Made by a program: the position numbers and the translations under genes. Below are positions 1 to 64,000 of a stretch of 64,000 nucleotides of DNA, piece by piece (positions within the stretch are counted from its first letter, which is position 1; every line of letters starts with the position of its first letter). The DNA is from a bacterium (lineage in GTDB: Bacteria > Bacillota > Sulfobacillia > UBA995), in contig JAVHLP010000003.1 in the NCBI GenBank assembly GCA_031082145.1, forward strand, positions 62,001-126,000. Reading direction: 5' to 3'. The notes beneath the pieces were generated by a model. It was not told the DNA's origin, did no database searches, and worked only from the letters and a program-made list of their open reading frames with translations.

Positions 1-109
1 CGCAGATGCTGCCCATGGCTGCCGCTCCTTCCTGAAACCAGAGCCATTCTAGCATGGCCCGACCGGTCCTGGCAAGGCCCGGTGCCCGGCCCCACGAAAC
101 GCCCGAGCC
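1..109. other. Window edge, no supported gene
   Basis: The first 109 bases hold only the region downstream of the nucleoside hydrolase gene, which is on the minus strand. A 16-codon open stretch on the plus strand ending with TAG at 50-52 could be the tail of a gene starting outside the window, but nothing in it is recognisable. Confidence 0.3.
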
Positions 110-1042
110 TCAGCCCCGCTTGCGCCCCAACTCCTCGATGGCGGCCAGCCACATCTCGGCGAACTCGTCTCCCCGCACTCCCGTAACCACATCGATGCCG
201 TGCCCGGCGTCGCCCGGACGGAAACGTAGCTCGCGTCCTTCCAGGACCGGCTCCAGCCGCATCTTCTCAACCGTCGCTCCCGGCCAACCCAGGGCGACGG
301 CGCAGGTCACGGGATCGTAGTGGAAGTTCAGCAGGTCGTCGGGGAGCCCGGGGTGAGCCCGGCCCAACTCGCTCATCCCGTTTTCCCTGGCGTGCAGTTC
401 GGACTGCGTGGCCAGGAGCTCGCCCACCGGGCCTGACGCCCGGAGCCGGGGCAGATCGGCCGCCCGCAGGTGGGCGGTCAGCGTGGCCGGCAGTGTGACC
501 AGCGTCAGCCTGGCCCTGGTACCCAGGATCATGGCGGCCGCCGTGTCGCACTGGGTGTTCCAATCCATCTCCGGGCCCCAGCCGGGGAGGCCGGCTGCCG
601 GTGGCTCCACCCAGCCGCCCATGAAGAAGACGGGCACGGCGGCCAGGCAGCCGGGCCGGATTACCTCGAGCAGGGCCAGGTTGGTGGCGGCGCCGATGGC
701 CACGATGCGGGCGCCCTGGTCGATACTCCTGAGCAGCAGATCCAGGGCCGCTCCGGGGGGACCCGGCATCGACTCCGGCGGCGCCGGCCAGTACCGGGGG
801 TCGTCGGCCGTTGAGAGATAGCATTCCAGCCGGCTAAGGGTTGCCCCCGCCCCCGCGGCGACGGCGATGTCCGGACGGCCGGCCAGCTTCAGGTAGTGAG
901 CGACACACCCCGCCCGCTCACCTCCCGGGTCGAGGTTGGTGGTGATGCCGGCGATCTCGCAGTCCGGACGGCCCAGAAGAAACGCGAGCGCGCAAGCGTC
1001 ATCCGGGTCGCCGCCGAAGTCCGTGTCAAGGTGAATGCGCAT
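110..1042 (-). CDS. Nucleoside hydrolase (IUNH family)
   Basis: Predicted inosine/uridine-preferring nucleoside N-ribohydrolase of 310 residues, splitting ribonucleosides into base and ribose for salvage. The N-terminus carries the family's calcium-binding signature DTDFGGDPDDA (about residues 5-15), followed by an alternating beta/alpha pattern and a conserved-looking MGGWVEPPA segment; the usual late Asp appears as NFHYDPVTCAVAL. The ATG at 1042 is chosen because GGAGGGC lies just upstream and the signature begins four residues later; a longer frame to 1081 has no ribosome site. Substrate preference cannot be read from the sequence. It stands alone, with the next minus-strand gene ending 150 bases upstream. 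Confidence 0.85.
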   Translation of the reverse strand: MRIHLDTDFGGDPDDACALAFLLGRPDCEIAGITTNLDPGGERAGCVAHYLKLAGRPDIAVAAGAGATLSRLECYLSTADDPRYWPAPPESMPGPPGAALDLLLRSIDQGARIVAIGAATNLALLEVIRPGCLAAVPVFFMGGWVEPPAAGLPGWGPEMDWNTQCDTAAAMILGTRARLTLVTLPATLTAHLRAADLPRLRASGPVGELLATQSELHARENGMSELGRAHPGLPDDLLNFHYDPVTCAVALGWPGATVEKMRLEPVLEGRELRFRPGDAGHGIDVVTGVRGDEFAEMWLAAIEELGRKRG

Positions 1043-1127
1043 GGAAGCCCTCCGCCCCGCAGCCTGGCGTCGCAGGCCCAAGCATTCGCCCCCGGGCCAT
1101 ACGATCCTGCCGGTGCTCCCCGGACGA

Positions 1128-1157
1128 CCGGGGCGGCCACATCTGAAGCCGCCCCGG
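1128..1157. repeat. Inverted repeat between two minus-strand genes
   Basis: A perfect 10-bp stem (CCGGGGCGGC at 1128-1137 and GCCGCCCCGG at 1148-1157) with a 10-base loop sits between the exported protein gene and the nucleoside hydrolase. There is no T-run on either side, so it is a hairpin of unknown role, perhaps a weak terminator. Confidence 0.4.
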
Positions 1158-1192
1158 AGTCACTACCGAATCCTGACGCCCGCCCGCGCCCC

Positions 1193-1738
1193 CTATTCGT
1201 AGTGGGCGCCCCACCGCCGCCAGAAGAGGCCCGGATTTCGGGTGCAGTAACTGGTCACGGGACCGGCCGGCACGACGACCCAGTCCCCGCCGTCCCACCT
1301 GAACATCACCACCAGGGATTCGGACCACGCCTTGGCTTCCTGGCGGGTCGGCCTCGCCGACAGCCAGCTGAGTTGCATCACCGTATCTTGAGCGGGGTGG
1401 ATCTCGTGAAGGACACCCTGACTGCTGAGGAGACCCAGGCCCCGGAGCTGCACCTGGTCCTTTAGTAGGGGCGCCATCGGGGTGACCAGGAACTGCTGAG
1501 CGCGGGTCACCACTGGGGGGTCCCATAGCGAATCCGGGCGGTAGAGGTAGAACTGGTACCAGTGGCTACCGTCGGACCAGTGGCCCCGCGGGAACTCAAT
1601 GCTGTGATTCCATGTCCAATTCAAGTAGCTGCCGGGGTCGGGGAGGCCCGGCGCGGCAGCCGCCGCGACCGTGACCAACGTGCCGGTCAGGAGGATCAAC
1701 GAGAGCAAAACGCAACCCGTTCTAAGCCAGCCGTTCAT
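1193..1738 (-). CDS. Secreted protein of unknown function
   Basis: 181-residue protein that I do not recognise. Residues 1-30 are a classical Sec signal peptide: a short basic start, a leucine-rich core and a likely cleavage site after a run of alanines. The mature part is rich in Trp and aromatic residues (NWTWNHS, GSHWYQFYLYRP) and predicted to be mostly beta-strand, suggesting an extracytoplasmic binding or structural domain. The ATG at 1738 follows GAGAGGAGGTCGGTGTC, a strong ribosome site; the upstream in-frame extension looks non-coding. No known motif or catalytic residues are visible. Confidence 0.6.
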   Translation of the reverse strand: MNGWLRTGCVLLSLILLTGTLVTVAAAAAPGLPDPGSYLNWTWNHSIEFPRGHWSDGSHWYQFYLYRPDSLWDPPVVTRAQQFLVTPMAPLLKDQVQLRGLGLLSSQGVLHEIHPAQDTVMQLSWLSARPTRQEAKAWSESLVVMFRWDGGDWVVVPAGPVTSYCTRNPGLFWRRWGAHYE

Positions 1739-1994
1739 GACACCGACCTCCTCTCTAGGGCTGGGGAAGACCATTCGCCTTCCGCGAACTGGATCCTCCG
1801 CCTGAAATAGGCACTGTTGGGGGAATCTGCTCGCCTCCACCTCTTGGGACTCGGGAGAGCTAGCCTCCGCTTAGTCACCGGTCACATCTGGATCGCGGTT
1901 CCCTCAAAGCCGTCATTCTCCCATCTTGTGATCTCGAAGGGCTGGTTGGAAGAACAGCGGAAATCGTCGCTGGAAGGAGGGGAGACCGGGGTTG

Positions 1995-3044
1995 TCACCT
2001 ACCCAGTTGCTCGAGCGCGGCGGCGGCGGCCTCTCGCACCAGCCCATCCCTGTCCTCGAGGGCTGCCGTCAGCGCCTCCGCGGCGCCCTGATTGCCCATC
2101 TCGCCCAGCACCGTGGCGACCCGCTTGCGGACAACAGGGTTGTTATCTGTCAGCAGAGCTGAGATGAGCGGAGAAAGCCCCATTGTCTCGACTATGGCTC
2201 TCCACACAACGGGCTCGAAACCACTGCCAAATGCGCTCCAGAACGGAGCCCGGTCGGGGGTTGAGGCTCCCATCGTTGACGTGAACGGACCCATGGAGGC
2301 TGAGAACTCCCAACTGAACACCCTGTCCTCGACTGAGAAGGACATCTCTCCCCGTAGCGTGGCCGTGGTCCATTGCCAGCTAAGCGTCGACCCGCGCTGG
2401 TACCAGGCACCGCTCGGAATCCCCTCCGCCTCGATGTGGAGAGTGACGGCGTAGTCCTCCGCATCCTCCCTTACCGCTTCGAAGCCTGCATGGTTCAGGA
2501 CGTTCTCCGCGTATTCAAGGAAGGGCAAGCTCACATTGTCGGCTCTCTCATAGGTTTGCTTCACCAGCACGTGAGCCTTCGGACGGCCAAGGTAGGCACC
2601 GGTCCGGTAGGAACCACACCTCTGCTCCATATAGTGCCACACTCTGGTGGCTGCTTGACTCACTTCTGGCGGGCGGCAGATCTCCAGCAGGCCGTCTTCG
2701 GCAAAGGCAAGCCCTAGAACCTCGTTCCACCTCGCCGAGAGCAAAGCGACGGCATCCTCAAGCTCGGAGGGCACGTATAGGGCGAGTTCCCTGTAGTAGA
2801 GCGCGATCTCAGCTTCGGTTCTCCTCTGAGTGCTTGTCCTCGCTATCAGGAAGAATATCCTCTCCCGCGCCTCTTCGATGTGCTTGCCTCCTGGGTGTGC
2901 CCGCAAATACTCCTCGTAGCCGGCGACGGTGTTCTTGCCGGTCGCCTTCTGCCACGCCGCTTGGTCGCGATCGCAACCGACGGGCAACACGACCATGATG
3001 ATAACCAGGAGAACGAGGATGTGTTGGCGGCAGAGAACTAACAT
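1995..3044 (-). CDS. HEAT-repeat lipoprotein-like protein
   Basis: 349-residue exported protein. Residues 1-24 form a hydrophobic signal ending at PVGC, a plausible but imperfect lipobox with Pro at -3. Residues 25-100 resemble TPR-like helices (YEEYLRAHPGGKHIEEARERI is typical of outer TPR units). The middle (about 170-300) is a domain shared with the protein encoded at 4004-5814, and the C-terminus holds two HEAT/PBS-lyase-type repeats (GLSPLISALLTDNNPVVRKR and AAEALTAALEDRDGLVREA). The ATG at 3044 follows GGGGAGGCAGCGCTC. Likely a surface-anchored scaffold; the partner is unknown. It is the short paralogue of the frameshifted gene about 1 kb away, on the opposite strand. Confidence 0.65.
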   Translation of the reverse strand: MLVLCRQHILVLLVIIMVVLPVGCDRDQAAWQKATGKNTVAGYEEYLRAHPGGKHIEEARERIFFLIARTSTQRRTEAEIALYYRELALYVPSELEDAVALLSARWNEVLGLAFAEDGLLEICRPPEVSQAATRVWHYMEQRCGSYRTGAYLGRPKAHVLVKQTYERADNVSLPFLEYAENVLNHAGFEAVREDAEDYAVTLHIEAEGIPSGAWYQRGSTLSWQWTTATLRGEMSFSVEDRVFSWEFSASMGPFTSTMGASTPDRAPFWSAFGSGFEPVVWRAIVETMGLSPLISALLTDNNPVVRKRVATVLGEMGNQGAAEALTAALEDRDGLVREAAAAALEQLGR

Positions 3045-3187
3045 GAGCGCTGCCTCCCCGTAGGCGGTCCGCCGTGTCTGCCCGAGAAGCAAGGGTCCTC
3101 AGGCGCGAGTTTCCTACGCTTGACGGGTCTGATTGAGCCTGCCGGCCATGGGCCGGCAAGCTGACTCTGGCCCGGCCCCCTCGCCGG

Positions 3188-3508
3188 CTACGGGCCCGTC
3201 ATGACCATCAGCACCAGCCCCAGCGTGCCTAGGAGCGTCAGACCACACAGAACAAGACCCACGATGGCCATCCTTCGTTTCGGTGAACTGAGTCCGATTA
3301 TCCCGAGAACAAGCCCCACACCCGCTGCGACAACGGAAAAGGACCTGGACGCGCCGGCTGTCAGTAAGCTGACTATGCCGAGCAGCAAGGCTGCGACAGC
3401 CTTGGAACTGTGTTGCACGTTCACCTGGGGCCACCCTCCCTTGGGCACGGTGACTCGTGTCCCGGCGATCGGTATCCCACTTCCATGAGAGGCATATGTT
3501 TCCTTCAT
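3188..3508 (-). CDS. Small membrane protein, DUF4190-like
   Basis: About 106 residues with three hydrophobic segments after a polar N-terminus: KAVAALLLGIVSLL, SVVAAGVGLVLGIIGL and MAIVGLVLCGLTLLGTLGLV. The pattern of small residues and the loop SSPKRR between helices 2 and 3 resembles the DUF4190 family of small inner-membrane proteins, often attached to other domains. The start is uncertain: the ATG at 3508 has no good ribosome site, whereas a GTG about 25 codons further in is preceded by AAGGGAGG. Function unknown. Confidence 0.5.
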   Translation of the reverse strand: MKETYASHGSGIPIAGTRVTVPKGGWPQVNVQHSSKAVAALLLGIVSLLTAGASRSFSVVAAGVGLVLGIIGLSSPKRRMAIVGLVLCGLTLLGTLGLVLMVMTGP

Positions 3509-3679
3509 GCGGAGGACGTGGGGTCCGACCCGTCGAACTGTTCCCGGCGCGGCTGCAAGGTCAGCCGGCGTTGCCTGGCCGGACACGCGGCCCAGGGGTT
3601 GGTCTGGGCACGACCGATCGGCGTCGACCGACCCCGGGCGGCGGACGGCACCGGAGCTAAGACGAAGGGAGAACGGATC

Positions 3680-3871
3680 ATGGCCAAGATGAGAAGCACA
3701 TTGAAGATCATCCTGGGAGTCTGCATGATCGGCATTGGTGTTTGTGGCATCGGGTTGGCCGTCGCCGCCCAGGCCGGCGAGCCATGGCTATATGTGCTCG
3801 GCCTAGGGCTCATCTGCTGGGGAGCTTGGGATATCTACAAGCAGGTCCGGGACCGGGGTGTGACCGGGTAG
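3680..3871 (+). CDS. Small membrane protein of unknown function
   Basis: 63-residue protein with two hydrophobic helices (IILGVCMIGIGVCGIGLAVA and WLYVLGLGLICWGAWDIY) and a short charged tail. The ATG at 3680 has AAGGGAGAACGGATC upstream, a good ribosome site. It lies between a divergently transcribed membrane protein gene and the frameshifted HEAT-repeat gene. No family recognised. Confidence 0.55.
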   Translation: MAKMRSTLKIILGVCMIGIGVCGIGLAVAAQAGEPWLYVLGLGLICWGAWDIYKQVRDRGVTG

Positions 3872-4003
3872 GGTACGAACAGCCGTTGGTCCGGTCCTTC
3901 CGGGGCTGGGGGAGCACGTCTCTCGCTTCTGAGTTATGCGGTCCGGCCACCGGGCGGGCCATCGTTCCTCGGGGAGAACGGAGTAGGGCAAGGGGAGGCA
4001 GGC

Positions 4004-5814
4004 ATGAAGAGAGCAGTCCTGACGATGCTCACACTCCTCAGTATGGGGCCGGTTCTGCTCGCGGGCTGCTCACGCTCCCCTGTTGGGCAGGATACGGGAG
4101 GGCATACCAGGGTTCGGATCATCGTGGAACAGACCTATGAGAAGGCAGAGAGGTAGTCTTGCCTTTCCACGCGTACGCCAAGAGGATCCTGAGGCACGCC
4201 GGCTTTGAGGCAGTGGAAGGAGACCGGGCGAGCTATGATGCCACCCTCCACATTGAGGCAACCGGAACTCCATCCAGTAGGAGGTTCAAAGCATCCGGCA
4301 CCACTGAGTATGTCCGGCACTGGAGCGGTGCTGCCGTTGAGGGGACGATATCCTTCACCGGGGATGACCAGGCCCTCCGGTGGGACTTCTGGGGTTCAAG
4401 TGGATTATCCAGCGTAGTCATCTTCAAGGCATACCCGACTCCGGATGACGCGCCCTTCCGGGAAGCGTTCAACGAAGGGTTTGTCCCTGCCCTTTTCCGG
4501 GCCCTCGTCGATATGGAGGGCCTCTCTCCCCTCATCGCCGGCCTCGAGGACGAGGATGCCGTGGTGCGCGCGGCGGCTGCCCGGGTCCTGGGGGAAACCG
4601 GTGACCATCGTGCCGTGGAGCCGCTTATTCTCGCCCTCAAGGATAAGGATCGGGATGTCTTCCGAGCCGCCGCCGGGGCCCTGGCTCAAATCGGCGACCA
4701 TCGTGCCGTGGACCCGCTGATCGCCTGCCTCCAGAATAGGGGCCGGGATGTGCGGCGCGCTGCTGCTGGCGCGCTGGTCAGGCTCCCTGACCCGCGAGCG
4801 GTGGAGCCGCTGATCGCCTGCCTCACGGATGAGGACCGGGAGGTACGCCGCACTGCCGCCGAGGCGTTGGGCGAGATCGGCGATTCTCGCGCCGTTCAGC
4901 CACTGCTGGCCTTCCTCCTGGTCGAGGAGCCGTTATTGCGGGAGACGGCCGTCAAGGCGCTGGGCAGCATCGGCGACCCACTCGCCGTGGAGTCGCTGCT
5001 TCCCTTCCTCCGGGCAGGGGAGTGGTCCCTGCGCCGTGCCGCCGCCGGGGCACTGGGCGGGATCGGCGACCCCGGTGCGGTGGACCCACTGATCGCCACC
5101 CTTGAGGACGAGGACCCGTTGGTGCGTGATGCTGCCGCCGCGGCACTGGCCAGGATCGGCGAGGTGGCCGTCGAGCCGTTGATAGCCGCGCTCAAGGGTG
5201 ACCACTTGGAGGTCTCCAAGGCCGCCGCCGTGGCCCTCGGCGAGATCGGCGACCCTCGTGCCGTTCGGCCGCTGGCCAGGTTCCTGGGGGATGAGCAGTG
5301 GTATGTGCGGGAGGCTGCCGTTGGGGCGCTGGTGCGGATCGGCGAGCCGGCGGTGGAACTCCTGATCGATGTCTTCCAGGGTGGCGGCACTGGCGTGCGT
5401 CGTGCGGCCGCCGCGGCCCTGGGTGGGATCGGTGACGCGCGGGCAGTGGACCCGTTGATCGCCGCCCTAGAGGACGACGACCTGACGGTGCGCCGGAGCG
5501 CAGCATTGGCGCTGGGCAAGATCGGGGACGCTCGGGCCGTGGAACCGTTGCTTGCCGCCATGCACGATCATTGGGGGCGCGCGGCCGCCGTGGAGGCCCT
5601 GGGTTGCATTGGCGACTTGCGAGCCCTGGAGCCACTCATTGACGCCCTCAAGGACGGGTGGCCGTCGGTACGACGGGCTGCTGCCGAGGCGCTGGGGGGC
5701 TTGGGCGATCGCCGCGCCGTGGAGCCGCTGCTCGCCGTTATCGGAGATGACGATCCAAGCGTAGACCAGGCAGCGGCCAGGGCCCTGGACAGATTGGGCT
5801 GGGAGCCGGATTGA
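4004..5814 (+). pseudogene. HEAT-repeat lipoprotein gene broken by a one-base frameshift
   Basis: The ATG at 4004 (ribosome site GGGGAGG) begins a lipoprotein signal with lipobox LLAGC, continues to VRIIVEQTYEKAE and hits TAG at 4154. The reading resumes one frame back from about 4150 and runs to 5814. Joined, the segment reads YEKAE-E-VVLPF, matching YERADNVSLPF of the paralogue at 1995-3044 position for position, so a single base is missing, or ribosomes slip -1. The body (from about 4159) has the shared middle domain followed by 14 HEAT/PBS-lyase-type repeats of about 31 residues (VEPLIxALxDxDxxVRxAAA with GxIGD). If intact it would be a roughly 600-residue membrane-anchored solenoid scaffold. 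The frame after the break is perfectly maintained, so the lesion is either recent, a sequencing error, or programmed. Confidence 0.7.
4531..5805 (+). repeat. Tandem HEAT-repeat coding array (14 units)
   Basis: About 14 degenerate tandem units of roughly 90-93 bases encode the HEAT-type repeats of the gene above. The core (G/A)CCGTGGA(G/C)CC(G/A)CTGAT and the alanine-rich GCCGCCGC blocks recur. Such arrays can gain or lose units by slippage. Confidence 0.6.
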
Positions 5815-5940
5815 CGGCCCCTCATGCTCCCTCCCCCTCGTGGGCCGTCTCCGTCGGCCCCTCCCGTCTTGGGAGGAAGCCGCCGCTGGGGCAGCGAAGG
5901 GCGGGAGTGACGGCGATCGCCCGCCGGAGGTGCCGCTGCG

Positions 5941-6390
5941 ATGGATGACAACCAGACCGAGGTCGCGGCAGGCTGCGTTGTCCTGCGGAAAGGCCCGAGC
6001 GGGCCCGAGGTTCTTCTCGTCTGGACCCTCGAGTACCCCGACCCCACGCTGCCGAAGGGAAGGGTGAAGGAAGGGGAGTCGCTCCTGGAATGCGCCCTGC
6101 GCGAGGTCCGGGAGGAGACGGGGTACGTTGCCAAGGCGATCGGACAGACCCCGGTGGTGCTCGAGTCATTGCTGAGGGAGTTCCCTCCCGTTGTCCGCAA
6201 GACCATCCACTGGTTCCCGGCCCGGGTCAAGTCCGGCTCGCCGGCCGGACGAACCGAGAAGCGGCTCATCAGGCGAGTGGGTTGGCTGCCCGTCACCCTG
6301 GCGGTCAGGGAAATGCGGCGAGCCGATGAGATCCAGGCCCTCGATAGGTGCCTGGAACTGGAGCGAGAGCTCGGCGGCAAGCCGGCCTGA
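5941..6390 (+). CDS. Nudix hydrolase
   Basis: 149-residue protein with a full Nudix box (GRVKEGESLLECALREVREETG, here given in outline: G-x5-E-x7-REVREETG at about residues 39-61). Upstream AAGCVVLR and VLLVWTLEYPDP form the usual first strands. Such enzymes hydrolyse nucleoside diphosphates linked to another group; the sequence resembles the diadenosine-polyphosphate/MutT-like small Nudix proteins, but the substrate is not evident. CGGAGGTG precedes the ATG at 5941. It is a single gene between the HEAT-repeat pseudogene and asp23. Confidence 0.85.
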   Translation: MDDNQTEVAAGCVVLRKGPSGPEVLLVWTLEYPDPTLPKGRVKEGESLLECALREVREETGYVAKAIGQTPVVLESLLREFPPVVRKTIHWFPARVKSGSPAGRTEKRLIRRVGWLPVTLAVREMRRADEIQALDRCLELERELGGKPA

Positions 6391-6543
6391 GACGAACAGG
6401 TCTCCCACGGCCAGTCCCCGTATCATCCCCGACCGGATGCCATAATAGGCTTGGGACCGGGAGGCCATTCCTGCTCTGCAGGAAAACTTCACCGCAGGAA
6501 GAAGCAGTTAAGCTCCGAACCGCTGCTCAAGGAGGGTTGGGCC

Positions 6544-6906
6544 GTGGCCCGGGAAGTTACCAACGAGCTGGGTACCGTTATCATCACCGACGAGGTTATC
6601 GCCACCATTGCCGGCGTCGCCGCCACCGAGTGCTACGGCGTGGTCGGCATGGCTTCTCGTCGCCTGCGGGACGGCCTGGCCGAACTCCTGGGCCGGGAGA
6701 ACCTCAGCCGTGGCGTGGAGGTAGCCGTGGAAGGACACCGGGCGGTCATCAAGCTGAACCTGATCGTCGGTTACGGAACCCGCATCTCGGAAGTGGCCCA
6801 TAACGTCTGCGAGCAGGTCAAGTACCGGGTGGAGGGAGCCACCGGCCTGGAAGTCGTCAGGGTTAACATGAACGTGCAGGGGGTAAGGGTCGCCGATGGG
6901 CGTTAG
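6544..6906 (+). CDS. Asp23/Gls24 (YloU) family envelope protein
   Basis: 120-residue Asp23/Gls24-family protein. It starts ELGTVIITDEVIATIAGVAA, the characteristic N-terminal strand-helix of the family, with the conserved NLIVGYGTRISEVAHNV block near residue 80. Members are abundant, membrane-associated proteins in Firmicutes linked to envelope homeostasis. GTG at 6544 is used, with AAGGAGGG upstream; residues read before it are not conserved-looking. The stop overlaps the start of fakA by 11 bases, so the two are translationally coupled, as in yloU-yloV of Bacillus. Confidence 0.85.
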   Translation: MAREVTNELGTVIITDEVIATIAGVAATECYGVVGMASRRLRDGLAELLGRENLSRGVEVAVEGHRAVIKLNLIVGYGTRISEVAHNVCEQVKYRVEGATGLEVVRVNMNVQGVRVADGR

Positions 6907-8542
6907 CCTGGACGGCCCGACCTTCCGCCGGATGGTCGAAGCCGCGGCGACCGTCCTGGAGCAGGAGAAGGCAGTCATAGATGCCCTCAACGTGTTCCCC
7001 GTGCCGGACGGCGACACCGGGACCAACATGGCCCTCACCATGTCCTCGGCTCTCCGGGAGCTTGCCAAGGCGGGCGCCTCGGCGGACGTCGGAGAGCTCA
7101 CCAAGGCCTTGGCCCTGGGGTCCTTGATGGGTGCCCGCGGTAACTCCGGCGTCATCCTCTCCCAGCTGTTCCGGGGCTTCTCCCGGGAGGCCGAGGGTAA
7201 GGCTACCCTCAACCCGGCCGAGTTCGCCTGGTGCCTGCAGGCCGGCGTGGACACCGCCTACAAGGCGGTCATGAAGCCGGTGGAGGGTACCATCCTCACC
7301 GTGGCCCGGTACTCCGCCCGGGCCGCCATCCAAGCCGGCCGCCGGGGAGCGGACCTGGTCCAGCTGCTGGATCAGGCCTACCAGGAGGCCGACCGGGCCC
7401 TCGTGCGCACGCCGGACATGCTGCCGGTACTCAAGGAGGCGGGAGTGGTGGACGCCGGCGGCCAGGGGCTGCTGGCCATCTTGCGGGGCTACCTGCAGGC
7501 TGCCAGGGGTCTGGAGCCGGCGCCGCTCGGTCTGGACGCGCCGGCAGTGCACGCCGAGTTCACGATCACCGAGGAGATGGGCGACCTCACCTTCATCTAC
7601 GACACCGAGGTGCTTCTGCGCGGGACCGCCCTGGCCCTCGATGAGTTGCGGGCGGAGCTCGGCGAGTTGGGTGACTCGCTCTTGGTGGTGGGTGACGAGG
7701 AGACCGCCAAGGTGCACGTCCACACCAACAACCCCGGATCGGTCCTGGAGCGCTGCCTGGCCCGGGGCGCCCTGCTGGAGATCGAGATCAAGAACATGAA
7801 GGAACAGCATGAGGCCATCAAGCGTGAGCGCGAGGCCCGGGAGGAATTCGAGGAACAACCCCCCCCTGCGGTCGAGGTGCCCCGGCAGGAGACCGGGGTG
7901 GTGGCGGTTGCCGTGGGCGACGGCCTCTGCCGGATCATCCGCAGCCTGGGGGCCGGGGTGGTCATCAACGGGGGCCAGACTATGAATCCCAGCGCGGCCG
8001 AGATCGTCCAGGCCCTGGAGTCTGCCGGCGCCTCGCAGGTGATCGTGCTTCCCAACAACTCCAACATCCTGCTGACGGCGCGCCAGGCGGCGGAGTTGGC
8101 CGGTGTGGCCGCCCACATCGTGCCCACCCGGACCGTGCCCCAGGGCGTGGCTGCCCTGCTGGCGATGTCTCCCGTCGCCGACCTGGAGACCAACCTGACC
8201 CGGATGAACCAGGCGGTGGAGAGGACGGTCTCGGGGGAGATCACCTACGCCGTCCGCCAGAGCCGCTACCGCGATCTGGACATCCAGCCCGGCGATGTCA
8301 TTGGCCTGGTGGACGAGGAGATCCTGGCCAAGGGCACCCACTGGCGGGAGGTCCTGCTGGACCTCCTGGCCCGGGCGGTCAGGCCCGAGCACGAGGTGCT
8401 CACCCTCTACTACGGCCAGGACGTGCCGGAGGGCGAGGCCGGCGAGGCCGGGGAGACCCTGGCCGAGACCTATCCGGATCTCGAGGTGGAGATCCACGAC
8501 GGCGGCCAGCCCCTCTACTACATGCTGTTCTCCCTCGAATGA
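6896..8542 (+). CDS. fakA: Fatty acid kinase, ATP-binding subunit FakA
   Basis: 548-residue DhaK/DhaL-domain protein. The N-terminal DhaL domain shows the Mg-ATP-binding Asp cluster in NVFPVPDGDTGTNM (about residues 32-45) and GARGNSGVILSQ; a middle domain follows (FTITEEMGDLTFIYDTEV) and the C-terminus is DegV-like (VLPNNSNILLTA). In Firmicutes FakA phosphorylates fatty acids carried by FakB (DegV-family) proteins so that PlsX/PlsY can use them. A FakB-type gene (43088-43930) and plsX (41081-42064) are both in this window, which supports the role. It overlaps asp23 at its start and converges with the YkuS-like gene at its end, overlapping by 25 bases. Confidence 0.88.
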   Translation: MGVSLDGPTFRRMVEAAATVLEQEKAVIDALNVFPVPDGDTGTNMALTMSSALRELAKAGASADVGELTKALALGSLMGARGNSGVILSQLFRGFSREAEGKATLNPAEFAWCLQAGVDTAYKAVMKPVEGTILTVARYSARAAIQAGRRGADLVQLLDQAYQEADRALVRTPDMLPVLKEAGVVDAGGQGLLAILRGYLQAARGLEPAPLGLDAPAVHAEFTITEEMGDLTFIYDTEVLLRGTALALDELRAELGELGDSLLVVGDEETAKVHVHTNNPGSVLERCLARGALLEIEIKNMKEQHEAIKREREAREEFEEQPPPAVEVPRQETGVVAVAVGDGLCRIIRSLGAGVVINGGQTMNPSAAEIVQALESAGASQVIVLPNNSNILLTARQAAELAGVAAHIVPTRTVPQGVAALLAMSPVADLETNLTRMNQAVERTVSGEITYAVRQSRYRDLDIQPGDVIGLVDEEILAKGTHWREVLLDLLARAVRPEHEVLTLYYGQDVPEGEAGEAGETLAETYPDLEVEIHDGGQPLYYMLFSLE

Positions 8543-8817
8543 CTCTCTCCCGCGCCCGTGGACTTGGCTGAGGCCCAAGCGGCGGTCGTCGGGTACCTGC
8601 GGTCGACCTCGTCGGCAACCTCCCCGGCCGGCCGGCCAGCCGGCAGCACCAGAGGCACGCCGCCGGTCCCGGTGGCGCCCGGGGGCCGGCTGCTGAGGAC
8701 CACCGCCCTTGCGCGACACTCCTGGCCCGGCTCCACCACGCGGTAACCACGCTCGCGGAGGGCGTCCGCGATGTCTCTGAGCTGGCTCTCAACTGCCACT
8801 ACCCGGCACTCGGGCAT
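8518..8817 (-). CDS. YkuS-like (UPF0180) protein
   Basis: 99-residue protein resembling the YkuS/UPF0180 family: VAVESQLRDIADALRERGYRVVEP followed by a segment (RAVVLSSRP...GVPLVLPAGRPAGEVADEV) that matches the family's 'may be anything but must be unique to this locus' pattern of alternating strands. Function of the family is unknown. ATG at 8817 is preceded by GGGAGGTGACGGCC. The last 20 or so residues look unrelated to the family, and the gene end overlaps the end of fakA on the other strand. Confidence 0.55.
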   Translation of the reverse strand: MPECRVVAVESQLRDIADALRERGYRVVEPGQECRARAVVLSSRPPGATGTGGVPLVLPAGRPAGEVADEVDRRYPTTAAWASAKSTGAGESHSRENSM

Positions 8818-8884
8818 GGCCGTCACCTCCCGGGGCCAGTATTCTCGGGCCGCCAGAACGTATGCAGCCGTTGAGAACGGCGAC

Positions 8885-9349
8885 TCAGCGCCCGAAGCCC
8901 AGGACCTGTAGCAGCAGAGCGGCCGCCCCGGCGGCGATCAGGGGGCCGGTGGGCACCCCGCGGAGCAGGGAAGCACCCAAGATGGAGCCCACTACCAGGC
9001 CGACGACGATCTCGGGGTAGGTACGCATTCCGTCCACGCCGAGCTTCCCGAGGTAAGCCGCCACCGCCCCGGTCACCGCCGCCAGCAGGCCCGGAGGTGT
9101 GCGCAGGGTGTTCCAGAGTCCCTCAAAGCGTATCGACCCGGACACAAAAGGCACCATGATGGCGAGTACCAGCAGGGTCAGGCCGGCCCGAACGCCCCAG
9201 TCCTCCAGGGCCGGGTACAGAAAGTCCAGCCGGCACACCCGGATGGCCAGCAAGATGAGAGATGCCGTCCAGACCAGGTGGTTTCTGCCGACTATGCCCA
9301 ACACCAGCACCATAAGGAGAAAGCCGATCTCCCGGGGCACCGCGGACAC
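8885..9349 (-). CDS. DUF441 family membrane protein
   Basis: 154-residue polytopic membrane protein with four to five hydrophobic helices, ending in a segment with GLVVGSILGASLLRGVPTGPLIAAGAAALLL that is typical of DUF441 (UPF0756), given here only in part: VGSILGASLLRGVPTGPLIA. Family function is unknown. The start is uncertain: GTG at 9349 and GTG at 9340 are both possible and neither has a clear ribosome site. It lies between the YkuS-like gene and the phosphosulfolactate synthase gene, all on the minus strand. Confidence 0.75.
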   Translation of the reverse strand: MSAVPREIGFLLMVLVLGIVGRNHLVWTASLILLAIRVCRLDFLYPALEDWGVRAGLTLLVLAIMVPFVSGSIRFEGLWNTLRTPPGLLAAVTGAVAAYLGKLGVDGMRTYPEIVVGLVVGSILGASLLRGVPTGPLIAAGAAALLLQVLGFGR

Positions 9350-9428
9350 CCCCGCTGACTTCTATTCCCGCGGGGGTGGCGGCCATGCCGGTTCCCGAGA
9401 CGGCCCCGCCGTCGCGAGGCCAGCCTCG

Positions 9429-10250
9429 CTAGCCAGGGGTTTCTGCCCTGGCCGACGACAGGCATGTCTTCAGGGTATCTCCCCGCAAGCCCACGCGCAA
9501 GGCCTCGACCGCCAGGCAGTCGGCCGGCTGCACGTTACCCAGACTGACGTTGGGGCCAAAACGCAGGATGAGCTCGGCCTGCTGGTTCTTGAGGGGGGCT
9601 TCCCAGAGCAGGCATTCAGGCTGGGGAACGCCGGCCAGGAGTTGCTCCAGCTCGACTTCGCGAACAGTGCCCCGCTCGTCGTAGATCCCCACCCCCTGGC
9701 CGGACTCGCGCGCTTCCACGATGACCTTCCAGGCCCCCGCGGCCAGGTCGGCCGCCACCTGTCGATGCATGGAGGCTGGCGAGAGGGCCTCGAGGGCGTC
9801 CTTCTTGCCCACTTCGGTTATGACCCGGAAACCCCGGGCGAGGGCCATCTCAATGGCTAGCAGGCGGACTTGGGGGTCCATCTGAATGGTGCCGTCGGAG
9901 ACCTCCAGGAAGCTGAAACCAGCCCGCCATGCCCACTCCAGGTAGGCCTCGACCGCGTTTTGAAGTACGGCGATTTCGAGCAAGGTGCCGCCGGGGCAGA
10001 CATCGACGCCATAGCTCCGGATGAGGCGCACTTTCTCCCGGAGAACGGCATTGGGGTAAAGCGCCGAGGTGCCAAAGCTGATCTTGACGATGTCAAGGTG
10101 TTCGGCCGCCACCTCCAGGAGGTCGCGCGTCGCCGCCAGGCCCAGTCCCTTGTCCAACACCATTGTTAGCCCGGTGATCCGCGGTTTGCCGATGCGGCCG
10201 GTGATAGGCCAGCCCGAGCCTTTCTGCCAAGGTGGACCGGTCCAGAGCAT
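9429..10250 (-). CDS. Phosphosulfolactate synthase (ComA/YitD family)
   Basis: 273-residue TIM-barrel enzyme predicted to add sulfite to phosphoenolpyruvate giving (R)-2-phospho-3-sulfolactate. Recognisable family segments are KPRITGLTMVLDKGLG, DIVKISFGTSALYP, GVDVCPGGTLLEIA, FLEVSDGTIQMD, and ITEVGKKD with WKVIVEARESGQG. In methanogens this starts coenzyme M synthesis; in Bacillus the homologue is tied to sulfolactate in spores. ATG at 10250 follows GGGAGTGAGT. It is divergent from the SASP gene 140 bases away, and gpr is next, which favours a sporulation role here. Confidence 0.85.
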   Translation of the reverse strand: MLWTGPPWQKGSGWPITGRIGKPRITGLTMVLDKGLGLAATRDLLEVAAEHLDIVKISFGTSALYPNAVLREKVRLIRSYGVDVCPGGTLLEIAVLQNAVEAYLEWAWRAGFSFLEVSDGTIQMDPQVRLLAIEMALARGFRVITEVGKKDALEALSPASMHRQVAADLAAGAWKVIVEARESGQGVGIYDERGTVREVELEQLLAGVPQPECLLWEAPLKNQQAELILRFGPNVSLGNVQPADCLAVEALRVGLRGDTLKTCLSSARAETPG

Positions 10251-10335
10251 ACTCACTCCCACCCCCCCCTCGTTGATCACGTCCTCAATCTATGCGCGGT
10301 GCCAAAGCTTGGCGACAGAACCCAGCCACTTGGCC

Positions 10336-10364
10336 GGATAAATGCCTCGTAGCTGCGCATTCTA
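10336..10364 (+). promoter_or_regulatory. Candidate sigma-G promoter for the SASP gene
   Basis: GGATA (10336-10340), a 17-base spacer and CATTCTA (10358-10364). The -10 fits the Bacillus sigma-G consensus CATNHTA and the -35 differs from GHATR at one base. Transcription would start about 18 bases before the GTG, just ahead of the ribosome site, and forespore expression is what an SASP gene needs. Confidence 0.6.
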
Positions 10365-10389
10365 TGTCAACAGAAGGAGGTGATCGATC

Positions 10390-10641
10390 GTGGCGCAAGG
10401 ACAGAAGCGGGGAAACCGGGCCCTGGTGCGGGAAGCCAGCCAGGCTCTGGATACCTTCAAGTACGAGGTTGCGCGTGAACTCGGCATTGACCACCAGCGC
10501 ATCCGCGGCGGCTACTGGGGCGAACTCTCGTCCCGGGACTGCGGCGCCGTCGGCGGGCACATGGTGCGCCGGATGATCCAGCTTGCGGAGCAGTCCCTGG
10601 CCCAGACGGGGAACCGGGGCGGCACTCCACCGGCCCAGTAA
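10390..10641 (+). CDS. Alpha/beta-type small acid-soluble spore protein
   Basis: 83-residue DNA-coating spore protein. It carries both family blocks: ALDTFKYEVARELGI, containing the Glu-Val bond expected to be cut by Gpr, and YWGELSSRDCGAVGGHMVRR near the C-terminus. These proteins coat forespore DNA and protect it from UV and heat, then serve as an amino acid store on germination. The GTG start at 10390 has an ideal ribosome site, AAGGAGGTGATC. A sigma-G-like promoter lies upstream and a strong terminator downstream, so it is monocistronic. Gpr, its protease, is encoded convergently directly beyond the terminator. Confidence 0.95.
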   Translation: MAQGQKRGNRALVREASQALDTFKYEVARELGIDHQRIRGGYWGELSSRDCGAVGGHMVRRMIQLAEQSLAQTGNRGGTPPAQ

Positions 10642-10653
10642 GGCGGGATGTGC

Positions 10654-10684
10654 GGGGGGCCTGCAGATGGCCCCCCTCTTTTCC
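10654..10684 (+). terminator. Rho-independent terminator after the SASP gene
   Basis: GGGGGGCC (10654-10661), a 7-base loop, GGCCCCCC (10669-10676), then TCTTTTCC. The stem is perfect and eight base pairs long. It ends the SASP transcript and, read from the other side, sits at the end of gpr. Confidence 0.85.
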
Positions 10685-11674
10685 TTACCCCTGCAGGTAA
10701 CGCGTCAGGTTATGGGGGTCAATGCCCGGGTGCAGGGCCAGGTTCAGTCCTCCGGCCAGCACCCGGGAGACCTGGCGGATCATGCTATCGATCTCCTTGG
10801 GGGTGACCACCAAGTCGCCCACCCCTTCACCCAGGGCTTCCTGGATTAGCTGCTTGCGGTCGACCTGGTCCATCTGCCCTATGATGTCGCAAAAGCGCAA
10901 GTTGCCCCGGAAATGCTCCAGCAGTTCCTCCACCACGTCACCGGCGATGGTGGAGGCATGGACCACCGTCGGCACCCCGATGGCTATCACGGGAACTCCG
11001 AGAGTCTCCGCGTTTATGCCCAGGCGCCGGTTGCCAACACCCGAACCCGGCGTGATGCCGGTGTCGGAGATCTGGATGGAGGTCATGATGCGGGCAACGG
11101 TCCGGGCGGCCAGGGCGTCGATGGCGATCACGGCCTGGGGCCGGACTCGCTCCACAATGCCGCGCAGGATCTCCCCTGTCTCGATGCCGGTGAGCCCCAG
11201 CACTCCCGGCGCGACGGCGCAGACGGGGCGTAGCCTTCCTTTCAGTTCGGGCGGGACGTAGTCCCTGAGGTGGCGGGTGATGAGCAACTGGCCCACCACC
11301 CGGGGGCCGAGCGAGTCGGGCGTGGCATGCCAATTCCCGAGACCGGTGACGAGCGTTACCGCCTGCGGATCGGGAGGCAGCAGGCGTCCCAGTTCTTGAG
11401 CCAGCACCCTTCCCGCCTCCTCGTGCAAGCGCCGATCGTCCTCCGCCAGCTCAGGGGCTTCGATGGTTACATACTGGCCCATGGGCTTGCCGGCCATGAC
11501 TGCGGCGGTCGGGGTTTGGACCTCAACCCGGGTCACGCTTATGGAGTTGAGCCGGCGCTCCTGTACGGCCAGGCCGGGGATCTCGGCCCGCTCCCGCGCG
11601 CGCAGGAACTCGCTCACTTCCAGGGCCAGATCGGTGCGGGGGAGCGGATCCCCCGGACGGGGTCGCCAACGCAT
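10685..11674 (-). CDS. gpr: Germination protease Gpr
   Basis: 329-residue peptidase of family A25/M63-type Gpr, which degrades SASPs in the first minutes of germination. Family blocks are clear: TDLALE near the N-terminus (residues about 15-20, where the zymogen is processed), MGQYVTIEAP, LVTGLGNWHATPDSLGPRV, ETGEILRGIVERVRP, IAIDALAARTVARI and ISDTGITPGSGVGNRR. Length is normal for the family. Candidate forespore promoter elements lie upstream (11707-11736). It is convergent with its own substrate gene, an unusually direct protease-substrate pairing. Confidence 0.95.
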   Translation of the reverse strand: MRWRPRPGDPLPRTDLALEVSEFLRARERAEIPGLAVQERRLNSISVTRVEVQTPTAAVMAGKPMGQYVTIEAPELAEDDRRLHEEAGRVLAQELGRLLPPDPQAVTLVTGLGNWHATPDSLGPRVVGQLLITRHLRDYVPPELKGRLRPVCAVAPGVLGLTGIETGEILRGIVERVRPQAVIAIDALAARTVARIMTSIQISDTGITPGSGVGNRRLGINAETLGVPVIAIGVPTVVHASTIAGDVVEELLEHFRGNLRFCDIIGQMDQVDRKQLIQEALGEGVGDLVVTPKEIDSMIRQVSRVLAGGLNLALHPGIDPHNLTRYLQG

Positions 11675-11706
11675 TGGCTTCTCCTGGAAAAGGATGCTAC
11701 TGCGGC

Positions 11707-11736
11707 TAGGCTAACCCCGGTCAGGCCGCCCTATTC
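11707..11736 (-). promoter_or_regulatory. Candidate forespore promoter for gpr
   Basis: On the minus strand GAATA (11732-11736) precedes GGTTAGCCTA (11707-11716). This is near the sigma-F/sigma-G type (a -35 of GNATA and a -10 of GG..A...TA) with one mismatch per element. The distance to the ATG at 11674 is reasonable. It is a weak call made from context. Confidence 0.35.
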
Positions 11737-11823
11737 GACGGCAGGACCCCGGGGAGGTGACACCGGGCGCTGCGGGGAAACTGGCTCCACGTGGTGTGCC
11801 GGCAGTCCGGGAGGTGAGCCGTC

Positions 11824-12396
11824 ATGCGGGTGATCGCCGGGCAGGCGCGCGGCTTGAGGTTGGCGGCGCCGCGGGGACGACAGGTGCGGCCCACTTCCGA
11901 CCGGGTCCGGGAGTCACTCTTCAACATCCTGGGCGCCCGGGTGCCAGGGGCTGACGTGCTGGATCTATTCGCGGGTTCTGGCAGCGTGGGCGTGGAGGCT
12001 TTGAGCCGCGGCGCCCGGGCGGCCGTCTTTGTGGAACTGGACCCCCATGCCGTGGCGGCAATCCGCCGGAACCTGGCCCATACCGGCCAGGCCGCCGCGG
12101 GCGAGGTTCGCCTCCAGCACTCGCTGGTGGCCGTGAGGCAGCTCGGGCGCCAGGGTCGCCGTTTCAGCGTCATCTTCATGGACCCCCCGTACGGGCGGAA
12201 CTGGCCCCGGCTGACCCTGAAGGTCATCGCCGGCAGCCGGATCCTCGCTCCCGGGGGAGTCGCCGTCGTCGAGCACGGCCGCCGGGAGGTCCCTCCCCAA
12301 CAGGTGGAGGATCTCCAGTTGACCAGACAGAACAACTACGGTGACACCACGCTGAGTTTCTACGAAGCCGGTGATCGCGGAGGCGAAGATCTATGA
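11824..12396 (+). CDS. rsmD: 16S rRNA m2G966 methyltransferase RsmD
   Basis: 190-residue class I SAM methyltransferase. MRVIAGQARGLRLAAP and RPTSDRVRESLFNIL are the RsmD N-terminal signature, DLFAGSGSVGVEALSRGA is the SAM-binding loop and FMDPPYGRNW holds the catalytic DPPY motif. It methylates guanine 966 of 16S rRNA. The ATG at 11824 follows GGGAGGTGAGCC. The stop overlaps the coaD start as ATGA (12393-12396), the same pairing as ylbH-ylbI in Bacillus subtilis. Confidence 0.93.
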   Translation: MRVIAGQARGLRLAAPRGRQVRPTSDRVRESLFNILGARVPGADVLDLFAGSGSVGVEALSRGARAAVFVELDPHAVAAIRRNLAHTGQAAAGEVRLQHSLVAVRQLGRQGRRFSVIFMDPPYGRNWPRLTLKVIAGSRILAPGGVAVVEHGRREVPPQQVEDLQLTRQNNYGDTTLSFYEAGDRGGEDL

Positions 12397-12935
12397 GGGT
12401 GGCCATTTGTCCGGCCAGTTTCGACCCCGTCACCAGGGGCCATGTCGATATCATCGAGCGGGCGGCCGGGATCTTTGATCGTGTGCTGGCGGTCGTCTTT
12501 CACAACGCCGCCAAGCGCCCGCTGTTCCCGGTGGACGAACGGGTCGAGATGGTGACGGCAGCGGTCGCCCACCTCCCCAACGTGGAAGTGGACCACGCCG
12601 ATGGTCTGCTGGTGCATTACGCCCAGCGCCGGGAGGCCAGGGTCATCGTGAAGGGATTGCGGGCCATCACCGACTTCGAGTACGAGTTTCAAATGGCGCT
12701 CATGAACAAGAAGCTTGACCCCGGGGTCGAGACCCTCTTCATCATGACCTCCAGCGCATACTCCTACCTGAGTTCCAGCGTGGTCAAGGAGGTGGCCCGC
12801 TGGGGCGGCTGCGTCGAAGACCTGGTGCCACCGGGGGTGGGGGAGCGCCTGCGGGGCCGCCTTCTGGGTCCGAACGGCCAGCCCTTGCGGGATCTGCCGC
12901 CCCTCAGGGGCCCCGGCGACTGGGAGACCGGCTAG
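12393..12935 (+). CDS. coaD: Phosphopantetheine adenylyltransferase CoaD
   Basis: 180-residue nucleotidyltransferase catalysing the penultimate step of coenzyme A synthesis. The nucleotide-binding motif reads ASFDPVTRGHVDII, with Ala where most CoaD proteins have Gly, the TxGH-type His being present. FHNAAKRPLFPVDERVEMV, VIVKGLRAITDFEYEFQMA and SSAYSYLSSSVVKEVA are the other family blocks. The usual length is near 160; here there is a proline- and glycine-rich tail of about 20 residues. It is translationally coupled to rsmD. In Bacillus the next gene is ylbJ; here an 11-kb island intervenes. Confidence 0.93.
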   Translation: MRVAICPASFDPVTRGHVDIIERAAGIFDRVLAVVFHNAAKRPLFPVDERVEMVTAAVAHLPNVEVDHADGLLVHYAQRREARVIVKGLRAITDFEYEFQMALMNKKLDPGVETLFIMTSSAYSYLSSSVVKEVARWGGCVEDLVPPGVGERLRGRLLGPNGQPLRDLPPLRGPGDWETG

Positions 12936-13572
12936 CGACCTCCGGTGGTAGCTCTCTGTAGCCGTTGCGCACATGCATCCGGATTGGTGAGGATTGACCT
13001 GTCCCGGAAGGCTAGGACAGTCTACCCTCGTGCCTGCTGCAACTTGTGCGCGTAGACGTGGTTGCCCGGCGCGAATTCGGCAGTTTGTCGCCGGGATGCG
13101 ATCTGAGGACCGCGGAACAGCGGTGCAGGCACCGGAACACCTGGCCCGAGGCTCTGGCCCAATTGCGCTGAATTGCCCCACTCCGGTGGTCACGGAGCCG
13201 ATGCCTGAACGGCTCTCGCTTCAGCATCTGTGGCTCGTCCAATGTGTGCGGGCGCAGATATGATCCACAAATCGGGCTTCATATTCTTCATATCTGACCG
13301 GGACTTCCCAGGCGATGCCCGGGCCGGTAGTGAGCTCCCCGCCTCTGACCCTCGCGCCTCAGGCAACCACGCTCAACGAGCATGCCGATGGCTGGCCTCA
13401 GGTCACATTAGCCTGCTATCCCTGCCGGGCACGACCAGTGCGTGCCGTGGCGGGTTATCGATCGCCCGCAATATGAGCTCTCTGTCCACAGCATAACCTC
13501 TTTAGTCCATGCAGGAAAACAGCCCTGGCGTGTATAAGTAGGATCCAGGATCCAAGAGGGGTGGAAGAGTGT
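12936..13572. other. Long intergenic region with possible IS relic
   Basis: This 637-base stretch has no coding signal on either strand. Around 13140-13200 the string CCCAATTGCGCTGAATTGCC followed by CACTCCGGTGGTCAC resembles the end regions of IS21-type elements, but no transposase remains. Near the end, GGATCCAGGATCCA (a direct repeat, about 13541-13555) lies just upstream of the GntR gene and TGTATAAG could be a -10 element. It marks the left border of the peptide island. Confidence 0.35.
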
Positions 13573-14262
13573 ATGCCCTCGCAGTTTAGGAGAATCGACC
13601 ACTACCAGTTGCTCCATGAACAGACGTATGATTCTCTGCGGCAGGCCATTGTCAGCGGAGAGGTACTCCCGGGGAAGGTATTGTCCCAGGAGCAGTTGGC
13701 TGACATCCTCGGGGTGAGTCGTACGCCCGTACGCGACGCTGTTCGCAGGCTCGAAGTTGAGGGAGTGCTGAAGGTGCTCCCGAACCGCGGGGTGATGGTG
13801 TGCAAATACTCCAGGAGTGATGTCAAAGAGATCTACATGCTCCGCATTGTACTCGAAGGTCTGGCTGCTAACCTCGCCGCTCAAGCCGCGACGAAGAAGG
13901 ACATTGCCGTCCTTGAGCGTTGGCATCTTGAGGTGGAAAAGCAAGCCGAGACCGACAACATCGATGTCCTTGCGTTGGGTAGAGCGAATCAGGGCTTCCA
14001 TCAGAGCTTGCAAAGGGCGGCAGGTTCGCCCCGCCTCCGCCAGATCGCCAAAATGGTGTCGGAGACGTTCATAACCACGAGATCAACGACCATAATCCTG
14101 CCCCGGCTAGCAGCTTTCCTACAGCAACATGGCGGCATCCTTGAAGCCGTCAAGCAACGCAACCCCCTTGTCGCGGAGCGCTTGGCCAAGGAGCACGTCC
14201 GTCTGGCCGAGTCGCTGGTACTGTCGGACATGTCAGCCAGGGGACTGGACTACGTGGAATAG
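13573..14262 (+). CDS. GntR family regulator, FadR/FCD type
   Basis: 229-residue transcription factor. The N-terminal winged helix is clear (YDSLRQAIVSGEVLPGKVLS, then QLADILGVSRTPVRDAVRRL with the recognition helix, and VLKVLPNRGVMV for the wing). The C-terminal all-helical FCD domain follows (MLRIVLEGLAANLAAQAA, HLEVEKQAETDN, FHQSLQRAAGSPRL, EHVRLAESL), with His residues expected to bind a metal or carboxylate effector. ATG at 13573 is preferred (GGAAGAG upstream) over a GTG 12 bases earlier. It sits 25 bases before the first M20 gene and is the likely regulator of the whole peptide island. Confidence 0.88.
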   Translation: MPSQFRRIDHYQLLHEQTYDSLRQAIVSGEVLPGKVLSQEQLADILGVSRTPVRDAVRRLEVEGVLKVLPNRGVMVCKYSRSDVKEIYMLRIVLEGLAANLAAQAATKKDIAVLERWHLEVEKQAETDNIDVLALGRANQGFHQSLQRAAGSPRLRQIAKMVSETFITTRSTTIILPRLAAFLQQHGGILEAVKQRNPLVAERLAKEHVRLAESLVLSDMSARGLDYVE

Positions 14263-14287
14263 AGACCGATGGAAAGGGGTAGGCGAA

Positions 14288-15514
14288 GTGCGTATCGAGG
14301 ATCGGGTCTTGGCGTTGGTTGACGACGACTACGTTGTTGGGTTGCTCAGCAAGTTGATCTCGATCCCCACCGTGTTTCCTCCCGAGGACAAGCGTGCGAT
14401 GCATGAGATGTCCCGTTTTCTTGCCGGTGAGATGGCCAAGCACGGCCTGACGGTGCGAGTTGAGGGGGATGAGGGGGCGAACTGGGCGCGACCAAACGTC
14501 ATCGGCACCCTTGCCGGCACCGGCTTGGGTCCGACGCTTCTCCTAGACGCGCATACTGACGTTGTGCCGATCTATGACCGCGCCAGCTGGAGTGTAGACC
14601 CGTTTGCAGGCGAGATACGAGATGGGCGCCTGTACGGAAGGGGAGCGGCTGACACCAAAGGTAGCCTTGCAGCCATGATGACGGGTGTTTTCGCCGTAGC
14701 CGCTGCGGGGGTCCCGTTGGACGGAAGCGTTCACCTGATAGCCTGGGCCGGCGACGAGTGGCATCCCCCGGACAACGAGTACTTCAACGGCATGGCCTAC
14801 CTGGCGGACCAGGGGCTGATCGGGGGGGACATGGCGATTTTCGGGGAGCCCTACGATCTCCGGATCACGTACCTCTCTCGCGGGAGGGTTTGGTTCAGGA
14901 TCACCTTGGGTGGGGAGGCAACCCACTCTGCGACCGGCAAGGGGGTGAACGCTATCCTGAAGGCGTTGCGCCTAATTGGCGACATATATCAGGTTGAGGT
15001 GGGAGAACACCCCGTTCTAGGACGAGACTCCATAAACGTAGGCACCATCCAGGGTGGCAACCAGCCCAACATGGTTCCCGATTGGTGCACCTTCACGTTC
15101 GATATCCGCTTTGCGAGCCCCCTCACCGTTGATCGGGTCCGCGACATGGTCGAGGAGAAAATCGCCGCTTGTAAGCAGAGCGACCCCCAGTTCGTTGTCA
15201 GGTCGGTGGAGATCACTGAACGCCGCGAACCCCTGGAGTTTCCGCGGGACTCGAGGGTCAACCTGGCCCTCAAAGAAGCCGGAGCCTACTTGGGTATGGA
15301 CTTGCAGTTTGGCGGGGCGGTATCGTTTGGTGACGTGGCCGACTGGAAGGACAAGGTGGGTATCAAGGAAGCCTGCCTGTTTGGACCGGGAGAGACGAAG
15401 CAGGCACATGCCGTCGACGAACACGTGATCTTGACCGACGTCCTCAACGCGGCGAAGGTCTACGCGCTTGCCATTGTCAACCTCTGTGGCGGCCCGGCAT
15501 CCGGGAAGCCGTAA
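14288..15514 (+). CDS. M20 family metallopeptidase, paralogue 1
   Basis: 408-residue zinc hydrolase of the ArgE/DapE/carboxypeptidase G2 superfamily. Metal-site blocks are LLLDAHTDVVP, GRGAADTKGSLAAMM, AWAGDEWHP, FGEPYDL and the late QAHAVDEHV. A dimerisation domain begins near RVWFRITLGGEATHSATGKG. The usual Glu-Glu pair (general base plus metal ligand) is Asp-Glu here. The family removes N-terminal acyl or C-terminal residues from small peptides or amides. GTG at 14288 is preceded by AAAGGGG. It is one of three close paralogues in this island, presumably from tandem duplication, and probably processes imported peptides. Confidence 0.85.
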   Translation: MRIEDRVLALVDDDYVVGLLSKLISIPTVFPPEDKRAMHEMSRFLAGEMAKHGLTVRVEGDEGANWARPNVIGTLAGTGLGPTLLLDAHTDVVPIYDRASWSVDPFAGEIRDGRLYGRGAADTKGSLAAMMTGVFAVAAAGVPLDGSVHLIAWAGDEWHPPDNEYFNGMAYLADQGLIGGDMAIFGEPYDLRITYLSRGRVWFRITLGGEATHSATGKGVNAILKALRLIGDIYQVEVGEHPVLGRDSINVGTIQGGNQPNMVPDWCTFTFDIRFASPLTVDRVRDMVEEKIAACKQSDPQFVVRSVEITERREPLEFPRDSRVNLALKEAGAYLGMDLQFGGAVSFGDVADWKDKVGIKEACLFGPGETKQAHAVDEHVILTDVLNAAKVYALAIVNLCGGPASGKP

Positions 15515-15716
15515 CTCGGGGCATACCCGCCGTAGGATACTGGCAGCGCTCTTCGGGAGGAGTGAGTTTAGCTTTGTCGAAATCCACGGCCACTCGTCGC
15601 GTAGAAGGAGAGGTGTTAGCCGGAAGAGACCTTGTGCTGTGAATTCAAGACAGGCTGGCCCCACTCCAGGCGTGATCGCTGGTTGATATGCCTGCTCGAA
15701 GGGAGACGATGGTGCA

Positions 15717-16931
15717 ATGAGTTTTGAGCAAAGAGCGTTGAGCCTGATCGAGGATCGGTATGTTGTCGATCTCCTCAGGCAGCTGATATCCATCCCTACC
15801 GTTTTCCCTCCCGAGAACAAGCAAGCCATGTTACAGATGAGGGATTTTGTCAGCTCCGAGATGTCCCGGCACGGTCTTTCGGTCCGCGTCGAGGGAGACG
15901 AGGGAGAGGACTGGGTGCGACCCAATGTCATCGGGACCATAACCGGGGACGGTTCAGGGCCGACCCTAATGCTTGATGCTCATACGGATGTCGTTCCCGT
16001 GTACGACCGCAAGCGCTGGACGGTGGATCCGTTTTCGGGCGAGATCCTGGACGGGTGCATGTACGGCAGAGGGGCAGCGGATACGAAGGGTAGTCTGGCC
16101 GCCATGCTGGCCGGCACCTTCGCAGTAGCGCGGTCCGGAGTCCGGCTTACCGGTACAGCCCACATGGTTGCATGGGCGGGCGACGAGTGGCATCCGTCGG
16201 ATTCAGAGTACTTCAACGGTATGACTTACCTCGCCGAGAACGGTCTCATCCGCGCGGATATGGGGATATTCGGCGAGCCGTACGATCTGCGGATCACGTA
16301 CCTGGCCCGCGGGCGGGTCTGGTATCGGATCACCATCGGCGGCGAGGCGACTCACTCTGCCACAGGCAAAGGGATAAACGCCATAGTGAAAGCTCTGCAG
16401 CTCATAGAGCAGATCTACGGCATCGAAGTTGGCCAGCACCCGGTGTTGGGTCGGGACTCGATCAACGTCGGTACCATAGAAGGCGGCAACCAGCCCAACA
16501 TGGTACCCGACTGGTGTACCTTCGTTTTTGACATCCGGTTTGCGAGCCCGCTGACTGTGGCGCGTGTCCGGGCTATGGTTGAGGAGAAGATCGCCGATTG
16601 TCAGGCCCGGGACCGGGATTTCATCGTGAAGTCGGCCGAGGTCATAGCCGAGCGTGAGCCGCTGGAGTTTCCAAGGGACTCCGTCTTGAACGCAGCGATA
16701 AGGAAAGCAGGAGGGCGGATAGGCCTCGACTTGGGGTTCGGGGGCGGTCTGTCATTCGGCGATGTCGCCGAATGGAAGGACAAGATCGGCATGGGGGAGG
16801 GGTGTTTGTTCGGACCCGGAGAGACAAAACAGGCACATGCGGTTGATGAGCACGTAAGAGTCGAGGATGTGGTCAATGCAGCCAAGATTTACGCTCTCAC
16901 CATCCTGTATGCGTGTGGCTACAAGGAGTAG
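15717..16931 (+). CDS. M20 family metallopeptidase, paralogue 2
   Basis: 404-residue paralogue of the preceding gene, alike along its whole length: LMLDAHTDVVPVYDRKRW, GRGAADTKGSLAAMLAG, AWAGDEWHPSDSEYFNG, FGEPYDLRITYLARGRVWYR, HSATGKGINAIVKAL and GPGETKQAHAVDEHV. It carries the same Asp-Glu in place of Glu-Glu. GAAGGGAG lies upstream of the ATG at 15717. The 202 bases separating it from the first copy hold no gene. It is followed after 32 bases by the binding-protein gene, so the peptidase and transport genes probably share a transcript. Confidence 0.85.
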   Translation: MSFEQRALSLIEDRYVVDLLRQLISIPTVFPPENKQAMLQMRDFVSSEMSRHGLSVRVEGDEGEDWVRPNVIGTITGDGSGPTLMLDAHTDVVPVYDRKRWTVDPFSGEILDGCMYGRGAADTKGSLAAMLAGTFAVARSGVRLTGTAHMVAWAGDEWHPSDSEYFNGMTYLAENGLIRADMGIFGEPYDLRITYLARGRVWYRITIGGEATHSATGKGINAIVKALQLIEQIYGIEVGQHPVLGRDSINVGTIEGGNQPNMVPDWCTFVFDIRFASPLTVARVRAMVEEKIADCQARDRDFIVKSAEVIAEREPLEFPRDSVLNAAIRKAGGRIGLDLGFGGGLSFGDVAEWKDKIGMGEGCLFGPGETKQAHAVDEHVRVEDVVNAAKIYALTILYACGYKE

Positions 16932-16963
16932 ATCGCAGACTGAGTGAGGGAGTGGGAGAGACG

Positions 16964-18547
16964 ATGACCAAGACAGGAAAGATGGGAGTCTTAGGCTTGG
17001 TTCTGATCCTCGGCATGAGTCTGCAGCTTGTGGGTTGTCGGAAAGCTGCGCCAGAGGACGCCCGCGAGTTCGACGTACCGGTGGAAGGGGGAATCCTTCG
17101 CGTTGCTCTGGGCACCGACGTGCCGATCTTCGACAGTGCGTACGCGTCCGGACTGCCCAACCTTGGGATCATCCACCTGGTTACCGAAGGGTTGGTCAAG
17201 CTGGACAGCGAGACCGGAAACGTCATCCCTCACCTGGCGGAGAGGTGGTCCGTATCTGATGATGGCCTAGTGTGGACGATCAAGCTCCGTCCCAACGTCA
17301 AGTTCCACGACGGTACAGCTTTTGACGCTCAAGCAGTGAAGTTCAACATTGATCGGCTGCTCAACCCCGACACCAAGGCGCTGACACGGAGCTTTTGGCA
17401 GTTCATCAAGGAGGTCAAGGTGGTTGATCCACTGACGGTGGATATCATCACTCACGACCCCTTCGGTCCCTTTATGCGCCAGTTCACCTATGCTCCCATG
17501 GCCATGAACAGTCCGACCCAGGTGACGAAACTGGGGAACGAAGACTACCATACGGCGCCCGTGGGCACGGGACCCTTCAAGTTTGTGGAACACGTCAGGG
17601 GCCAGCACGTCAAGGTTGTCCGGAACGAAGAGTACTGGGGCGGCAAACCGCCGCTGGAGGGCGTCGTTACGGCAGTAATGCCGGAGGCAGGCGCTCGGAT
17701 AATGGCTCTTGAGACTGGCGAGGTGGATGTCGCCTATCATGTTCCGCCCCGTGATGTTCAAAGACTTGAACAGAACCCGGACATACAGGTCGTGTACCCT
17801 CCGTCGCAGCGGATCATGCACGTCGGGTTTAACCATAACCACGGCCCGCTCAAAGACGTGAGGGTCAGGCAGGCACTCAACTATGCGGTGAACAAACACG
17901 AGATCAACCAAGTCATTTTGCTGGGTCGCGCCCATGTGCTCGATTCACCCCTGCCCCCAACCGCCTTCGGCTATGTGCCAACCATGACTTACGAGTTCAA
18001 CCCGCAGAAGGCCAAGCAGCTTCTCCAGGAAGCTGGATATCCCGGGGGATTCACTATCAAACTCATGTACACTCCGGGGCGCTACCTGATGGATACCGAA
18101 GTAGTAGAAGCCGTCCAGTCTTACCTGGCGGCGGTCGGCGTCAAGGTCGAGATCGTGTCGGTAGAATGGGCGGTCCAGGCCGCTGCCCGGCGGCTGCCTC
18201 TGGCGGAGAGCACCACGGAGATGTACTTCCTCGGGTGGGGGTGCGTGACCCTCGACGGGGACATCGGCTTCCAGTCGTTTACTACGGCAGCCTTTGCTCC
18301 GGGGATGAACACCATGTTCTACTCCAACGAGGAGGTTGACCGGCTGTTCCTCAAGGGTCGGCAGTCAGTTGATCCGGCGGAACGCCTTGCCGCATATGAG
18401 CCCATGCAGAGACTGATCATGGAAGACGCGCCGATACTCTTCCTCTACGTGGAACCCCAGATACATGCGGTGAGGGCCAATGCCCGCGGGGTGGAGATAT
18501 CGGTGAACGAGATGATCTTCTTGGACAAGGCGTGGCTTGCCCGGTAG
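16964..18547 (+). CDS. ABC transporter substrate-binding lipoprotein (peptide/oligopeptide type)
   Basis: 527-residue SBP_bac_5 (DppA/OppA) protein. It has a lipoprotein signal ending LQLVGC (about residue 25), then GGILRVALGTDVPIFDSAYA, ERWSVSDDGLVWTIKLRPNV, KFHDGTAFDAQAVKFNIDRL and later VRQALNYAVNKHEI, all classic family segments. GGGAGAGACG precedes the ATG at 16964; a longer frame to 16913 overlaps the peptidase and is less likely. It captures peptides, or perhaps the amidated substrate of the M20 enzymes, outside the membrane and delivers it to the two permeases downstream. Confidence 0.9.
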   Translation: MTKTGKMGVLGLVLILGMSLQLVGCRKAAPEDAREFDVPVEGGILRVALGTDVPIFDSAYASGLPNLGIIHLVTEGLVKLDSETGNVIPHLAERWSVSDDGLVWTIKLRPNVKFHDGTAFDAQAVKFNIDRLLNPDTKALTRSFWQFIKEVKVVDPLTVDIITHDPFGPFMRQFTYAPMAMNSPTQVTKLGNEDYHTAPVGTGPFKFVEHVRGQHVKVVRNEEYWGGKPPLEGVVTAVMPEAGARIMALETGEVDVAYHVPPRDVQRLEQNPDIQVVYPPSQRIMHVGFNHNHGPLKDVRVRQALNYAVNKHEINQVILLGRAHVLDSPLPPTAFGYVPTMTYEFNPQKAKQLLQEAGYPGGFTIKLMYTPGRYLMDTEVVEAVQSYLAAVGVKVEIVSVEWAVQAAARRLPLAESTTEMYFLGWGCVTLDGDIGFQSFTTAAFAPGMNTMFYSNEEVDRLFLKGRQSVDPAERLAAYEPMQRLIMEDAPILFLYVEPQIHAVRANARGVEISVNEMIFLDKAWLAR

Positions 18548-18608
18548 CTTATTGGCGGGGAGACTCCAAAGGATAGCAGGCTGAGCAGACTCGTCGGGGG
18601 AGAGGCCA

Positions 18609-19529
18609 TTGCAGACCTTTCTATACAGGCGCGTGACTCTGACCGTGACAACCGTGCTGCTGCTGCTGGTGGTCATGTTCACCTTGCTGCGGATTATCCC
18701 CGGGAGTCCCGCAGAGATACTGGCCGGCGATTTCGCTACCGGCAAGGACATAGAAGAGCTGAAGCAGGCTTGGGGGTTGGACCAGCCGCTGCACGTTCAA
18801 CTCCTGATTTACCTGTCTCGAGTGCTGAGGGGAGACTTCGGTCGTTCCGTGGTTACGAGGCGTCCGGTGATGACGGAAATACAGGGGCGGCTACGGCCGA
18901 CACTTGAACTGGTCCTGATGGCGTCATTGGTGGCAACAGTCGTGGGTCTTATCGCTGGAGTGGTGTCGGCCGTCCGCCGGTACTCTGCCCTCGACGGGCT
19001 GGTCATGGTCTTCGCCATCCTCGGAGTCTCCATGCCGAATTTCTGGCTCGCTTTGTTGCTTATGCTGTTGTTTGGAGTTACTCTGGGCTGGTTCCCGATT
19101 GTTGGGGTGGGTACCCCGGCACACCTTGTCTTGCCGTCACTGTCACTGGCTGCTGCGCAAGCGGCCATAATCGCCCGTCAGACCAGGTCGGCCATGCTGG
19201 AGGTTCTATCCCAAGACTATGTTCGCACGGCGCGTTCCAAGGGACTTCCCGAGAGAGTGGTCATCTACCGCCACGCACTGAAGAACGCACTCGTGCCCGT
19301 CCTCACAATCGTGGGTCTCCTGTTCAGCCGGCTGGTTGGCGGGTCGGTGGTAGTGGAGAGCGTGTTCTCGCGCCCTGGCATGGGGAGGTTACTGGTGGAT
19401 TCGATCTCGTTGCGTGACTACCCGGTGGTCCAGGGTGTTGTAGTGGTGATAGCCGTAGCCGTAGCGGTGGTGAACCTGGTGATTGATCTAGGGTACGCTT
19501 GGATAGACCCAAGAGTCAGATACACCTAG
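18609..19529 (+). CDS. ABC transporter permease, DppB type
   Basis: 306-residue inner-membrane permease with six hydrophobic helices. The N-terminal FLYRRVTLTVTTVLLLLVVM is the DppB-type first helix. The conserved family features include IPGSPAEILAG, GLDQPLHVQLLIYL, the EAA-like loop DYVRTARSKGLPERVVIYRH, LKNALVPVLTIVGL and the terminal DPRVRYT. The start is TTG at 18609 with GGGGGAGAGG upstream. It pairs with the DppC-type permease next door to form the channel of a peptide importer. Confidence 0.9.
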   Translation: MQTFLYRRVTLTVTTVLLLLVVMFTLLRIIPGSPAEILAGDFATGKDIEELKQAWGLDQPLHVQLLIYLSRVLRGDFGRSVVTRRPVMTEIQGRLRPTLELVLMASLVATVVGLIAGVVSAVRRYSALDGLVMVFAILGVSMPNFWLALLLMLLFGVTLGWFPIVGVGTPAHLVLPSLSLAAAQAAIIARQTRSAMLEVLSQDYVRTARSKGLPERVVIYRHALKNALVPVLTIVGLLFSRLVGGSVVVESVFSRPGMGRLLVDSISLRDYPVVQGVVVVIAVAVAVVNLVIDLGYAWIDPRVRYT

Positions 19530-19544
19530 GAGCAGGAATCGGAC

Positions 19545-20396
19545 ATGGGAGAATACCGCGTGTGGCTGCGCTTTAAGAGGAACCGGCCCGGGTTGGTAGG
19601 GGGTCTTCTTCTACTGCTCGTGGCAGTTGCGGCGATCACGGCTCCGTGGTTGACTCCGCATAGTCCTACCGAGGCAAACCTAGTCCGAGCCTTTGGCCCA
19701 CCGTCGAAACACCATTCACTGGGAACCGACGAACTCGGCCGCGATCTTCTTAGCCGACTGCTATATGGCGGTCGGGTTTCACTCACCATGGGCATCGTCT
19801 CGCTAGGCATATCGCTAACCGTGGGAACTGCACTCGGTGCAATGGGAGCTTACTGCGGCGGCAGACTGGACAACTTGATAGGCCGTCTGATGGATATGCT
19901 TTTGGCCTTCCCCCCGCTTCTTCTGGCGATCGCCATCATCAGCCTGGCCGGTCCCGGCCTGACCAATGCCATGATCGCGGTAGGCGTTGTGCAGATTCCC
20001 GTTTTTGCACGCCTCATCCGCGGTCAGATTCTCATCTTGAAGGAGCAGGAGTTTGTGATTGCCGCCCGTGCCACCGGGGCCACTGATCTCAACATGCTGG
20101 TGGTTCACCTTCTTCCGAACTGCCTGTCCCCACTCATCGTACAATCAACTTTTGTCTTCGCCACGGCCATCCTCTCCGCGGCCATGTTGGGATTTCTTGG
20201 CCTTGGCGCGCAACCCCCCAGCCCCGAGTGGGGCGCGATGTTGAGCAAGGCAAGAGGCTACTTGCGGGTTGCCCCGGCATTGTCAATACTGCCGGGGCTT
20301 GCCATCATGATGAGTGTCCTATCCCTCAATCTGTTGGGAGACGCGCTCCGGGATGCTTTGGATCCCAAGCTCGGGGCCGTACGGCGGCAGGTCTGA
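19545..20396 (+). CDS. ABC transporter permease, DppC type
   Basis: 283-residue permease: an N-terminal helix after FKRNRPGLVGG, the DppC signature LGTDELGRDLLSRLLYGGRVSL, then a five-helix core with the EAA loop QEFVIAARATGATDLNMLVVH (given in part) and the closing LNLLGDALRDALDPKL. It follows the DppB-type gene by 15 bases. No ATP-binding subunit gene (DppD/DppF) lies next to it, which is unusual; the importer must borrow an ATPase encoded elsewhere. Confidence 0.9.
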   Translation: MGEYRVWLRFKRNRPGLVGGLLLLLVAVAAITAPWLTPHSPTEANLVRAFGPPSKHHSLGTDELGRDLLSRLLYGGRVSLTMGIVSLGISLTVGTALGAMGAYCGGRLDNLIGRLMDMLLAFPPLLLAIAIISLAGPGLTNAMIAVGVVQIPVFARLIRGQILILKEQEFVIAARATGATDLNMLVVHLLPNCLSPLIVQSTFVFATAILSAAMLGFLGLGAQPPSPEWGAMLSKARGYLRVAPALSILPGLAIMMSVLSLNLLGDALRDALDPKLGAVRRQV

Positions 20397-20477
20397 CCGG
20401 GGGGACCGCCCACCGGCGTTGCATGGGCGCAAGGATGCAGAAGGGGCCATCCGTAATCTGTCTGGAGGAATAACAGC

Positions 20478-21707
20478 ATGAGTTTGGTCGAACTGGAGAA
20501 AAAGGTACTGGGGTGTGTTGACGAGGGCTACGTTGAGAATCTGCTCAAGAAACTGATCTCAATACGCACCGTATTCCCTCCACCTGACAAGTCGGCCATG
20601 CTGGAGATGCGGGACTACCTGGTTCAGGAGATGAAGAAGCATGGTCTGAGAGTCCGGGTGGTTGGCGACGAAGGAGACACATGGGTTCGTCCCAACGTGA
20701 TCGGCGAACTCGGCGCATCAGACGGGCCAGGACTGATCCTGGCCGCACATACGGACATTGTTCCGGAATACGATCTGAAGCTGTGGCGTACCCCCCCGTT
20801 TGAAGCCACGGTCCGAAACGGGATCCTCTACGGCCGCGGAGCCGCGGATACAAAAGGCAGTTTAGCTGCAATGATGGGCGGGGTTTTTGCCGTGGCCAGC
20901 GCCGGGATCCCGGTTCAGGTCCCCGTTAGCTTGGTCGCGTGGGCGGGTGATGAATACCCCTTCCTTGAGGGCGCCAAGTATTTCAACGGTTTGTCCTACC
21001 TGGGCATGAACCGAGAGTTGAGCGGACAGTGGGCGATTCTCGGTGAGCCCTATGACCTCAGGATCACCTATCTCTCAAGAGGCCGCATCTGGTTGAAGTT
21101 TGAGGTTCGGGGCGAGGCGACTCACTCTGCCGCGGGCAAGGGCATCAACGCGATCCGGAAAGCCTCGGATCTTATCGATGAGTTGTACCAGCTTGAACTG
21201 GGAACTCACCCCGTGCTGGGCCGTGACTCCATCAACGTAGGGGTTATCAAAGGTGGCGACCGGCCCACCATGGTCCCCGACTGGTGTGCCTTCACCTTTG
21301 ACATCAGGTTCGCGTCGCCTTTGACTGTTCAGCGGGTCCGGGAGATGGCCGAGGAGAAGACCCAGAAACTGCAACGGCAAGATCCCGAGTTCGTCCTCCA
21401 TTCACTGGAAATACCTGAGAAACGGGAACCGATCGAGTTCCCACGCGACAGCAGGCTCAATCTTGCTCTGAAAAGGGCGGGACTTGCCATTGAGAGTCCT
21501 CTTAGTTTTGGGGGCGCCCTTTCCTTTGGGGACATCGCCGACTGGAAAGACGGGGTCGGGATCAGGGAAGCATGCCTGTTCGGCCCGGGCGAGACCAAGC
21601 AGGCACACGCGGTAAACGAGCATGTCGCGTTGGCCGATGTTTTCACCGCGGCCAAAGCGTATGCCCTGACCATTCTGTATCTATGTGTTCCCGAAGCTCA
21701 AGCATAG
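20478..21707 (+). CDS. M20 family metallopeptidase, paralogue 3
   Basis: 409-residue third copy, more divergent than the first two: LILAAHTDIVPEYDLKLW, GRGAADTKGSLAAMMGG, AWAGDEYPFLEGAKYFNG, GEPYDLRITYLSRGRIWLK and GPGETKQAHAVNEHV. The metal site again has Asp-Glu in place of Glu-Glu, with Tyr rather than Trp after it. CTGGAGGAATAACAGC precedes the ATG at 20478. It lies downstream of the permeases and just before the M29-like aminopeptidase gene, so the island encodes at least four hydrolases for a transporter of three subunits. Confidence 0.85.
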   Translation: MSLVELEKKVLGCVDEGYVENLLKKLISIRTVFPPPDKSAMLEMRDYLVQEMKKHGLRVRVVGDEGDTWVRPNVIGELGASDGPGLILAAHTDIVPEYDLKLWRTPPFEATVRNGILYGRGAADTKGSLAAMMGGVFAVASAGIPVQVPVSLVAWAGDEYPFLEGAKYFNGLSYLGMNRELSGQWAILGEPYDLRITYLSRGRIWLKFEVRGEATHSAAGKGINAIRKASDLIDELYQLELGTHPVLGRDSINVGVIKGGDRPTMVPDWCAFTFDIRFASPLTVQRVREMAEEKTQKLQRQDPEFVLHSLEIPEKREPIEFPRDSRLNLALKRAGLAIESPLSFGGALSFGDIADWKDGVGIREACLFGPGETKQAHAVNEHVALADVFTAAKAYALTILYLCVPEAQA

Positions 21708-21720
21708 GGGAAGGTGTGTA

Positions 21721-22674
21721 GTGGATAAGGGGAGAGCACAACGCCTGGCAGAGAAAATCGCACTGGAGTGTCTCGGAGCACGGCCGGGCGAAAAGGGTAT
21801 GGTCCTTGCGTCGACCTCCCAAAACAGGCAGGTGACAGATTCACTCGTGGCATGTTTGGAGGCGAACGGCGTTCAGGTGTCAGTAGCCGACCTGGACGAA
21901 TCACGGCCGCTGGAAGCAGCCAGGCTGGGGGAGTTCATCCTCGCAACCAAGAACTCGCAGCTCCTAGTCTTGTATGCGAGGCGGTTGATTCCTCCAAGGC
22001 TGCGCCTGGAAGCCGCCGCCGCAGGAGTTCGCGTACTTTCAATGTGCGGAGCGACTGAAGAGACCCTGGAGCGCGCGATCGGAGTTGATTACTGGTGGTT
22101 GGAATCAGAGCTAGCACGGGCCAGGGACTGGTTAGCCGATCAGCGGGAAGTCACCGTTTCGACCAGCGCTGGCACAAGGCTGAGCGTACGCTTGGCTGAA
22201 ACGCGCGTAACGGCCCTGGGAGGCCTGGCTCGTTCGCCGGGTGACATCGCCGTGTTGCCTGCCGGAGTCGTTGGGACCACGTTGACAACGGGGGTGGCTT
22301 CCGGGGAGATCGTGGTCGACGGAAGTGTCCAGGGCATAGGTCTCGTAGCGGAACCGATCAGGCTCTTGGTGCGGAATGGTATGCTCGTTGACATCAGCGG
22401 GGGATCACAAGCAGGTGAACTCCAACGGAGGTTGCAGGAATGGGGTGCTGGAGCCCAAGTGGTGTCCGAGGTGGGCTTTGGGCTGAACCCCCTGGCACGG
22501 TATACGGGGAGCTTGCTAGAGGACGAACGAGTCCGAGGGTCGGGCCATCTAGGACTGGGCGACAACACTCACCTCGGAGGGACCCACCAAGCAGCAGGCC
22601 ACCTGGATCTGAGCCTTCGGCGGGCTGTCTTCGCGGGTGGGGGTGAGGTGTTCGAGTTATCTCCCATAGATTAG
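21721..22674 (+). CDS. Aminopeptidase T-like (M29 fold) protein
   Basis: 317-residue protein related to the M29 thermophilic aminopeptidase family, which also includes NicX-type ring-opening dioxygenases. Its C-terminal third holds the recognisable ligand block: SEVGFGLNPLARYTGSLLED, then GSGHLGLGDNTHLGG and HQAAGHLDL. At 317 residues it is shorter than classical M29 enzymes (near 400). The GTG at 21721 (AGGGGAAGG upstream) is chosen. It starts 13 bases after the third M20 gene and is therefore co-transcribed; peptidase activity is likely from context, but a dioxygenase-like role cannot be excluded. Confidence 0.7.
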   Translation: MDKGRAQRLAEKIALECLGARPGEKGMVLASTSQNRQVTDSLVACLEANGVQVSVADLDESRPLEAARLGEFILATKNSQLLVLYARRLIPPRLRLEAAAAGVRVLSMCGATEETLERAIGVDYWWLESELARARDWLADQREVTVSTSAGTRLSVRLAETRVTALGGLARSPGDIAVLPAGVVGTTLTTGVASGEIVVDGSVQGIGLVAEPIRLLVRNGMLVDISGGSQAGELQRRLQEWGAGAQVVSEVGFGLNPLARYTGSLLEDERVRGSGHLGLGDNTHLGGTHQAAGHLDLSLRRAVFAGGGEVFELSPID

Positions 22675-22830
22675 GCAACGAGTTTCTCGGCATCCTGGAA
22701 CTGGAATGGGCTGCACCCCAGGGAGTCTCCGGTCAACAGTACCCGTGCTACCTCGTAAAGCGCAGCGAGGCAGTGCAGTTCGCTCCATGGGGCACGGTCT
22801 CAGGTACTACCTGGGGAGGTGTTAGTTGGC

Positions 22831-23880
22831 ATGAAGGTCTTGATCATCGGCGGAACCCGAAGAGTGGGCCCTCACTTGGTCCGGGGACTATCCGGGCGAG
22901 GACACCAGGTAACGGTATTCCATAGAGGTATCAGCCAGGCCACTTTACCTCCCGGCGTCTCAGAACTAATAGGCGACCGGAGAGACTATGCCCGGTTTGC
23001 GGAACAGATGGCTGCGGTTGACTGTGACGTGGTCGTTGATATGGTGTGTTCCGATGATCATGATGCACGTTCTCTGGTTGAGAATTTCGCAACACGTGTC
23101 CGGCGTGCCGTGGTCATCTCAAGCTATGAGGTGTATTCCGCCTATGAAGACGCATGGAACAGGCGTAGCAGCCAGCAACCAATGCCCATTCGTGAGGATG
23201 CGCCCAAACGCGCACAGGTGCATCTGTACGGGACTGACCGGCGCTACGACAAGGTCTTGGTGGAGGAGGAGATCCTCAAGGCAGGCGGGGAGGGTTTCCC
23301 TTACTGTATTCTACGCTGGCCTGCGCTCTACGGACCCGGCGACACCACGCCACGCGAGTGGTACTATGTCCGACAGGCCCTCGACAGACGGCGGTGGATA
23401 TTGCTGCCCGGAGGAGGACAATCCATCTTTTGCCGGGGATACCTCGAAAACATGGCAGTCTCGATTTGCCTGGCCGTAGAAAGCCCACAGGCGTGCAGGC
23501 AGATCTACAACGCAGCCGACACTCAGGCATTGACAAACAGGCAGATAGCAGAAGCCGTAGCGGAAATCGTAGGTCACCGTTGGGACGTTGTCTCTGTACC
23601 ACGCACCCTTGCACCACAGGTTCCTCAGACACAGGCTCTTCCTTTCTCCGTTGATCCCTATGACATCGAACCGCATCTGCAATTCGACCTGACGAAAATC
23701 CGTACCGACTTGGGGTATGAAGACAAAGTGGCTCCGGACCGGGCACTGGCGAGGACGGTAAGATGGCTGTGCGATAACCCCCCACCTGCCGCATGGCTTC
23801 CCGTGAGTTATGACGATGTTGACCGGGCTCTCAGTGCAGCCTGCGTGCACCTCGACAGGGAGGACAACCCAAACCCGTGA
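22831..23880 (+). CDS. NAD-dependent epimerase/dehydratase (extended SDR)
   Basis: 349-residue Rossmann-fold protein. The cofactor loop is VLIIGGTRRVGPHLV near the N-terminus, SSYEVYSAYEDAW gives the Ser/Tyr region, and YDKVLVEEEIL supplies the active-site Tyr-x-x-x-Lys, with LRWPALYGPGD after it. Family members act on nucleotide sugars or similar substrates, and some bind RNA; the substrate here is unknown. ATG at 22831 follows GGGGAGGTG. It lies at the right end of the peptide island, convergent with ylbJ. Confidence 0.8.
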   Translation: MKVLIIGGTRRVGPHLVRGLSGRGHQVTVFHRGISQATLPPGVSELIGDRRDYARFAEQMAAVDCDVVVDMVCSDDHDARSLVENFATRVRRAVVISSYEVYSAYEDAWNRRSSQQPMPIREDAPKRAQVHLYGTDRRYDKVLVEEEILKAGGEGFPYCILRWPALYGPGDTTPREWYYVRQALDRRRWILLPGGGQSIFCRGYLENMAVSICLAVESPQACRQIYNAADTQALTNRQIAEAVAEIVGHRWDVVSVPRTLAPQVPQTQALPFSVDPYDIEPHLQFDLTKIRTDLGYEDKVAPDRALARTVRWLCDNPPPAAWLPVSYDDVDRALSAACVHLDREDNPNP

Positions 23881-23886
23881 GACCCC

Positions 23887-23906
23887 GCAAGGCTGACCCG
23901 CCTTGC
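23887..23906. terminator. Hairpin between convergent genes
   Basis: GCAAGGC (23887-23893) and GCCTTGC (23900-23906) form a 7-bp stem with a 6-base loop between the epimerase and ylbJ genes. No T-run follows on either strand, so it is at best a weak bidirectional terminator. Confidence 0.4.
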
Positions 23907-23934
23907 TGAAGCGGCCTCACTTCCTCGGTCTCGG

Positions 23935-25155
23935 CTAGCGCAACCGGAAGACCGTGATCCGGGCCCGGCGAGCCAGGTCGAGGGCAAGGGCGCCGGCGGC
24001 CAGCAGGGTCAGGCCGGCCAGGACCCGCGCGGCCATACCACATGATACCCGGAGGCCTGGCAGCATCCCCCCGTCCGTGGCCAGGGCGGGGACTGCCAGC
24101 CAGCCCGGGGCCCCCCAGCGCAGGAGCCAGAAGGTCAGGCCGGCCGCCAGGATAGCGTGGATGATGCGCGCCCCCACATAGGGCCGGATCGAGAGATCGG
24201 TGTGCCGGGTGAGGGCGGCCACCTGGGCGTGAACGGACAGGCCGCTCCAGGCGATGACGGCCCCCGCCGCCACCAGTTGCTGGCCCAGGGGAGCGGCGGC
24301 CTGGCTGGCCACCTGGCAGCCGACGGTGATCTCGAACAACCCGCTGACAAGGGCGGCGCTGGTGCCGGGGTGGAGACCCAGGGGCCGAAGGAGTGCCGCC
24401 AAGGCCCCGGCCAGCGCGTCGGCCGCCCCCACCTCGGTGAGCACCCGGATGAAGACCATGAAGAGGATGATGAAGCCGCCGATCAGCAGTAGCGTGTTCA
24501 CCGACTCCCGGATAGCGTCCCCCATCAACTGGCCAAGGCTGCGGCCGTCGCGGGCCCGGGCCTCCATCAAGGCCCGGGCCGCCCGGCTCACCAGGCTGCC
24601 CCGTTCCCGGATCCCGGTTGAGGGTGCCTGCACCCCCCGTCCGTGCCAGCGCATGGCCAGCCCCGTTCCCAGGGCGGCCAGGTAGTGGGCGGCCATGATG
24701 GTGCCGGCCGTCTCCGGCCGGCCGAACATGCCCACGGCGACCGCCCCCGCCATGAAGAGCGGATCGGCGGTGTTGGTGAAGGACATCAGCCGCTCGCCCT
24801 CGATGCGGGAGACCAGCCCCTGTTCCCGCAGCCTGCCGGTGAGCACGGCGCCGATCGGGTAGCCCGAGGCCAGACCCATGGCCATGACAAAGGAGCCGGT
24901 CCCGGGCACCCGGAAGACCGGCCGCATCAGCGGTTCCAGCAGCACCCCCATCCAGTGCACCACACCCAACCCCATCAGCATCTGGGAGAGGATGAAGAAG
25001 GGGAGCAGGGCGGGGAACACGATCTCCCACCAGAGCCGCAGGCCCTCCCGGGCCGATTCGAAGGCCACCTCGGGAAAGATGACGGTGGCGAGGGTGAAAG
25101 CTCCGGCCACCAGGGCCAAGAGGTAGGCGGGTAGAGGCGAACGCTGGACCGGCAC
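23935..25155 (-). CDS. ylbJ: Sporulation integral membrane protein YlbJ
   Basis: 406-residue polytopic membrane protein with nucleoside-transporter-gate (SpmA/SpmB-like) architecture. Typical segments are EIVFPALLPFFILSQMLMG, MAMGLASGYPIGAVLTGRL, LMSFTNTADPLFMAGAVAVG and GLFEITVGCQVASQAAAP. In Bacillus YlbJ is made in the mother cell and needed for the spore cortex. GTG at 25155 is chosen, 8 bases after GGGGGG. It is inverted with respect to rsmD-coaD and to the next gene, whereas in Bacillus it follows coaD in the same direction. A sigma-E-like promoter lies directly upstream. Confidence 0.88.
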   Translation of the reverse strand: MPVQRSPLPAYLLALVAGAFTLATVIFPEVAFESAREGLRLWWEIVFPALLPFFILSQMLMGLGVVHWMGVLLEPLMRPVFRVPGTGSFVMAMGLASGYPIGAVLTGRLREQGLVSRIEGERLMSFTNTADPLFMAGAVAVGMFGRPETAGTIMAAHYLAALGTGLAMRWHGRGVQAPSTGIRERGSLVSRAARALMEARARDGRSLGQLMGDAIRESVNTLLLIGGFIILFMVFIRVLTEVGAADALAGALAALLRPLGLHPGTSAALVSGLFEITVGCQVASQAAAPLGQQLVAAGAVIAWSGLSVHAQVAALTRHTDLSIRPYVGARIIHAILAAGLTFWLLRWGAPGWLAVPALATDGGMLPGLRVSCGMAARVLAGLTLLAAGALALDLARRARITVFRLR

Positions 25156-25175
25156 GGCGGACCCCCCGTCACAGA

Positions 25176-25204
25176 GGGTTATGCGGGCCGCTCCCGGCCT
25201 ATTC
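25176..25204 (-). promoter_or_regulatory. Candidate sigma-E promoter for ylbJ
   Basis: On the minus strand GAATAGG (25198-25204), a 14-base spacer and CATAACCC (25176-25183). Spacing and the GAATA and CATA cores agree with the Bacillus sigma-E consensus (KMATATT, 13-15, CATACAMT), though the flanks deviate. Mother-cell expression is known for ylbJ in Bacillus. Confidence 0.5.
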
Positions 25205-25264
25205 GGTGCCGCCCGGCAGGAGTGAGGGCGGTCAAGCATAACTACTGGGGGAGGTGGTTCCCGG

Positions 25265-26254
25265 ATGAAGCGCTGGCGCCCGGTCGCCTGGCTGCTCCTT
25301 GTGCTGACGGTGGGGACGGTGACCGCCCGTCACGTGTCCCGGGAGTACCTGGTTGTCTCGCCGGGAGTGGTCCGGGACGCCGCTCCCATGATCAGCGTGG
25401 GAGGTCTGGCCGACCCCGGGCGGGAGGGCTTCCTGGTTACCACCGTCTACGCCGCCGAGCCCTCTCCCGCTGAGATGGTGCGGGCCCTCGGGCGAAGAGG
25501 CTCCACGCTGGTGAGAAGACGTCTCTTCACGCTGCCCGGCGAGACTCTGGACGACTACCAGGAGCGAGCCGGGCTGGTCATGGCCGAGAGCCAGCGGCTG
25601 GCGGTGGTGGCGGCCCTGCTCCACCTGGGCCACGACGCGACTCTGGCCGGCGATGGGGCCCAGGTGGCCTACGTGCTACCCGGCGGCCGCCTGGACGGCC
25701 AGGTGGCCAAGGGCGACACCATTGTGGCCCTGGACGGGCGGCCGATCCATCTGGCCGCCGACCTGGCGGCGGAGACGATGGAGCTCCGGCTGGGCGCTGA
25801 GGTTGTGCTGCTGGTTGAGGATGCCGGCGGCCACCGGCGCGAGATATCGACCTATGCCGGGTTCGCCGGTGGGCCGGAACTCACCCTGGGGCTGAGCGTG
25901 GTGACCCGGGCCCCTCGGGTCGAGGGTTCGGTTGAGGTCACCATCGAAGCCGGCGAGATCGGCGGTCCTTCCGCCGGGCTGGCTTTCGCCCTGGAGATCG
26001 TGGATCGCCTGCATCCCGATGACCTCGTCGGGGGACGGCGGATCGCCGCCACCGGCACCGTCGCCCAGGACGGCCGGGTCGGTCCCGTGGGCGGGGTGCC
26101 CTTCAAGGTATGGGCGGCGGAGCGCGAAGGGGCCGATCTGCTCCTGGTGCCGCTGACCAACCTAGCTGAGGCCCAGGCGGCGGCCCGACGGCTCCAGGTA
26201 GTCGCGGTGGCCAGTCTGGAAGAGGCGGTATCCCGGCTGGGTGAGTCGAGATGA
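25265..26254 (+). CDS. PDZ/Lon-type serine protease (YlbL/SepM family)
   Basis: 329-residue membrane-anchored protease. An N-terminal signal anchor (WLLLVLTVGTVTA) is followed by a degenerate region, a PDZ domain around residues 125-205 (VLPGGRLDGQVAKGDTIVALDGRPI) given here in outline, and a Lon-type catalytic domain with Ser in EIGGPSAGLAFAL and Lys in GGVPFKVWAAE. The family cuts signalling peptides or regulators outside the membrane. ATG at 25265 has GGGGGAGGTGG upstream. In Bacillus ylbL is a near neighbour of ylbJ, so this is backbone rather than island. The next gene begins after 91 bases. Confidence 0.88.
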   Translation: MKRWRPVAWLLLVLTVGTVTARHVSREYLVVSPGVVRDAAPMISVGGLADPGREGFLVTTVYAAEPSPAEMVRALGRRGSTLVRRRLFTLPGETLDDYQERAGLVMAESQRLAVVAALLHLGHDATLAGDGAQVAYVLPGGRLDGQVAKGDTIVALDGRPIHLAADLAAETMELRLGAEVVLLVEDAGGHRREISTYAGFAGGPELTLGLSVVTRAPRVEGSVEVTIEAGEIGGPSAGLAFALEIVDRLHPDDLVGGRRIAATGTVAQDGRVGPVGGVPFKVWAAEREGADLLLVPLTNLAEAQAAARRLQVVAVASLEEAVSRLGESR

Positions 26255-26345
26255 AGTCCTGGCAGCGGGAGGAAGTGATGGCGGGATTGTGTAATAGGGT
26301 GTAGAAAGCGGTCGAGGCCGGCGGATCGAGGGCGGGGGGAGAACC

Positions 26346-27686
26346 ATGAGCGGAACCACCAACGCAGTTGTTATCCTGGGCGGGGCCATGCTGCTGGCTC
26401 CGGCGGCGCTGGTGGTCGGAGCCGCCCGGGGCGCCGGAGCCGTGGCCTCAGCGCTGCATCAGGAGTACCGGCGGGCCCGGGAAGAGCTGGAAGCGAGAGC
26501 CCAGGGCGAACGCGAACGGCGATCGGAGGCCCAGCGGCTGCACGAGACCCAGGCCGGCGAGGTCGCCGGCCTGGCCGCCAGAACCGTGGTGGAGCCGGAA
26601 GCCGATGCCGCAATGCTCATGCTCAGGCATGGTGTGATCCAGTTGGGGGAACGCCTGGCAGCCACCGGCAGTTGCCAGCCCGAGGTACGGGCCAGGTACG
26701 AATCCTTTCGGGCCCGGCTGGCCGCCGGTTCAGGTCCGGTGCCGGACCTGGTCCAGGAGTACGGCCGGCTGTGGGCCGACCTTGCCCGGGCCAGGGACTC
26801 GGCGACCACGACGGTGCCGGCCGGGGACTCGCTGGCGGAGGACCTGGCGGCCATGAGGGACGAGATCGCCCTGGGCTTCCCCAACACTCCCCGGTGGCGG
26901 CGGGTGCGGGAGTCGCTGGCGGCCAGGGTGGATGATCTGGAGCGGCTGGCGGCAAGCGAACCGGCGGCGGCGAGGCAGGCCAGCGTGCTCTTGAGTCGAC
27001 GTATCCACCGCGAGCTGCGGGAGTGCGCCCGGGGCGAGGAGGCCGATCGCCGGGCCGCCCGGCAGGTCCGCTCGCTGGTGGCCGACCTTACCGCCAAGCT
27101 CACCGCGGTGCAGGCCCACCCCGAACTCCCGGCCCGCGTCGAGCAGGCGACAGGGCTCATGAGGCGCCTGGGCAGTGCTCCCGGCTCGGGCACCGAGGAG
27201 TACCGGAACGCCCTGCTGCGCCTGGGAGCGGAGGTGGATGAGCTTTACCAGGCGTGCGAGGCCGACCTCGCCCGCCGGGAGGCGGGAGAAGCGGTCGGCC
27301 GGCATGTCAGAGACGCCCTGCTGGCGCTGGGTTACCGGGTGACCGTCGTCCCCCCCGGCGACTCCCCCGTCGACGCCTTTATCGCCCCGGTGACGGACGG
27401 CGTCGGGGTTGAGTTCTCGGTCGGCGCCGGCGGCCAGTTGAGGACGGAAATGGTGTCGCTCTCTGAGAGCGCCGTGACGGCCGGAGCCGGTGCCCAGGAG
27501 CGAGCCTGCGCGCTGGTGGAAGACGTGTACCGGGCGCTGCGCCAGCGGGGAGCGGAGGTTAGGGAGAAGTATCGCCGCCACCTGGCCGAAGGAGAGCTCC
27601 TGCGACGAGTGGTTCTGGCCGAGCGTGAGCAGGGCGAGACCCTGGACGCGGGGTACGACGGGACGCTGCGGCGCCCGGTCCAATGA
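26346..27686 (+). CDS. Membrane-anchored coiled-coil protein, first gene of the signalling operon
   Basis: 446-residue protein that I do not recognise. Residues 7-31 are one hydrophobic helix (VVILGGAMLLAPAALVVGAA), followed by long charged helices with coiled-coil character (YRRAREELEARAQGERERR and further Arg/Glu/Ala-rich stretches to about residue 300). The C-terminal part from about 320 has a different, more globular look (ALGYRVTVVPPGDSPVDAFI, VGVEFSVGAGGQLRTEMVSL). Ribosome site GGGGGGAG precedes the ATG. The stop overlaps the next start as ATGA. By position it could be a membrane adaptor for the AAA+ protein that follows. Confidence 0.7.
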   Translation: MSGTTNAVVILGGAMLLAPAALVVGAARGAGAVASALHQEYRRAREELEARAQGERERRSEAQRLHETQAGEVAGLAARTVVEPEADAAMLMLRHGVIQLGERLAATGSCQPEVRARYESFRARLAAGSGPVPDLVQEYGRLWADLARARDSATTTVPAGDSLAEDLAAMRDEIALGFPNTPRWRRVRESLAARVDDLERLAASEPAAARQASVLLSRRIHRELRECARGEEADRRAARQVRSLVADLTAKLTAVQAHPELPARVEQATGLMRRLGSAPGSGTEEYRNALLRLGAEVDELYQACEADLARREAGEAVGRHVRDALLALGYRVTVVPPGDSPVDAFIAPVTDGVGVEFSVGAGGQLRTEMVSLSESAVTAGAGAQERACALVEDVYRALRQRGAEVREKYRRHLAEGELLRRVVLAEREQGETLDAGYDGTLRRPVQ

Positions 27687-29623
27687 AGAGGGAAGACCTC
27701 CGTCCCCGGTGGCTGAGGGAGTTGGAGCGGCTCGCCGCTCACAAGACGCAGATCTTCCTGTCCGGGAACATCAAGGACACGGTGCTTTACCCGGTTGACG
27801 AGGAACAGGAGCAGTGGACCCTGGGGACCCTGCGGGACGCCCTATTCGCCGCCTTCCGCCGGATCGCCGGGGGCTACGACCTCTTCGCCGCCTACAACCT
27901 GGTGGACGGCATGGTCTTCGCGGACGCCGCCGAGGGAGGGGGCATGCCCCGGCTGTTCGACGAGATCGTCCAAGCGGCGCAGAAATCGCGGCCGGGAGGG
28001 GTCGCCCCTCAGCCCTCCCGCCCCGAGGACCCGCTCGGACACGCGCTCCAGGCGGTGCGCCAGTGCCTGGCCAACCGGGAGCGGGCGTGTGCCTTTGTCC
28101 TGGAGTATGCCTCGCAGATGCTTCACGGGCCAACCAATCTCCAGCTTCCCGAGCGGCTCTCCTTCCTACAACTCGTCAAGGCGGCCGGGGAGAGCCAGAT
28201 GGTGCCGGCCAGCGCCGATGGACGGCGGGGGACGGCGCAGAACCTGCTGGTGGTCGTGTCGGACCGGCTGACCGATCTCCCGGCCTGGGTCTACCTGAAC
28301 AATCCCTTCTCCGGCAGCGTCGAGATAGAGCCGCCACGGTCGCTGGAGCGGAGGCACTACTTCGAGCTGTTCCTCCCCGGGGCCCAGGCGGGGACCCCGG
28401 TGATCGATCTCGACGAGTTGGTCGACCTCACCGACAACATGTCCTTTCGCGATCTGGGCGGGATCCGGGCCCTGGCCCGCCGGCCCGACCTGGCCGCGGC
28501 GGGGACGAAGGCGCTCGTTGACTGCTACAAGTATGGGGTTAACGAGAGCGAGTGGGATAGCCTGGACTGGAAGCGGCTCGAGGACGCCGAGCAGGAGTTG
28601 GCTGAGCGGGTGATCGGCCAGGACGCGGCGGTGGCTGCGGTGGCCGACGTCCTCCGGCGGGCCCGGCTGCACCTGTCGGGAGCCCAGCACTCCAGCCGGA
28701 CCAAGCCCCGTGGTGTGCTCTTCTTCGCCGGCCCGACCGGCGTCGGCAAGACAGAACTGGCCAAGGCCGTTGCCCAACTGGTCTTCGGCCGGGAAGAGGC
28801 CTGCATCCGCTTTGACATGAGCGAATACAGCCAGTCCCACTCTGATCAGCGCCTGCTGGGAGCCCCACCGGGCTATGTGGGCTACGAGGAGGGAGGGCAA
28901 CTCACCAATCACGTGAAGTCCAATCCCTTCTGCGTGCTGCTCTTCGATGAGATCGAGAAGGCCCACCCGACCATTCTCGACAAGTTTCTGCAGATTCTCG
29001 AGGACGGGCGGATGACCGACGGGCGGGGGGACACCGTCTACTTCTCGGAGAGCATCGTCATCTTCACCAGCAACGCCGGTATCTACAAGCTTGATCCGGC
29101 CACCGGCCGGCCGATGCTGGACCCGGTGGAAGGCGTACCCGTGCTCAACGTGGATCCGGAGGTGGATACCGACTACCCGGCGGTGCGGCAGAAGGTGCTG
29201 GAGGGCGTTCAGTCGTACTTCAAGCACATCCTGGGCCGGCCCGAGCTCCTGAACCGCATTGGGCAGAACATCGTCGTCTTCGACTTCATCCGCCGCCGGG
29301 AGCTGCAGCGGATACTCGAACACAAGGTGCTCAAGTCCATCCAGCAGCAGGTGTACGACCGCTGGCGGCTGCGCATCGAGTTCGCGCCCGAGGCCGTCGC
29401 CGACCTGATGGAGATCGGTGGCAGCGACGTCGCCTCCGGCGGGCGGGGGATGGGCAACCTCGCCGAACTGGCGGTGCTAAACCCGGTATCCAGGGTGCTC
29501 TTCCGCCTGTTGCGGGAGCAGGGCGACGACGCGCTGGCCGACCGAACCATGCGGATAGCCCACGTCCGGCCGGCCGGTGAAGCGAGAGGCCTTCGCTATG
29601 ACGTTGACTGGGTGCTCTCCTGA
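27683..29623 (+). CDS. ClpB-type AAA+ ATPase with degenerate N-terminal AAA domain
   Basis: 646 residues. The C-terminal half is a Hsp100 D2-type module: GPTGVGKTELAKAVA (Walker A, about residue 350), GYVGYEEGGQLTNHV (pore loop, about 396), VLLFDEIEKAH (Walker B, about 420), a sensor-1 Asn in IFTSNAG and RPELLNRIGQNIVV (Arg finger region), then a ClpB-type small domain. The N-terminal half lacks a Walker A but keeps AAA-like features (FLSGNIKDTV, AFVLEYAS, LLVVVSDRLTDLPAWV, PPRSLERRHY), so it seems to be an inactive AAA domain. There is no ClpN domain or M-domain. Pore loop and arginine finger imply active threading or remodelling of a protein. It overlaps both neighbours. Confidence 0.85.
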   Translation: MKREDLRPRWLRELERLAAHKTQIFLSGNIKDTVLYPVDEEQEQWTLGTLRDALFAAFRRIAGGYDLFAAYNLVDGMVFADAAEGGGMPRLFDEIVQAAQKSRPGGVAPQPSRPEDPLGHALQAVRQCLANRERACAFVLEYASQMLHGPTNLQLPERLSFLQLVKAAGESQMVPASADGRRGTAQNLLVVVSDRLTDLPAWVYLNNPFSGSVEIEPPRSLERRHYFELFLPGAQAGTPVIDLDELVDLTDNMSFRDLGGIRALARRPDLAAAGTKALVDCYKYGVNESEWDSLDWKRLEDAEQELAERVIGQDAAVAAVADVLRRARLHLSGAQHSSRTKPRGVLFFAGPTGVGKTELAKAVAQLVFGREEACIRFDMSEYSQSHSDQRLLGAPPGYVGYEEGGQLTNHVKSNPFCVLLFDEIEKAHPTILDKFLQILEDGRMTDGRGDTVYFSESIVIFTSNAGIYKLDPATGRPMLDPVEGVPVLNVDPEVDTDYPAVRQKVLEGVQSYFKHILGRPELLNRIGQNIVVFDFIRRRELQRILEHKVLKSIQQQVYDRWRLRIEFAPEAVADLMEIGGSDVASGGRGMGNLAELAVLNPVSRVLFRLLREQGDDALADRTMRIAHVRPAGEARGLRYDVDWVLS

Positions 29624-30254
29624 CCGGCTTGACTATGACGGCTCGGCCGACCGGGTTGAGGGCCTGGGGCCGGGACTGCGAGTGGCCATGTGGGTCCGGG
29701 GTTGCCGGCGGCGGTGCCCGGGTTGTATCGCGCCCGAGCTGTGGGACCCGGGCCGGCCCACCCCCTTGGACGAGGTCGTGGCCGAACTCCGCGGCCCGCT
29801 GCGGTCCTCCCCCCGGCTCACCGTCACCGGGGGTGAGCCGTTCCTGCAGGCGGAAGCGCTATCCTCCCTGATCGACGGCCTCCGGCGGGAGCTGCCGGTG
29901 GAAGTGCTCGTCTACTCTGGTTTCCTGCTGGAGGAGTTGCGGGCCGGTCCCGACCCGTGGCAGCAGCTCCTGGCCAGGACGGACATACTGGTTGACGGTC
30001 CCTACCGCGAGGACGAGCCAAACACCATGGCCTGGCGGGGCTCCGACAACCAGCGGGTCCACCTGCTCACGACCCGGGTCGAACACCTCGCGCCCCTGTC
30101 CACCGCTCCCATGCCGGAGCCGCGCCCGATGGCGGTGCGGATGCTGTCGCCGCTCAGTTACCGCCTGGTCGGGATTCCCCGGCGCGGCGATCTCCTCGCC
30201 CTGCGGCAGATCCTCAGCGGGCGGGGACTGGAGGTGGTCAACCGCCGTGAGTAG
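29598..30254 (+). CDS. Radical SAM activase-like protein (NrdG/PflA type)
   Basis: 218-residue protein with the cluster motif C36-x3-C40-x2-C43 (RGCRRRCPGCIAPELWD), the Gly-rich SAM block TGGEPFLQ (about 77-84), ILVDGPYRED and SDNQRVHLL, all as in short NrdG-like activases of anaerobic glycyl radical enzymes. No glycyl radical enzyme is encoded in the window, so the target is unknown. The ATG at 29598 (GAGAGG upstream) lies inside the AAA+ gene, overlapping it by 26 bases; the end overlaps the FHA gene by 8. Its tight placement between a remodeller and phosphopeptide-binding genes is odd and suggests it modifies a protein. Confidence 0.82.
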   Translation: MTLTGCSPDRLDYDGSADRVEGLGPGLRVAMWVRGCRRRCPGCIAPELWDPGRPTPLDEVVAELRGPLRSSPRLTVTGGEPFLQAEALSSLIDGLRRELPVEVLVYSGFLLEELRAGPDPWQQLLARTDILVDGPYREDEPNTMAWRGSDNQRVHLLTTRVEHLAPLSTAPMPEPRPMAVRMLSPLSYRLVGIPRRGDLLALRQILSGRGLEVVNRRE

Positions 30255-30720
30255 CCCCCTGGTCAAGTACTGCCCCCTGTGCGGGGCCGAGAACTCCCGG
30301 CTGGCCCCTTTCTGCGCCGGGTGCGGGGATGCCGATCTCTCCACGGTTCCGGTTGAACCGGTCCGCGCCCCTGCCCCCGCCGCCGACGGTGGCGAAACCC
30401 GCCGGGTGGAGGTCGACACCTGCGTCCTCGAGTTGCTGGCCGACCCCCGGGTGAGCTTCGCCGTCCGCGCCGGCCAGACCGTCGGGAGAACCGGCCGGTC
30501 GGACATCGTGCTGGTGGGAGTACCCGACTTGGACTGCATCTCGGCCGTGCATGCCCGCTTCCTCAAGCGCGGTGACCAGTGGTACGTGCAGCACCTCGGG
30601 CAGACCAACTTCATCCAGGTTGACGGCGAGACATACAAGGGCAGCGAAGAGGTTGCGATCTACCCTGACTCGGTTCTAGCCCTCTCCCTATCCACCTTCC
30701 GGGTGAGGTGGCCGGCATGA
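30247..30720 (+). CDS. Zinc-ribbon FHA-domain protein
   Basis: 157 residues. The N-terminus is a double-CxxC zinc ribbon (CPLCGAENSRLAPFCAGCG, residues about 9-27), then a proline-rich linker and an FHA domain at about 60-155 with the phosphothreonine-binding residues: Gly-Arg in VGRTGRSDIVL, Ser-x-x-His in ISAVHARFLK and Asn in TNFIQVDG. It should bind phosphothreonine peptides made by the kinase two genes on. The start is GTG at 30247, overlapping the radical SAM gene; the stop overlaps the phosphatase start as ATGA. The ribbon may tether it to another protein. Confidence 0.85.
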   Translation: MSSPLVKYCPLCGAENSRLAPFCAGCGDADLSTVPVEPVRAPAPAADGGETRRVEVDTCVLELLADPRVSFAVRAGQTVGRTGRSDIVLVGVPDLDCISAVHARFLKRGDQWYVQHLGQTNFIQVDGETYKGSEEVAIYPDSVLALSLSTFRVRWPA

Positions 30721-31553
30721 TGGCGCGCATTCACGTTGCCGGGCTCGGCCACCGGGGGACCGTGAAGCCGGGCAATGACGACCACTACTGCATCGGTCAG
30801 TGGGTGGAGCAGTCGGCGCTGGTCGCCGTGAGCTTCGACACCGGGGCGGCCTTCTTCCGCGACTACGGACTGCTGGCCGCCGTGGCCGACGGCATGGGAG
30901 GGTACGCCGGCGGCGCCTTCGCCAGCCGGGTCGCCCTGGAGATCCTGCAGGCGCAGTTCTACGCCGAAAGACGTGGCGGCTGCAACCGGGAGGAGTTCAC
31001 GGGGCACATCCGTCACTGCCTGGTCCAGACTCAGGGCCTGCTGGCGGGAGCCCTCCGGAGACAGCAGGGTCTTGAGGATGCTGGCACGACCATTGCCGGC
31101 GTGGCCATGATGCCTCCCGACCTGCTGGTCGTCTTCCACGCCGGCGACAGCCGCGTCTTGCTGGGCTGCGGGGGCTTTGTCCGCGCGCTGACGGTGGACC
31201 ATACCCCGCTTGGTGCTGACCTCGCCGCCGGCAGGATCACCGAACAGGAGGCGGCGGCTATTCCCGGAGCGTCGCGACTTACCCGGTCGCTCGGTGCCAC
31301 CGTCGACTGTGAGGTTGAGCTGGGAAGCGAGCAGTCCTGGGCGGCGGGCGACTGGCTGCTGGCCGGCACTGACGGCTGGCACGGCCCGGGGCGTGGGCTG
31401 GGGCGGGCTTCCATCCGGCAGGCTCTCGACCGCGAGCCGGAGGTGGCTTCGCTGGTCAGCCGGCTGGTGGCCGCGAGCGTGGAAGCCGACGGTGTAGACA
31501 ACGCGACCCTGGTGGCGATCAGGGTCGAGGGCGGCGGTGACGGTGGTGGATGA
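30717..31553 (+). CDS. PP2C-type Ser/Thr protein phosphatase
   Basis: 278-residue PPM/PP2C phosphatase with complete metal motifs: GTVKPGNDDHYC (motif 1 Asp), AVADGMGGYAGGAFAS (Asp-Gly), GTTIAGVAM with HAGDSRVLLGCGG, TRSLGATVD, LAGTDGWHG and a closing VDNATLVAI with the second Asp. It reverses threonine/serine phosphorylation and would oppose the kinase whose gene overlaps its end by 17 bases. ATG at 30717 or 30720 are both possible; 30717 makes the usual ATGA coupling with the FHA gene. Confidence 0.92.
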   Translation: MMARIHVAGLGHRGTVKPGNDDHYCIGQWVEQSALVAVSFDTGAAFFRDYGLLAAVADGMGGYAGGAFASRVALEILQAQFYAERRGGCNREEFTGHIRHCLVQTQGLLAGALRRQQGLEDAGTTIAGVAMMPPDLLVVFHAGDSRVLLGCGGFVRALTVDHTPLGADLAAGRITEQEAAAIPGASRLTRSLGATVDCEVELGSEQSWAAGDWLLAGTDGWHGPGRGLGRASIRQALDREPEVASLVSRLVAASVEADGVDNATLVAIRVEGGGDGGG

Positions 31554-33888
31554 CCGGACGCGCAAGATCGCCCCGCCCGAGGACGGCGGCGAGGAAGGGA
31601 CGGGGACCCGCAAGCTCGCCATGCCCGCCGGTCCCGTCACGGCGGGCCCGCCGGCCATGCCCCTCGGCAGGCTCGCCCCGGGGCACGTGCTGTGCGGCGA
31701 CTGCACGGTGGAGCAGACCATCCGGCCTCACGAATCGCAGCGGCCGGGGATCTACCGTTGCGTGGCTCCCGAAGGCGATGTCATCGTCAAGGTAGCGCCG
31801 GCCGCCCACCCCCCCCGGTCCGACGTGTGGGAAAAGCTGCCGGAACTCGTACACCCCAATGTCCTGCGAACATACCGCACCACCGAGGAAGGGGGGTTCT
31901 TCTTCGAGGTCCAGGAGTACTGCAACGGAGGTACGCTGGCGGATCGCTTGACCCGGGGGGACAAGTCGTTCACCACCGTCACGGCCGACTGGGTGCTAAC
32001 GCAGTTTGTCCCCCAGGCCCATAGCGGCCTGGAGTACCTGCACGCGCGGGACATCGTCCACCGCGATGTGAAGCCGTCCAACATCTACTGCCAGCGGACT
32101 GCCGGCGGCGGCGAGATCCTGGTCCTCGGCGACTTCGACATCTCCGCCGTTCTGGACCGGACCCACACCTCCCGGGATACCCAGCGCGTGGCCGGCACCT
32201 GGTACTACACGGCCCCGGAGGCGTTCCCCCGCTTTGTTGATGAACGGGGGGCGACCCGTAGCACCCGGGTGACGCGAATGGCCGACTACTACTCGCTGGG
32301 AGTCACGATCGTTGAGCTACTGCAAGGGACCACCTGCCTGCACATGTGCGAACTGCCGGACCTGTTCGACTTCTACCTTCAGGGCAGCGTGGTCGCCATC
32401 CCCGAGAACATCCCCGAGCGGCTCTCCCTGCTGCTGCGGGGGCTGCTAATCCGCGACCGGCGCGCCCGGTGGGGTGCGGAGGAAGTCGGCCGCTGGCTCC
32501 GGGGTGAGGTGTCGGCCGGCGACCGGCGACGGATCAGCGAGGACGCGGCCTACGTGCTCCCCCGGGTCAGCCATCCCTACCGCCTCAAGGAGCACTCGCC
32601 GGTGGACCTTCCGGGACTGGCCGACGCGATGTACCGGGAACCGGAAGCGGCCACGGAAGACCTGATGAGCGGCGACATACTGCTGAGCTGGATCGGCGCC
32701 ATTGACGCCAACAAGGCGAGGGAGATCCGCTCGGTCCGGGAGCGCCTGCGCCAGAAGCCGGACCTGGCCCTGCTGGCGGCCATCATGGTCTGCGACCCCT
32801 TCCGCCCTTACATCTTCGGCGACGGCCAGGAGGCCCGGTCGGCTGGGGAATGGCTTGACCACATGGGCCTCCTGCCCGCCGGGGAGGCCGCGTCCGAGGA
32901 TCGCCTGAGCAGGCTGGCGACCTGGTTGCGGTTCAAGTGGGAGCCCGACGAGCGCCTCGCGGAGGGGGTGGAGGGGATAATCGCCTCGCCGCCCGCAGTG
33001 CGGCTAGAGGAACTCTCCTACCTCGTCGACCCGGCGCGTCCCTACTCCATCGCGCCCGGCCTGGAGGCCGCCACCCCGGAAGCGGTCGCCCGGGCGGCGT
33101 ACGGAAACCCAGAGGACTGGTCGCGTACGATACCGAATTGCTACAACGCGTCGTTCCGGCGCTGGCAGGAAGGCTATCTCCACGCCTGGATGCGGCAGCG
33201 GGGGCTGGGCTCGCTGGCGGAGCAGGCAGCCGAGGTGGAAGAGGGTCTCTCGGAGCACCCTTTCGCGGCCTTTGAGGCGGTGTTACGTTTACTCTGCCCG
33301 GAGCTGCCGCCGGTACAGGTAGAGTTAGACCTGGCCCGGGTCAGAGGTGGGCTCCGGGTTCCCTACGGCCAGTCGCGCACCGTCACCCTGCCCTATGCCA
33401 CCACCGGCTGTGGCGTGCCCTTTGGGGGGCTCGAGATCGAGGACGGGCAGCCGGGCATAAGCCTGTCCGACCAGCTTATCCGGTCGCGCTCGGGGGCCGC
33501 GCGACTCAAGCTCGACTCCCGGGGCGGGCTGCCGGTGTCCCGCAGCTTCCGCGCCCGAATCCGGCTCACCAGCGGGTACGCGGTTCTGGCCGGCGGCGGG
33601 GTGAGCATCACCTACGGCGTGAGGCTCCCGGCGGCGCTCACCTTGGGCCGGATCGGCCTGGGTCTCCTGCTGGGGGGTATCATCTTCGGACTGCCGCGCT
33701 GGATCATATCAGAGCTGGGGATCACCGTGGCGCCCCCGCCGGCTTACGACGCGGAATGGCTCTGGGAGGCGATCCGGGCGGGGGAGTGGCCTTACCTTTA
33801 TTTCATCGGGTCGGCGGCCATGATCGGTGGTGCCTGCTATGCTGGCTGGCGGGTGTGGCTCTGGGCGATGAGCAAGAGCGAGTCGTGA
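31537..33888 (+). CDS. Membrane Ser/Thr protein kinase with large accessory domain
   Basis: 783 residues. The N-terminal tail carries a repeated threonine motif (TRKIAPP and TRKLAMP, residues about 8 and 25) that could be autophosphorylation and FHA-docking sites. The kinase domain (about 60-330) has the catalytic Lys in DVIVKVAP, HRDVKPSNIY and a GTWYYTAPEA activation segment. The Mg-binding motif is GDFDIS (DFD instead of DFG). The Gly-rich loop is poor. A region of about 350 residues of unknown fold follows, then two hydrophobic helices near 700 and 755, so the C-terminus is in the membrane. GTG at 31537 overlaps the phosphatase gene. Likely the sensor/effector kinase of the operon. Confidence 0.88.
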   Translation: MTVVDDRTRKIAPPEDGGEEGTGTRKLAMPAGPVTAGPPAMPLGRLAPGHVLCGDCTVEQTIRPHESQRPGIYRCVAPEGDVIVKVAPAAHPPRSDVWEKLPELVHPNVLRTYRTTEEGGFFFEVQEYCNGGTLADRLTRGDKSFTTVTADWVLTQFVPQAHSGLEYLHARDIVHRDVKPSNIYCQRTAGGGEILVLGDFDISAVLDRTHTSRDTQRVAGTWYYTAPEAFPRFVDERGATRSTRVTRMADYYSLGVTIVELLQGTTCLHMCELPDLFDFYLQGSVVAIPENIPERLSLLLRGLLIRDRRARWGAEEVGRWLRGEVSAGDRRRISEDAAYVLPRVSHPYRLKEHSPVDLPGLADAMYREPEAATEDLMSGDILLSWIGAIDANKAREIRSVRERLRQKPDLALLAAIMVCDPFRPYIFGDGQEARSAGEWLDHMGLLPAGEAASEDRLSRLATWLRFKWEPDERLAEGVEGIIASPPAVRLEELSYLVDPARPYSIAPGLEAATPEAVARAAYGNPEDWSRTIPNCYNASFRRWQEGYLHAWMRQRGLGSLAEQAAEVEEGLSEHPFAAFEAVLRLLCPELPPVQVELDLARVRGGLRVPYGQSRTVTLPYATTGCGVPFGGLEIEDGQPGISLSDQLIRSRSGAARLKLDSRGGLPVSRSFRARIRLTSGYAVLAGGGVSITYGVRLPAALTLGRIGLGLLLGGIIFGLPRWIISELGITVAPPPAYDAEWLWEAIRAGEWPYLYFIGSAAMIGGACYAGWRVWLWAMSKSES

Positions 33889-33915
33889 GCCCGCTCTCAT
33901 GAAGGGTGGAGGTGG

Positions 33916-35508
33916 ATGGAGGATCTTGGCGCCTGGCTGTTCGGGCTGCTCCTGATCGGGGGGCTGCTATACCTCTTGGCCATAGCCACCGGCTACGTCC
34001 TGTCCGCCATCTACTGGGCGCTGGCATCGTTCTCCCGTGGCCTGGTGGTGACCCTGGACGGCTTGTTCAGCGCCCAAGTGCTCCCCGACCTGCCGGCCGC
34101 GGCCTGGGCCGCCTGGGGCGCCCTCCTCGGGGGCGTGCTGGGTTTCTGGACCATCGCCCCGGTCTACGGCATGAGGCGGTGGCGCCCGGCCCTCGTCTGG
34201 CTGGTGCTGGCGGCCATGGCCGGTACGGCTGTCTACGGCGCGGTGACCGCCGAACAGGCAAGGCTCGCCGGGGCCGGCTCCGGCGGCTCTCCGGCCCCCG
34301 CAGCCGATTCCACCGCCGGGGTCGCCCGGGGCGATGCCGGTAATGACGGTGACGTGATCTTTCGGGTGAACGCCCAAACCCTGAACGTCCGGGTTGAGTT
34401 CCTGGGCGAGGTCTGGCTGGAGGTCAGGGCCGACGGTAAGTTGGTCCACTCCGGCACCCGGCGCGCTCAGGACGACGCCCTCGTTCTCACCGGCTCCCAG
34501 CTGTGGATGCGGCTGGGCCGCCCCCAGAACGTGATGCTGACCATCAACGGGCAGCCCCAGGAGCGGCTATCGGCCGGCGACCCTCGGAACGTCGTTATCG
34601 AGCTGATCGCCTCCCCGGTCGCCGGGCGCGCCGGGCTTCCGGCCCCGGCGCTGTCAAGACCCGCCGAGGGGGCTGCCGGTGTGTCCCTCCAGCCCACACT
34701 ATCGTGGGTTGCCGTCGAGGGGGCGGCGTCGTACCGGGTGCAGGTGGCCGCTGACACCGGCTTCGCCAGCCTGCACACGGATCAGGCCGGGCTGAAGACC
34801 ACTTCGATAACCCTCGGCCGGGCCCTCAACGCGGGCACCCGTTACTGGTGGCGGGTCAGCGCCGCCGGAGATGCGGGGACCGGCCCTTGGTCGGTCGCCT
34901 CGTTCATCACCCTCGGCCTGCCCCCGGCGCCCGTCACCGCCCAGCCTGCCGACGGCGCCGCCGGGTTGTCCACCACACCGGCCCTGTCATGGTCGACGGT
35001 CTCCGGCGCCACCGAGTACCACGTGCAGGTGGCCCGTGACGACGGGTTCACCGACCTCGCCGAGGAGTGGCCGGGCGTCAAGGGGACGTCGGTGACCGTG
35101 AGCCAGGCGCTGGCGGGAGAGAGCCGCTACTGGTGGCGCGTCGCCGCCGTCAACGCCGCGGGGCGGGGTGCCTGGTCGGCCGCCTCCAATTTCGTGACCG
35201 TGCTCACCGCCCCCCCGGCTCCCCTGCTCTCCTTCCCCGGACGGGAACTGGCCGGCGTCCCGAGGACGCCGGTCCTGTCTTGGAACCGCGTGGCCGGGGC
35301 AACGTCTTACAACGTGCAGGTATCCCGGTCCCCCGACTTCAGCCAGGTTGTCTTCGAGAGAAGCGTGGGCGACCTGGCGGTGCGGGTCACCCCCGAGCTC
35401 TCGCCGGGCGAGCAGTACTGGTGGCGGGTGAGCGCGAGCAACATCGCCGGGACCGGCGACTGGTCCGAAGCTCGGCGCTTCACCGTCCGGGAAGGGGAGG
35501 GCTCCTGA
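33916..35508 (+). CDS. Membrane protein with RodZ-C-like and three FN3 domains
   Basis: 530 residues. Three to four hydrophobic helices occupy residues 8-115, an Ala/Gly/Ser-rich linker follows, then a domain reminiscent of RodZ C-terminal DUF4115 (VEFLGEVWLEVRADGKLVHSG, quoted in part, and LRLG-like LWMRLGRPQNVMLTINGQ). Three fibronectin type III repeats end the protein (about 240-340, 340-435 and 435-525), each with a strand ending YWWRVSA or YWWRVAA. These presumably lie outside the membrane and bind protein or polysaccharide. The gene starts 27 bases after the kinase stop with GGTGGAGGTGG as ribosome site. Confidence 0.8.
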   Translation: MEDLGAWLFGLLLIGGLLYLLAIATGYVLSAIYWALASFSRGLVVTLDGLFSAQVLPDLPAAAWAAWGALLGGVLGFWTIAPVYGMRRWRPALVWLVLAAMAGTAVYGAVTAEQARLAGAGSGGSPAPAADSTAGVARGDAGNDGDVIFRVNAQTLNVRVEFLGEVWLEVRADGKLVHSGTRRAQDDALVLTGSQLWMRLGRPQNVMLTINGQPQERLSAGDPRNVVIELIASPVAGRAGLPAPALSRPAEGAAGVSLQPTLSWVAVEGAASYRVQVAADTGFASLHTDQAGLKTTSITLGRALNAGTRYWWRVSAAGDAGTGPWSVASFITLGLPPAPVTAQPADGAAGLSTTPALSWSTVSGATEYHVQVARDDGFTDLAEEWPGVKGTSVTVSQALAGESRYWWRVAAVNAAGRGAWSAASNFVTVLTAPPAPLLSFPGRELAGVPRTPVLSWNRVAGATSYNVQVSRSPDFSQVVFERSVGDLAVRVTPELSPGEQYWWRVSASNIAGTGDWSEARRFTVREGEGS

Positions 35509-35512
35509 CCCC

Positions 35513-36901
35513 ATGCGCAAGCGCTGCACGGTGGCCATGCTGGCGGTGTGCCTGGTGGCGGCGGCGATCACCGCCTGTCCCGGCCGGCGGCCCCCGACAC
35601 TCATAGGTAACGGCGGGCCGGGGCCGGGTGAAGCCGGGCCGGCGGTGGAGAGCTACCATGGAGGATGGCGGCTGGGTCCCTTTGAGCAGGTGGTGGAGGT
35701 GGCCTGGGTCTCCCCCGGGCAGCTCGGGTACCGGGCCCGTCACGGGGGCGGGGAGGAACTGGGCCGCCTAGGCGTCTTGACGGGGACGGCCGATCGGGCG
35801 TTAGTGGTGGCGGAAGACTGCGTGTACCTGGGTGACCCGTTGCCGGCGGAATTAGGGTGCATCTACAGCGTTCTGTCCGACTTGGGTAACCGCACTCACT
35901 ACATCCGTCCCGATGGCACCCGGCAGGATTTCCCCGCCTTCTTCTACCGGCTGTCGCCTTCCCGCGAGCAAGCCGTCTTGTTCACCAGCCCGCCGGTCCT
36001 CTTGGAGTTCATGACCGGCCGGAGCCTGATCTTGCCGGATGACCTCCATCACGAGTGGCCGGCCATGGCGGTTGGCCTGCGCTGGTCGCCCTGCGAGCGG
36101 CTGCTCCTCTACGAGGACTGGCACAACGGCAGTCTGGTCATCCTGCGTACCCTGGACGGCGAAGAGGAGCTGCGCATCGAGGACGAGGGCTGGTCCAGCA
36201 TCGAGGCGGCCTGGTCGCCCGACGGGAGACGCATCGCCTTTCTGTCCTGGCGGACCGGGGAGCCCTATGCCTACAGAGGCGATTACGACTGCCGCCTCAC
36301 CATCGGCCGGAGACTGGGCATCCTCTGCTTTGAACCCGGGGAGATCTCCTACCTGCCCGGGCAGCCGATGGTCTTCGGTCGTCCCGTCTGGTGCCCGGCT
36401 GGTCGCCGGGTGGCCTTCGCGGCGGGGGCCGAGAAGCCCGGCGGGGAGATAGAATACCGGGTCCTGAGCGAGATCTGGGTTCACGATACTGTCACCGGAG
36501 AGAGCAGCAAGGTGACCAGTGAGCGCAGCGGTATCCACGGCAAGCAGCCCGTGGCCTGGTCGCCCCAGGGAGACCGGCTCCTGTTCGTCGCCAGTTCCGG
36601 AGACGAGTGGGCCGACTGGGTGGTGGACTTGGCCACCGGGCTGGAGACGAGAGTGGGGACCCCGGACCGGGCGGCCTGGCTGCCTGACGGACGGCTGCTC
36701 CAAGTCGTCACCGTCGCCGGCGGGGTCCCGGGCCAGGCGCTTGAACTCCTCGACTCCGCCGGGGGAGTTACGCGCCTCCTGGAAGCGGCCCGCATCGGGG
36801 GGATCGTCGTTATCGGCAACGGATGGTTCGGCGGGGAGCACGTTGGGCTGATCCTGGAAGAAGAGCCCGGTCGGGAGTTCGTGGTGGTGCTCCCGCTCTA
36901 G
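35513..36901 (+). CDS. Propeller-type lipoprotein (TolB/WD40-like)
   Basis: 462-residue lipoprotein with signal and lipobox AITAC (about residue 22). Repeated strand patterns with WSPDGRRIAFLS, WSPQGDRLLFVASSG, WSPCERLLLYEDW and WCPAGRRVAFAAG are the hallmark of TolB-like/WD40-like beta-propellers. It is expected outside the membrane, where it could sense or bind something. It follows the FN3 gene by 4 bases and closes the operon; the convergent methyltransferase gene overlaps its last 4 bases. Confidence 0.8.
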   Translation: MRKRCTVAMLAVCLVAAAITACPGRRPPTLIGNGGPGPGEAGPAVESYHGGWRLGPFEQVVEVAWVSPGQLGYRARHGGGEELGRLGVLTGTADRALVVAEDCVYLGDPLPAELGCIYSVLSDLGNRTHYIRPDGTRQDFPAFFYRLSPSREQAVLFTSPPVLLEFMTGRSLILPDDLHHEWPAMAVGLRWSPCERLLLYEDWHNGSLVILRTLDGEEELRIEDEGWSSIEAAWSPDGRRIAFLSWRTGEPYAYRGDYDCRLTIGRRLGILCFEPGEISYLPGQPMVFGRPVWCPAGRRVAFAAGAEKPGGEIEYRVLSEIWVHDTVTGESSKVTSERSGIHGKQPVAWSPQGDRLLFVASSGDEWADWVVDLATGLETRVGTPDRAAWLPDGRLLQVVTVAGGVPGQALELLDSAGGVTRLLEAARIGGIVVIGNGWFGGEHVGLILEEEPGREFVVVLPL

Positions 36902-37386
36902 CCGCCGTCCAACCAGAACAGGCGGCGCACCAGGCGGCCCGGGGGCGCGTATTCGGGGCGCATCAGCGCGAGGTCGAACCGGTGCCCCGGCGGGCGCCAG
37001 GTCCGGATATTGCCGGAGTATATGCGGTGTGCCCAGTGGGGCAGGCGGAGGCGGGCCAGCCGGACGGACTCGGGCACGATATCCAGGCCGTAGGGCTCGA
37101 TGCTCAGGCCCTTGGCCGCTCCCCAGCGGTGAACGCTCTCCATCAGGATGCCGCTGGCCGCGCAACCCACGTCCAGGAAGGTGCCGCTGCCGTCGAGGGC
37201 CTCGGCGACCAGGCCGCGGGAGGCCTCCCAGGTCACCGCGTCGCCCCCGTGGGCGGGCTTGATCAACGCGGCCATGGCCTCATGCCATTCGTCCTCGTCG
37301 ATGAGCCCCTCGGCCAGGGCCTGGTTGATGGCCGCGACCTCCCGCCAGGCGCGTTCTTTCAAAGCTTCGATGCGCGGGTCGGGCAC
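36898..37386 (-). CDS. Class I SAM-dependent methyltransferase-like protein
   Basis: 162-residue protein with a clear SAM motif I (TFLDVGCAASGILMESVHRW) and a following acidic loop (YGLDIVPESVRLARLRLP). It is shorter than most methyltransferases, lacking the C-terminal sheet. The N-terminal 45 residues are helical. It ends on the last bases of the propeller lipoprotein gene. GTG at 37386 follows GAAGGGTG. Substrate unknown; possibly truncated. Confidence 0.7.
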   Translation of the reverse strand: MPDPRIEALKERAWREVAAINQALAEGLIDEDEWHEAMAALIKPAHGGDAVTWEASRGLVAEALDGSGTFLDVGCAASGILMESVHRWGAAKGLSIEPYGLDIVPESVRLARLRLPHWAHRIYSGNIRTWRPPGHRFDLALMRPEYAPPGRLVRRLFWLDGG

Positions 37387-37645
37387 CGCCGGTCACCCTT
37401 CGCGCCGGGTAGATCTTACGGCTACAGCAAACCGTTCCTTCTCGGCTAGGGCGGTCACATTTGTCGGTGTGGCGACCCAGTACGGCCGTCCCTGTCACCC
37501 GCACCGGTAGCCGGGTGAACGGGGGGCTGGTCAAGCTCCCAGGCCCACCCGTGCCGTCCCTTCGCTGAAACAATGCGTCAATAATCTAGTCGCGCGGGTC
37601 GCCGGTTGCGCCGGAGCCCATGAGTGTCTCCCACCGGTTGACGCT

Positions 37646-39295
37646 TCAGGTCGCCTCGTCCGGCCAGACGCAGTCGAAACGTGGGAGATTGCTCAGGCCT
37701 GCGGCGATCATGGCCTCCAGCCGGCTGCTCACGCCTATGAGGCGGATGGAGATGCCGGGACGGGCGGCGACCCTATCCAGGAACCGCACGAGCCGGCGAA
37801 ACGTCCTCTCGGAGGGCAGTTGGAGGTTGGCCAGGTGAATGTCCAACCGATGCTGTCCTCGAGCGAGGGAGGCCTTGAGGTCATGAACGAGCTGCCGGAA
37901 CGTGCTCCGATCCAGGAAGCCTTCCAAATGGAAACGGCGGCTCTTCCGCGATCCGATCGCCTGGGCCAGATCGGGATGATGGGCAAGCCAGCGCCCCAGG
38001 ATGTGTCGTCCAACTAACTTGTATCCGGCAGTGGCTACTCTCAAAGTCACCAAGTCTTGAAGAATGGGTCCCAGCCCGTAGAACTGGGAGAAGGCCCTCA
38101 TGACCCCATTCTGCAATGCTTCCGGGGTCATGCGGGCAGGTTGGTACACCACGTGGTGCCCATCATAGAGCGACCAATCCCGGGTGAGCAGGCGGCCCTG
38201 GCGCTCGAGGTCGGCGAACAGCTGAGTCCCGGGTATGGGGGTCAGGACCAGAAACTGCGCAGTGTCTATGCCTTCTTCCCGGGCGAAGGCGACCGTCTCG
38301 CCCGCCGTCTGCTCTGTATCCTCGTCGCTCCCCAGCACGAACATGCCGTGAACACCGATGCCGTGCCGGTGCAGGGCTTTAATGCAGGCGCGGATATCCG
38401 CCACTCCTTGACCCTTCTGGAACTCCTGGAGGGTGCGGGGGTTTACAGATTCAAAGCCGACTTGGGCCATCCGGCAGTTGGTGCGGGACATTAACTGCAG
38501 GAGTTCCTTGTCCCGCGTCGCCTCCACTCGGATCTGGGCCATCCACGCCCGAGGAACGGCCCTGCGGGCGATCATCAACCTGAGTATCTCCTTGGTTCGG
38601 GCGGGAGAAGCCGTGAAGTTATCGTCGTAGAAGAAGACCCGGCGACCGCGAAAGACCTCAACTTCTTCCACTACCTGGGTGACACTGCGAAAACGGCACC
38701 TCCGCCCAAACAGAGCCGTTACGGCACAGAAGGTGCAAGCGTGGGGGCACCCCCGGGAAGTCATGACCGGGTGCAGCTTGAGCCGCCCGGAGTTAGCGAG
38801 CACGCCTAGGTCAGGCCGGGGCAGCCGCTCCAGGTCGACCGGGGGAGGGAGGGGGTTGTGCACCATCCCACCGTTCCAATGGTAGGAGAGACCTGGTGTT
38901 TCCCGGAAATCGGCCCCCTCAGCCAGGCACCGCACCAGGGCGGGAAAGGTGTCGTCAGCCTCCCCTCTAAGGACGAAGTCCGCCGCCGCCAGTCCCTCCT
39001 CTGGTAGGAAAGTCACGTGGGGCCCGCCCAGGACCACCGACACCCCGCGGTGACGAAGGAGCCGCCCCAGCCGGTAAGCCTCAGGGGCGGTGGAAGTGGT
39101 GACGCTGATCCCGACCAAGTCTGAACTGAGAAGCTCGAAAGCTGGTACTTCCTGGATGCTCTGGCACCAGACTCGGCAATCATACCCCTGGCTCCGAAGG
39201 ACGGTAGCCAAACCGACAAGACCCAACCGAGGCAGCCGCACCATGCTGAACACGTGGTAGTCAGGGGCCCTTGGCTCAACCAGGGTTATCTTCAT
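37646..39295 (-). CDS. B12-binding radical SAM protein
   Basis: 549 residues. The N-terminus (1-150) is a cobalamin-binding fold without the full DxHxxG motif, with GISVTTSTAPEAYRLGRLLR and VVLGGPHVTFLPEE. The radical SAM barrel begins at TSRGCPHACTFCAV (the CxxxCxxC motif near residue 195), with FYDDNFTA, FESVNPRTLQEFQKG and TPIPGTQLFADLERQGR further on, typical of BchE/HpnJ-type proteins. A C-terminal region of about 150 residues is unlike the family and ends in an STAS-like stretch. AAGGAGAAG precedes ATG at 39295. It stands alone and divergent from yceD. Confidence 0.82.
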   Translation of the reverse strand: MKITLVEPRAPDYHVFSMVRLPRLGLVGLATVLRSQGYDCRVWCQSIQEVPAFELLSSDLVGISVTTSTAPEAYRLGRLLRHRGVSVVLGGPHVTFLPEEGLAAADFVLRGEADDTFPALVRCLAEGADFRETPGLSYHWNGGMVHNPLPPPVDLERLPRPDLGVLANSGRLKLHPVMTSRGCPHACTFCAVTALFGRRCRFRSVTQVVEEVEVFRGRRVFFYDDNFTASPARTKEILRLMIARRAVPRAWMAQIRVEATRDKELLQLMSRTNCRMAQVGFESVNPRTLQEFQKGQGVADIRACIKALHRHGIGVHGMFVLGSDEDTEQTAGETVAFAREEGIDTAQFLVLTPIPGTQLFADLERQGRLLTRDWSLYDGHHVVYQPARMTPEALQNGVMRAFSQFYGLGPILQDLVTLRVATAGYKLVGRHILGRWLAHHPDLAQAIGSRKSRRFHLEGFLDRSTFRQLVHDLKASLARGQHRLDIHLANLQLPSERTFRRLVRFLDRVAARPGISIRLIGVSSRLEAMIAAGLSNLPRFDCVWPDEAT

Positions 39296-39499
39296 TAGAA
39301 ACTTCTCCTTCCGCATGCCCCTCCTTTCGTGGAACAGCCTGATTGCACCTGCCTGCGGGTTGCAGACCATCCGACTCAATGCCTCACGCGAAAAGACACA
39401 CCTATCAGGGATCTGGTCAGTTCGTCGGTGGTGAAGAAGGGCCCCGGTTGCGGGATGCTATCGACACGGTGAGTGCCGGCACAGCGAGCCATGCGCGCG

Positions 39500-39529
39500 T
39501 TGACACTGCTACCCGCCCGACATTATAAT
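39500..39529 (+). promoter_or_regulatory. Perfect sigma-A promoter for yceD-rpmF
   Basis: TTGACA (39500-39505), an 18-base spacer and TATAAT (39524-39529). Both hexamers are perfect. Transcription should start near 39536, about 25 bases before the yceD start codon. Confidence 0.9.
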
Positions 39530-39561
39530 GAACCCGGTCTTTCCAGAGGACGGGAGTAGTC

Positions 39562-40098
39562 TTGAAGGTAAACATCGGTCGCATCAAGGGAGAGCCCGGG
39601 GCCCGGATGAGCGTCCAGCGCCGGGAGGACGTGGGCCCGCTGGGGGAGGCCAACCCCACCGGCCCGGTTGAGATCCGGGCCGATCTCGTCAACACCGGCC
39701 CCACCCTCGCCCTGTCGGGGACGGCGAAGGTCCCGGTCACCTTGCGGTGCGCCCGGTGCCTGGATGAGCTCTCCCTCTGCCTCGAGGCCCAGCTGGAGGA
39801 CCAGTATCGGGAGGCCCCCGGCCCGCCGGAAGAAGAGGAACTCCGCCGGGCCTTGGAGGAAGAGGGGGTTATCCTCTACCACGGCGACGAGATCGACCTC
39901 CGGGGGCCGGTGCGGGAGAGCCTCCTGCTGGCGATTCCCATGCAGCCGCTGTGCCGGCCGGAATGCCGCGGGATCTGTCCCGCCTGCGGGACCGATCTGA
40001 ACCGGCAGCCGTGTGAGTGCGCTGCCGAAGCCGTTGACCCCCGGTTCGAGGCGCTGCGGCAACTGAACGTCAAGAACGAACGTCCTGAGGAGCGATAA
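39562..40098 (+). CDS. yceD: YceD family protein (DUF177)
   Basis: 178-residue DUF177 protein, the usual partner upstream of rpmF, implicated in 23S rRNA or L32 handling. Family features: LRCARCLDELSLCLEA, a central acidic stretch (PPEEEELRRALEEE), EIDLRGPVRESLLLAIPMQP and a Cys cluster CRPECRGICPACGTDLN that may bind zinc. The start is TTG at 39562 with ACGGGAGTAG upstream. rpmF follows after 2 bases. Confidence 0.9.
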   Translation: MKVNIGRIKGEPGARMSVQRREDVGPLGEANPTGPVEIRADLVNTGPTLALSGTAKVPVTLRCARCLDELSLCLEAQLEDQYREAPGPPEEEELRRALEEEGVILYHGDEIDLRGPVRESLLLAIPMQPLCRPECRGICPACGTDLNRQPCECAAEAVDPRFEALRQLNVKNERPEER

Positions 40099-40100
40099 CG

Positions 40101-40304
40101 TTGGCGGTACCCAAGCGGAAGACCTCGAAGGCCAGGCAGCGCAGCCGGTCGGCGAACTGGCGGCTGGAAGTCCCCAACCTGTCCGCCTGTCCCCGCTGTA
40201 AGGAACTGCGGCCTCCCCACTTCGTCTGTCCCAATTGCGGTTACTACCGCGGGCGGGACGTGCTGGAACTGGGGAAGAAGAAGAAGAAGAAGACCAAGGA
40301 GTAG
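40101..40304 (+). CDS. rpmF: Ribosomal protein L32
   Basis: 67-residue bL32: MAVPKRKTSKARQRSRSANW at the N-terminus and a zinc ribbon CPRCKELRPPHFVCPNCGYY. The C-terminal tail has six consecutive lysines. TTG start at 40101, with GGAGCGATAAC upstream. Co-transcribed with yceD from the perfect promoter at 39500. Confidence 0.97.
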   Translation: MAVPKRKTSKARQRSRSANWRLEVPNLSACPRCKELRPPHFVCPNCGYYRGRDVLELGKKKKKKTKE

Positions 40305-40314
40305 GCCCTCCAGG

Positions 40315-40346
40315 GCGATCCGGGGGACGACCGTCCCCCGGATCGC
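40315..40346 (+). terminator. Long perfect hairpin after rpmF
   Basis: GCGATCCGGGGGACG (40315-40329) and its exact complement (40332-40346) form a 15-base inverted repeat with a two-base centre. Only a short T-poor tail (TGTTCT) follows. It probably terminates or stabilises the yceD-rpmF transcript before the fapR operon. Confidence 0.6.
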
Positions 40347-40426
40347 TGTTCTCACCGGCTGGATCCCACGCCTGCGCTCCTTTTTCTCCACGGGAAGGAA
40401 TGGAGACGGGGATGGCGTATTATTAC

Positions 40427-40448
40427 TTCTTACTAGCAGGTAATAGAA
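40427..40448 (+). promoter_or_regulatory. fapR: Candidate FapR operator
   Basis: In a conspicuously AT-rich stretch before fapR lies TTCTTACTAGCAGGTAATAG ending AGAA (40427-40448), an imperfect palindrome. The minus-strand reading contains TACCT and TAGTAA, similar to the Bacillus FapR box (TTAGTACCTN-TACTAA type). Autoregulation of fapR and malonyl-CoA control of the fab operon would be expected. Confidence 0.4.
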
Positions 40449-40484
40449 CCCGGTTAGAATGAGCGGGGAGGGGTGCGGCCCGGC

Positions 40485-41084
40485 ATGGCAGATAGCCTAG
40501 CGAGATTGGAACGGCACCGTCGCCTGGTCGAGACCATCCAGGAGAACCCCTTCTTCACCGATGAGGAACTGGCCCGGCACTTCAGCGTCAGCGTGCAGAC
40601 CATCCGCCTGGACCGCATGACTCTGCGTATTCCCGAACTGCGGGAGCGGCTCCGGGAGGTAGCGGGCCGAACCTACAGCCAGGTCAAGTCCCTGGGCAGC
40701 CGCGAGATAGTGGGCGAGCTCCTGGATGTGCAACTGGGCCAGAGTGGTCTGTCCGTACTGGAGACCACTTCCGACATGGCCTTCGAGCGAACGGGTGTCG
40801 TGCGCGGCCACCACATCTTCGCCCAGGCCGACTCACTGGCCATAGCCCTGGTGGACGCCGACACCGTGCTGACCGGGCTGGCCAACGTGAAGTACCGGCG
40901 GCCGGTGCGGGTGGGCGAGAAGCTGGTGGCCAAGGCGGAGGTCCTGAGACGGAAAGGGAACAAGTTCGTGGTCCTGGTGACCACCCGGGTGGCGAGGGAG
41001 AACGTGTTCCGGGGCAAGTTCGTGGTCTTCGCGCTGAACGCGGGTGATACCGAGATACGGCCCGAAGGAGATGGACCTCATTGA
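40485..41084 (+). CDS. fapR: Fatty acid and phospholipid regulator FapR
   Basis: 199-residue repressor. The N-terminal DeoR-like helix-turn-helix reads RLVETIQENPFFTDEELARH and FSVSVQTIRLDRMTLRIPEL. The C-terminal hotdog domain that binds malonyl-CoA follows (FERTGVVRGHHIFAQADSLA, VLTGLANVKYRRPVRVGEKL). It represses lipid synthesis genes until malonyl-CoA accumulates. Start at ATG 40485 or GTG 40473 (GGGGAGGG immediately upstream); I favour ATG on alignment with the family. The stop overlaps the plsX TTG start as TTGA. Confidence 0.9.
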   Translation: MADSLARLERHRRLVETIQENPFFTDEELARHFSVSVQTIRLDRMTLRIPELRERLREVAGRTYSQVKSLGSREIVGELLDVQLGQSGLSVLETTSDMAFERTGVVRGHHIFAQADSLAIALVDADTVLTGLANVKYRRPVRVGEKLVAKAEVLRRKGNKFVVLVTTRVARENVFRGKFVVFALNAGDTEIRPEGDGPH

Positions 41085-42064
41085 GGATAGCGGTTGACGC
41101 CATGGGCGGTGACCATGCGCCGGGCGATATCGTGGAGGGATCCCGCCAGGCGGTTGCCGCCTACGGACACACCGTGCTACTGGTGGGGCGGCCGGAAGCG
41201 TTGGGACGGGAACCCGGGGAGGGGCTGGAGGTCGTCCCCGCCTCGGAGGTCATCGAGTTCGACGAGGCGCCCGCGATGGCCATCCGCAAGAAGAAGGACT
41301 CCTCCATCGCCGTTGGGCTCCGGCTGCTCAAGGAGGGACGGGCGGACGCCCTGGTGTCCGCCGGCAGCACCGGGGCCCTCATGGCCGGCGGGTTGCTGAT
41401 GCTTGGCCGGTTGCCGGGCATCGAACGCCCGGCCCTGGCCGGGATCATGCCCGGCGCGGGGGGCCGGGGTATGTTAATGCTGGACCTGGGCGCCCATACC
41501 GACGCCGGCCCGGAGCATCTCTGCCAGTGGGCGATCATGGGTTCCATCTACGCCGAGAAGGTGATGGGCATCCCCTCGCCCCGGGTCGGCCTGGCCAACA
41601 TCGGGACCGAGCCTTCCAAGGGCAACGAGGCGGTGAAGGCCGCCTACCCGAGGTTGGCGGCGTCTGGCCTGAACTTCGCCGGAAACGTGGAGGGCCGGGA
41701 CATCCCCGCCTGCCCGGTGGACGTGCTGGTGTGGGATGGGTTCGTGGGTAACATCGTCCTGAAGTACACCGAGGGGCTGGCCACTTCCCTCTTTGGGCTC
41801 ATGAAGGAGGAGTTCACCCGGGGCCTGGTGTCCCGGGTGGGGGCCTTGATGCTGCTGGGGGCCATCCAGCGGGTGAAGGCGCGGCTGGACTACAGCGAGC
41901 ACGGAGGCGCGCCGCTACTCGGCATTCGGGGGGCCGTCATCAAGTGCCATGGCAGTTCGCGGGCCCTCGCCATCAAGAACGGGATCCGGGTTGCGGCGGG
42001 ATTCGCGGCGGCGGGGGTCAACCAGCTCATCGCCGGCAGCGTGGGGGAGGGGGGACCCGCTTGA
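41081..42064 (+). CDS. plsX: Phosphate acyltransferase PlsX
   Basis: 327-residue PlsX, making acyl-phosphate from acyl-ACP for phosphatidic acid synthesis. Family blocks: RIAVDAMGGDHAPGDIVEGS, AMAIRKKKDSSIAVGLRLLK, ALVSAGSTGALMAGGLLMLG, LGAHTDAGPEHLCQWA, NIGTEPSKGNE, WDGFVGNIVLKYTEGLA and a closing HGSSRALAIKNGI. The TTG start at 41081 overlaps fapR and the stop overlaps fabH as TTGA. FakA-made acyl-phosphate enters the same pool. Confidence 0.95.
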   Translation: MRIAVDAMGGDHAPGDIVEGSRQAVAAYGHTVLLVGRPEALGREPGEGLEVVPASEVIEFDEAPAMAIRKKKDSSIAVGLRLLKEGRADALVSAGSTGALMAGGLLMLGRLPGIERPALAGIMPGAGGRGMLMLDLGAHTDAGPEHLCQWAIMGSIYAEKVMGIPSPRVGLANIGTEPSKGNEAVKAAYPRLAASGLNFAGNVEGRDIPACPVDVLVWDGFVGNIVLKYTEGLATSLFGLMKEEFTRGLVSRVGALMLLGAIQRVKARLDYSEHGGAPLLGIRGAVIKCHGSSRALAIKNGIRVAAGFAAAGVNQLIAGSVGEGGPA

Positions 42065-43113
42065 GCGCTTCTCCCCGTACCGCGGGAATAGCCGGTCTCG
42101 GATCCTGCCTCGGCGAGCGGGTGCTCACCAACGCCGATCTGGAGCGGATGGTCGAGACTTCGGACGAGTGGATCCGCGAGCGGACGGGGATCTTGCGCCG
42201 TCACATCCTCGGTCCGGGCCAGGCTACTTCCGACCTTGTGCTGGGGGCGGCCGGGCAGGCGTTGGACCGGGCGGGGGTGGATCCCGCCGGCCTGGACCTG
42301 ATCCTGGTGGCCACGGTGACGCCCGATCACCCCTTTCCCTCCACCGCCTGCCTGGTACAGGAAAGATTGGGGGCCCGGCGGGCGGCCGCCTTCGACCTCC
42401 AGGCGGCCTGCTCGGGGTTTATCTACGGGCTGGTGGTGGCCGATCGCTTCATAGCCTCGGGCGCCGTTCGCACGGCTCTCGTGGTGGGGGCCGAGTCGCT
42501 GTCCCGGATCACCGACTACCAGGATCGCCGTACCTGTGTCCTCTTTGGCGACGGAGCGGGGGCGGCGGTGGTGCGGGCGGCCGCTCCCGGCTACGGGATC
42601 CTTGGGAGCCACCTGGGCTCCGACGGCTCGGGAGGGCACTTGCTCTTCCAACCGGCGGGGGGATCGCGTCTCCCCGCGTCGGCCGAGACGGTGGCCCAGC
42701 GCCTGCACTACGTCCAGATGAACGGCAGCGAGGTCTTCAAGCAGGCGGTGCGGGTCATGGACGAAGCCGCCGGGTTGGCCCTGAAAGCGGCCGGCCTGCG
42801 GAAGGAAGACGTGGACCTCATGGTGCCCCACCAGGCCAACCTCCGCATCGTTGACGCGGTGGCCCGGAGAATGGGCATGGCTGCCGAGAGGGTCATGGTC
42901 AACCTCGATGAGTGCGGTAATATGTCCTCCGCCTCGGTCCCGGTCGCTCTGGACCAGGCGGTCAGGGAAGGGAGGATCCGGCGGGGCGACGTGGTTCTCC
43001 TGGTTGCGTTCGGGGCCGGCCTCACCTGGGGCTCGGTGGTGCTCCGGTGGGAAGGGGCCCCGGGGGAAGGAAAGGAGGAAGAGAGCAGTGGGCAAGGTCG
43101 GAATCATAGCTGA
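42061..43113 (+). CDS. fabH: 3-oxoacyl-ACP synthase III FabH
   Basis: 350-residue ketoacyl synthase III starting fatty acid elongation from acyl-CoA and malonyl-ACP. Catalytic Cys in AACSGFIYGL, His in PHQANLRIVDAVARRMG and Asn in ECGNMSSASVPVAL (GNMSS where most FabH have GNTSA). ETSDEWIRERTGI is the N-terminal signature. TTG at 42061 overlaps the plsX stop; the end overlaps the DegV gene by 26 bases with a charged, low-complexity tail. Confidence 0.93.
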   Translation: MSASPRTAGIAGLGSCLGERVLTNADLERMVETSDEWIRERTGILRRHILGPGQATSDLVLGAAGQALDRAGVDPAGLDLILVATVTPDHPFPSTACLVQERLGARRAAAFDLQAACSGFIYGLVVADRFIASGAVRTALVVGAESLSRITDYQDRRTCVLFGDGAGAAVVRAAAPGYGILGSHLGSDGSGGHLLFQPAGGSRLPASAETVAQRLHYVQMNGSEVFKQAVRVMDEAAGLALKAAGLRKEDVDLMVPHQANLRIVDAVARRMGMAAERVMVNLDECGNMSSASVPVALDQAVREGRIRRGDVVLLVAFGAGLTWGSVVLRWEGAPGEGKEEESSGQGRNHS

Positions 43114-43930
43114 TAGCACTTGTGACCTTCCGGGATCGCTCATCAAGGAGCTTGGGGTGCGGATCGTCCCCTTGACCGTGCACTTCGGCGACGAGCAGTT
43201 CCGGGACCATTACGACCTCACTTCCCAGGGTTTTATCGATAAACTGGTGACTTCCAAGCATCATCCCCGGACCTCGCAGCCGTCGCCCAACGATTTCGCC
43301 GAGGTCTACCGGGAGCTATCCGGGCAGTACGAGTCCCTCGTGGTGCTGACCATCTCGAGCAAACTGAGCGGGACCTACCAGTCGGCGGTGATGGCCCTTG
43401 AACTGGCGGGCAACCCTGACGTGGAGATCGTCGACACCCGGTCGGCCTCGCTGGGGGTGGGTGCGGTGGTGGTGGCGGCGGCCCGGGCGGCGGCTGCCGG
43501 GAAGAACAAGCAGGAGGTTGTGGCCGCGGCCAGGCGGGTGGCCGACAACTTGAGGGTCTTCTTCGTCGTGGACACCCTGGAGTACCTGGAACGGAACGGC
43601 CGCATCGGCAAGGCCCAGTTCCTACTGGGGACCTTGCTGAAGATCAAGCCCATCCTGACCCTTGAGGATGGCGTGGTCGCCTCTCTGGAGAAGGTGCGGG
43701 GCAAGGCCAAGGTGATCCCCCGCCTGGTCGAACTGGCGGGCGAGACGGCCGGGGGCCGAGAGGTCGACCTGGCCGTGGTCCACGCCGCCGCGCCGGAAGA
43801 GGCCCGGCAGCTCCGGCAGGCCCTGTCCGGGAGTCTGAAAGTCAGGGAGTTGCTGGCGGGCCAGTTGGGCCCGGTCATCGCCACCCACGCCGGCCCGGGC
43901 ACCCTGGGCCTATTTGTGGTCACGGTCTAG
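43088..43930 (+). CDS. DegV family fatty-acid-binding protein (FakB type)
   Basis: 280-residue DegV protein. Lipid-binding signature residues: IIADSTCDLP near the start, LTISSKLSGTYQSAVMA, VEIVDTRSASLGVGA, LEYLERNGRIGKAQFLLG and IKPILTLEDGVV. DegV/FakB proteins hold a fatty acid for phosphorylation by FakA, which is encoded at 6896. GTG at 43088 follows AAGGAGGAAGAG and overlaps the end of fabH. Its position between fabH and fabD ties exogenous or recycled fatty acid handling directly to the synthesis operon. Confidence 0.9.
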   Translation: MGKVGIIADSTCDLPGSLIKELGVRIVPLTVHFGDEQFRDHYDLTSQGFIDKLVTSKHHPRTSQPSPNDFAEVYRELSGQYESLVVLTISSKLSGTYQSAVMALELAGNPDVEIVDTRSASLGVGAVVVAAARAAAAGKNKQEVVAAARRVADNLRVFFVVDTLEYLERNGRIGKAQFLLGTLLKIKPILTLEDGVVASLEKVRGKAKVIPRLVELAGETAGGREVDLAVVHAAAPEEARQLRQALSGSLKVRELLAGQLGPVIATHAGPGTLGLFVVTV

Positions 43931-43946
43931 GTATCGCAGGCTTGCT

Positions 43947-43980
43947 GAGTCCCGCCAGCCCTTGGGGACCGGCGGGACTC
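43947..43980 (+). repeat. Intercistronic inverted repeat between degV and fabD
   Basis: GAGTCCCGCC (43947-43956) and GGCGGGACTC (43971-43980) pair perfectly over 10 bases with a 14-base loop. No T-run follows, so it could attenuate or protect mRNA rather than terminate. A related GTCCCGC hairpin occurs between acpP and fabF. Confidence 0.5.
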
Positions 43981-43999
43981 ACGGGAGAGGTGAGGACAC

Positions 44000-44938
44000 T
44001 TGGCCGTGGCGGTCATCTTCCCCGGCCAGGGAGCGCAGTATGTGGGCATGGGAGTTGACCTCGCCGCCGGCTCTTCCGAGGCCAGGGAAGTCTGGGAGCG
44101 GGTCTCGGCGGTGATCGACCTCGATCTTCTCCGCCTGGCCGGCGAGGGCCCGGAAGCGGAGCTGACCCGGACCGCCAACGCCCAGCCGGCCTTACTGGCG
44201 GCCAGCCTGGCGGTGGTAGCCGCCCTGCGCCGTCAATGGTGGGAACCCCTGGTGGGAGCGGGGTTGAGCCTGGGCGAGTATAGCGCCCTGGTCGCCAGCG
44301 GGGCCCTCGACCTCGAGGACGCGGCTCGCCTGGTCCGCCTGCGGGGTCGCCTCATGGAGGAGGCGGTGCCGTCCGGGACGGGAGCCATGGCGGCCATCAT
44401 GGGCCTCGAGCGGGAGGCGGTGGCTGCCGTCTGCCGGGACGCCTCCGGCTCGGAGGTGGTGGAGCCGGCCAACTTCAACTGCCCCGGCCAGGTGGTGGTC
44501 TCCGGTCACGCCGGAGCCGTGGCCAGGGCGGTGGAGGCGGCCCGGGCGGCGGGAGCCCGGCGGGCGGTACGGCTGACGGTTAGCGGACCCTTTCATTCCA
44601 GCTTGATGCGACCCGCCGGTGACGGTCTGGCTACGGCCCTGGAGGAGGTCCCCCTGCGTCCCGGCTCCTTCCCGGTGGTGGCGAACGTCTCCGCCACAGT
44701 GCCCGGGGGAGCTGTGGCCGTTCGCGAGGCACTGGTGCGGCAGGTGTCGAGCCCGGTGCTGTGGGAGGACTCGCTCCGGCGGATGGCCGCCATGGGGGCC
44801 CGCGTATTCCTTGAGCTGGGACCCGGCAACAGCCTGGCCGGTTTGGTGGGGCGGACGCTCGGCGACGCGGTTGTGATGTCGGTCGATGACTCCCGGTCCC
44901 TGGCCGCCGCGCTTGCGGAACTGGAGGGTGCTTGCTAA
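44000..44938 (+). CDS. fabD: Malonyl-CoA:ACP transacylase FabD
   Basis: 312-residue acyltransferase loading malonate onto ACP. FPGQGAQYVGMG at the N-terminus, active Ser in GLSLGEYSALVASGAL, the GRLMEEAVP Arg region, NCPGQVVVSG, and His in VSGPFHSSLMRPA complete the family set. The start is TTG at 44000 with GAGAGGTGAGG upstream. fabG follows directly. Confidence 0.95.
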   Translation: MAVAVIFPGQGAQYVGMGVDLAAGSSEAREVWERVSAVIDLDLLRLAGEGPEAELTRTANAQPALLAASLAVVAALRRQWWEPLVGAGLSLGEYSALVASGALDLEDAARLVRLRGRLMEEAVPSGTGAMAAIMGLEREAVAAVCRDASGSEVVEPANFNCPGQVVVSGHAGAVARAVEAARAAGARRAVRLTVSGPFHSSLMRPAGDGLATALEEVPLRPGSFPVVANVSATVPGGAVAVREALVRQVSSPVLWEDSLRRMAAMGARVFLELGPGNSLAGLVGRTLGDAVVMSVDDSRSLAAALAELEGAC

Positions 44939-44939
44939 G

Positions 44940-45686
44940 ATGTTCTTGGAAAACCGGGTGGCACTGGTGACCGGCGGTTCCAGGGGGATTGGCCGGGCGA
45001 TAGCCCTGGCCCTGGCCGCCCAGGGGGCCCGGGTGGCAGTGAACTACCTGTCGGCCGGACCGGCGGCGGAGGACGTGGTCCGCCAGGTGACCCAGGCTGG
45101 TGGCGAGGCTATGACCTGCCGGGCAGATGTGGCCGATGGGGCCGGGGTCGAGGCCATGGTCGCCGCCGTCCTGGAACGCTACGGGCAGCTGGACATCCTG
45201 GTCAACAACGCCGGCGTGACCCGGGACGGGCTGCTGCTGCGGATGGGCGAGGATGACTGGGATCAGGTGCTTGACACCAACCTCAAGGGAGTGTACAACT
45301 GCACCAGGGCCGCCGCGCGGCATATGCTCAGGCGGAGGTGCGGGAGGATCATCAACATCACCTCGGTGGTGGCCCTCACCGGGAACGCCGGCCAGGCGAA
45401 CTACTGCGCCGCGAAGGCGGGAGTGATCGGGTTCACCCGGGCGATGGCCCGGGAACTGGCCTCGCGCGGGATCACCGTCAACGCCGTGGCGCCCGGCCTC
45501 ATCGCGACGGACATGACCGCCGGGCTCTCGGAGGCGGTTCTGGAGTCGGTGGTCGGGCGGGTTCCCCTGGGCCGGCCGGGAAGCCCCGGCGAGGTGGCGG
45601 CGGTGGTGGCCTTCCTCGCCTCCGACGCGGCCGGGTACGTCACGGGACAGGTGCTGCCGGTTGATGGCGGCATGTCGCTGGGATAG
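44940..45686 (+). CDS. fabG: 3-oxoacyl-ACP reductase FabG
   Basis: 248-residue classical SDR reducing 3-oxoacyl-ACP with [17 protein letters not shown] is the cofactor loop, [10 protein letters not shown] and [20 protein letters not shown] give the Asn/Ser/Tyr/Lys catalytic set, PGLIATDMT and a DGGMSLG end. ATG at 44940 follows GGAGGGTGCTTG; the two-base gap to the fabD stop indicates coupling. Confidence 0.95.
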
Positions 45687-45714
45687 GGAGCGCGAGGAGA
45701 AGGAGGTGAAACGG

Positions 45715-45969
45715 TTGGGGAAGGAAGCGGGGCAACAGAAGGCAGTCTTTGAGAAGGTCCGGACAATCATCGTGGACCGGCTGGGAGCGGACGAAGGCAA
45801 CGTTACCTTGGAGGCCACCTTCATAGACGATCTGGAAGCCGACTCCCTGGACATCGTGGAGCTGATCATGGCGATCGAGGAGGAGTTCGACCTCGAAATA
45901 CCCGATGAGGACGCGGAGAAGATTGCTACCGTCGGGGACGCCGTTGCATATATCCTGGCCCATGTGTAG
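45715..45969 (+). CDS. acpP: Acyl carrier protein
   Basis: 84-residue ACP. The phosphopantetheine Ser sits in [13 protein letters not shown], with [20 protein letters not shown] as the following helix. TTG at 45715 is chosen because AAGGAGGTGAAACGG lies in front at ideal distance; GTG at 45706 is too close to that site. It carries the growing acyl chain for all Fab enzymes encoded around it. Confidence 0.95.
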
Positions 45970-45984
45970 CCCCGGCCAGACCTG

Positions 45985-46006
45985 AAGTCCCGCGCGAGCG
46001 GGACTT
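45985..46006 (+). repeat. Hairpin between acpP and fabF
   Basis: AAGTCCCGC, GCGA, GCGGGACTT: a 9-bp perfect stem with a tetraloop, followed by CCCGTTT. It resembles a weak terminator or mRNA-stabilising hairpin that would keep acpP message in excess over fabF, which is a common need for ACP. Confidence 0.5.
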
Positions 46007-46033
46007 CCCGTTTGGCCTTCGAGGAGGTAAAAC

Positions 46034-47275
46034 ATGCAGCATCGAGCGGTGGTGACCGGCATGGGAGCGGTCACCCCGTTAGGCATCGGCGTCCCGGCTT
46101 TCTGGCAAGCCCTGCGGTCCGGCAAGTCGGCCGTGGGCCCGATCACCCGCTTCGACGCGACCGGCCACCCCTGCCGGATCGCCGCCGAGGTCGCCGACTT
46201 CCGCCCGGACGACTTCATGGACGCCCGGGAGGCCCGGCGTTCCGACCGCTTCACGCAGTTCGCCGTGGCGGCAGCGGCGATGGCTCTCCAGGATGCCGGG
46301 CTCGACCCCTCGGCGGTGGATCCCGCCCAGGCAGGGGTCATCCTGGGCACCGGCATCGGCGGTATGGAGACTTTTTGCGACCAGCACCGGCAGTTGATGG
46401 ACCGCGGTCCCGGCAGGGTCAGCCCTTTCTTCATCCCCATGATGATCGCCAACATGGCCGCCGGCCAACTGGCCATCACCTTTGGGTTTACCGGGCCTAA
46501 CGCCACGGCGGTCACCGCCTGTGCCGCCGGCGCCAACGCCATTGGCGAGGCCTTCCGGACTATCCAGCGAGGCGAAGCCGAGGTTATGCTGACCGGCGGC
46601 AGCGAGGCGGCGATAGTCCCGCTCACCCTGGCCGGCTTTTGCGCCATGAAGGCCCTGTCGACCCGAAACGATGACCCGGCCGGGGCGTCGCGGCCCTTCG
46701 ACGCCGGGCGGGACGGGTTCGTGCTGGCCGAGGGGGCCGGCGTGATCGTCCTGGAGAGCGAGGCGCACGCCCGCGCCCGGGGGGCCAGGGTGGTCGCCGA
46801 GATCATCGGCTACGGGATGGCGGCCGACGCCTACCACATGGCCGCTCCACCGCCCGACGGCCGGGGAGGGGCCGGGGCCATGCGCCGTGCCCTCCAGGAC
46901 GCGGATCTCGAGCCCCACCAGGTCGACTACTTGAACGCCCACGGTACTTCCACTCCCGCGGGCGACCGGGGAGAGACGCTGGCCGTCAAGGCGGTCTTCG
47001 GGGACCACGCCTACCGGCTCGCCATCAGCTCCACCAAGTCCATGATCGGCCACGCCCTGGGGGCGGCGGGGGCCTTGGAGTTCATCGCGACAGCCCTCAC
47101 GCTGGAGCATGGCATCATCCCCCCCACCATCAACCAGACCGACCCCGACCCCGACTGCGACTTGGACTACGTGCCCAACCGGGCCCGGCCGGCAGCCGTG
47201 AGGGCGGCCCTGAGCAACTCCTTTGGCTTTGGCGGGCAGAACGTAACCCTGGCCCTGCGGCGATGGGAGGGATGA
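46034..47275 (+). CDS. fabF: 3-oxoacyl-ACP synthase II FabF
   Basis: 413-residue condensing enzyme for chain elongation. VVTGMGAVTPLGIG starts the fold; catalytic Cys in VTACAAGANAIGEAF, first His in NAHGTSTPAGDRGE, Lys and second His in STKSMIGHALGAAGALE. GAGGAGGTAAAAC precedes the ATG. Last gene of the fab operon proper; rnc follows after 6 bases. Confidence 0.95.
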   Translation: MQHRAVVTGMGAVTPLGIGVPAFWQALRSGKSAVGPITRFDATGHPCRIAAEVADFRPDDFMDAREARRSDRFTQFAVAAAAMALQDAGLDPSAVDPAQAGVILGTGIGGMETFCDQHRQLMDRGPGRVSPFFIPMMIANMAAGQLAITFGFTGPNATAVTACAAGANAIGEAFRTIQRGEAEVMLTGGSEAAIVPLTLAGFCAMKALSTRNDDPAGASRPFDAGRDGFVLAEGAGVIVLESEAHARARGARVVAEIIGYGMAADAYHMAAPPPDGRGGAGAMRRALQDADLEPHQVDYLNAHGTSTPAGDRGETLAVKAVFGDHAYRLAISSTKSMIGHALGAAGALEFIATALTLEHGIIPPTINQTDPDPDCDLDYVPNRARPAAVRAALSNSFGFGGQNVTLALRRWEG

Positions 47276-47281
47276 GGCGAC

Positions 47282-48178
47282 ATGGCTCGACGAAGACGGC
47301 GACGACTGCAACCCAGGACTCAGGCACCGGCGGGCCAGCCCACCGGTGGGCGCTGGAAGCTCGCACCCGACCCCAATCTGGTCCTGCGCCCGGGCCGGCT
47401 GGAACCGGCGCCTGCGCCCGAGGCGGAGGACGAGCAGGAGGAGCCCGGAGCCGACACTCAGGAGCCCGACAGTAAGCGGCTGCCGGCGACGGCCCGGAGA
47501 GCCCTGGCCGGCCTGATGGGATTGGATCTGGTCGGTCAGGCGTTCACCCACGCTTCCTTTGCCAACGAGAACCCGGAGCGGGCGGCGGGGGACAATGAGC
47601 GCCTGGAGTTCCTCGGCGACGCCGTCCTGGGGACCTGCATCAGCGACTACCTGGTCAGGCAGTATCCGGGGTGGTCGGAGGGTGAACTCACCCGCATCCG
47701 AGCGGCGGTGGTCTGTGAGCCGACCCTTGCCCGGCGAGCTGCCGCCCTAGGGCTGGGGGACTGCCTCCGGCTGGGGAAGGGGGAGGCGTCGGGGGGCGGC
47801 CGGGCCAAGCCGTCGATTCTCGCTGCCGCCTTTGAGGCCCTGGTGGGGGCTATCTACCTGGAGGCTGGACTGGAGCGGGCCGCCGCCTTCATCCTGAAGG
47901 AACTGCGGCCGGAGGTGGATGCCGCCGTGCGCGGCGATCTTCCCCCCGACTACAAGACCCTGCTCCAGCAGGCCGCCCAGCAGGAGGGCCACCTCCTGGA
48001 ATACCGGCTGGTGGGCGAGAGCGGCCCCGACCATCAGCCCCTGTTCACGGTGACGGTGATGCTGGGCGGCCTTCAGACGGGCGAGGGCAGCGGCCGCAGT
48101 AAGAAGGAGGCCGAGCAGGCGGCCGCTGCCGCCGCCCTGTCTGCCCTGGAACGGCGGGAACGTCCCCCCTCAAGCTAG
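47282..48178 (+). CDS. rnc: Ribonuclease III
   Basis: 298-residue double-strand-specific RNase. The catalytic signature NERLEFLGDAVLGTCISDYL, quoted in part, contains the Glu/Asp metal ligands, followed by KPSILAAAFEALVGAIYLE. A C-terminal dsRNA-binding domain ends GEGSGRSKKEAEQAAAAAAL. It is longer than usual (about 230-250) because of a 65-residue N-terminal extension with an Arg-rich start and a Glu/Asp/Pro-rich middle. Order fabF-rnc-(spoVS)-smc-ftsY is close to other Firmicutes. Confidence 0.93.
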   Translation: MARRRRRRLQPRTQAPAGQPTGGRWKLAPDPNLVLRPGRLEPAPAPEAEDEQEEPGADTQEPDSKRLPATARRALAGLMGLDLVGQAFTHASFANENPERAAGDNERLEFLGDAVLGTCISDYLVRQYPGWSEGELTRIRAAVVCEPTLARRAAALGLGDCLRLGKGEASGGGRAKPSILAAAFEALVGAIYLEAGLERAAAFILKELRPEVDAAVRGDLPPDYKTLLQQAAQQEGHLLEYRLVGESGPDHQPLFTVTVMLGGLQTGEGSGRSKKEAEQAAAAAALSALERRERPPSS

Positions 48179-48268
48179 CAGGAGTTGCCTGACGAATAGC
48201 GAAATCATGTCGAAATCCACGCCGCAGCAGTTGCCGAGTTGCCACAAGCGTGCGAGGGGGCTTGCCCG

Positions 48269-48529
48269 GTGGAAGTGCTCAAGGTCTCAGCGCAGTCCAA
48301 CCCCAAGGCGGTCGCCGGCGCTCTGGCCGCAGTCTTGCGTGAGCACGGAGCGGTCGAGGTGCAGGCGGTCGGCGCCGGAGCGGTGAATCAGGCGGTCAAG
48401 GCTATTGCCATTACCCGGGGCTACGTCGCGCCCAACGGCCTGGATATCGTCACCGTCCCCGCCTTCGTCGAGATCACCATCGACGGCCAGGCGAGGACGG
48501 CCATTCGTTTCATCGTCAGCCCTCGCTAG
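48269..48529 (+). CDS. spoVS: Stage V sporulation protein S
   Basis: 86 residues, exactly the usual SpoVS length: VEVLKVSAQSNPKAVAGALA, AVLREHGAVEVQAVGAGAVN, QAVKAIAITRGYVAPNG and a terminal RTAIRFIVSPR. It is a small Alba-like-fold protein affecting septation and coat assembly in sporulating Bacillus. The start is GTG at 48269 with GAGGGGG upstream. It is placed between rnc and smc and followed by its own terminator. Confidence 0.92.
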   Translation: MEVLKVSAQSNPKAVAGALAAVLREHGAVEVQAVGAGAVNQAVKAIAITRGYVAPNGLDIVTVPAFVEITIDGQARTAIRFIVSPR

Positions 48530-48541
48530 GGGACCGGGAGG

Positions 48542-48580
48542 GGCCTTCTCCGCCGCGGGGAGGCCGTCTCTCTTTTTTCC
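48542..48580 (+). terminator. Rho-independent terminator after spoVS
   Basis: GGCCTTCTCC (48542-48551), a 5-base loop and GGGGAGGCC (48557-48565), with one bulge or mismatch, then CTCTCTTTTTTCC. It separates the fab-rnc-spoVS unit from smc. Confidence 0.7.
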
Positions 48581-48621
48581 ACGGCGCCGCGGGGCGAGGC
48601 GGCTCGTCCGCCTGCGCCCCG

Positions 48622-48636
48622 CATTCGTGGTAAAAT
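48622..48636 (+). promoter_or_regulatory. Candidate extended -10 promoter for smc
   Basis: TGGTAAAAT (TG-extended -10, TAAAAT at 48631-48636) lies 30 bases before the smc start and after the spoVS terminator. No convincing -35 is visible. The location makes it the likely smc promoter. Confidence 0.4.
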
Positions 48637-48666
48637 GGGGAAGCCGGGGAGATCGGAGGTAGCGGC

Positions 48667-51600
48667 TTGCACCTGAGGCGCCTGGAGTTGCAGGGGTTCA
48701 AGTCCTTCGCCGGCCGGACCGACGTAGAATTGGAGCCCGGGACCACCGCCGTGGTGGGGCCCAACGGGGCCGGCAAGTCCAACCTGGCCGAAGCCCTGCG
48801 CTGGGCCCTTGGAGAACAGAGCGCGCGCCAACTGCGCGGCTCCCGCATGGAGGACGTCATCTTTCACGGCTCGGACAGCCGCCGCCCGGTGGGCATGGCA
48901 GAGGTGGCGCTCACCTTCGACAACGTAGACGGCAGGCTGCCTCTCGACTTCTCCGAGGTAATGCTGGTCAGGCGGGTCTACCGTTCCGGCGAGAGCGAGT
49001 ACCTCATCAACCGGGCCGCCGCCCGCCTGCGGGACGTGCAGGACCTCCTGGCCCTCACCGGGGTGGGTCGTGATGGCTACGCCATCATGGAACAGAACCG
49101 GGTGGACGAACTACTGCGGGCGCGCCCCGAGGACCGCCGGGCTCTCTTCGAAGAGGCGGCGGGCATCACCCGCCATCGCCAGCGCAAGCGGGAAGCCCTC
49201 AGGAAGCTGGACGAAACCACCCTCAGCCTGGCCCGGGTATCGGACGTCATCGCCGAGTTGGGCTCGCAACTGGAGCCCTTGCAGGAACAGGCCACTGCCG
49301 CCCGGGAGTATCTGGGGTGCCGGAACGAGCGGGATCGCTTGGAGCAGGCCCTCCGGGCCCGCGGCCTGGCCCGTCTATCCAGGCAGTGGACCGCCCTGGA
49401 GGAGAAGAAGGCGGCTCTGGGCGTGGACCTGGGGGTCTGCCGGGACCGTCTGACCGCCCTGGAGGGCGAGCGGGAGGCGGGTCGGCTCCGCCTGGAGGAA
49501 CTGGGCCGCGCCCTCGCCGCTCGCGAGCAGACGGTGGCCGGGTTAGCGGCCGATCTGCAGAAGGTCGAGACCGACCGCCAGTTGTCCCGGGAACGCCAGC
49601 GCCATCTCCTGGCCGAAGCCGACCGGCTGGCCGGCGAGGTGGCCGAGGCCCAACGCCTGCGAGATGAAGAGGAGAACCGGGTTCGCCGGCTCGAAGCGGA
49701 AGCGGCGTTGCTCACCGAGGAGATGACCCGTCTCGCGGCGGAGCGCGACCGCCTGGAGGCGGACAGGAGCGGGGGTGCGAGCCGCCTGTTAGAGGGTCAG
49801 GCCCGTCTGGAGGAACTCCGGGGAAGCCTGATCGACCGGCTGAACCGGCTGGGAGAGGCCCGCCACGCCGCCACCCGGGCCCAGGAGGAGCAGGACCGCC
49901 TGTTGGCCGCCCGGGCCGACCACCGGCGCCGCCAGGCCGGCCTGGCCGAGGAGGTCCGAACCCTGACCGGTTGGCTCCGGGGGGTGGAGGGTGGGACCTC
50001 CGAGGTCTCCACCAAGATCGGGGCCCGTCGCAGCGACCTGGCCGTCGTGCAAGACGAGCTGCCGGCGGTGGGCCGGGCGCTTGAAGATGCCCGGCGCCGG
50101 TTGGCCGAGCTCAAGGAACGCCTGGCCGGCGAGGAAGCCCGGCTGGCCACGCTGAGAGACCTGGAGCAGGCCGGCGAGGGCTTCCCGGCCGGGGTACGGG
50201 CCCTACTGGCGGGGTCGCGCCCCGGTGTGATCGGCCCCCTGGCCGACTATGTGGCGCCGGCTTCCGAGGAGAGCCGGGCCCTGGCGGCAGCCCTGGACAC
50301 CCACGCCGGCTGCCTCCTGGTCGAGCGGGACAGGCTCCCCGACCTGATCGCCTACTTGCGGGAGGGCAATCGGGGCCGGGCCACCCTCTGGCCGGTTCCC
50401 CTCCCGGTGGCCGGCCCGGCTGCTCCGCCCGGGCCAACCCTCGCGCCGGCCGCCGGCGGCCCGGCCGGTGAGGTCCTCCGGCGCTTGCTGGAAGGAGTAC
50501 TGGTGGCCCCCGACCTCGAGGCGGCCCTCACCCTGGCCTCGGCCCGGGGACACCGTTACCGGGTGGTCACCCTGGAAGGCGAAGTGGTTCACCCCGGGGG
50601 CGGGGTCTCCGTGGGTGGAGTAGAAGCCGGGCCGGTGGGCCGGCGGGCCGATATCGACCGCCTGGAGCGGCGGGCCGGCGAGTGGGCGGCGGCGGCACAG
50701 CAGGCCGAGGAGGCCGTCGGAGGTCTGGAGCGGGCGGCCGCCGCCCTGCGAGAGGAGCAGACGGCCTTCCAGGGGGAACTGGGGCGCCTGCAGGCGGAGG
50801 CGGCCGGGCTGGAGCGCCAGGCCCAGGACCTCCGGGCCCGGCTGAAGCGGCAGGAAGAGGAAGCCGAGTCCCTGGCGCTGGAAGGAGAGCGCCTGGCCGC
50901 CGAACTGGAACTGGCACAGCGGGCTCTCCCGGCTCTCCTCGGTGAGGTTGCGACCCACTCCGAGCAGCTCGAGGCCGTCCGGGGGGAGATCCAGCAACTC
51001 GAGGCCGAACTCCGGCAAGACCGCCGGGACGAGGAAGAGCGGGGGCGGCGCCTGGCCGAAGTCGGCGCCGAGCTGGCCCGGGCCGAGGCAAAGGCGGCCG
51101 GGGGAGCCGAGGCGTTGACGGAAGCCCGCGCGGCACTGGCCGTCCTCACAGCCGAACATGAGAGCCGCGCCCGGCGCTTGGCGGACGTACACGAGCAGGG
51201 ACGAGCCCGGGAAGGGGAAGCTGCCGTCCGGGAAGAGGAGGCCGCCCGGCTGGCCGCCGAACTGGAAGTCCAGCGCGAACAGGGACGGATTGCCCGCGAG
51301 GAACGGGAGGCTCTTGCCCGATCCCTGGCCGGTCAGGAGCTTGAAGTGGCCCGGCTCCGGGGCGACGCCGAAGCCCTGCGGGAGAGGTTCCATGAGCTGG
51401 AGATCAAGGCCGCCCGGCTCGAGGTGGAGTACGGCAACCTGGCCCGGGCAGGCCCGGCCGATGACGCCTCCGCCGACCTCGGAGGTCTGTCTGAATCCCA
51501 GGCGAGAGAGCGGGTAGCCGAACTGGGGGCCCTCATGGCGGCCATGGGCGAGGTCAACCTGGGAGCCGTCGCGGAGTTCGATCGCCTCGGCGAGCGATGC

Positions 51601-52173
51601 CGCTTCCTGGAGCGGGAGCGCTCGGACCTCGAGGAAGCCCGCCGGGACCTCGATCGGCTGCTGGCGGAGATCGACCAGGTGATGGCGGAGCGCTTCCTGG
51701 AGGGCTTCAACGCCATCGGGGACGCCTTCGCCGAGATCTTCTCGGATCTCTTCGGCGGGGGTCGCGGTGAGCTGATCCTGGAGGACCCGCAGGATCCGCT
51801 GGAGACAGGGGTGGAGATCCGTGCCCAGCCACCCGGCAAGCGCCTGCAAAACCTGTCCCTGCTGTCGGCCGGGGAGCGGGCCCTCACGGCGATCGCACTG
51901 CTCTTCGCCATCCTGACCGTCCGCCCGGCGCCGTTCTGCATCCTGGACGAGATTGACGCCCCGCTGGACGATGTCAATACCGCCAAGTTCGCCCGGATGC
52001 TCAAGCAGTACTCAGCCCGCACTCAGTTCCTGGTGGTCACCCACAACAAGGGGACCATGGAGGTTGCCGACGCCCTGTACGGCGTCACCATGGAAGAGGG
52101 CGGGGTCTCCCGCCTGGTCTCGGTCCGGCTGGCGGAGGCCGTCCGGGCGGTTGAGGCAGGTGAAGGTGGCTGA
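48667..52173 (+). CDS. smc: Chromosome segregation protein SMC
   Basis: 1168-residue condensin ATPase. Head: LQGFKSFAGRTDVELEPG, Walker A VGPNGAGKSNLAEALRWALG. Two long coiled coils (about 170-500 and 670-1000) flank the hinge (about 515-660; GVIGPLADYVAPASEESRAL). C-terminal head: signature LSLLSAGERALTAIALLFAI and Walker B FCILDEIDAPLDDVN. The ABC signature is LSAGE where LSGGE is normal. It starts with TTG at 48667 after GGAGGTAGCGGC. It is coupled to ftsY through a CTGA overlap. Confidence 0.95.
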   Translation: MHLRRLELQGFKSFAGRTDVELEPGTTAVVGPNGAGKSNLAEALRWALGEQSARQLRGSRMEDVIFHGSDSRRPVGMAEVALTFDNVDGRLPLDFSEVMLVRRVYRSGESEYLINRAAARLRDVQDLLALTGVGRDGYAIMEQNRVDELLRARPEDRRALFEEAAGITRHRQRKREALRKLDETTLSLARVSDVIAELGSQLEPLQEQATAAREYLGCRNERDRLEQALRARGLARLSRQWTALEEKKAALGVDLGVCRDRLTALEGEREAGRLRLEELGRALAAREQTVAGLAADLQKVETDRQLSRERQRHLLAEADRLAGEVAEAQRLRDEEENRVRRLEAEAALLTEEMTRLAAERDRLEADRSGGASRLLEGQARLEELRGSLIDRLNRLGEARHAATRAQEEQDRLLAARADHRRRQAGLAEEVRTLTGWLRGVEGGTSEVSTKIGARRSDLAVVQDELPAVGRALEDARRRLAELKERLAGEEARLATLRDLEQAGEGFPAGVRALLAGSRPGVIGPLADYVAPASEESRALAAALDTHAGCLLVERDRLPDLIAYLREGNRGRATLWPVPLPVAGPAAPPGPTLAPAAGGPAGEVLRRLLEGVLVAPDLEAALTLASARGHRYRVVTLEGEVVHPGGGVSVGGVEAGPVGRRADIDRLERRAGEWAAAAQQAEEAVGGLERAAAALREEQTAFQGELGRLQAEAAGLERQAQDLRARLKRQEEEAESLALEGERLAAELELAQRALPALLGEVATHSEQLEAVRGEIQQLEAELRQDRRDEEERGRRLAEVGAELARAEAKAAGGAEALTEARAALAVLTAEHESRARRLADVHEQGRAREGEAAVREEEAARLAAELEVQREQGRIAREEREALARSLAGQELEVARLRGDAEALRERFHELEIKAARLEVEYGNLARAGPADDASADLGGLSESQARERVAELGALMAAMGEVNLGAVAEFDRLGERCRFLERERSDLEEARRDLDRLLAEIDQVMAERFLEGFNAIGDAFAEIFSDLFGGGRGELILEDPQDPLETGVEIRAQPPGKRLQNLSLLSAGERALTAIALLFAILTVRPAPFCILDEIDAPLDDVNTAKFARMLKQYSARTQFLVVTHNKGTMEVADALYGVTMEEGGVSRLVSVRLAEAVRAVEAGEGG

Positions 52174-53051
52174 GCAGCCTGGACAAGGGTCTGGCCAGGA
52201 TGCGGTCGGCGTTCGGCGCCGCCTTCAGCCGCCTGCTCGCCCGCGGCCCGGCCGACCCGGCGGCCCTTGAGGAACTGCTCATCCTGGCCGATGTGGGGGT
52301 CGAAGCCGCCCGGCGGATCCTGGACCGGCTGAGCCGGTCCTCCCGGGGCGACCCCCCTCGGGAGGTCCTCGCCGGCATCCTGGTGGACATCATGGACGCC
52401 GGCCCGGACCAGGCGCTTAACCTCAGCGGCCGTCCGTCGGTGGTTGTCTTCGTCGGCGTGAACGGCACCGGCAAGACGACCACCCTTGCCAAGCTCGCCT
52501 ACCGGCTGGGGCAGGACGGGAAGACGGCGGTGCTGGCCGCCGCCGACACCTACCGGGCGGCCGCCATCGACCAACTCAACCTCTGGGGCGAGCGGGTGGG
52601 GGCCCGGGTGGTGGCCCACCGGCCGGGAAGCGACCCCGCCGCCGTGGCCTACGATGCGGTCCAGGCAGCCCTGGCCCGGGGCCAGGACCTCGTCCTGGTG
52701 GACACGGCCGGCCGCCTGCACACCCGCACCGGCCTGATGGACGAGCTGGGCAAGGTCCGGCGGGTGCTGGCCGGGGCCGTCCCCGGAGCCCCTCATGAGG
52801 TACTGCTGGTGCTGGACGCGACCACCGGGCAGAACGCCCTGGAGCAGGCCCGCGTCTTCAAGGAGGCGGTCGCGGTGACCGGGGTGGTCCTGACCAAGCT
52901 GGACGGGACCGCCCGGGGTGGCATCGTGGTGGCCATCCGGGAGCGTCTGGGCTTGCCGGTCAAGTTCGTGGGCGTGGGCGAGGCCGTCGCCGACCTCCTG
53001 CCCTTCGATCCGCGGGCCTTCGCCGAGGCTCTTCTGGGCCCGCCCGTCTGA
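52170..53051 (+). CDS. ftsY: Signal recognition particle receptor FtsY
   Basis: 293 residues from a CTG start at 52170 that overlaps the smc stop as CTGA, with AGGTGAAGG in front. The first ATG, at 52200, would cut off SSLDKGLARM, which fits the conserved FtsY N-domain helix. The GTPase motifs are GVNGTGKTTTLAKLA, AADTYRAAAIDQL, DTAGRLHTRTGLMDEL, TKLDGTARGG and FVGVGEAVADLLPFDP. It is a short FtsY lacking the acidic A-domain. It docks ribosome-bound SRP (Ffh, encoded at 60905) to the translocon. Confidence 0.93.
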   Translation: MSSLDKGLARMRSAFGAAFSRLLARGPADPAALEELLILADVGVEAARRILDRLSRSSRGDPPREVLAGILVDIMDAGPDQALNLSGRPSVVVFVGVNGTGKTTTLAKLAYRLGQDGKTAVLAAADTYRAAAIDQLNLWGERVGARVVAHRPGSDPAAVAYDAVQAALARGQDLVLVDTAGRLHTRTGLMDELGKVRRVLAGAVPGAPHEVLLVLDATTGQNALEQARVFKEAVAVTGVVLTKLDGTARGGIVVAIRERLGLPVKFVGVGEAVADLLPFDPRAFAEALLGPPV

Positions 53052-53073
53052 CCCCCGGAAGGAGAGAGGTGCG

Positions 53074-54456
53074 TTGCCGGTCCCGGCCGACCGGCTCGCC
53101 TCGATAGTGGGCGAGTCCAACCTGCTGACCGATCCCGCCGCCGTCGAACCTTACGGCCGGGACGAGAGTAGCTGTCCCTCGCACCCGCCCGCCGCGGTCG
53201 TCAGGCCGGGTTCGACCGAGGAAGTCCGCCGGATCCTCCGGCTGGCCGGGGAGCAGGGCTTCGCGGTGACCCCGCGGGGCCTGGGAACCGGCCTCTGCGG
53301 GGGGGCGGTCCCGGTACAGGGGGGCGTCGTCCTGTCCCTCGAGCGGATGAACCGGATCCTGGAGATCGATGAGTCCAACCTGGCGGTGACCGTCGAGCCC
53401 GGAGTGGTGCTTCAGGACCTGCACCGGGCGGTGGAGGCCCGGGGCCTCTTCTACCCTCCCGACCCGGCCAGCCTGGAGAGTTGCAGCATCGGCGGTAACC
53501 TGGCCGTGAACGCGGGAGGGCCGCGGGCGGCCAAGTACGGGATCACCCGCCACTACGTGGTGGGGATGGAGATGGTCCTGGCCGGCGGGGAGGTGGTGAG
53601 CTACGGCGGCAAGGTCATCAAGAACACCACCGGCTACAGCCTACCGCACTTCCTGGTGGGGTCCGAGGGCACCCTCGGCGTCATCACCCGGGCCACCCTC
53701 CGCCTCATCCCCTTGCCGCGGGAGAGAGTGGACCTCCTGGCCCCGTTCGCGTCGGTAGGGGCTGCCGCCCGGGCGGTGGGGGAGATCGTGCTTGGCAAGC
53801 GGGTAATCCCCGCCGCCGTGGAGTTCATGGACCGGGCGTCCCTTCGGGCCAGCGCCACCCATCTCGGCAGGGAGCTGCCGCACCTGGATGCGGCCGCCCA
53901 CCTCCTGGTTCAGCTGGACGGCAACCATCCCGCCGAGGTCCAGGCTCAGGCCGAGCAGGTGGCGGAACTCTGCCAGGAACACGGGGCTTGGGATGTCCTG
54001 GTGGCGACCGGCAGCCAGACCCAGGAGCGGCTCTGGGCGGCCCGCCGGGCCATCCTGGAGGCCGTCAAGCGGCTCTCGGCCCACGCCGACTTCCTGGATA
54101 CGGCCGTCCCCCGCGCCCACATCCCCGAGTTCCTGCAGCGGGCCCGGCAGGCCGCTTCCCACTGGAGCCTGGAACTGGCCAACTGGGGCCACGCCGCCGA
54201 TGGTAACATCCATCTCGCCGTGTACTGCCGGGACGCCGATCCCGACTGGCCCCGGGCCCTCGGCGGCCTGACCGCTGCCATCTACAGCGCCGCCCTGGAC
54301 CTGGGTGGGGCCATCGCCAGCGAGCACGGGATCGGCTGCCTCAAGCGGGCCTATCTCGGCCAGGCCCTGGAGCCGGGGGCGATCGAGATCATGCGGCGGG
54401 TCAAGGCGGCTTTCGACCCCCGGGGTCTCCTGAACCCGGGCAAGGTCCTGCCCTAG
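53074..54456 (+). CDS. FAD-binding oxidase, GlcD/LldD type
   Basis: 460-residue flavoprotein of the FAD-linked oxidase family (glycolate oxidase GlcD, D-lactate dehydrogenase). PCMH-type FAD domain: VVRPGSTEEVRRILRLAGEQ, TPRGLGTGLCGGAVPVQGGV, VTVEPGVVLQDLH, GGNLAVNAGGPRAAKYGITR and SEGTLGVITRATLRL; C-terminal domain ends IASEHGIGCLKRAYL and PRGLLNPGKVLP. TTG at 53074 has GGAAGGAGAGAGG upstream. It oxidises a 2-hydroxy acid; which one cannot be told. It is the first gene of the insertion between ftsY and ylxM. Confidence 0.88.
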   Translation: MPVPADRLASIVGESNLLTDPAAVEPYGRDESSCPSHPPAAVVRPGSTEEVRRILRLAGEQGFAVTPRGLGTGLCGGAVPVQGGVVLSLERMNRILEIDESNLAVTVEPGVVLQDLHRAVEARGLFYPPDPASLESCSIGGNLAVNAGGPRAAKYGITRHYVVGMEMVLAGGEVVSYGGKVIKNTTGYSLPHFLVGSEGTLGVITRATLRLIPLPRERVDLLAPFASVGAAARAVGEIVLGKRVIPAAVEFMDRASLRASATHLGRELPHLDAAAHLLVQLDGNHPAEVQAQAEQVAELCQEHGAWDVLVATGSQTQERLWAARRAILEAVKRLSAHADFLDTAVPRAHIPEFLQRARQAASHWSLELANWGHAADGNIHLAVYCRDADPDWPRALGGLTAAIYSAALDLGGAIASEHGIGCLKRAYLGQALEPGAIEIMRRVKAAFDPRGLLNPGKVLP

Positions 54457-54511
54457 CCGGGAGGATTCTCCTCCCGGAGCGGGGAAGCGGCTTCAGGGGG
54501 AGGCGATCGGC

Positions 54512-55402
54512 ATGCTCATTTTGACCGAGAAGCTCACCAAGTACTACGGCAGGTCCCGCGGCATCGTCGACGTCGACCTCCAGGTGCGGGAAGGGGAGGT
54601 CTTCGGCTTCCTCGGTCCCAACGGGGCCGGTAAGACTACCACCATCCGGCTCCTGCTCAGCTTCATCCGGGCCACCTCCGGCCGGGCCACCGTCTTCGGC
54701 CTTGACGCCGGGAGAGACACGCTGACCATCAAGGAGCGCGTGGGCTACATTCCCGGCGACGTGCGCCTCTACGAGGAGATGACCGGAGCCGCCTTCCTGG
54801 ACTACATGGCCGGGTTCCGCCCGGCCAGGAAAGACCGCCGGCGCGAACTGGCCGAACGTCTGGGCATCAACCTCTCGGTGCGGCTCAAGCAGGCCTCCCG
54901 GGGCATGAAGCAGAAGGTTGCCATCATCCAGGCTTTCACGCACGATCCCGACTTGTTCATCCTGGATGAACCCACCAGCGGTCTCGACCCCCTGGTCCAG
55001 AATGACTTCTACGGCCTCCTGAAAGAAGAGCAGCGCCGGGGCAAGACCGTCTTTCTCTCCTCCCACATTCTGAGCGAGGTCGAGAAGGTCTGCGACCGGG
55101 TTGCCATCATCCGCGACGGCCGGATCGAGGTGGTGGAGGATATCCACTCCCTCAAGGCCCGGCGGGTTAAGGTCATGGACGTCACCTTCATATCCGAGCT
55201 GTCCCCGGCAGCCCTGCAGGTGAGCGGGGTTACGGCGGTCGAGGGTTCGGGCCGGCACTACCGGGTATCGGTCAAGGGCGACGTCAACCCGGTGCTGCAA
55301 GCGGTGGCCCGCCACCCGGTGGAGAACCTCACCTTCACCGACGCCAGCCTGGAAGACATATTCCTGGAGTTCTACGCCCGGGACCGCCAAGGAGGGAGAT
55401 AG
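54512..55402 (+). CDS. ABC transporter ATP-binding protein (exporter)
   Basis: 296-residue ABC ATPase of the NatA/BcrA type: Walker A GFLGPNGAGKTTTIRLLLSF, Q-loop near YIPGDVRLYEEMTG, signature ASRGMKQKVAIIQA, Walker B LFILDEPTSGLDPLVQ and H-loop SSHILSEVEKV. The C-terminal 80 residues are an extension of the type found with ABC-2 permeases. Ribosome site GGGGGAGG. Forms an exporter with the permease downstream; substrate unknown. Confidence 0.9.
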   Translation: MLILTEKLTKYYGRSRGIVDVDLQVREGEVFGFLGPNGAGKTTTIRLLLSFIRATSGRATVFGLDAGRDTLTIKERVGYIPGDVRLYEEMTGAAFLDYMAGFRPARKDRRRELAERLGINLSVRLKQASRGMKQKVAIIQAFTHDPDLFILDEPTSGLDPLVQNDFYGLLKEEQRRGKTVFLSSHILSEVEKVCDRVAIIRDGRIEVVEDIHSLKARRVKVMDVTFISELSPAALQVSGVTAVEGSGRHYRVSVKGDVNPVLQAVARHPVENLTFTDASLEDIFLEFYARDRQGGR

Positions 55403-55405
55403 CCC

Positions 55406-56209
55406 ATGTCGGACCTGGCCAACGTCTTCCGCCGGCATTTCCGCCGGGACCGGAACGCCCTGTTCATCTGGGGAGGTCTCTGCGGGGGGTTCGGACTCCT
55501 GATAGCCGTCATCTACCCCTCGTTCGCGGAGTCGCTGGAGGGGATGCTCGCCAACTACCCGGAGGCCTTTCTGCGGGCCTTCATGGGGGGCACCGTGCCT
55601 TCTTTTGGCACCGTAGAGGGCTTCATGGCCTTGGAGTACTTCAGTTGGATACCGGTCATGTATGCGGCTTACGCCGCCCTCGCCGGGGCGGGCATGGTCG
55701 CCGAGGAGACCGACCGCGGCACGGTCGAGTTCTTGCTGGCCCAACCGGTACGGCGGAGCACCGTCATCGCCGGCAAGTTCCTGGTGTTCCTGGTCTACCT
55801 CGCCGGCATCGTTGTCGTCAGCGCCCTTGGCCTCTCCGGCGGCCTCTACGCGGCCGGCGTTGATCACTCCCTCCGTCTCTTCGGGCACCAGTTCGTCTCC
55901 GGCTACCTCGTGGCCATGGCCTACGGCGCCATCTCCCTCCTGATTTCGGTCCTGGCCGGTGAACTCCGCCGGGCCACCTCGGTCTCCCTGGGCGTGGTCT
56001 TCGGCACCTGGTTCCTGCTGATGGCGGCCAACCTCTCCGAGCGGATGGAACTCCTGGGCTATCTCTCGCCCTTGTGCTACGCGGGAGCCACGGCGGTCCT
56101 GGAACGAGGTTCGCTCCCTCCCGGCGACGTGGCCGTGCTACTGGCGATCACGGCCGTCGCCTTCGTCGCCGCCCTGGTTCTCTTCGAGCGCAAAGAACTC
56201 GCCGCTTAG
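55406..56209 (+). CDS. ABC-2 type transporter permease
   Basis: 267-residue permease with about six hydrophobic helices, for example WGGLCGGFGLLIAVIYPSFA, VMYAAYAALAGAGMVAEETD and VLLAITAVAFVAALVLFERK. The loop EETDRGTVEFLLAQPVRRST with the following helix is typical of ABC-2 permeases. GGGAGATAGCCC precedes ATG at 55406, four bases after the ATPase stop. Exporter of drugs, lipids or peptides. Confidence 0.85.
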   Translation: MSDLANVFRRHFRRDRNALFIWGGLCGGFGLLIAVIYPSFAESLEGMLANYPEAFLRAFMGGTVPSFGTVEGFMALEYFSWIPVMYAAYAALAGAGMVAEETDRGTVEFLLAQPVRRSTVIAGKFLVFLVYLAGIVVVSALGLSGGLYAAGVDHSLRLFGHQFVSGYLVAMAYGAISLLISVLAGELRRATSVSLGVVFGTWFLLMAANLSERMELLGYLSPLCYAGATAVLERGSLPPGDVAVLLAITAVAFVAALVLFERKELAA

Positions 56210-56227
56210 CCGGCTTGAGGAAGAGCG

Positions 56228-57430
56228 ATGTTTGATCTTGTCATCGAGAACGTGCGGGTGCTCACCGTGTCTCCCCGGGGGACAATTTCCCGGGGCGCGG
56301 TGGCCATAAAGGCGGGCCGGATCGCAGCCGTCGGCGCCGGTTCCGACTTCGCCGGGGCCGCCTCCCGCCACCGGTTGGACGGCGAGGGGCTCACCCTGGC
56401 CCCGGGGTTGGTGGACTGCCACTCGCACCTCATGGAATACGCTACCGCCGGCGTCCACCGGATCGGCCCGCCCGGCCAGGCGATGGCGGGGGTGGCCAAC
56501 CTCTTCCGGTCCCGCTGCGCCGGCATCGTGGCCAACGGCGAGCACCACCTGGGCCATCCCGTCCTGGCCCAGGAGACTCAGACTTACATCGACCTGGCCT
56601 CCCTTTTTCCCGGCAAGACGCGGCTGGCGGCCGGCTTCTGCATCCTGGGGACCGATCCCCTGGCGGTGACCGCCTCGGCCCGGCCGGGAGAGGTTCTGAC
56701 CCTCGCCGACCTCGGCGCGGCCGTGCTCGAGGAGGCGGCCCGGCACTCCCAGTTCCCCGGCGAGAGCCTCTTCCTCACCGCCACCGTGGCCAACCTGCCG
56801 CCGCACCTCGTGCCGCGGGCCGGCGAGCTATGCCTGGCCCCGGAGCAGATCAGGGCTTTCGTAAGGGTGTTTCATGACCGGGGCAAGCGGGTCGGGGCCC
56901 ATGTGGAGGGCGAGGAGGGGATCCGGGCCTTCCTCGACGCCGGCGGCGACGTCCTGCACCATGCCCACGGCCTCACCCCGGACCTCATGCACCGGGTAGC
57001 CTCTGCCGGGGTAGCCCTGGTGGCCACTCCCCACGGTGGGACGGGCCGGGCGCCCAGCTCCCCGGCGGAGATCGCCAGGGCCGTAGCGGCGGGCATCCAA
57101 GTGGCCATCGCCACCGACGCCTACCTGCCCAAGCACCCCGGGGCAGTCTGGCTGGAGGAGCCGGCGGGTTTCGAGTATGGCCCGGACCACCTCCTGGCCC
57201 TGGCCCACCCGGTGTTCAGGCTTCTCCGGGAGCAGGGGCGGGACGAGAACGCCATTCTGGCCCTGATCACCCGCAACGCGGCCGAGATTCTCGATCTGGA
57301 CGGGGGCAGCATAGAGCCGGGCCGCCCGGCCGACCTCGTACTGGCCGACGGCATCCCCGGCCTGGAGGTCACCGGTCCGGAGGGCATCCGTAAGGTCTTC
57401 GTCAATGGCGGGTTGTTCCGGGACGGTTGA
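56228..57430 (+). CDS. Metal-dependent amidohydrolase
   Basis: 400-residue amidohydrolase-superfamily protein (imidazolonepropionase/dihydroorotase branch). Metal ligands: His-Ser-His in PGLVDCHSHLMEY, His in GAHVEGEEG, HHAHGLTPDL and Asp in AIATDAYLPKHPG; C-terminal EILDLDGGSIEPGRPADLVL is the usual small beta-domain. The substrate is a cyclic amide or amidine, not identified. ATG 56228 follows TTGAGGAAGAGCG and is 18 bases after the permease stop. Confidence 0.85.
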   Translation: MFDLVIENVRVLTVSPRGTISRGAVAIKAGRIAAVGAGSDFAGAASRHRLDGEGLTLAPGLVDCHSHLMEYATAGVHRIGPPGQAMAGVANLFRSRCAGIVANGEHHLGHPVLAQETQTYIDLASLFPGKTRLAAGFCILGTDPLAVTASARPGEVLTLADLGAAVLEEAARHSQFPGESLFLTATVANLPPHLVPRAGELCLAPEQIRAFVRVFHDRGKRVGAHVEGEEGIRAFLDAGGDVLHHAHGLTPDLMHRVASAGVALVATPHGGTGRAPSSPAEIARAVAAGIQVAIATDAYLPKHPGAVWLEEPAGFEYGPDHLLALAHPVFRLLREQGRDENAILALITRNAAEILDLDGGSIEPGRPADLVLADGIPGLEVTGPEGIRKVFVNGGLFRDG

Positions 57431-57459
57431 ACCTCACCGCGCGCAGGGCCCCGCTGGGG

Positions 57460-57786
57460 TCAGGCCACGAGCGTCCACACGAGAAACAACCCGGCGATGA
57501 TGAGAAGCCCGGCCCAGTACTTGCGGTGCTCCCTCCGCGGGCCAAACAAGCCGGTCACGGACTGGATGGTGACGGCCAGGGCCACGAGGTGCAGCATGGA
57601 GGCAGTCTGCTCTGCGCCCAGCCCTAGGGACACCCCGGCCAGAAAGACCAGGATGGCCAGAAGCTGCGCGGCCGGCCGTATCCAGCGCCGGGTCCGCCTC
57701 GCAATCGCCAGAATGGGGAGGGCCAGCAAGTTCAGGAGCACCAGCGGCACCAGGACAGTGAACAAGTAGCCCCACAAGTAGCCCAC
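57460..57786 (-). CDS. Small membrane protein of unknown function
   Basis: 108 residues with four hydrophobic helices (LWGYLFTVLVPLVLLNLLAL, PAAQLLAILVFLAGVSLGLG, LHLVALAVTIQSVTGLF, YWAGLLIIAGLFLVWTLVA). GTG at 57786 is preceded by GAGGAGGGATCGCT, a strong ribosome site. No family recognised. Confidence 0.6.
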   Translation of the reverse strand: MGYLWGYLFTVLVPLVLLNLLALPILAIARRTRRWIRPAAQLLAILVFLAGVSLGLGAEQTASMLHLVALAVTIQSVTGLFGPRREHRKYWAGLLIIAGLFLVWTLVA

Positions 57787-57833
57787 AGCGATCCCTCCTC
57801 AGGTGTCTGAGCCCCCCGACCGAGCGGATTCCT

Positions 57834-57882
57834 GCCCCGAGCGTTCGGCCGACGGGCAAGGCCGGTCCGGGCCGCTCGGGGC
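57834..57882. repeat. Inverted repeat downstream of the broken membrane protein gene
   Basis: GCCCCGAGCG (57834-57843) and CGCTCGGGGC (57873-57882) are perfect 10-base complements with a 29-base GC-rich spacer containing smaller complementary parts. It may act as a terminator for the minus-strand gene ending at 57888. Confidence 0.35.
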
Positions 57883-57887
57883 CAATT

Positions 57888-58570
57888 TCAACTAGATGAT
57901 CCGGCCCCGGCCACCTTCTCGTCAAGTGTCCTGAGAATACTGGGGCCGATGGCCATGGCCCAGTCCCCGGCACCCTCCTCAACCGCGGCGCCGTGCGCAG
58001 CGGAGCTGAGCAAGGCCATCGTCTGAGCGAGCACAGCTCTCTCGGCCTCGGCCAGAACGCTGGCCTCGGTGAGTGCGCTGAGGAGATGTCCGGTGCCCTC
58101 GAGCCGCCCGGGGGCTATCCCACGAGCATCGGCCATCAGCAAGAGCCGCTTCTCAATCTCATAGGCCAGACCGGCCAGCGCAAGGCTGGCGTCACACGCC
58201 GCGCCACCGACTGGAGCGACCGCTCTTCCTGAACGGCCTGGGGAGGAGGAGTACGGGGGCTCCTGCGAGGGAGCGAGGGTGCGGGGGAGAGGAGACCGGC
58301 GGCCTGGGCGCTGGCCGTCAGCCCCTGCAGTTCTCTGAGTTTGATCGTCAACCCGCTCGGAAGCTTGATGGACTTCACCAGGGGCGCGACCCAGGGGAGG
58401 ATGGCGATGACGAAGAGGGTGATAGTGGCGGCATCAACGACCACAGCGGGCCAGATGAGGTGAGCCAAGACTATCACCAGAGCGCCTGACGAGATGATCA
58501 CCCGCACTCGGAAGAGCGCCTTCAACTCCTTGTCCACTCCCCCGGTGAGCGGTGGACTGCTTGCCGGCAT
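57888..58570 (-). pseudogene. Frameshifted membrane protein gene of unknown function
   Basis: The first part (58570 down to about 58190) begins with ATG after GGAGGGAGTCGACC and has two hydrophobic helices (VRVIISSGALVIVLAHLIWP, ATITLFVIAILPWVAPLV). It runs to QEERSLQSVARR, then the frame changes. The minus-strand reading one base back continues DASLALAGLAYEIEKRLLL and a helical domain ending LRTLDEKVAGAGSSS at 57888, which looks like the second half of the same protein (a soluble domain with an AHG motif). A one-base deletion near 58192-58200 explains this. Not intact as sequenced. Confidence 0.55.
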
Positions 58571-58831
58571 GGTCGACTCCCTCCGTTCCACTGCCGGGGC
58601 ACCCGGGTGCCGGTAGCGCCTGAACGCCTGAGCCATTCGCTCCCAGGAGCGGCAGAACCTCCCGCAGACGGAAGAGAAGCAGACGGGCTTCGGCCTATCC
58701 GGCTGTCCGAAGGCGAACTGACTTAAGGCGAGCACTGAGTACGGCGATGACCCCATGTTCAGGCCGGTGGGCCATCAGCGCGACGGGTGTGACGGAGGAA
58801 TGGTCGTGCCCGGCTCCCGCCTAGCCCCACC
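58571..58831. other. Intergenic region, nothing recognised
   Basis: About 260 bases between the frameshifted gene and the next gene fragments. Open frames here have no ribosome site and atypical composition. I see only short scattered palindromes. Confidence 0.4.
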
Positions 58832-59014
58832 CTCAATCCCTGCTCCCTACCGCGTTATGGCATCATCTTGACTGTGGGCGCCGGCCGGAAGGACATCCTG
58901 ATCCAGTTTGGCTCCGAGGCCCTAGCCGTTTCCCCTAGCGGCGTGCTTCTGGGCGTCATCATCTTTGCCCTGGCCGGTCCGGCCGTCTTATCACAAAAGG
59001 CGTCGTTGCCATAG
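58832..59014 (+). pseudogene. Gene fragment encoding a transmembrane segment
   Basis: An open stretch on the plus strand reads YGIILTVGAGRKDILIQFGS and then a hydrophobic helix SPSGVLLGVIIFALAGPAVL before TAG at 59012. Third codon positions are almost all G or C, as in real genes of this genome. No start with ribosome site is visible, and the same DNA is the non-coding-like tail of the minus-strand gene at 58855-59412. It looks like a remnant. Confidence 0.35.
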
Positions 59015-59412
59015 AAAGCAATGGCCACGTCGATGGTCTCCAGGAGAGAGCGAACTACTGGTCGCGCTGCATCCTCGAATCCCATGGACACCAGCTTGCG
59101 CGAAGCTGCGGACATCGAAACCATGCGGGCAACCAGCATGAACATCTTCCCTACCTTGCCACGTTCTTCGCCATGTAGTCCGCTCTCTAGAGTCTTCTCC
59201 AACTGAAAGAGCATGTGTATTGCTTCTTCCGTTAGCACCAGCCATTTCGCAAGATGAATCCGCGCATTCTCTAGGTTTCGCGACTCGTGATGATCCAAGA
59301 CGTCGGCCATGTCAACGCGATTCGCTTGAGGCAACAACCCCCTGTGGAACCTGTTCCATAACGTCTCGGCCTGCTTACGGACTTCGCAACGCGGCGTGTT
59401 GTCCACCGTCAC
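58855..59412 (-). CDS. Unknown protein, probably truncated
   Basis: 185 residues from GTG at 59412 (AGGTGGGC upstream). Residues up to about 137 look genuine: helical, with HLAKWLVLTEEAIHMLFQLE and GFEDAARPVVRSLLETIDVA, reminiscent of DUF5677-type helical proteins. The last 45 residues (from about 59000 down) have odd composition and lie over a plus-strand gene fragment, so the true C-terminus has been lost. Its start is 26 bases from an attC-like site. Confidence 0.5.
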   Translation of the reverse strand: MTVDNTPRCEVRKQAETLWNRFHRGLLPQANRVDMADVLDHHESRNLENARIHLAKWLVLTEEAIHMLFQLEKTLESGLHGEERGKVGKMFMLVARMVSMSAASRKLVSMGFEDAARPVVRSLLETIDVAIAFYGNDAFCDKTAGPARAKMMTPRSTPLGETARASEPNWIRMSFRPAPTVKMMP

Positions 59413-59437
59413 CCATGCCCACCTTTCAAGTCAAGCT

Positions 59438-59517
59438 GCCCAACGGTATGCGGCTGAGCGGCGGCGTTGCGTGGAAGCGCGGACGGCTTCACCTGTCCGC
59501 TCGAGCCGCTGTTATCC
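59438..59517 (-). other. attC-like site 1 (downstream of brnA)
   Basis: On the minus strand: GGATAAC, a 12-bp stem interrupted by one extra base, a 35-base central part and GTTGGGC. The stem is GCGGCTGAGCGG (59450-59461) with CCGCTCGAGCCGC (59497-59509), leaving G59503 bulged. GTTGGGC fits the GTTRRRY core of integron attC sites, and a bulged G on the recombining strand is an attC hallmark. It lies directly after brnA. Confidence 0.45.
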
Positions 59518-59520
59518 GGC

Positions 59521-59736
59521 CTACTGCCACTTCATGGAGGGCTTACGGTTCTGGGCGACGCAGTCTCGGAGGTAGAGGTTTATGAGGCTCTGGTACGGAA
59601 TCCCGGTCTCTTCCCCCAGCGACTTGAAGTAGGCGATGACATCTTCACCCAAGCGGATAGTAACCTGCTTCTTCAGTTTCCTGACGTAAGGGTTCTTGCG
59701 TCCGGCCATCTTCGCGAAGTCGTATTCGTCTCTCAT
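59521..59736 (-). CDS. brnA: BrnA-type antitoxin
   Basis: 71-residue ribbon-helix-helix antitoxin: RKLKKQVTIRLGEDVIAYFK, then GIPYQSLINLYLRDCVAQ. It binds and neutralises the toxin encoded just upstream and represses the operon. Its ATG overlaps the toxin stop as ATGA (59733-59736). The stop is immediately followed by an attC-like hairpin. Confidence 0.85.
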   Translation of the reverse strand: MRDEYDFAKMAGRKNPYVRKLKKQVTIRLGEDVIAYFKSLGEETGIPYQSLINLYLRDCVAQNRKPSMKWQ

Positions 59737-60017
59737 GACACACCTCTCGCATATGTCTCACGCTCAGTCTTGGTGGCTCTACGGGCGGAGATGATCCGGA
59801 TGACATCGTCCGGGCCCCGCAGGCAGTGCACCACCACAAGCGCCCTGGCCATGCTACTGAGGCCGAGGAGTAGGAAGCGATTCTCTTCAACCGAGTGGTC
59901 GGGGTCGTCGAAGACAATGGCCTCATCATCGAAGAATGCTGTCTTGGCCTCCGCGAACCAGATTCCATGCTTCCGGTAGTTGGACCTGTTTTTCTCTTCA
60001 TCCCACTCAAACCTCAT
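59733..60017 (-). CDS. brnT: BrnT-type toxin (DUF497)
   Basis: 94-residue RelE-fold RNase toxin: MRFEWDEEKNRSNYRKHGI at the N-terminus, FAEAKTAFFDDEAIVFDD, SSMARALVVVHCLRG and a terminal RIISARRATKTERETY, all typical of BrnT. It cleaves mRNA and inhibits translation unless held by BrnA. ATG at 60017 is used (GGAGGATCCG upstream) rather than one 12 bases earlier. Toxin-first order is usual for this family. Confidence 0.88.
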   Translation of the reverse strand: MRFEWDEEKNRSNYRKHGIWFAEAKTAFFDDEAIVFDDPDHSVEENRFLLLGLSSMARALVVVHCLRGPDDVIRIISARRATKTERETYARGVS

Positions 60018-60098
60018 CGGATCCTCCATACACCGTAGATATATCGTAGTGCCTCCGCGTGGTCACGTCAAGCACCCAGCGCGGGCCACAAGCTGGCC

Positions 60099-60181
60099 GC
60101 ATAACGGTCAGCCGTTCACCTGCGCGAGCCCACCCATCTGATCGGCCCCAGGCCGGCGTCCGGTGGAACGGCTGGGTAGCC
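60099..60181 (-). other. attC-like site 2 (upstream of brnT)
   Basis: On the minus strand: GGCTACC, a 12-bp stem with one bulge, a 41-base centre and GTTATGC. The stem pairs CAGCCGTTCACC (60109-60120) with GGTGGAACGGCTG (60162-60174), leaving G60165 bulged. Its outer parts (GCATAACGGT and GGGTAGCCGGCC on plus) match those of site 1 (GCCCAACGGT and TGTTATCCGGCC). One core is degenerate (ACC instead of AAC). Confidence 0.4.
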
Positions 60182-60404
60182 GGCCTTGGGGGGAATGCGT
60201 CCTATCCCGCCTCGCCCCAGTCGGCTCTCAGCATGACGCTGACCTGGAGTTGGCAGCTGATGGCACGGAGGAATGGCAGAAGAACATGGGCCCTCCCGGC
60301 TACCCCGGTTCCTACTTCAGGCGGCCCCTCAACGGTCGCCGGTCGGAGGAATCCGGCTCACAAGGTGACATTATCAGTCCGCCCACAACCGCCGAGGTCA
60401 GCTG

Positions 60405-60434
60405 TTGACACCCCCCTGGTGCACCGCATAGAAT
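60405..60434 (+). promoter_or_regulatory. Sigma-A promoter of the ylxM-ffh-rpsP operon
   Basis: TTGACA (60405-60410), an 18-base spacer and TAGAAT (60429-60434). Start of transcription near 60441, about 35 bases before ylxM. Confidence 0.75.
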
Positions 60435-60474
60435 ATCCCCGTAAAGGTCTAAGCCTTGACAGTTAGGGACGGCG

Positions 60475-60903
60475 GTGAGGCGCGTGCGGGAGCGCTCCCT
60501 GCTGGACCGGGTGGTCAAGGCAGCCCGCCTCTTTGACGCTTACGGCGGGCTGCTCACCCCCAAACAGCGAGAAGTCCTGGAGCTGCACTACTTCCAGGAC
60601 CTCTCGCTGGGTGAGATTGCCGGTCACTGGGACACCAGCCGCCAGGCCGTCTACGATCTGGCCCGGCGGGCCTTGCGGCACCTTGAGGACTACGAGGAGA
60701 AGCTGGGCCTGGTGGCTCGGGCAAGTGCGGCCGGTGCCCGGTGGGAGAGGATGTCCGATTCGGCCCGGTCCCTGGAGCAGGCCCTCGTGGGGGCCGGGCA
60801 AGCCCTGAAACAGGGCGACGGTGAACTGGCCCGGAGGGAGCTCGACCGGGCCCTGATCGCTCTGGAAGGCCTGCGGGAAGGTATACTTCGGCGGGAGGAT
60901 TGA
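60475..60903 (+). CDS. ylxM: YlxM-like SRP-associated regulator
   Basis: 142-residue sigma-70 region-4-like helix-turn-helix protein (UPF0122): LLTPKQREVLELHYFQDLSL, EIAGHWDTSRQAVYDLARRA and LRHLEDYEEKLGL. YlxM modulates SRP assembly in Firmicutes and its gene normally precedes ffh. GTG at 60475 (alternative GTG at 60484). A C-terminal 60-residue helical part is longer than in Bacillus. ffh starts one base after its stop. Confidence 0.85.
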   Translation: MRRVRERSLLDRVVKAARLFDAYGGLLTPKQREVLELHYFQDLSLGEIAGHWDTSRQAVYDLARRALRHLEDYEEKLGLVARASAAGARWERMSDSARSLEQALVGAGQALKQGDGELARRELDRALIALEGLREGILRRED

Positions 60904-60904
60904 C

Positions 60905-62218
60905 ATGTTCGGCAACCTGACGGATCGGCTGCAAGGCATCTTCCGGAGCCTCAGGGGCCGGGGCCGGTTGACCGAGCGAGACGTGGACGACGCCTTGCGG
61001 GAAGTCAGGCTGGCCTTGCTGGAGGCCGACGTGAACTTCCGGGTGGCCCGCGACTTTGTGGCGGGCATCCGGGAGCGGGCCGTGGGGGCCGACGTCCTGG
61101 GCAGCTTGACGCCAGGGCAGCAAGTTATCAAGATCGTCCACGAAGCCCTGGTGGAGCTGCTGGGCTCGAGCGGGGCGGGCCTGGACCTCGGACAGAAGGT
61201 CCCCGGCGTGCTGGTGTTGATGGGCCTTCACGGTTCGGGCAAGACCACGACCGCGGCGAGGCTTGCCGTCTACCTGAAGGGGAAGAAGCGGCGGCCCTTG
61301 CTGGTGGGCGCGGACGTCTACCGGCCGGCCGCCGGGGAGCAGTTGGCGGTCCTTGCCAAGCAGGCCGGCGTCCCGGTTTGCCTGGCCCGGGAGGGCTCCG
61401 ACCCGGTGGCCGAGACCAGGCGGTTCTGTGAGGAAGCGGTATCTCTGGGTTGCGACACGGTCATCGTCGACACGGCCGGCCGGCTCCACCTGGACGGGGA
61501 GCTGATGGCCGAGATGGAGCGCTTTGGCCGGGAGGTGCGGCCCAGGGAGACCCTGCTGGTCGTGGATGCCATGACCGGGCAGGACGCGGTCAACGTGGCC
61601 CGGGCTTTCCAGGAACGGGTGGGGCTGGACGGGTTCGTGCTTACCAAGCTGGACGGCGATGCCCGGGGCGGGGCCGCGTTGTCGCTCCGGTCGGTTACCG
61701 GCCGGCCGATCAAGTTTGCCGGGGTGGGGGAGGGACTGGGGGCCCTGGAGGCTTTCCACCCCGAGCGCATGGCCTCCCGCATATTGGGCATGGGCGACGT
61801 GCTCACCCTGATTGAGCGGGCCGAGGCGGCGGTGGGTGAGGAAGCGGCCAGGGATTGGGAGCGGAAGATCCGGGAGGATGAGTTATCCCTGGAGGACTTC
61901 CGGGCCCAGTTGCGGCAAGTGAAGAAGCTGGGTCCCCTGGAGGACCTGCTGAAGCTGCTGCCGGGAGGCCGCCAGGTCCAGCAGGGGGTGGACCCGAGGG
62001 AGCTGGCCAGGGCGGAGGCCATTATCGGGTCGATGACCCGGGAGGAGCGGTTAAACCCGCCGATCATCGACGGGAGCCGCCGGCGGCGCATCGCCCGGGG
62101 CAGTGGCACCCGGGTCCAGGATGTGAACCGGCTCTTGAAGCAGTACGAGGAAGCCAGGAAAGTCTTCCGGCAGGTGGCCCGCATGCGGGGTCAGGGTCTC
62201 CGGTGGCCCCAACGATAA
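60905..62218 (+). CDS. ffh: Signal recognition particle protein Ffh
   Basis: 437-residue SRP54 GTPase. N domain (LTERDVDDALREVRLALLEA), G domain with LMGLHGSGKTTTAARLAVYL, VGADVYRPAAGEQLAVLAKQ, DTAGRLHLDGELMAEM, TKLDGDARGG and KFAGVGEGLGALEAFHP, and an M domain rich in Arg and Met ending ARMRGQGL. It binds signal sequences at the ribosome and pairs with FtsY. Ribosome site GGGAGGATTGAC. Confidence 0.97.
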   Translation: MFGNLTDRLQGIFRSLRGRGRLTERDVDDALREVRLALLEADVNFRVARDFVAGIRERAVGADVLGSLTPGQQVIKIVHEALVELLGSSGAGLDLGQKVPGVLVLMGLHGSGKTTTAARLAVYLKGKKRRPLLVGADVYRPAAGEQLAVLAKQAGVPVCLAREGSDPVAETRRFCEEAVSLGCDTVIVDTAGRLHLDGELMAEMERFGREVRPRETLLVVDAMTGQDAVNVARAFQERVGLDGFVLTKLDGDARGGAALSLRSVTGRPIKFAGVGEGLGALEAFHPERMASRILGMGDVLTLIERAEAAVGEEAARDWERKIREDELSLEDFRAQLRQVKKLGPLEDLLKLLPGGRQVQQGVDPRELARAEAIIGSMTREERLNPPIIDGSRRRRIARGSGTRVQDVNRLLKQYEEARKVFRQVARMRGQGLRWPQR

Positions 62219-62237
62219 GAGTGGAGGTGCTGCCCAG

Positions 62238-62519
62238 GTGACGGTACGGATCAGGCTCAAGCGGATGGGAGCGCGTAAGGACCCGATGTTCCGGCTGGTG
62301 GTAGCGGATTCGCGCTTCCCCCGGGACGGACGCTTCATCGAGGAGATCGGATACTACCATCCCACCGCCAACCCGCCCGTGCTCTCCGTCAAGGAAGAAC
62401 GGGCCTTGTTGTGGCTGGGCCGGGGGGCTCGCCCCTCGGAGACGGTCAAGATCTTGCTCAGCCGGGTGGGGGTCATGGAAAAACATCGGCAGCACCGTTC
62501 CGGAGACGAGGAGCCATGA
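62238..62519 (+). CDS. rpsP: Ribosomal protein S16
   Basis: 93-residue bS16: VRIRLKRMGARKDPMFRLVV, DSRFPRDGRFIEEIGYYHP and WLGRGARPSETVKILLSRVG. GTG at 62238 follows GTGGAGGTGCTGCCCAG. The stop overlaps khpA as ATGA. Confidence 0.97.
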   Translation: MTVRIRLKRMGARKDPMFRLVVADSRFPRDGRFIEEIGYYHPTANPPVLSVKEERALLWLGRGARPSETVKILLSRVGVMEKHRQHRSGDEEP

Positions 62520-62773
62520 GCGAGCCGTCACCCGGTGGTACCCGGGAGCTACTGCTGCTCCTGGTAACGCGCCTGGTGGACCATCCTGAGCGGGTGAGGG
62601 TGGAAGAGGAGGAGCGGCCGGGCCTGTACCTGTTCCGGGTCGTGGTCGACCCGGACGACCTGGGCAAGATCATCGGCCGGGGCGGCCGCATGATCCGGGC
62701 CATCCGGCAGCTAGTGCGGGCTCAAGCGAGCGTGGAGGGCCGGCGGGCCATGATCGAGGTGAGCTCCTCCTGA
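62516..62773 (+). CDS. khpA: KH-domain RNA-binding protein KhpA
   Basis: 85-residue KH protein: LLLLLVTRLVDHPERVRVEE, VVVDPDDLGKIIGRGGRMIR with the GxxG loop (GRGG), and QASVEGRRAMIEV. KhpA, with KhpB, binds RNA and affects cell division and envelope synthesis in Firmicutes. ATG at 62516 overlaps the rpsP stop; its stop overlaps a CTG start of rimM. Confidence 0.93.
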   Translation: MSEPSPGGTRELLLLLVTRLVDHPERVRVEEEERPGLYLFRVVVDPDDLGKIIGRGGRMIRAIRQLVRAQASVEGRRAMIEVSSS

Positions 62774-63285
62774 GTGTTCCCGATCGCCTGATCGTTGGCC
62801 AGGTGCTGGGCCCGCAGGGGACCGACGGCAGGGTACGGGTGTACCCCCTGACCGACTTCCCCGAACGGCTGGAGCGGCTGCGGGAGGTCGTGCTGCGGGG
62901 CGAGGGTGGTGACAAGGCCGCCACCATCGAGTGGGCCCGGCCGCATGGACGGCTGTACCTTGTCAAGCTGGAAGGCCGGGACTCCGCCGAGGCCGTCGTC
63001 GAGCTGAGAGGGGACTATATCACCATCGCTCGGGAAGAGGCGGTGTCGTTGCCGCCGGGCGAGTACTACCACTACCAGATCGTCGGCTTGCGGGTGGAGG
63101 AAGAAGGCGGGAGAGGCCTAGGGACCATCCGAGAGGTGCTGGCGACGGGAGCCAACGACGTCTACGTCGTAGAGCGGCGGGGCGAAGGCGACCTCCTGAT
63201 CCCCGCCATCAAGCTGGTCGTGAGGGACATCGACCTGGAGGCCGGGGTTATGGTGGTGCGGCCTTTGAAGGAGTGGCTGGAGTGA
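62770..63285 (+). CDS. rimM: 16S rRNA processing protein RimM
   Basis: 171 residues from CTG at 62770, which overlaps the khpA stop as CTGA with GAGGTGAG upstream. The conserved RimM beginning [20 protein letters not shown] needs this start; the first GTG (62803) would delete it. [35 protein letters not shown] and a PRC-barrel part ([31 protein letters not shown]) complete the protein. It assists maturation of the 30S head. Confidence 0.92.
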
Positions 63286-64000
63286 GGGTGGACGTCCTGA
63301 CCATCTTCCCCGGTATGTTCGGCCCCCTGGACGACTCCATCGTCGGCCGGGCGCGGGCCGAGGGCATCCTCGACCTGCGGGTGCACGACCTGCGGGAGTT
63401 CGCCGAGGACCGTCACCGGCTGACCGACGACTACCCCTTCGGCGGGGGATCGGGCATGGTCATGAAGCCGGAGCCATTCTACCGGGCCTTCGACGTCCTG
63501 GGCGCTGGGTGGAAGGTAAAGCCTCACGTGATACTGCTCAGCCCCCAGGGGTGCCGGTTGGAGCAGCCAAGAGTGGCCGAACTGGCCCGGCTGCCCCACC
63601 TCTGTTTGCTCTGCGGCCGGTACGAGGGAGTCGACGAGCGAGTCGGAGAGGGACTGGTAGACGAGGAACTGTCGGTCGGGGACTACGTGTTGACCGGGGG
63701 TGAGCTGCCGGCCATGGTCCTGGTGGACGCCGTGACCCGGCTCTTGCCCGGCGCGCTGGGCGGCCCTGGCTCGGCCGGCGAGGAATCCTTCGCCGGCGGT
63801 CTACTGGAGTACCCGCAGTACACTCGACCCAGGGAGTTCAGGGGGCGGCAGGTGCCGGAGATCCTCCTGTCGGGGGATCACGCCGCCATCCGCCGCTGGC
63901 GGCGCAAGCAGTCGTTGCTCCGTACCGCCGTGCGGCGGCCCGATCTGCTCTCCCGGGCGGAACTGGGTGAGGAAGACCGGCGGCTTCTGGGTGAGCTGAA
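63282..64000 (+). CDS. trmD: tRNA (guanine-N1)-methyltransferase TrmD, partial
   Basis: The first 239 residues of TrmD, running off the window's end with no stop yet. [40 protein letters not shown], the trefoil-knot SAM motifs [20 protein letters not shown] and [20 protein letters not shown], and [20 protein letters not shown] are clear. It methylates G37 of tRNAs. GTG at 63282 overlaps the rimM stop as GTGA. Confidence 0.96.

Follow-up and report, generated by a model that had tools for sequence, protein, structure and literature searches.

A probable brnT–brnA integron cassette between two attC sites in a Bacillota genome with no detected integron integrase

Introduction

Integron integrases (IntI) act on a folded strand of the attC site and recombine it at the G^TT of the R′ box, and toxin–antitoxin pairs stabilise integron arrays. 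The arrays known as CALINs have at least two attC sites that lie close together on one strand and bound small accessory genes, with no intI; loss of intI and off-target insertion in trans are both recognised routes to them (PMC8618304). In a large IntegronFinder 2 survey, integrons were extremely rare in Firmicutes (Bacillota): a single complete one, in Limnochorda pilosa, was reported along with a few CALINs (PMC9024848).

The locus described here shares all of these features with known CALINs and differs from them in its Bacillota host, in which about 19 sites are spread over eight contigs. Like the toxin–antitoxin cassettes of the Vibrio superintegron type (PMC8618304), it is a two-gene type II cassette in a chromosomal array, apparently with its own promoter, but it is of the BrnT/BrnA family and lies in a two-site CALIN, whereas the Vibrio array has an integrase. 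The integron of the uncultured Eubacteriales bacterium SRR1628696_bin.3 (CAJXZV010000063.1; here G005) has the same type of attC site and small same-strand accessory genes, and differs in its intact IntI, with intI codirectional with the cassettes and attC on its 3′ side. CALINs and toxin–antitoxin cassettes are thus already known, and the Bacillota host is the less usual part.

Results

The original prediction placed a brnT–brnA pair between two attC-like hairpins. We found this layout in the window (the whole 64,000-nucleotide stretch of DNA that was analysed), with the following features.

60099..60181, minus strand: attC site 1, 83 bases, upstream of brnT; R″ GGCTACC, R′ GTTATGC, L″/L′ stem with one unpaired base
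60043..60071, minus strand: promoter-like sequence TTGACG-17-TACGAT, inside the cassette and upstream of brnT; consensus scan, 9/12
59733..60029, minus strand: brnT, type II ribonuclease toxin, 98 amino acids; Pfam PF04365, E 9.2e-28; solved relative 7vd7, E 3.7e-14
59521..59736, minus strand: brnA, CopG-like antitoxin, 71 amino acids; Pfam PF14384, E 1.2e-10
59438..59517, minus strand: attC site 2, the brnTA cassette's own attC, 80 bases; R″ GGATAAC, L″ GCT[C]GAGC, L′ GCTCAGC, R′ GTTGGGC
59444..60104, minus strand: predicted gene cassette, 661 bases, between the G^TT cut points expected in the R′ boxes; placed from box positions
58855..59412, minus strand: ORF just past site 2, probable next cassette gene, decayed; sub-threshold DUF5677 trace, Pfam E 0.01
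60475..62218, plus strand: ylxM and ffh, a conserved host operon that flanks the array and lies outside it; SRP54, E 3e-68

Read along the minus strand, the order is site 1, brnT, brnA and site 2, which starts 4 bases past the brnA stop codon. The brnT stop overlaps the brnA start, and the proteins exceed the curated cut-offs of PF04365 and PF14384, as defines a BrnT/BrnA type II system; the pair probably works as an ordinary BrnT ribonuclease with its BrnA antitoxin. Transcription probably starts from the pair's own in-cassette promoter, a consensus match of a kind found twice in the region against 0.6 times expected in shuffles (a weak excess), and because this sequence lies within the cassette, brnTA expression would not need an integron promoter. 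We also compared, for each cassette, the complementarity of R″ to its own start with that to the start of the next cassette; the value of 5.69 against 5.42 (s.d. 0.12) in shuffles is marginal, and we therefore do not count it as evidence.

Both hairpins carry R″ and R′ boxes at their ends, with departures from the RYYYAAC and GTTRRRY consensus. At site 2, R′ GTTGGGC fits and R″ GGATAAC departs twice; at site 1, R′ GTTATGC departs once and R″ GGCTACC is off consensus. The stem has about 12 pairs in each site, and the paired L″ and L′ boxes hold a single extrahelical C on the gene strand (G on the opposite strand); the geometry of L″ in site 2 agrees with that of the class 1 L″ GTT[C]AAGC. The R′ cores, the lengths of 80 to 83 bases and the single bulged G opposite the gene strand are all as first claimed. 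The GTTRRRY-like character of R′ stands in both sites; one small amendment is that R″ of site 1 lies off the RYYYAAC consensus. In a sequence scan, neither window hairpin showed a T tract of the terminator kind, an Rfam search returned no relevant family and a plasmid DNA similarity search gave no match. Judged by their sequence, both window hairpins are attC sites.

We examined the sites with three covariance models, the E-values of which are rough to a factor of about 5. The first, R1, was made from five sites on two other contigs of the studied genome (C29 and C33), with both window sites left out. In the 64-kb window it matched site 1 at 46.3 bits (E 1.7e-9) and site 2 at 42.8 bits (E 1.3e-8), and the next best place scored 18 bits. 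At the far end of the ORF at 58855..59412 we found no attC, R1 giving only 11 bits at 58778–58810. The class 1-only model R2 was built from the attC sites of 13 class 1 cassettes on annotated plasmids, with the terminal loop replaced by N. Its search of the surroundings of class 1 integrons and of IntI genes from many phyla, with the G005 locus left out, yielded 57 sites, and these class 1 and IntI-adjacent sites from other phyla, with nothing from the studied genome or its order, made up model R3. The circularity of R1, which rests on sites of the genome itself, is therefore avoided by the chain from R2 to R3. In the window R3 ranked site 2 first (30.7 bits, E 2.1e-4) and site 1 second (30.0 bits, E 2.9e-4), with the next match at 16.3 bits, and it additionally detected sites on C29 and C33 and in two same-order genomes, G004 and G005. 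We regard that third match (60383–60520, E 0.2), which overlaps the beginning of ylxM, as due to chance. The narrower R2 gave no match at either window site. Elsewhere it detected class 1 sites and some of those adjacent to IntI, while also missing the attC beside the intact G005 IntI, so its silence on the window sites says little.

The attC identity and cassette layout that had been proposed are thus borne out by R1 and R3, which both rank the two sites first in the window, far above chance. Two outcomes had been named as fatal to the proposal, the lack of a covariance-model match and the lack of any other copy of the hairpins in the genome; instead, both hairpins are matched and further sites are numerous. 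At E <= 2e-5, R1 detects 17 sites, which are spread over eight contigs (C8, C11, C22, C28, C29, C31, C33 and C34), C28 being that of the window, and R3 adds at least 2, which makes about 19 in the genome. The flanking pair of sites is therefore present as described, not as a lone pair but as part of a genome-wide set. A DNA search of the genome with the window region gave two further places, and three copies of the hairpin have a nearly identical stem. Two of seven pattern matches (C11:382505 and C29:95518) were dropped for want of an attC-like fold.

Sites share a common orientation within arrays. On C29 some have textbook boxes, such as the site at 36694 (GCCTAAC ... GTTAGGC), which fits the consensus in full. 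The largest attC array of the genome (G000:C29:31286-37172; L025 11287-17173) has seven to nine sites and adjoins an infC-like ORF. Its sites separate a series of genes that opens with GNAT and a small ORF; a ParE/RHH pair encoded on the other strand comes next, then a PIN/DUF6364 pair and a cassette of very short length. Beyond these lie an ORF that resembles a phosphotransferase together with a YCII gene, an ORF of 340 amino acids and, last, a MazG gene; the phosphotransferase label comes from reading the sequence, and Pfam gave no match for it. One C29 cassette is only 267 bases long. The C33 array, about 1 kb from the contig end, carries genes for GNAT, NUDIX, APH and DUF3795 proteins, as well as an orphan brnA and its attC. 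This orphan brnA and its attC (G000:C33:84007-84350; L024 18008-18351) are 89% identical to the window copy; the match breaks off close to the start of brnA, and no brnT was detected at this locus. Such gene functions are typical of cassettes (PMC8618304). The third-position GC of most array genes, about 0.63–0.75, is below that of the host genes next to the window array, about 0.87, and this lower value suggests that the cassette genes are of foreign origin.

A Bacillota (Firmicute) host, as had been proposed, is supported by the Spo0A protein of the genome, which exceeds its cut-off at 393 bits; the same cut-off is reached in only 1 of 14 control genomes. The window array is unlikely to be misbinned, because its own contig carries an ffh gene 80% identical to that of the same-family genome G001. 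Gene order is conserved in G001 for the ABC transporter, the permease and ylxM, and the interval of about 4.3 kb from permease to ylxM has no protein in common with the window interval, no brnTA and no R1 attC site. The stretch from permease to ylxM in the window (56210–60474) is a variable spot in an otherwise syntenic region, with different content in G001.

We searched the whole assembly (98.33% complete, 34 contigs) for an integrase with the IntI family model, with the Pfam family to which it belongs and with the IntI protein of G005, and none of the three revealed an IntI above cut-off. The search returned four tyrosine recombinases: XerD above its cut-off, a XerC-like protein below it and two others that no NCBIfam model matched at E<=1e-30. 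The absence of an integrase, part of the original prediction, thus holds for this assembly; in the same order, G005 has an intact and G004 a broken intI. With two same-strand attC sites 661 bases apart (a CALIN being defined by two or more attC sites spaced by less than 4 kb, with no intI nearby) and no intI above cut-off in the genome, the locus classes as a CALIN and not as a complete integron.

Among 151 relatives searched, G005 (same order; its record is named uncultured Eubacteriales bacterium) carries an intact IntI that scores 483.8 bits (cut-off 265). An R1 site of 82.6 bits lies about 740 bases from intI on the same contig, with a CYTH gene between them. At this locus (G005:C63; L070 658-2675) intI is codirectional with the cassettes and attC lies on the 3′ side of intI, and most IntI loci matched by R1 have the same arrangement. 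In G004, also of this order, intI is broken by a frame change and its C-terminal part is missing, and four attC sites lie on the same contig; this broken copy (G004:C82; L071 4301-5141) represents integrase decay within the order. G003, G007 and G045 have attC sites and no IntI at the threshold used, and G020 has an IntI of 373 bits and no R1 site. This last genome, a class relative, has three brnT homologues on separate contigs (G020 C62, C9, C313, C402). Run on 80 IntI loci from many phyla, R1 found 20 sites at E<=1e-3, one of them the G005 locus, and 19 of the 20 are on the intI strand. An IntI tree, one row of which (L100) was badly aligned, left the G005 protein unresolved among those of many phyla, and we make no claim from it.

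Two brnA homologues in G071, of another family of the class, have 81–82% DNA identity to the window brnA, which suggests horizontal transfer of the antitoxin gene. Their similarity runs up to the stop codon and no further, the very point at which the window copy gives way to attC, and by eye no attC-like sequence follows either; the gene therefore exists both with and without attC. The two copies (G071:C8; L203 4905-5150 and 9056-9271) lie 4.1 kb apart and are 90% identical to each other.

Discussion

We put at roughly 0.92 the probability that brnT–brnA is an integron cassette between two attC sites, a minimal CALIN that was inserted by an IntI in the past and is now missing intI. The window array reads best as one piece of a cassette set dispersed over the genome, the integrase of which was lost, was never assembled or acted in trans. 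In the course of events that we propose, an IntI of this lineage, using the folded attC strand, would have inserted the brnTA cassette into the intergenic stretch adjoining ylxM–ffh, and the neighbouring cassette (58855–59412) would have come along and since decayed. The integrase would then have disappeared from the genome, most likely by loss, because same-order relatives retain one intact and one broken copy. With the integrase missing, the cassettes would be stranded unless an IntI arrives again, and brnTA activity would select against loss of the cassette. We infer the past IntI-mediated insertion, loss as the cause of the missing integrase, use of the in-cassette promoter and toxin–antitoxin activity. 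Several points count against this reading: no excision, circle or within-species insertion polymorphism was seen, R″ of site 1 is off consensus, R2 missed both sites and the R″ complementarity is marginal.

An IntI acting in trans may instead have inserted the cassettes off target, at secondary sites, so that these loci never had an integron platform; we hold this to be quite possible, at a little under even odds. The sites are distributed over eight contigs, several of them singly, and the window array has only two, beside a conserved operon and in an interval that differs in G001; the mechanism is also among those proposed for CALINs (PMC8618304). The C29 array, however, with its seven to nine sites, resembles a former platform, and secondary-site insertion and later rearrangement are not separable with the genomes compared.

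Rather unlikely, in our estimate, is that a complete integron exists, with intI either missed in an assembly gap or carried by a plasmid that was lost, and that the arrays are a live integron split by assembly. An assembly of 34 contigs at 98.33% completeness leaves room for this, as do the C33 array about 1 kb from a contig end, the tendency of repeated attC sites to break assemblies (PMC9024848) and the intact IntI of G005 in the same order. Yet most sites, on the eight contigs, lie well inside long contigs beside housekeeping genes (ffh on C28, the infC-like ORF on C29), as expected of dispersed CALINs, and the family model and the G005 protein found only Xer and other recombinases in the whole genome.

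We give little credence to the idea of a live, integrase-less exchange network, in which the cassettes would still move with no resident IntI by means of an integrase supplied in trans from the community or of a host tyrosine recombinase. The cassette had been called mobile at the outset, a property that we, too, infer. Finally, that the hairpins belong to a repeat family peculiar to this lineage (REP-like elements, or terminators at gene ends), attC-like by convergence and unrelated to any integrase, would suit GC-rich imperfect palindromes directly after stop codons and the three copies with a nearly identical stem, but is scarcely credible, since R3, which contains no sequence from this genome, detects both hairpins, the same type of site lies beside the intact IntI of G005 and the broken one of G004, and the R boxes, the unpaired L-stem base, the common orientation within arrays and the lack of a terminator-like T tract fit attC.

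A brnTA cassette left in a CALIN by a past IntI insertion, our preferred reading, belongs to one uncultured Bacillota order in which intI is intact in G005, broken and accompanied by four attC sites in G004, and undetected, with attC sites present, in the studied genome, G003 and G007. Integrase loss and cassette fate are therefore directly comparable within a single order, and the lineage supplies natural attC sites and an IntI for recombination assays.
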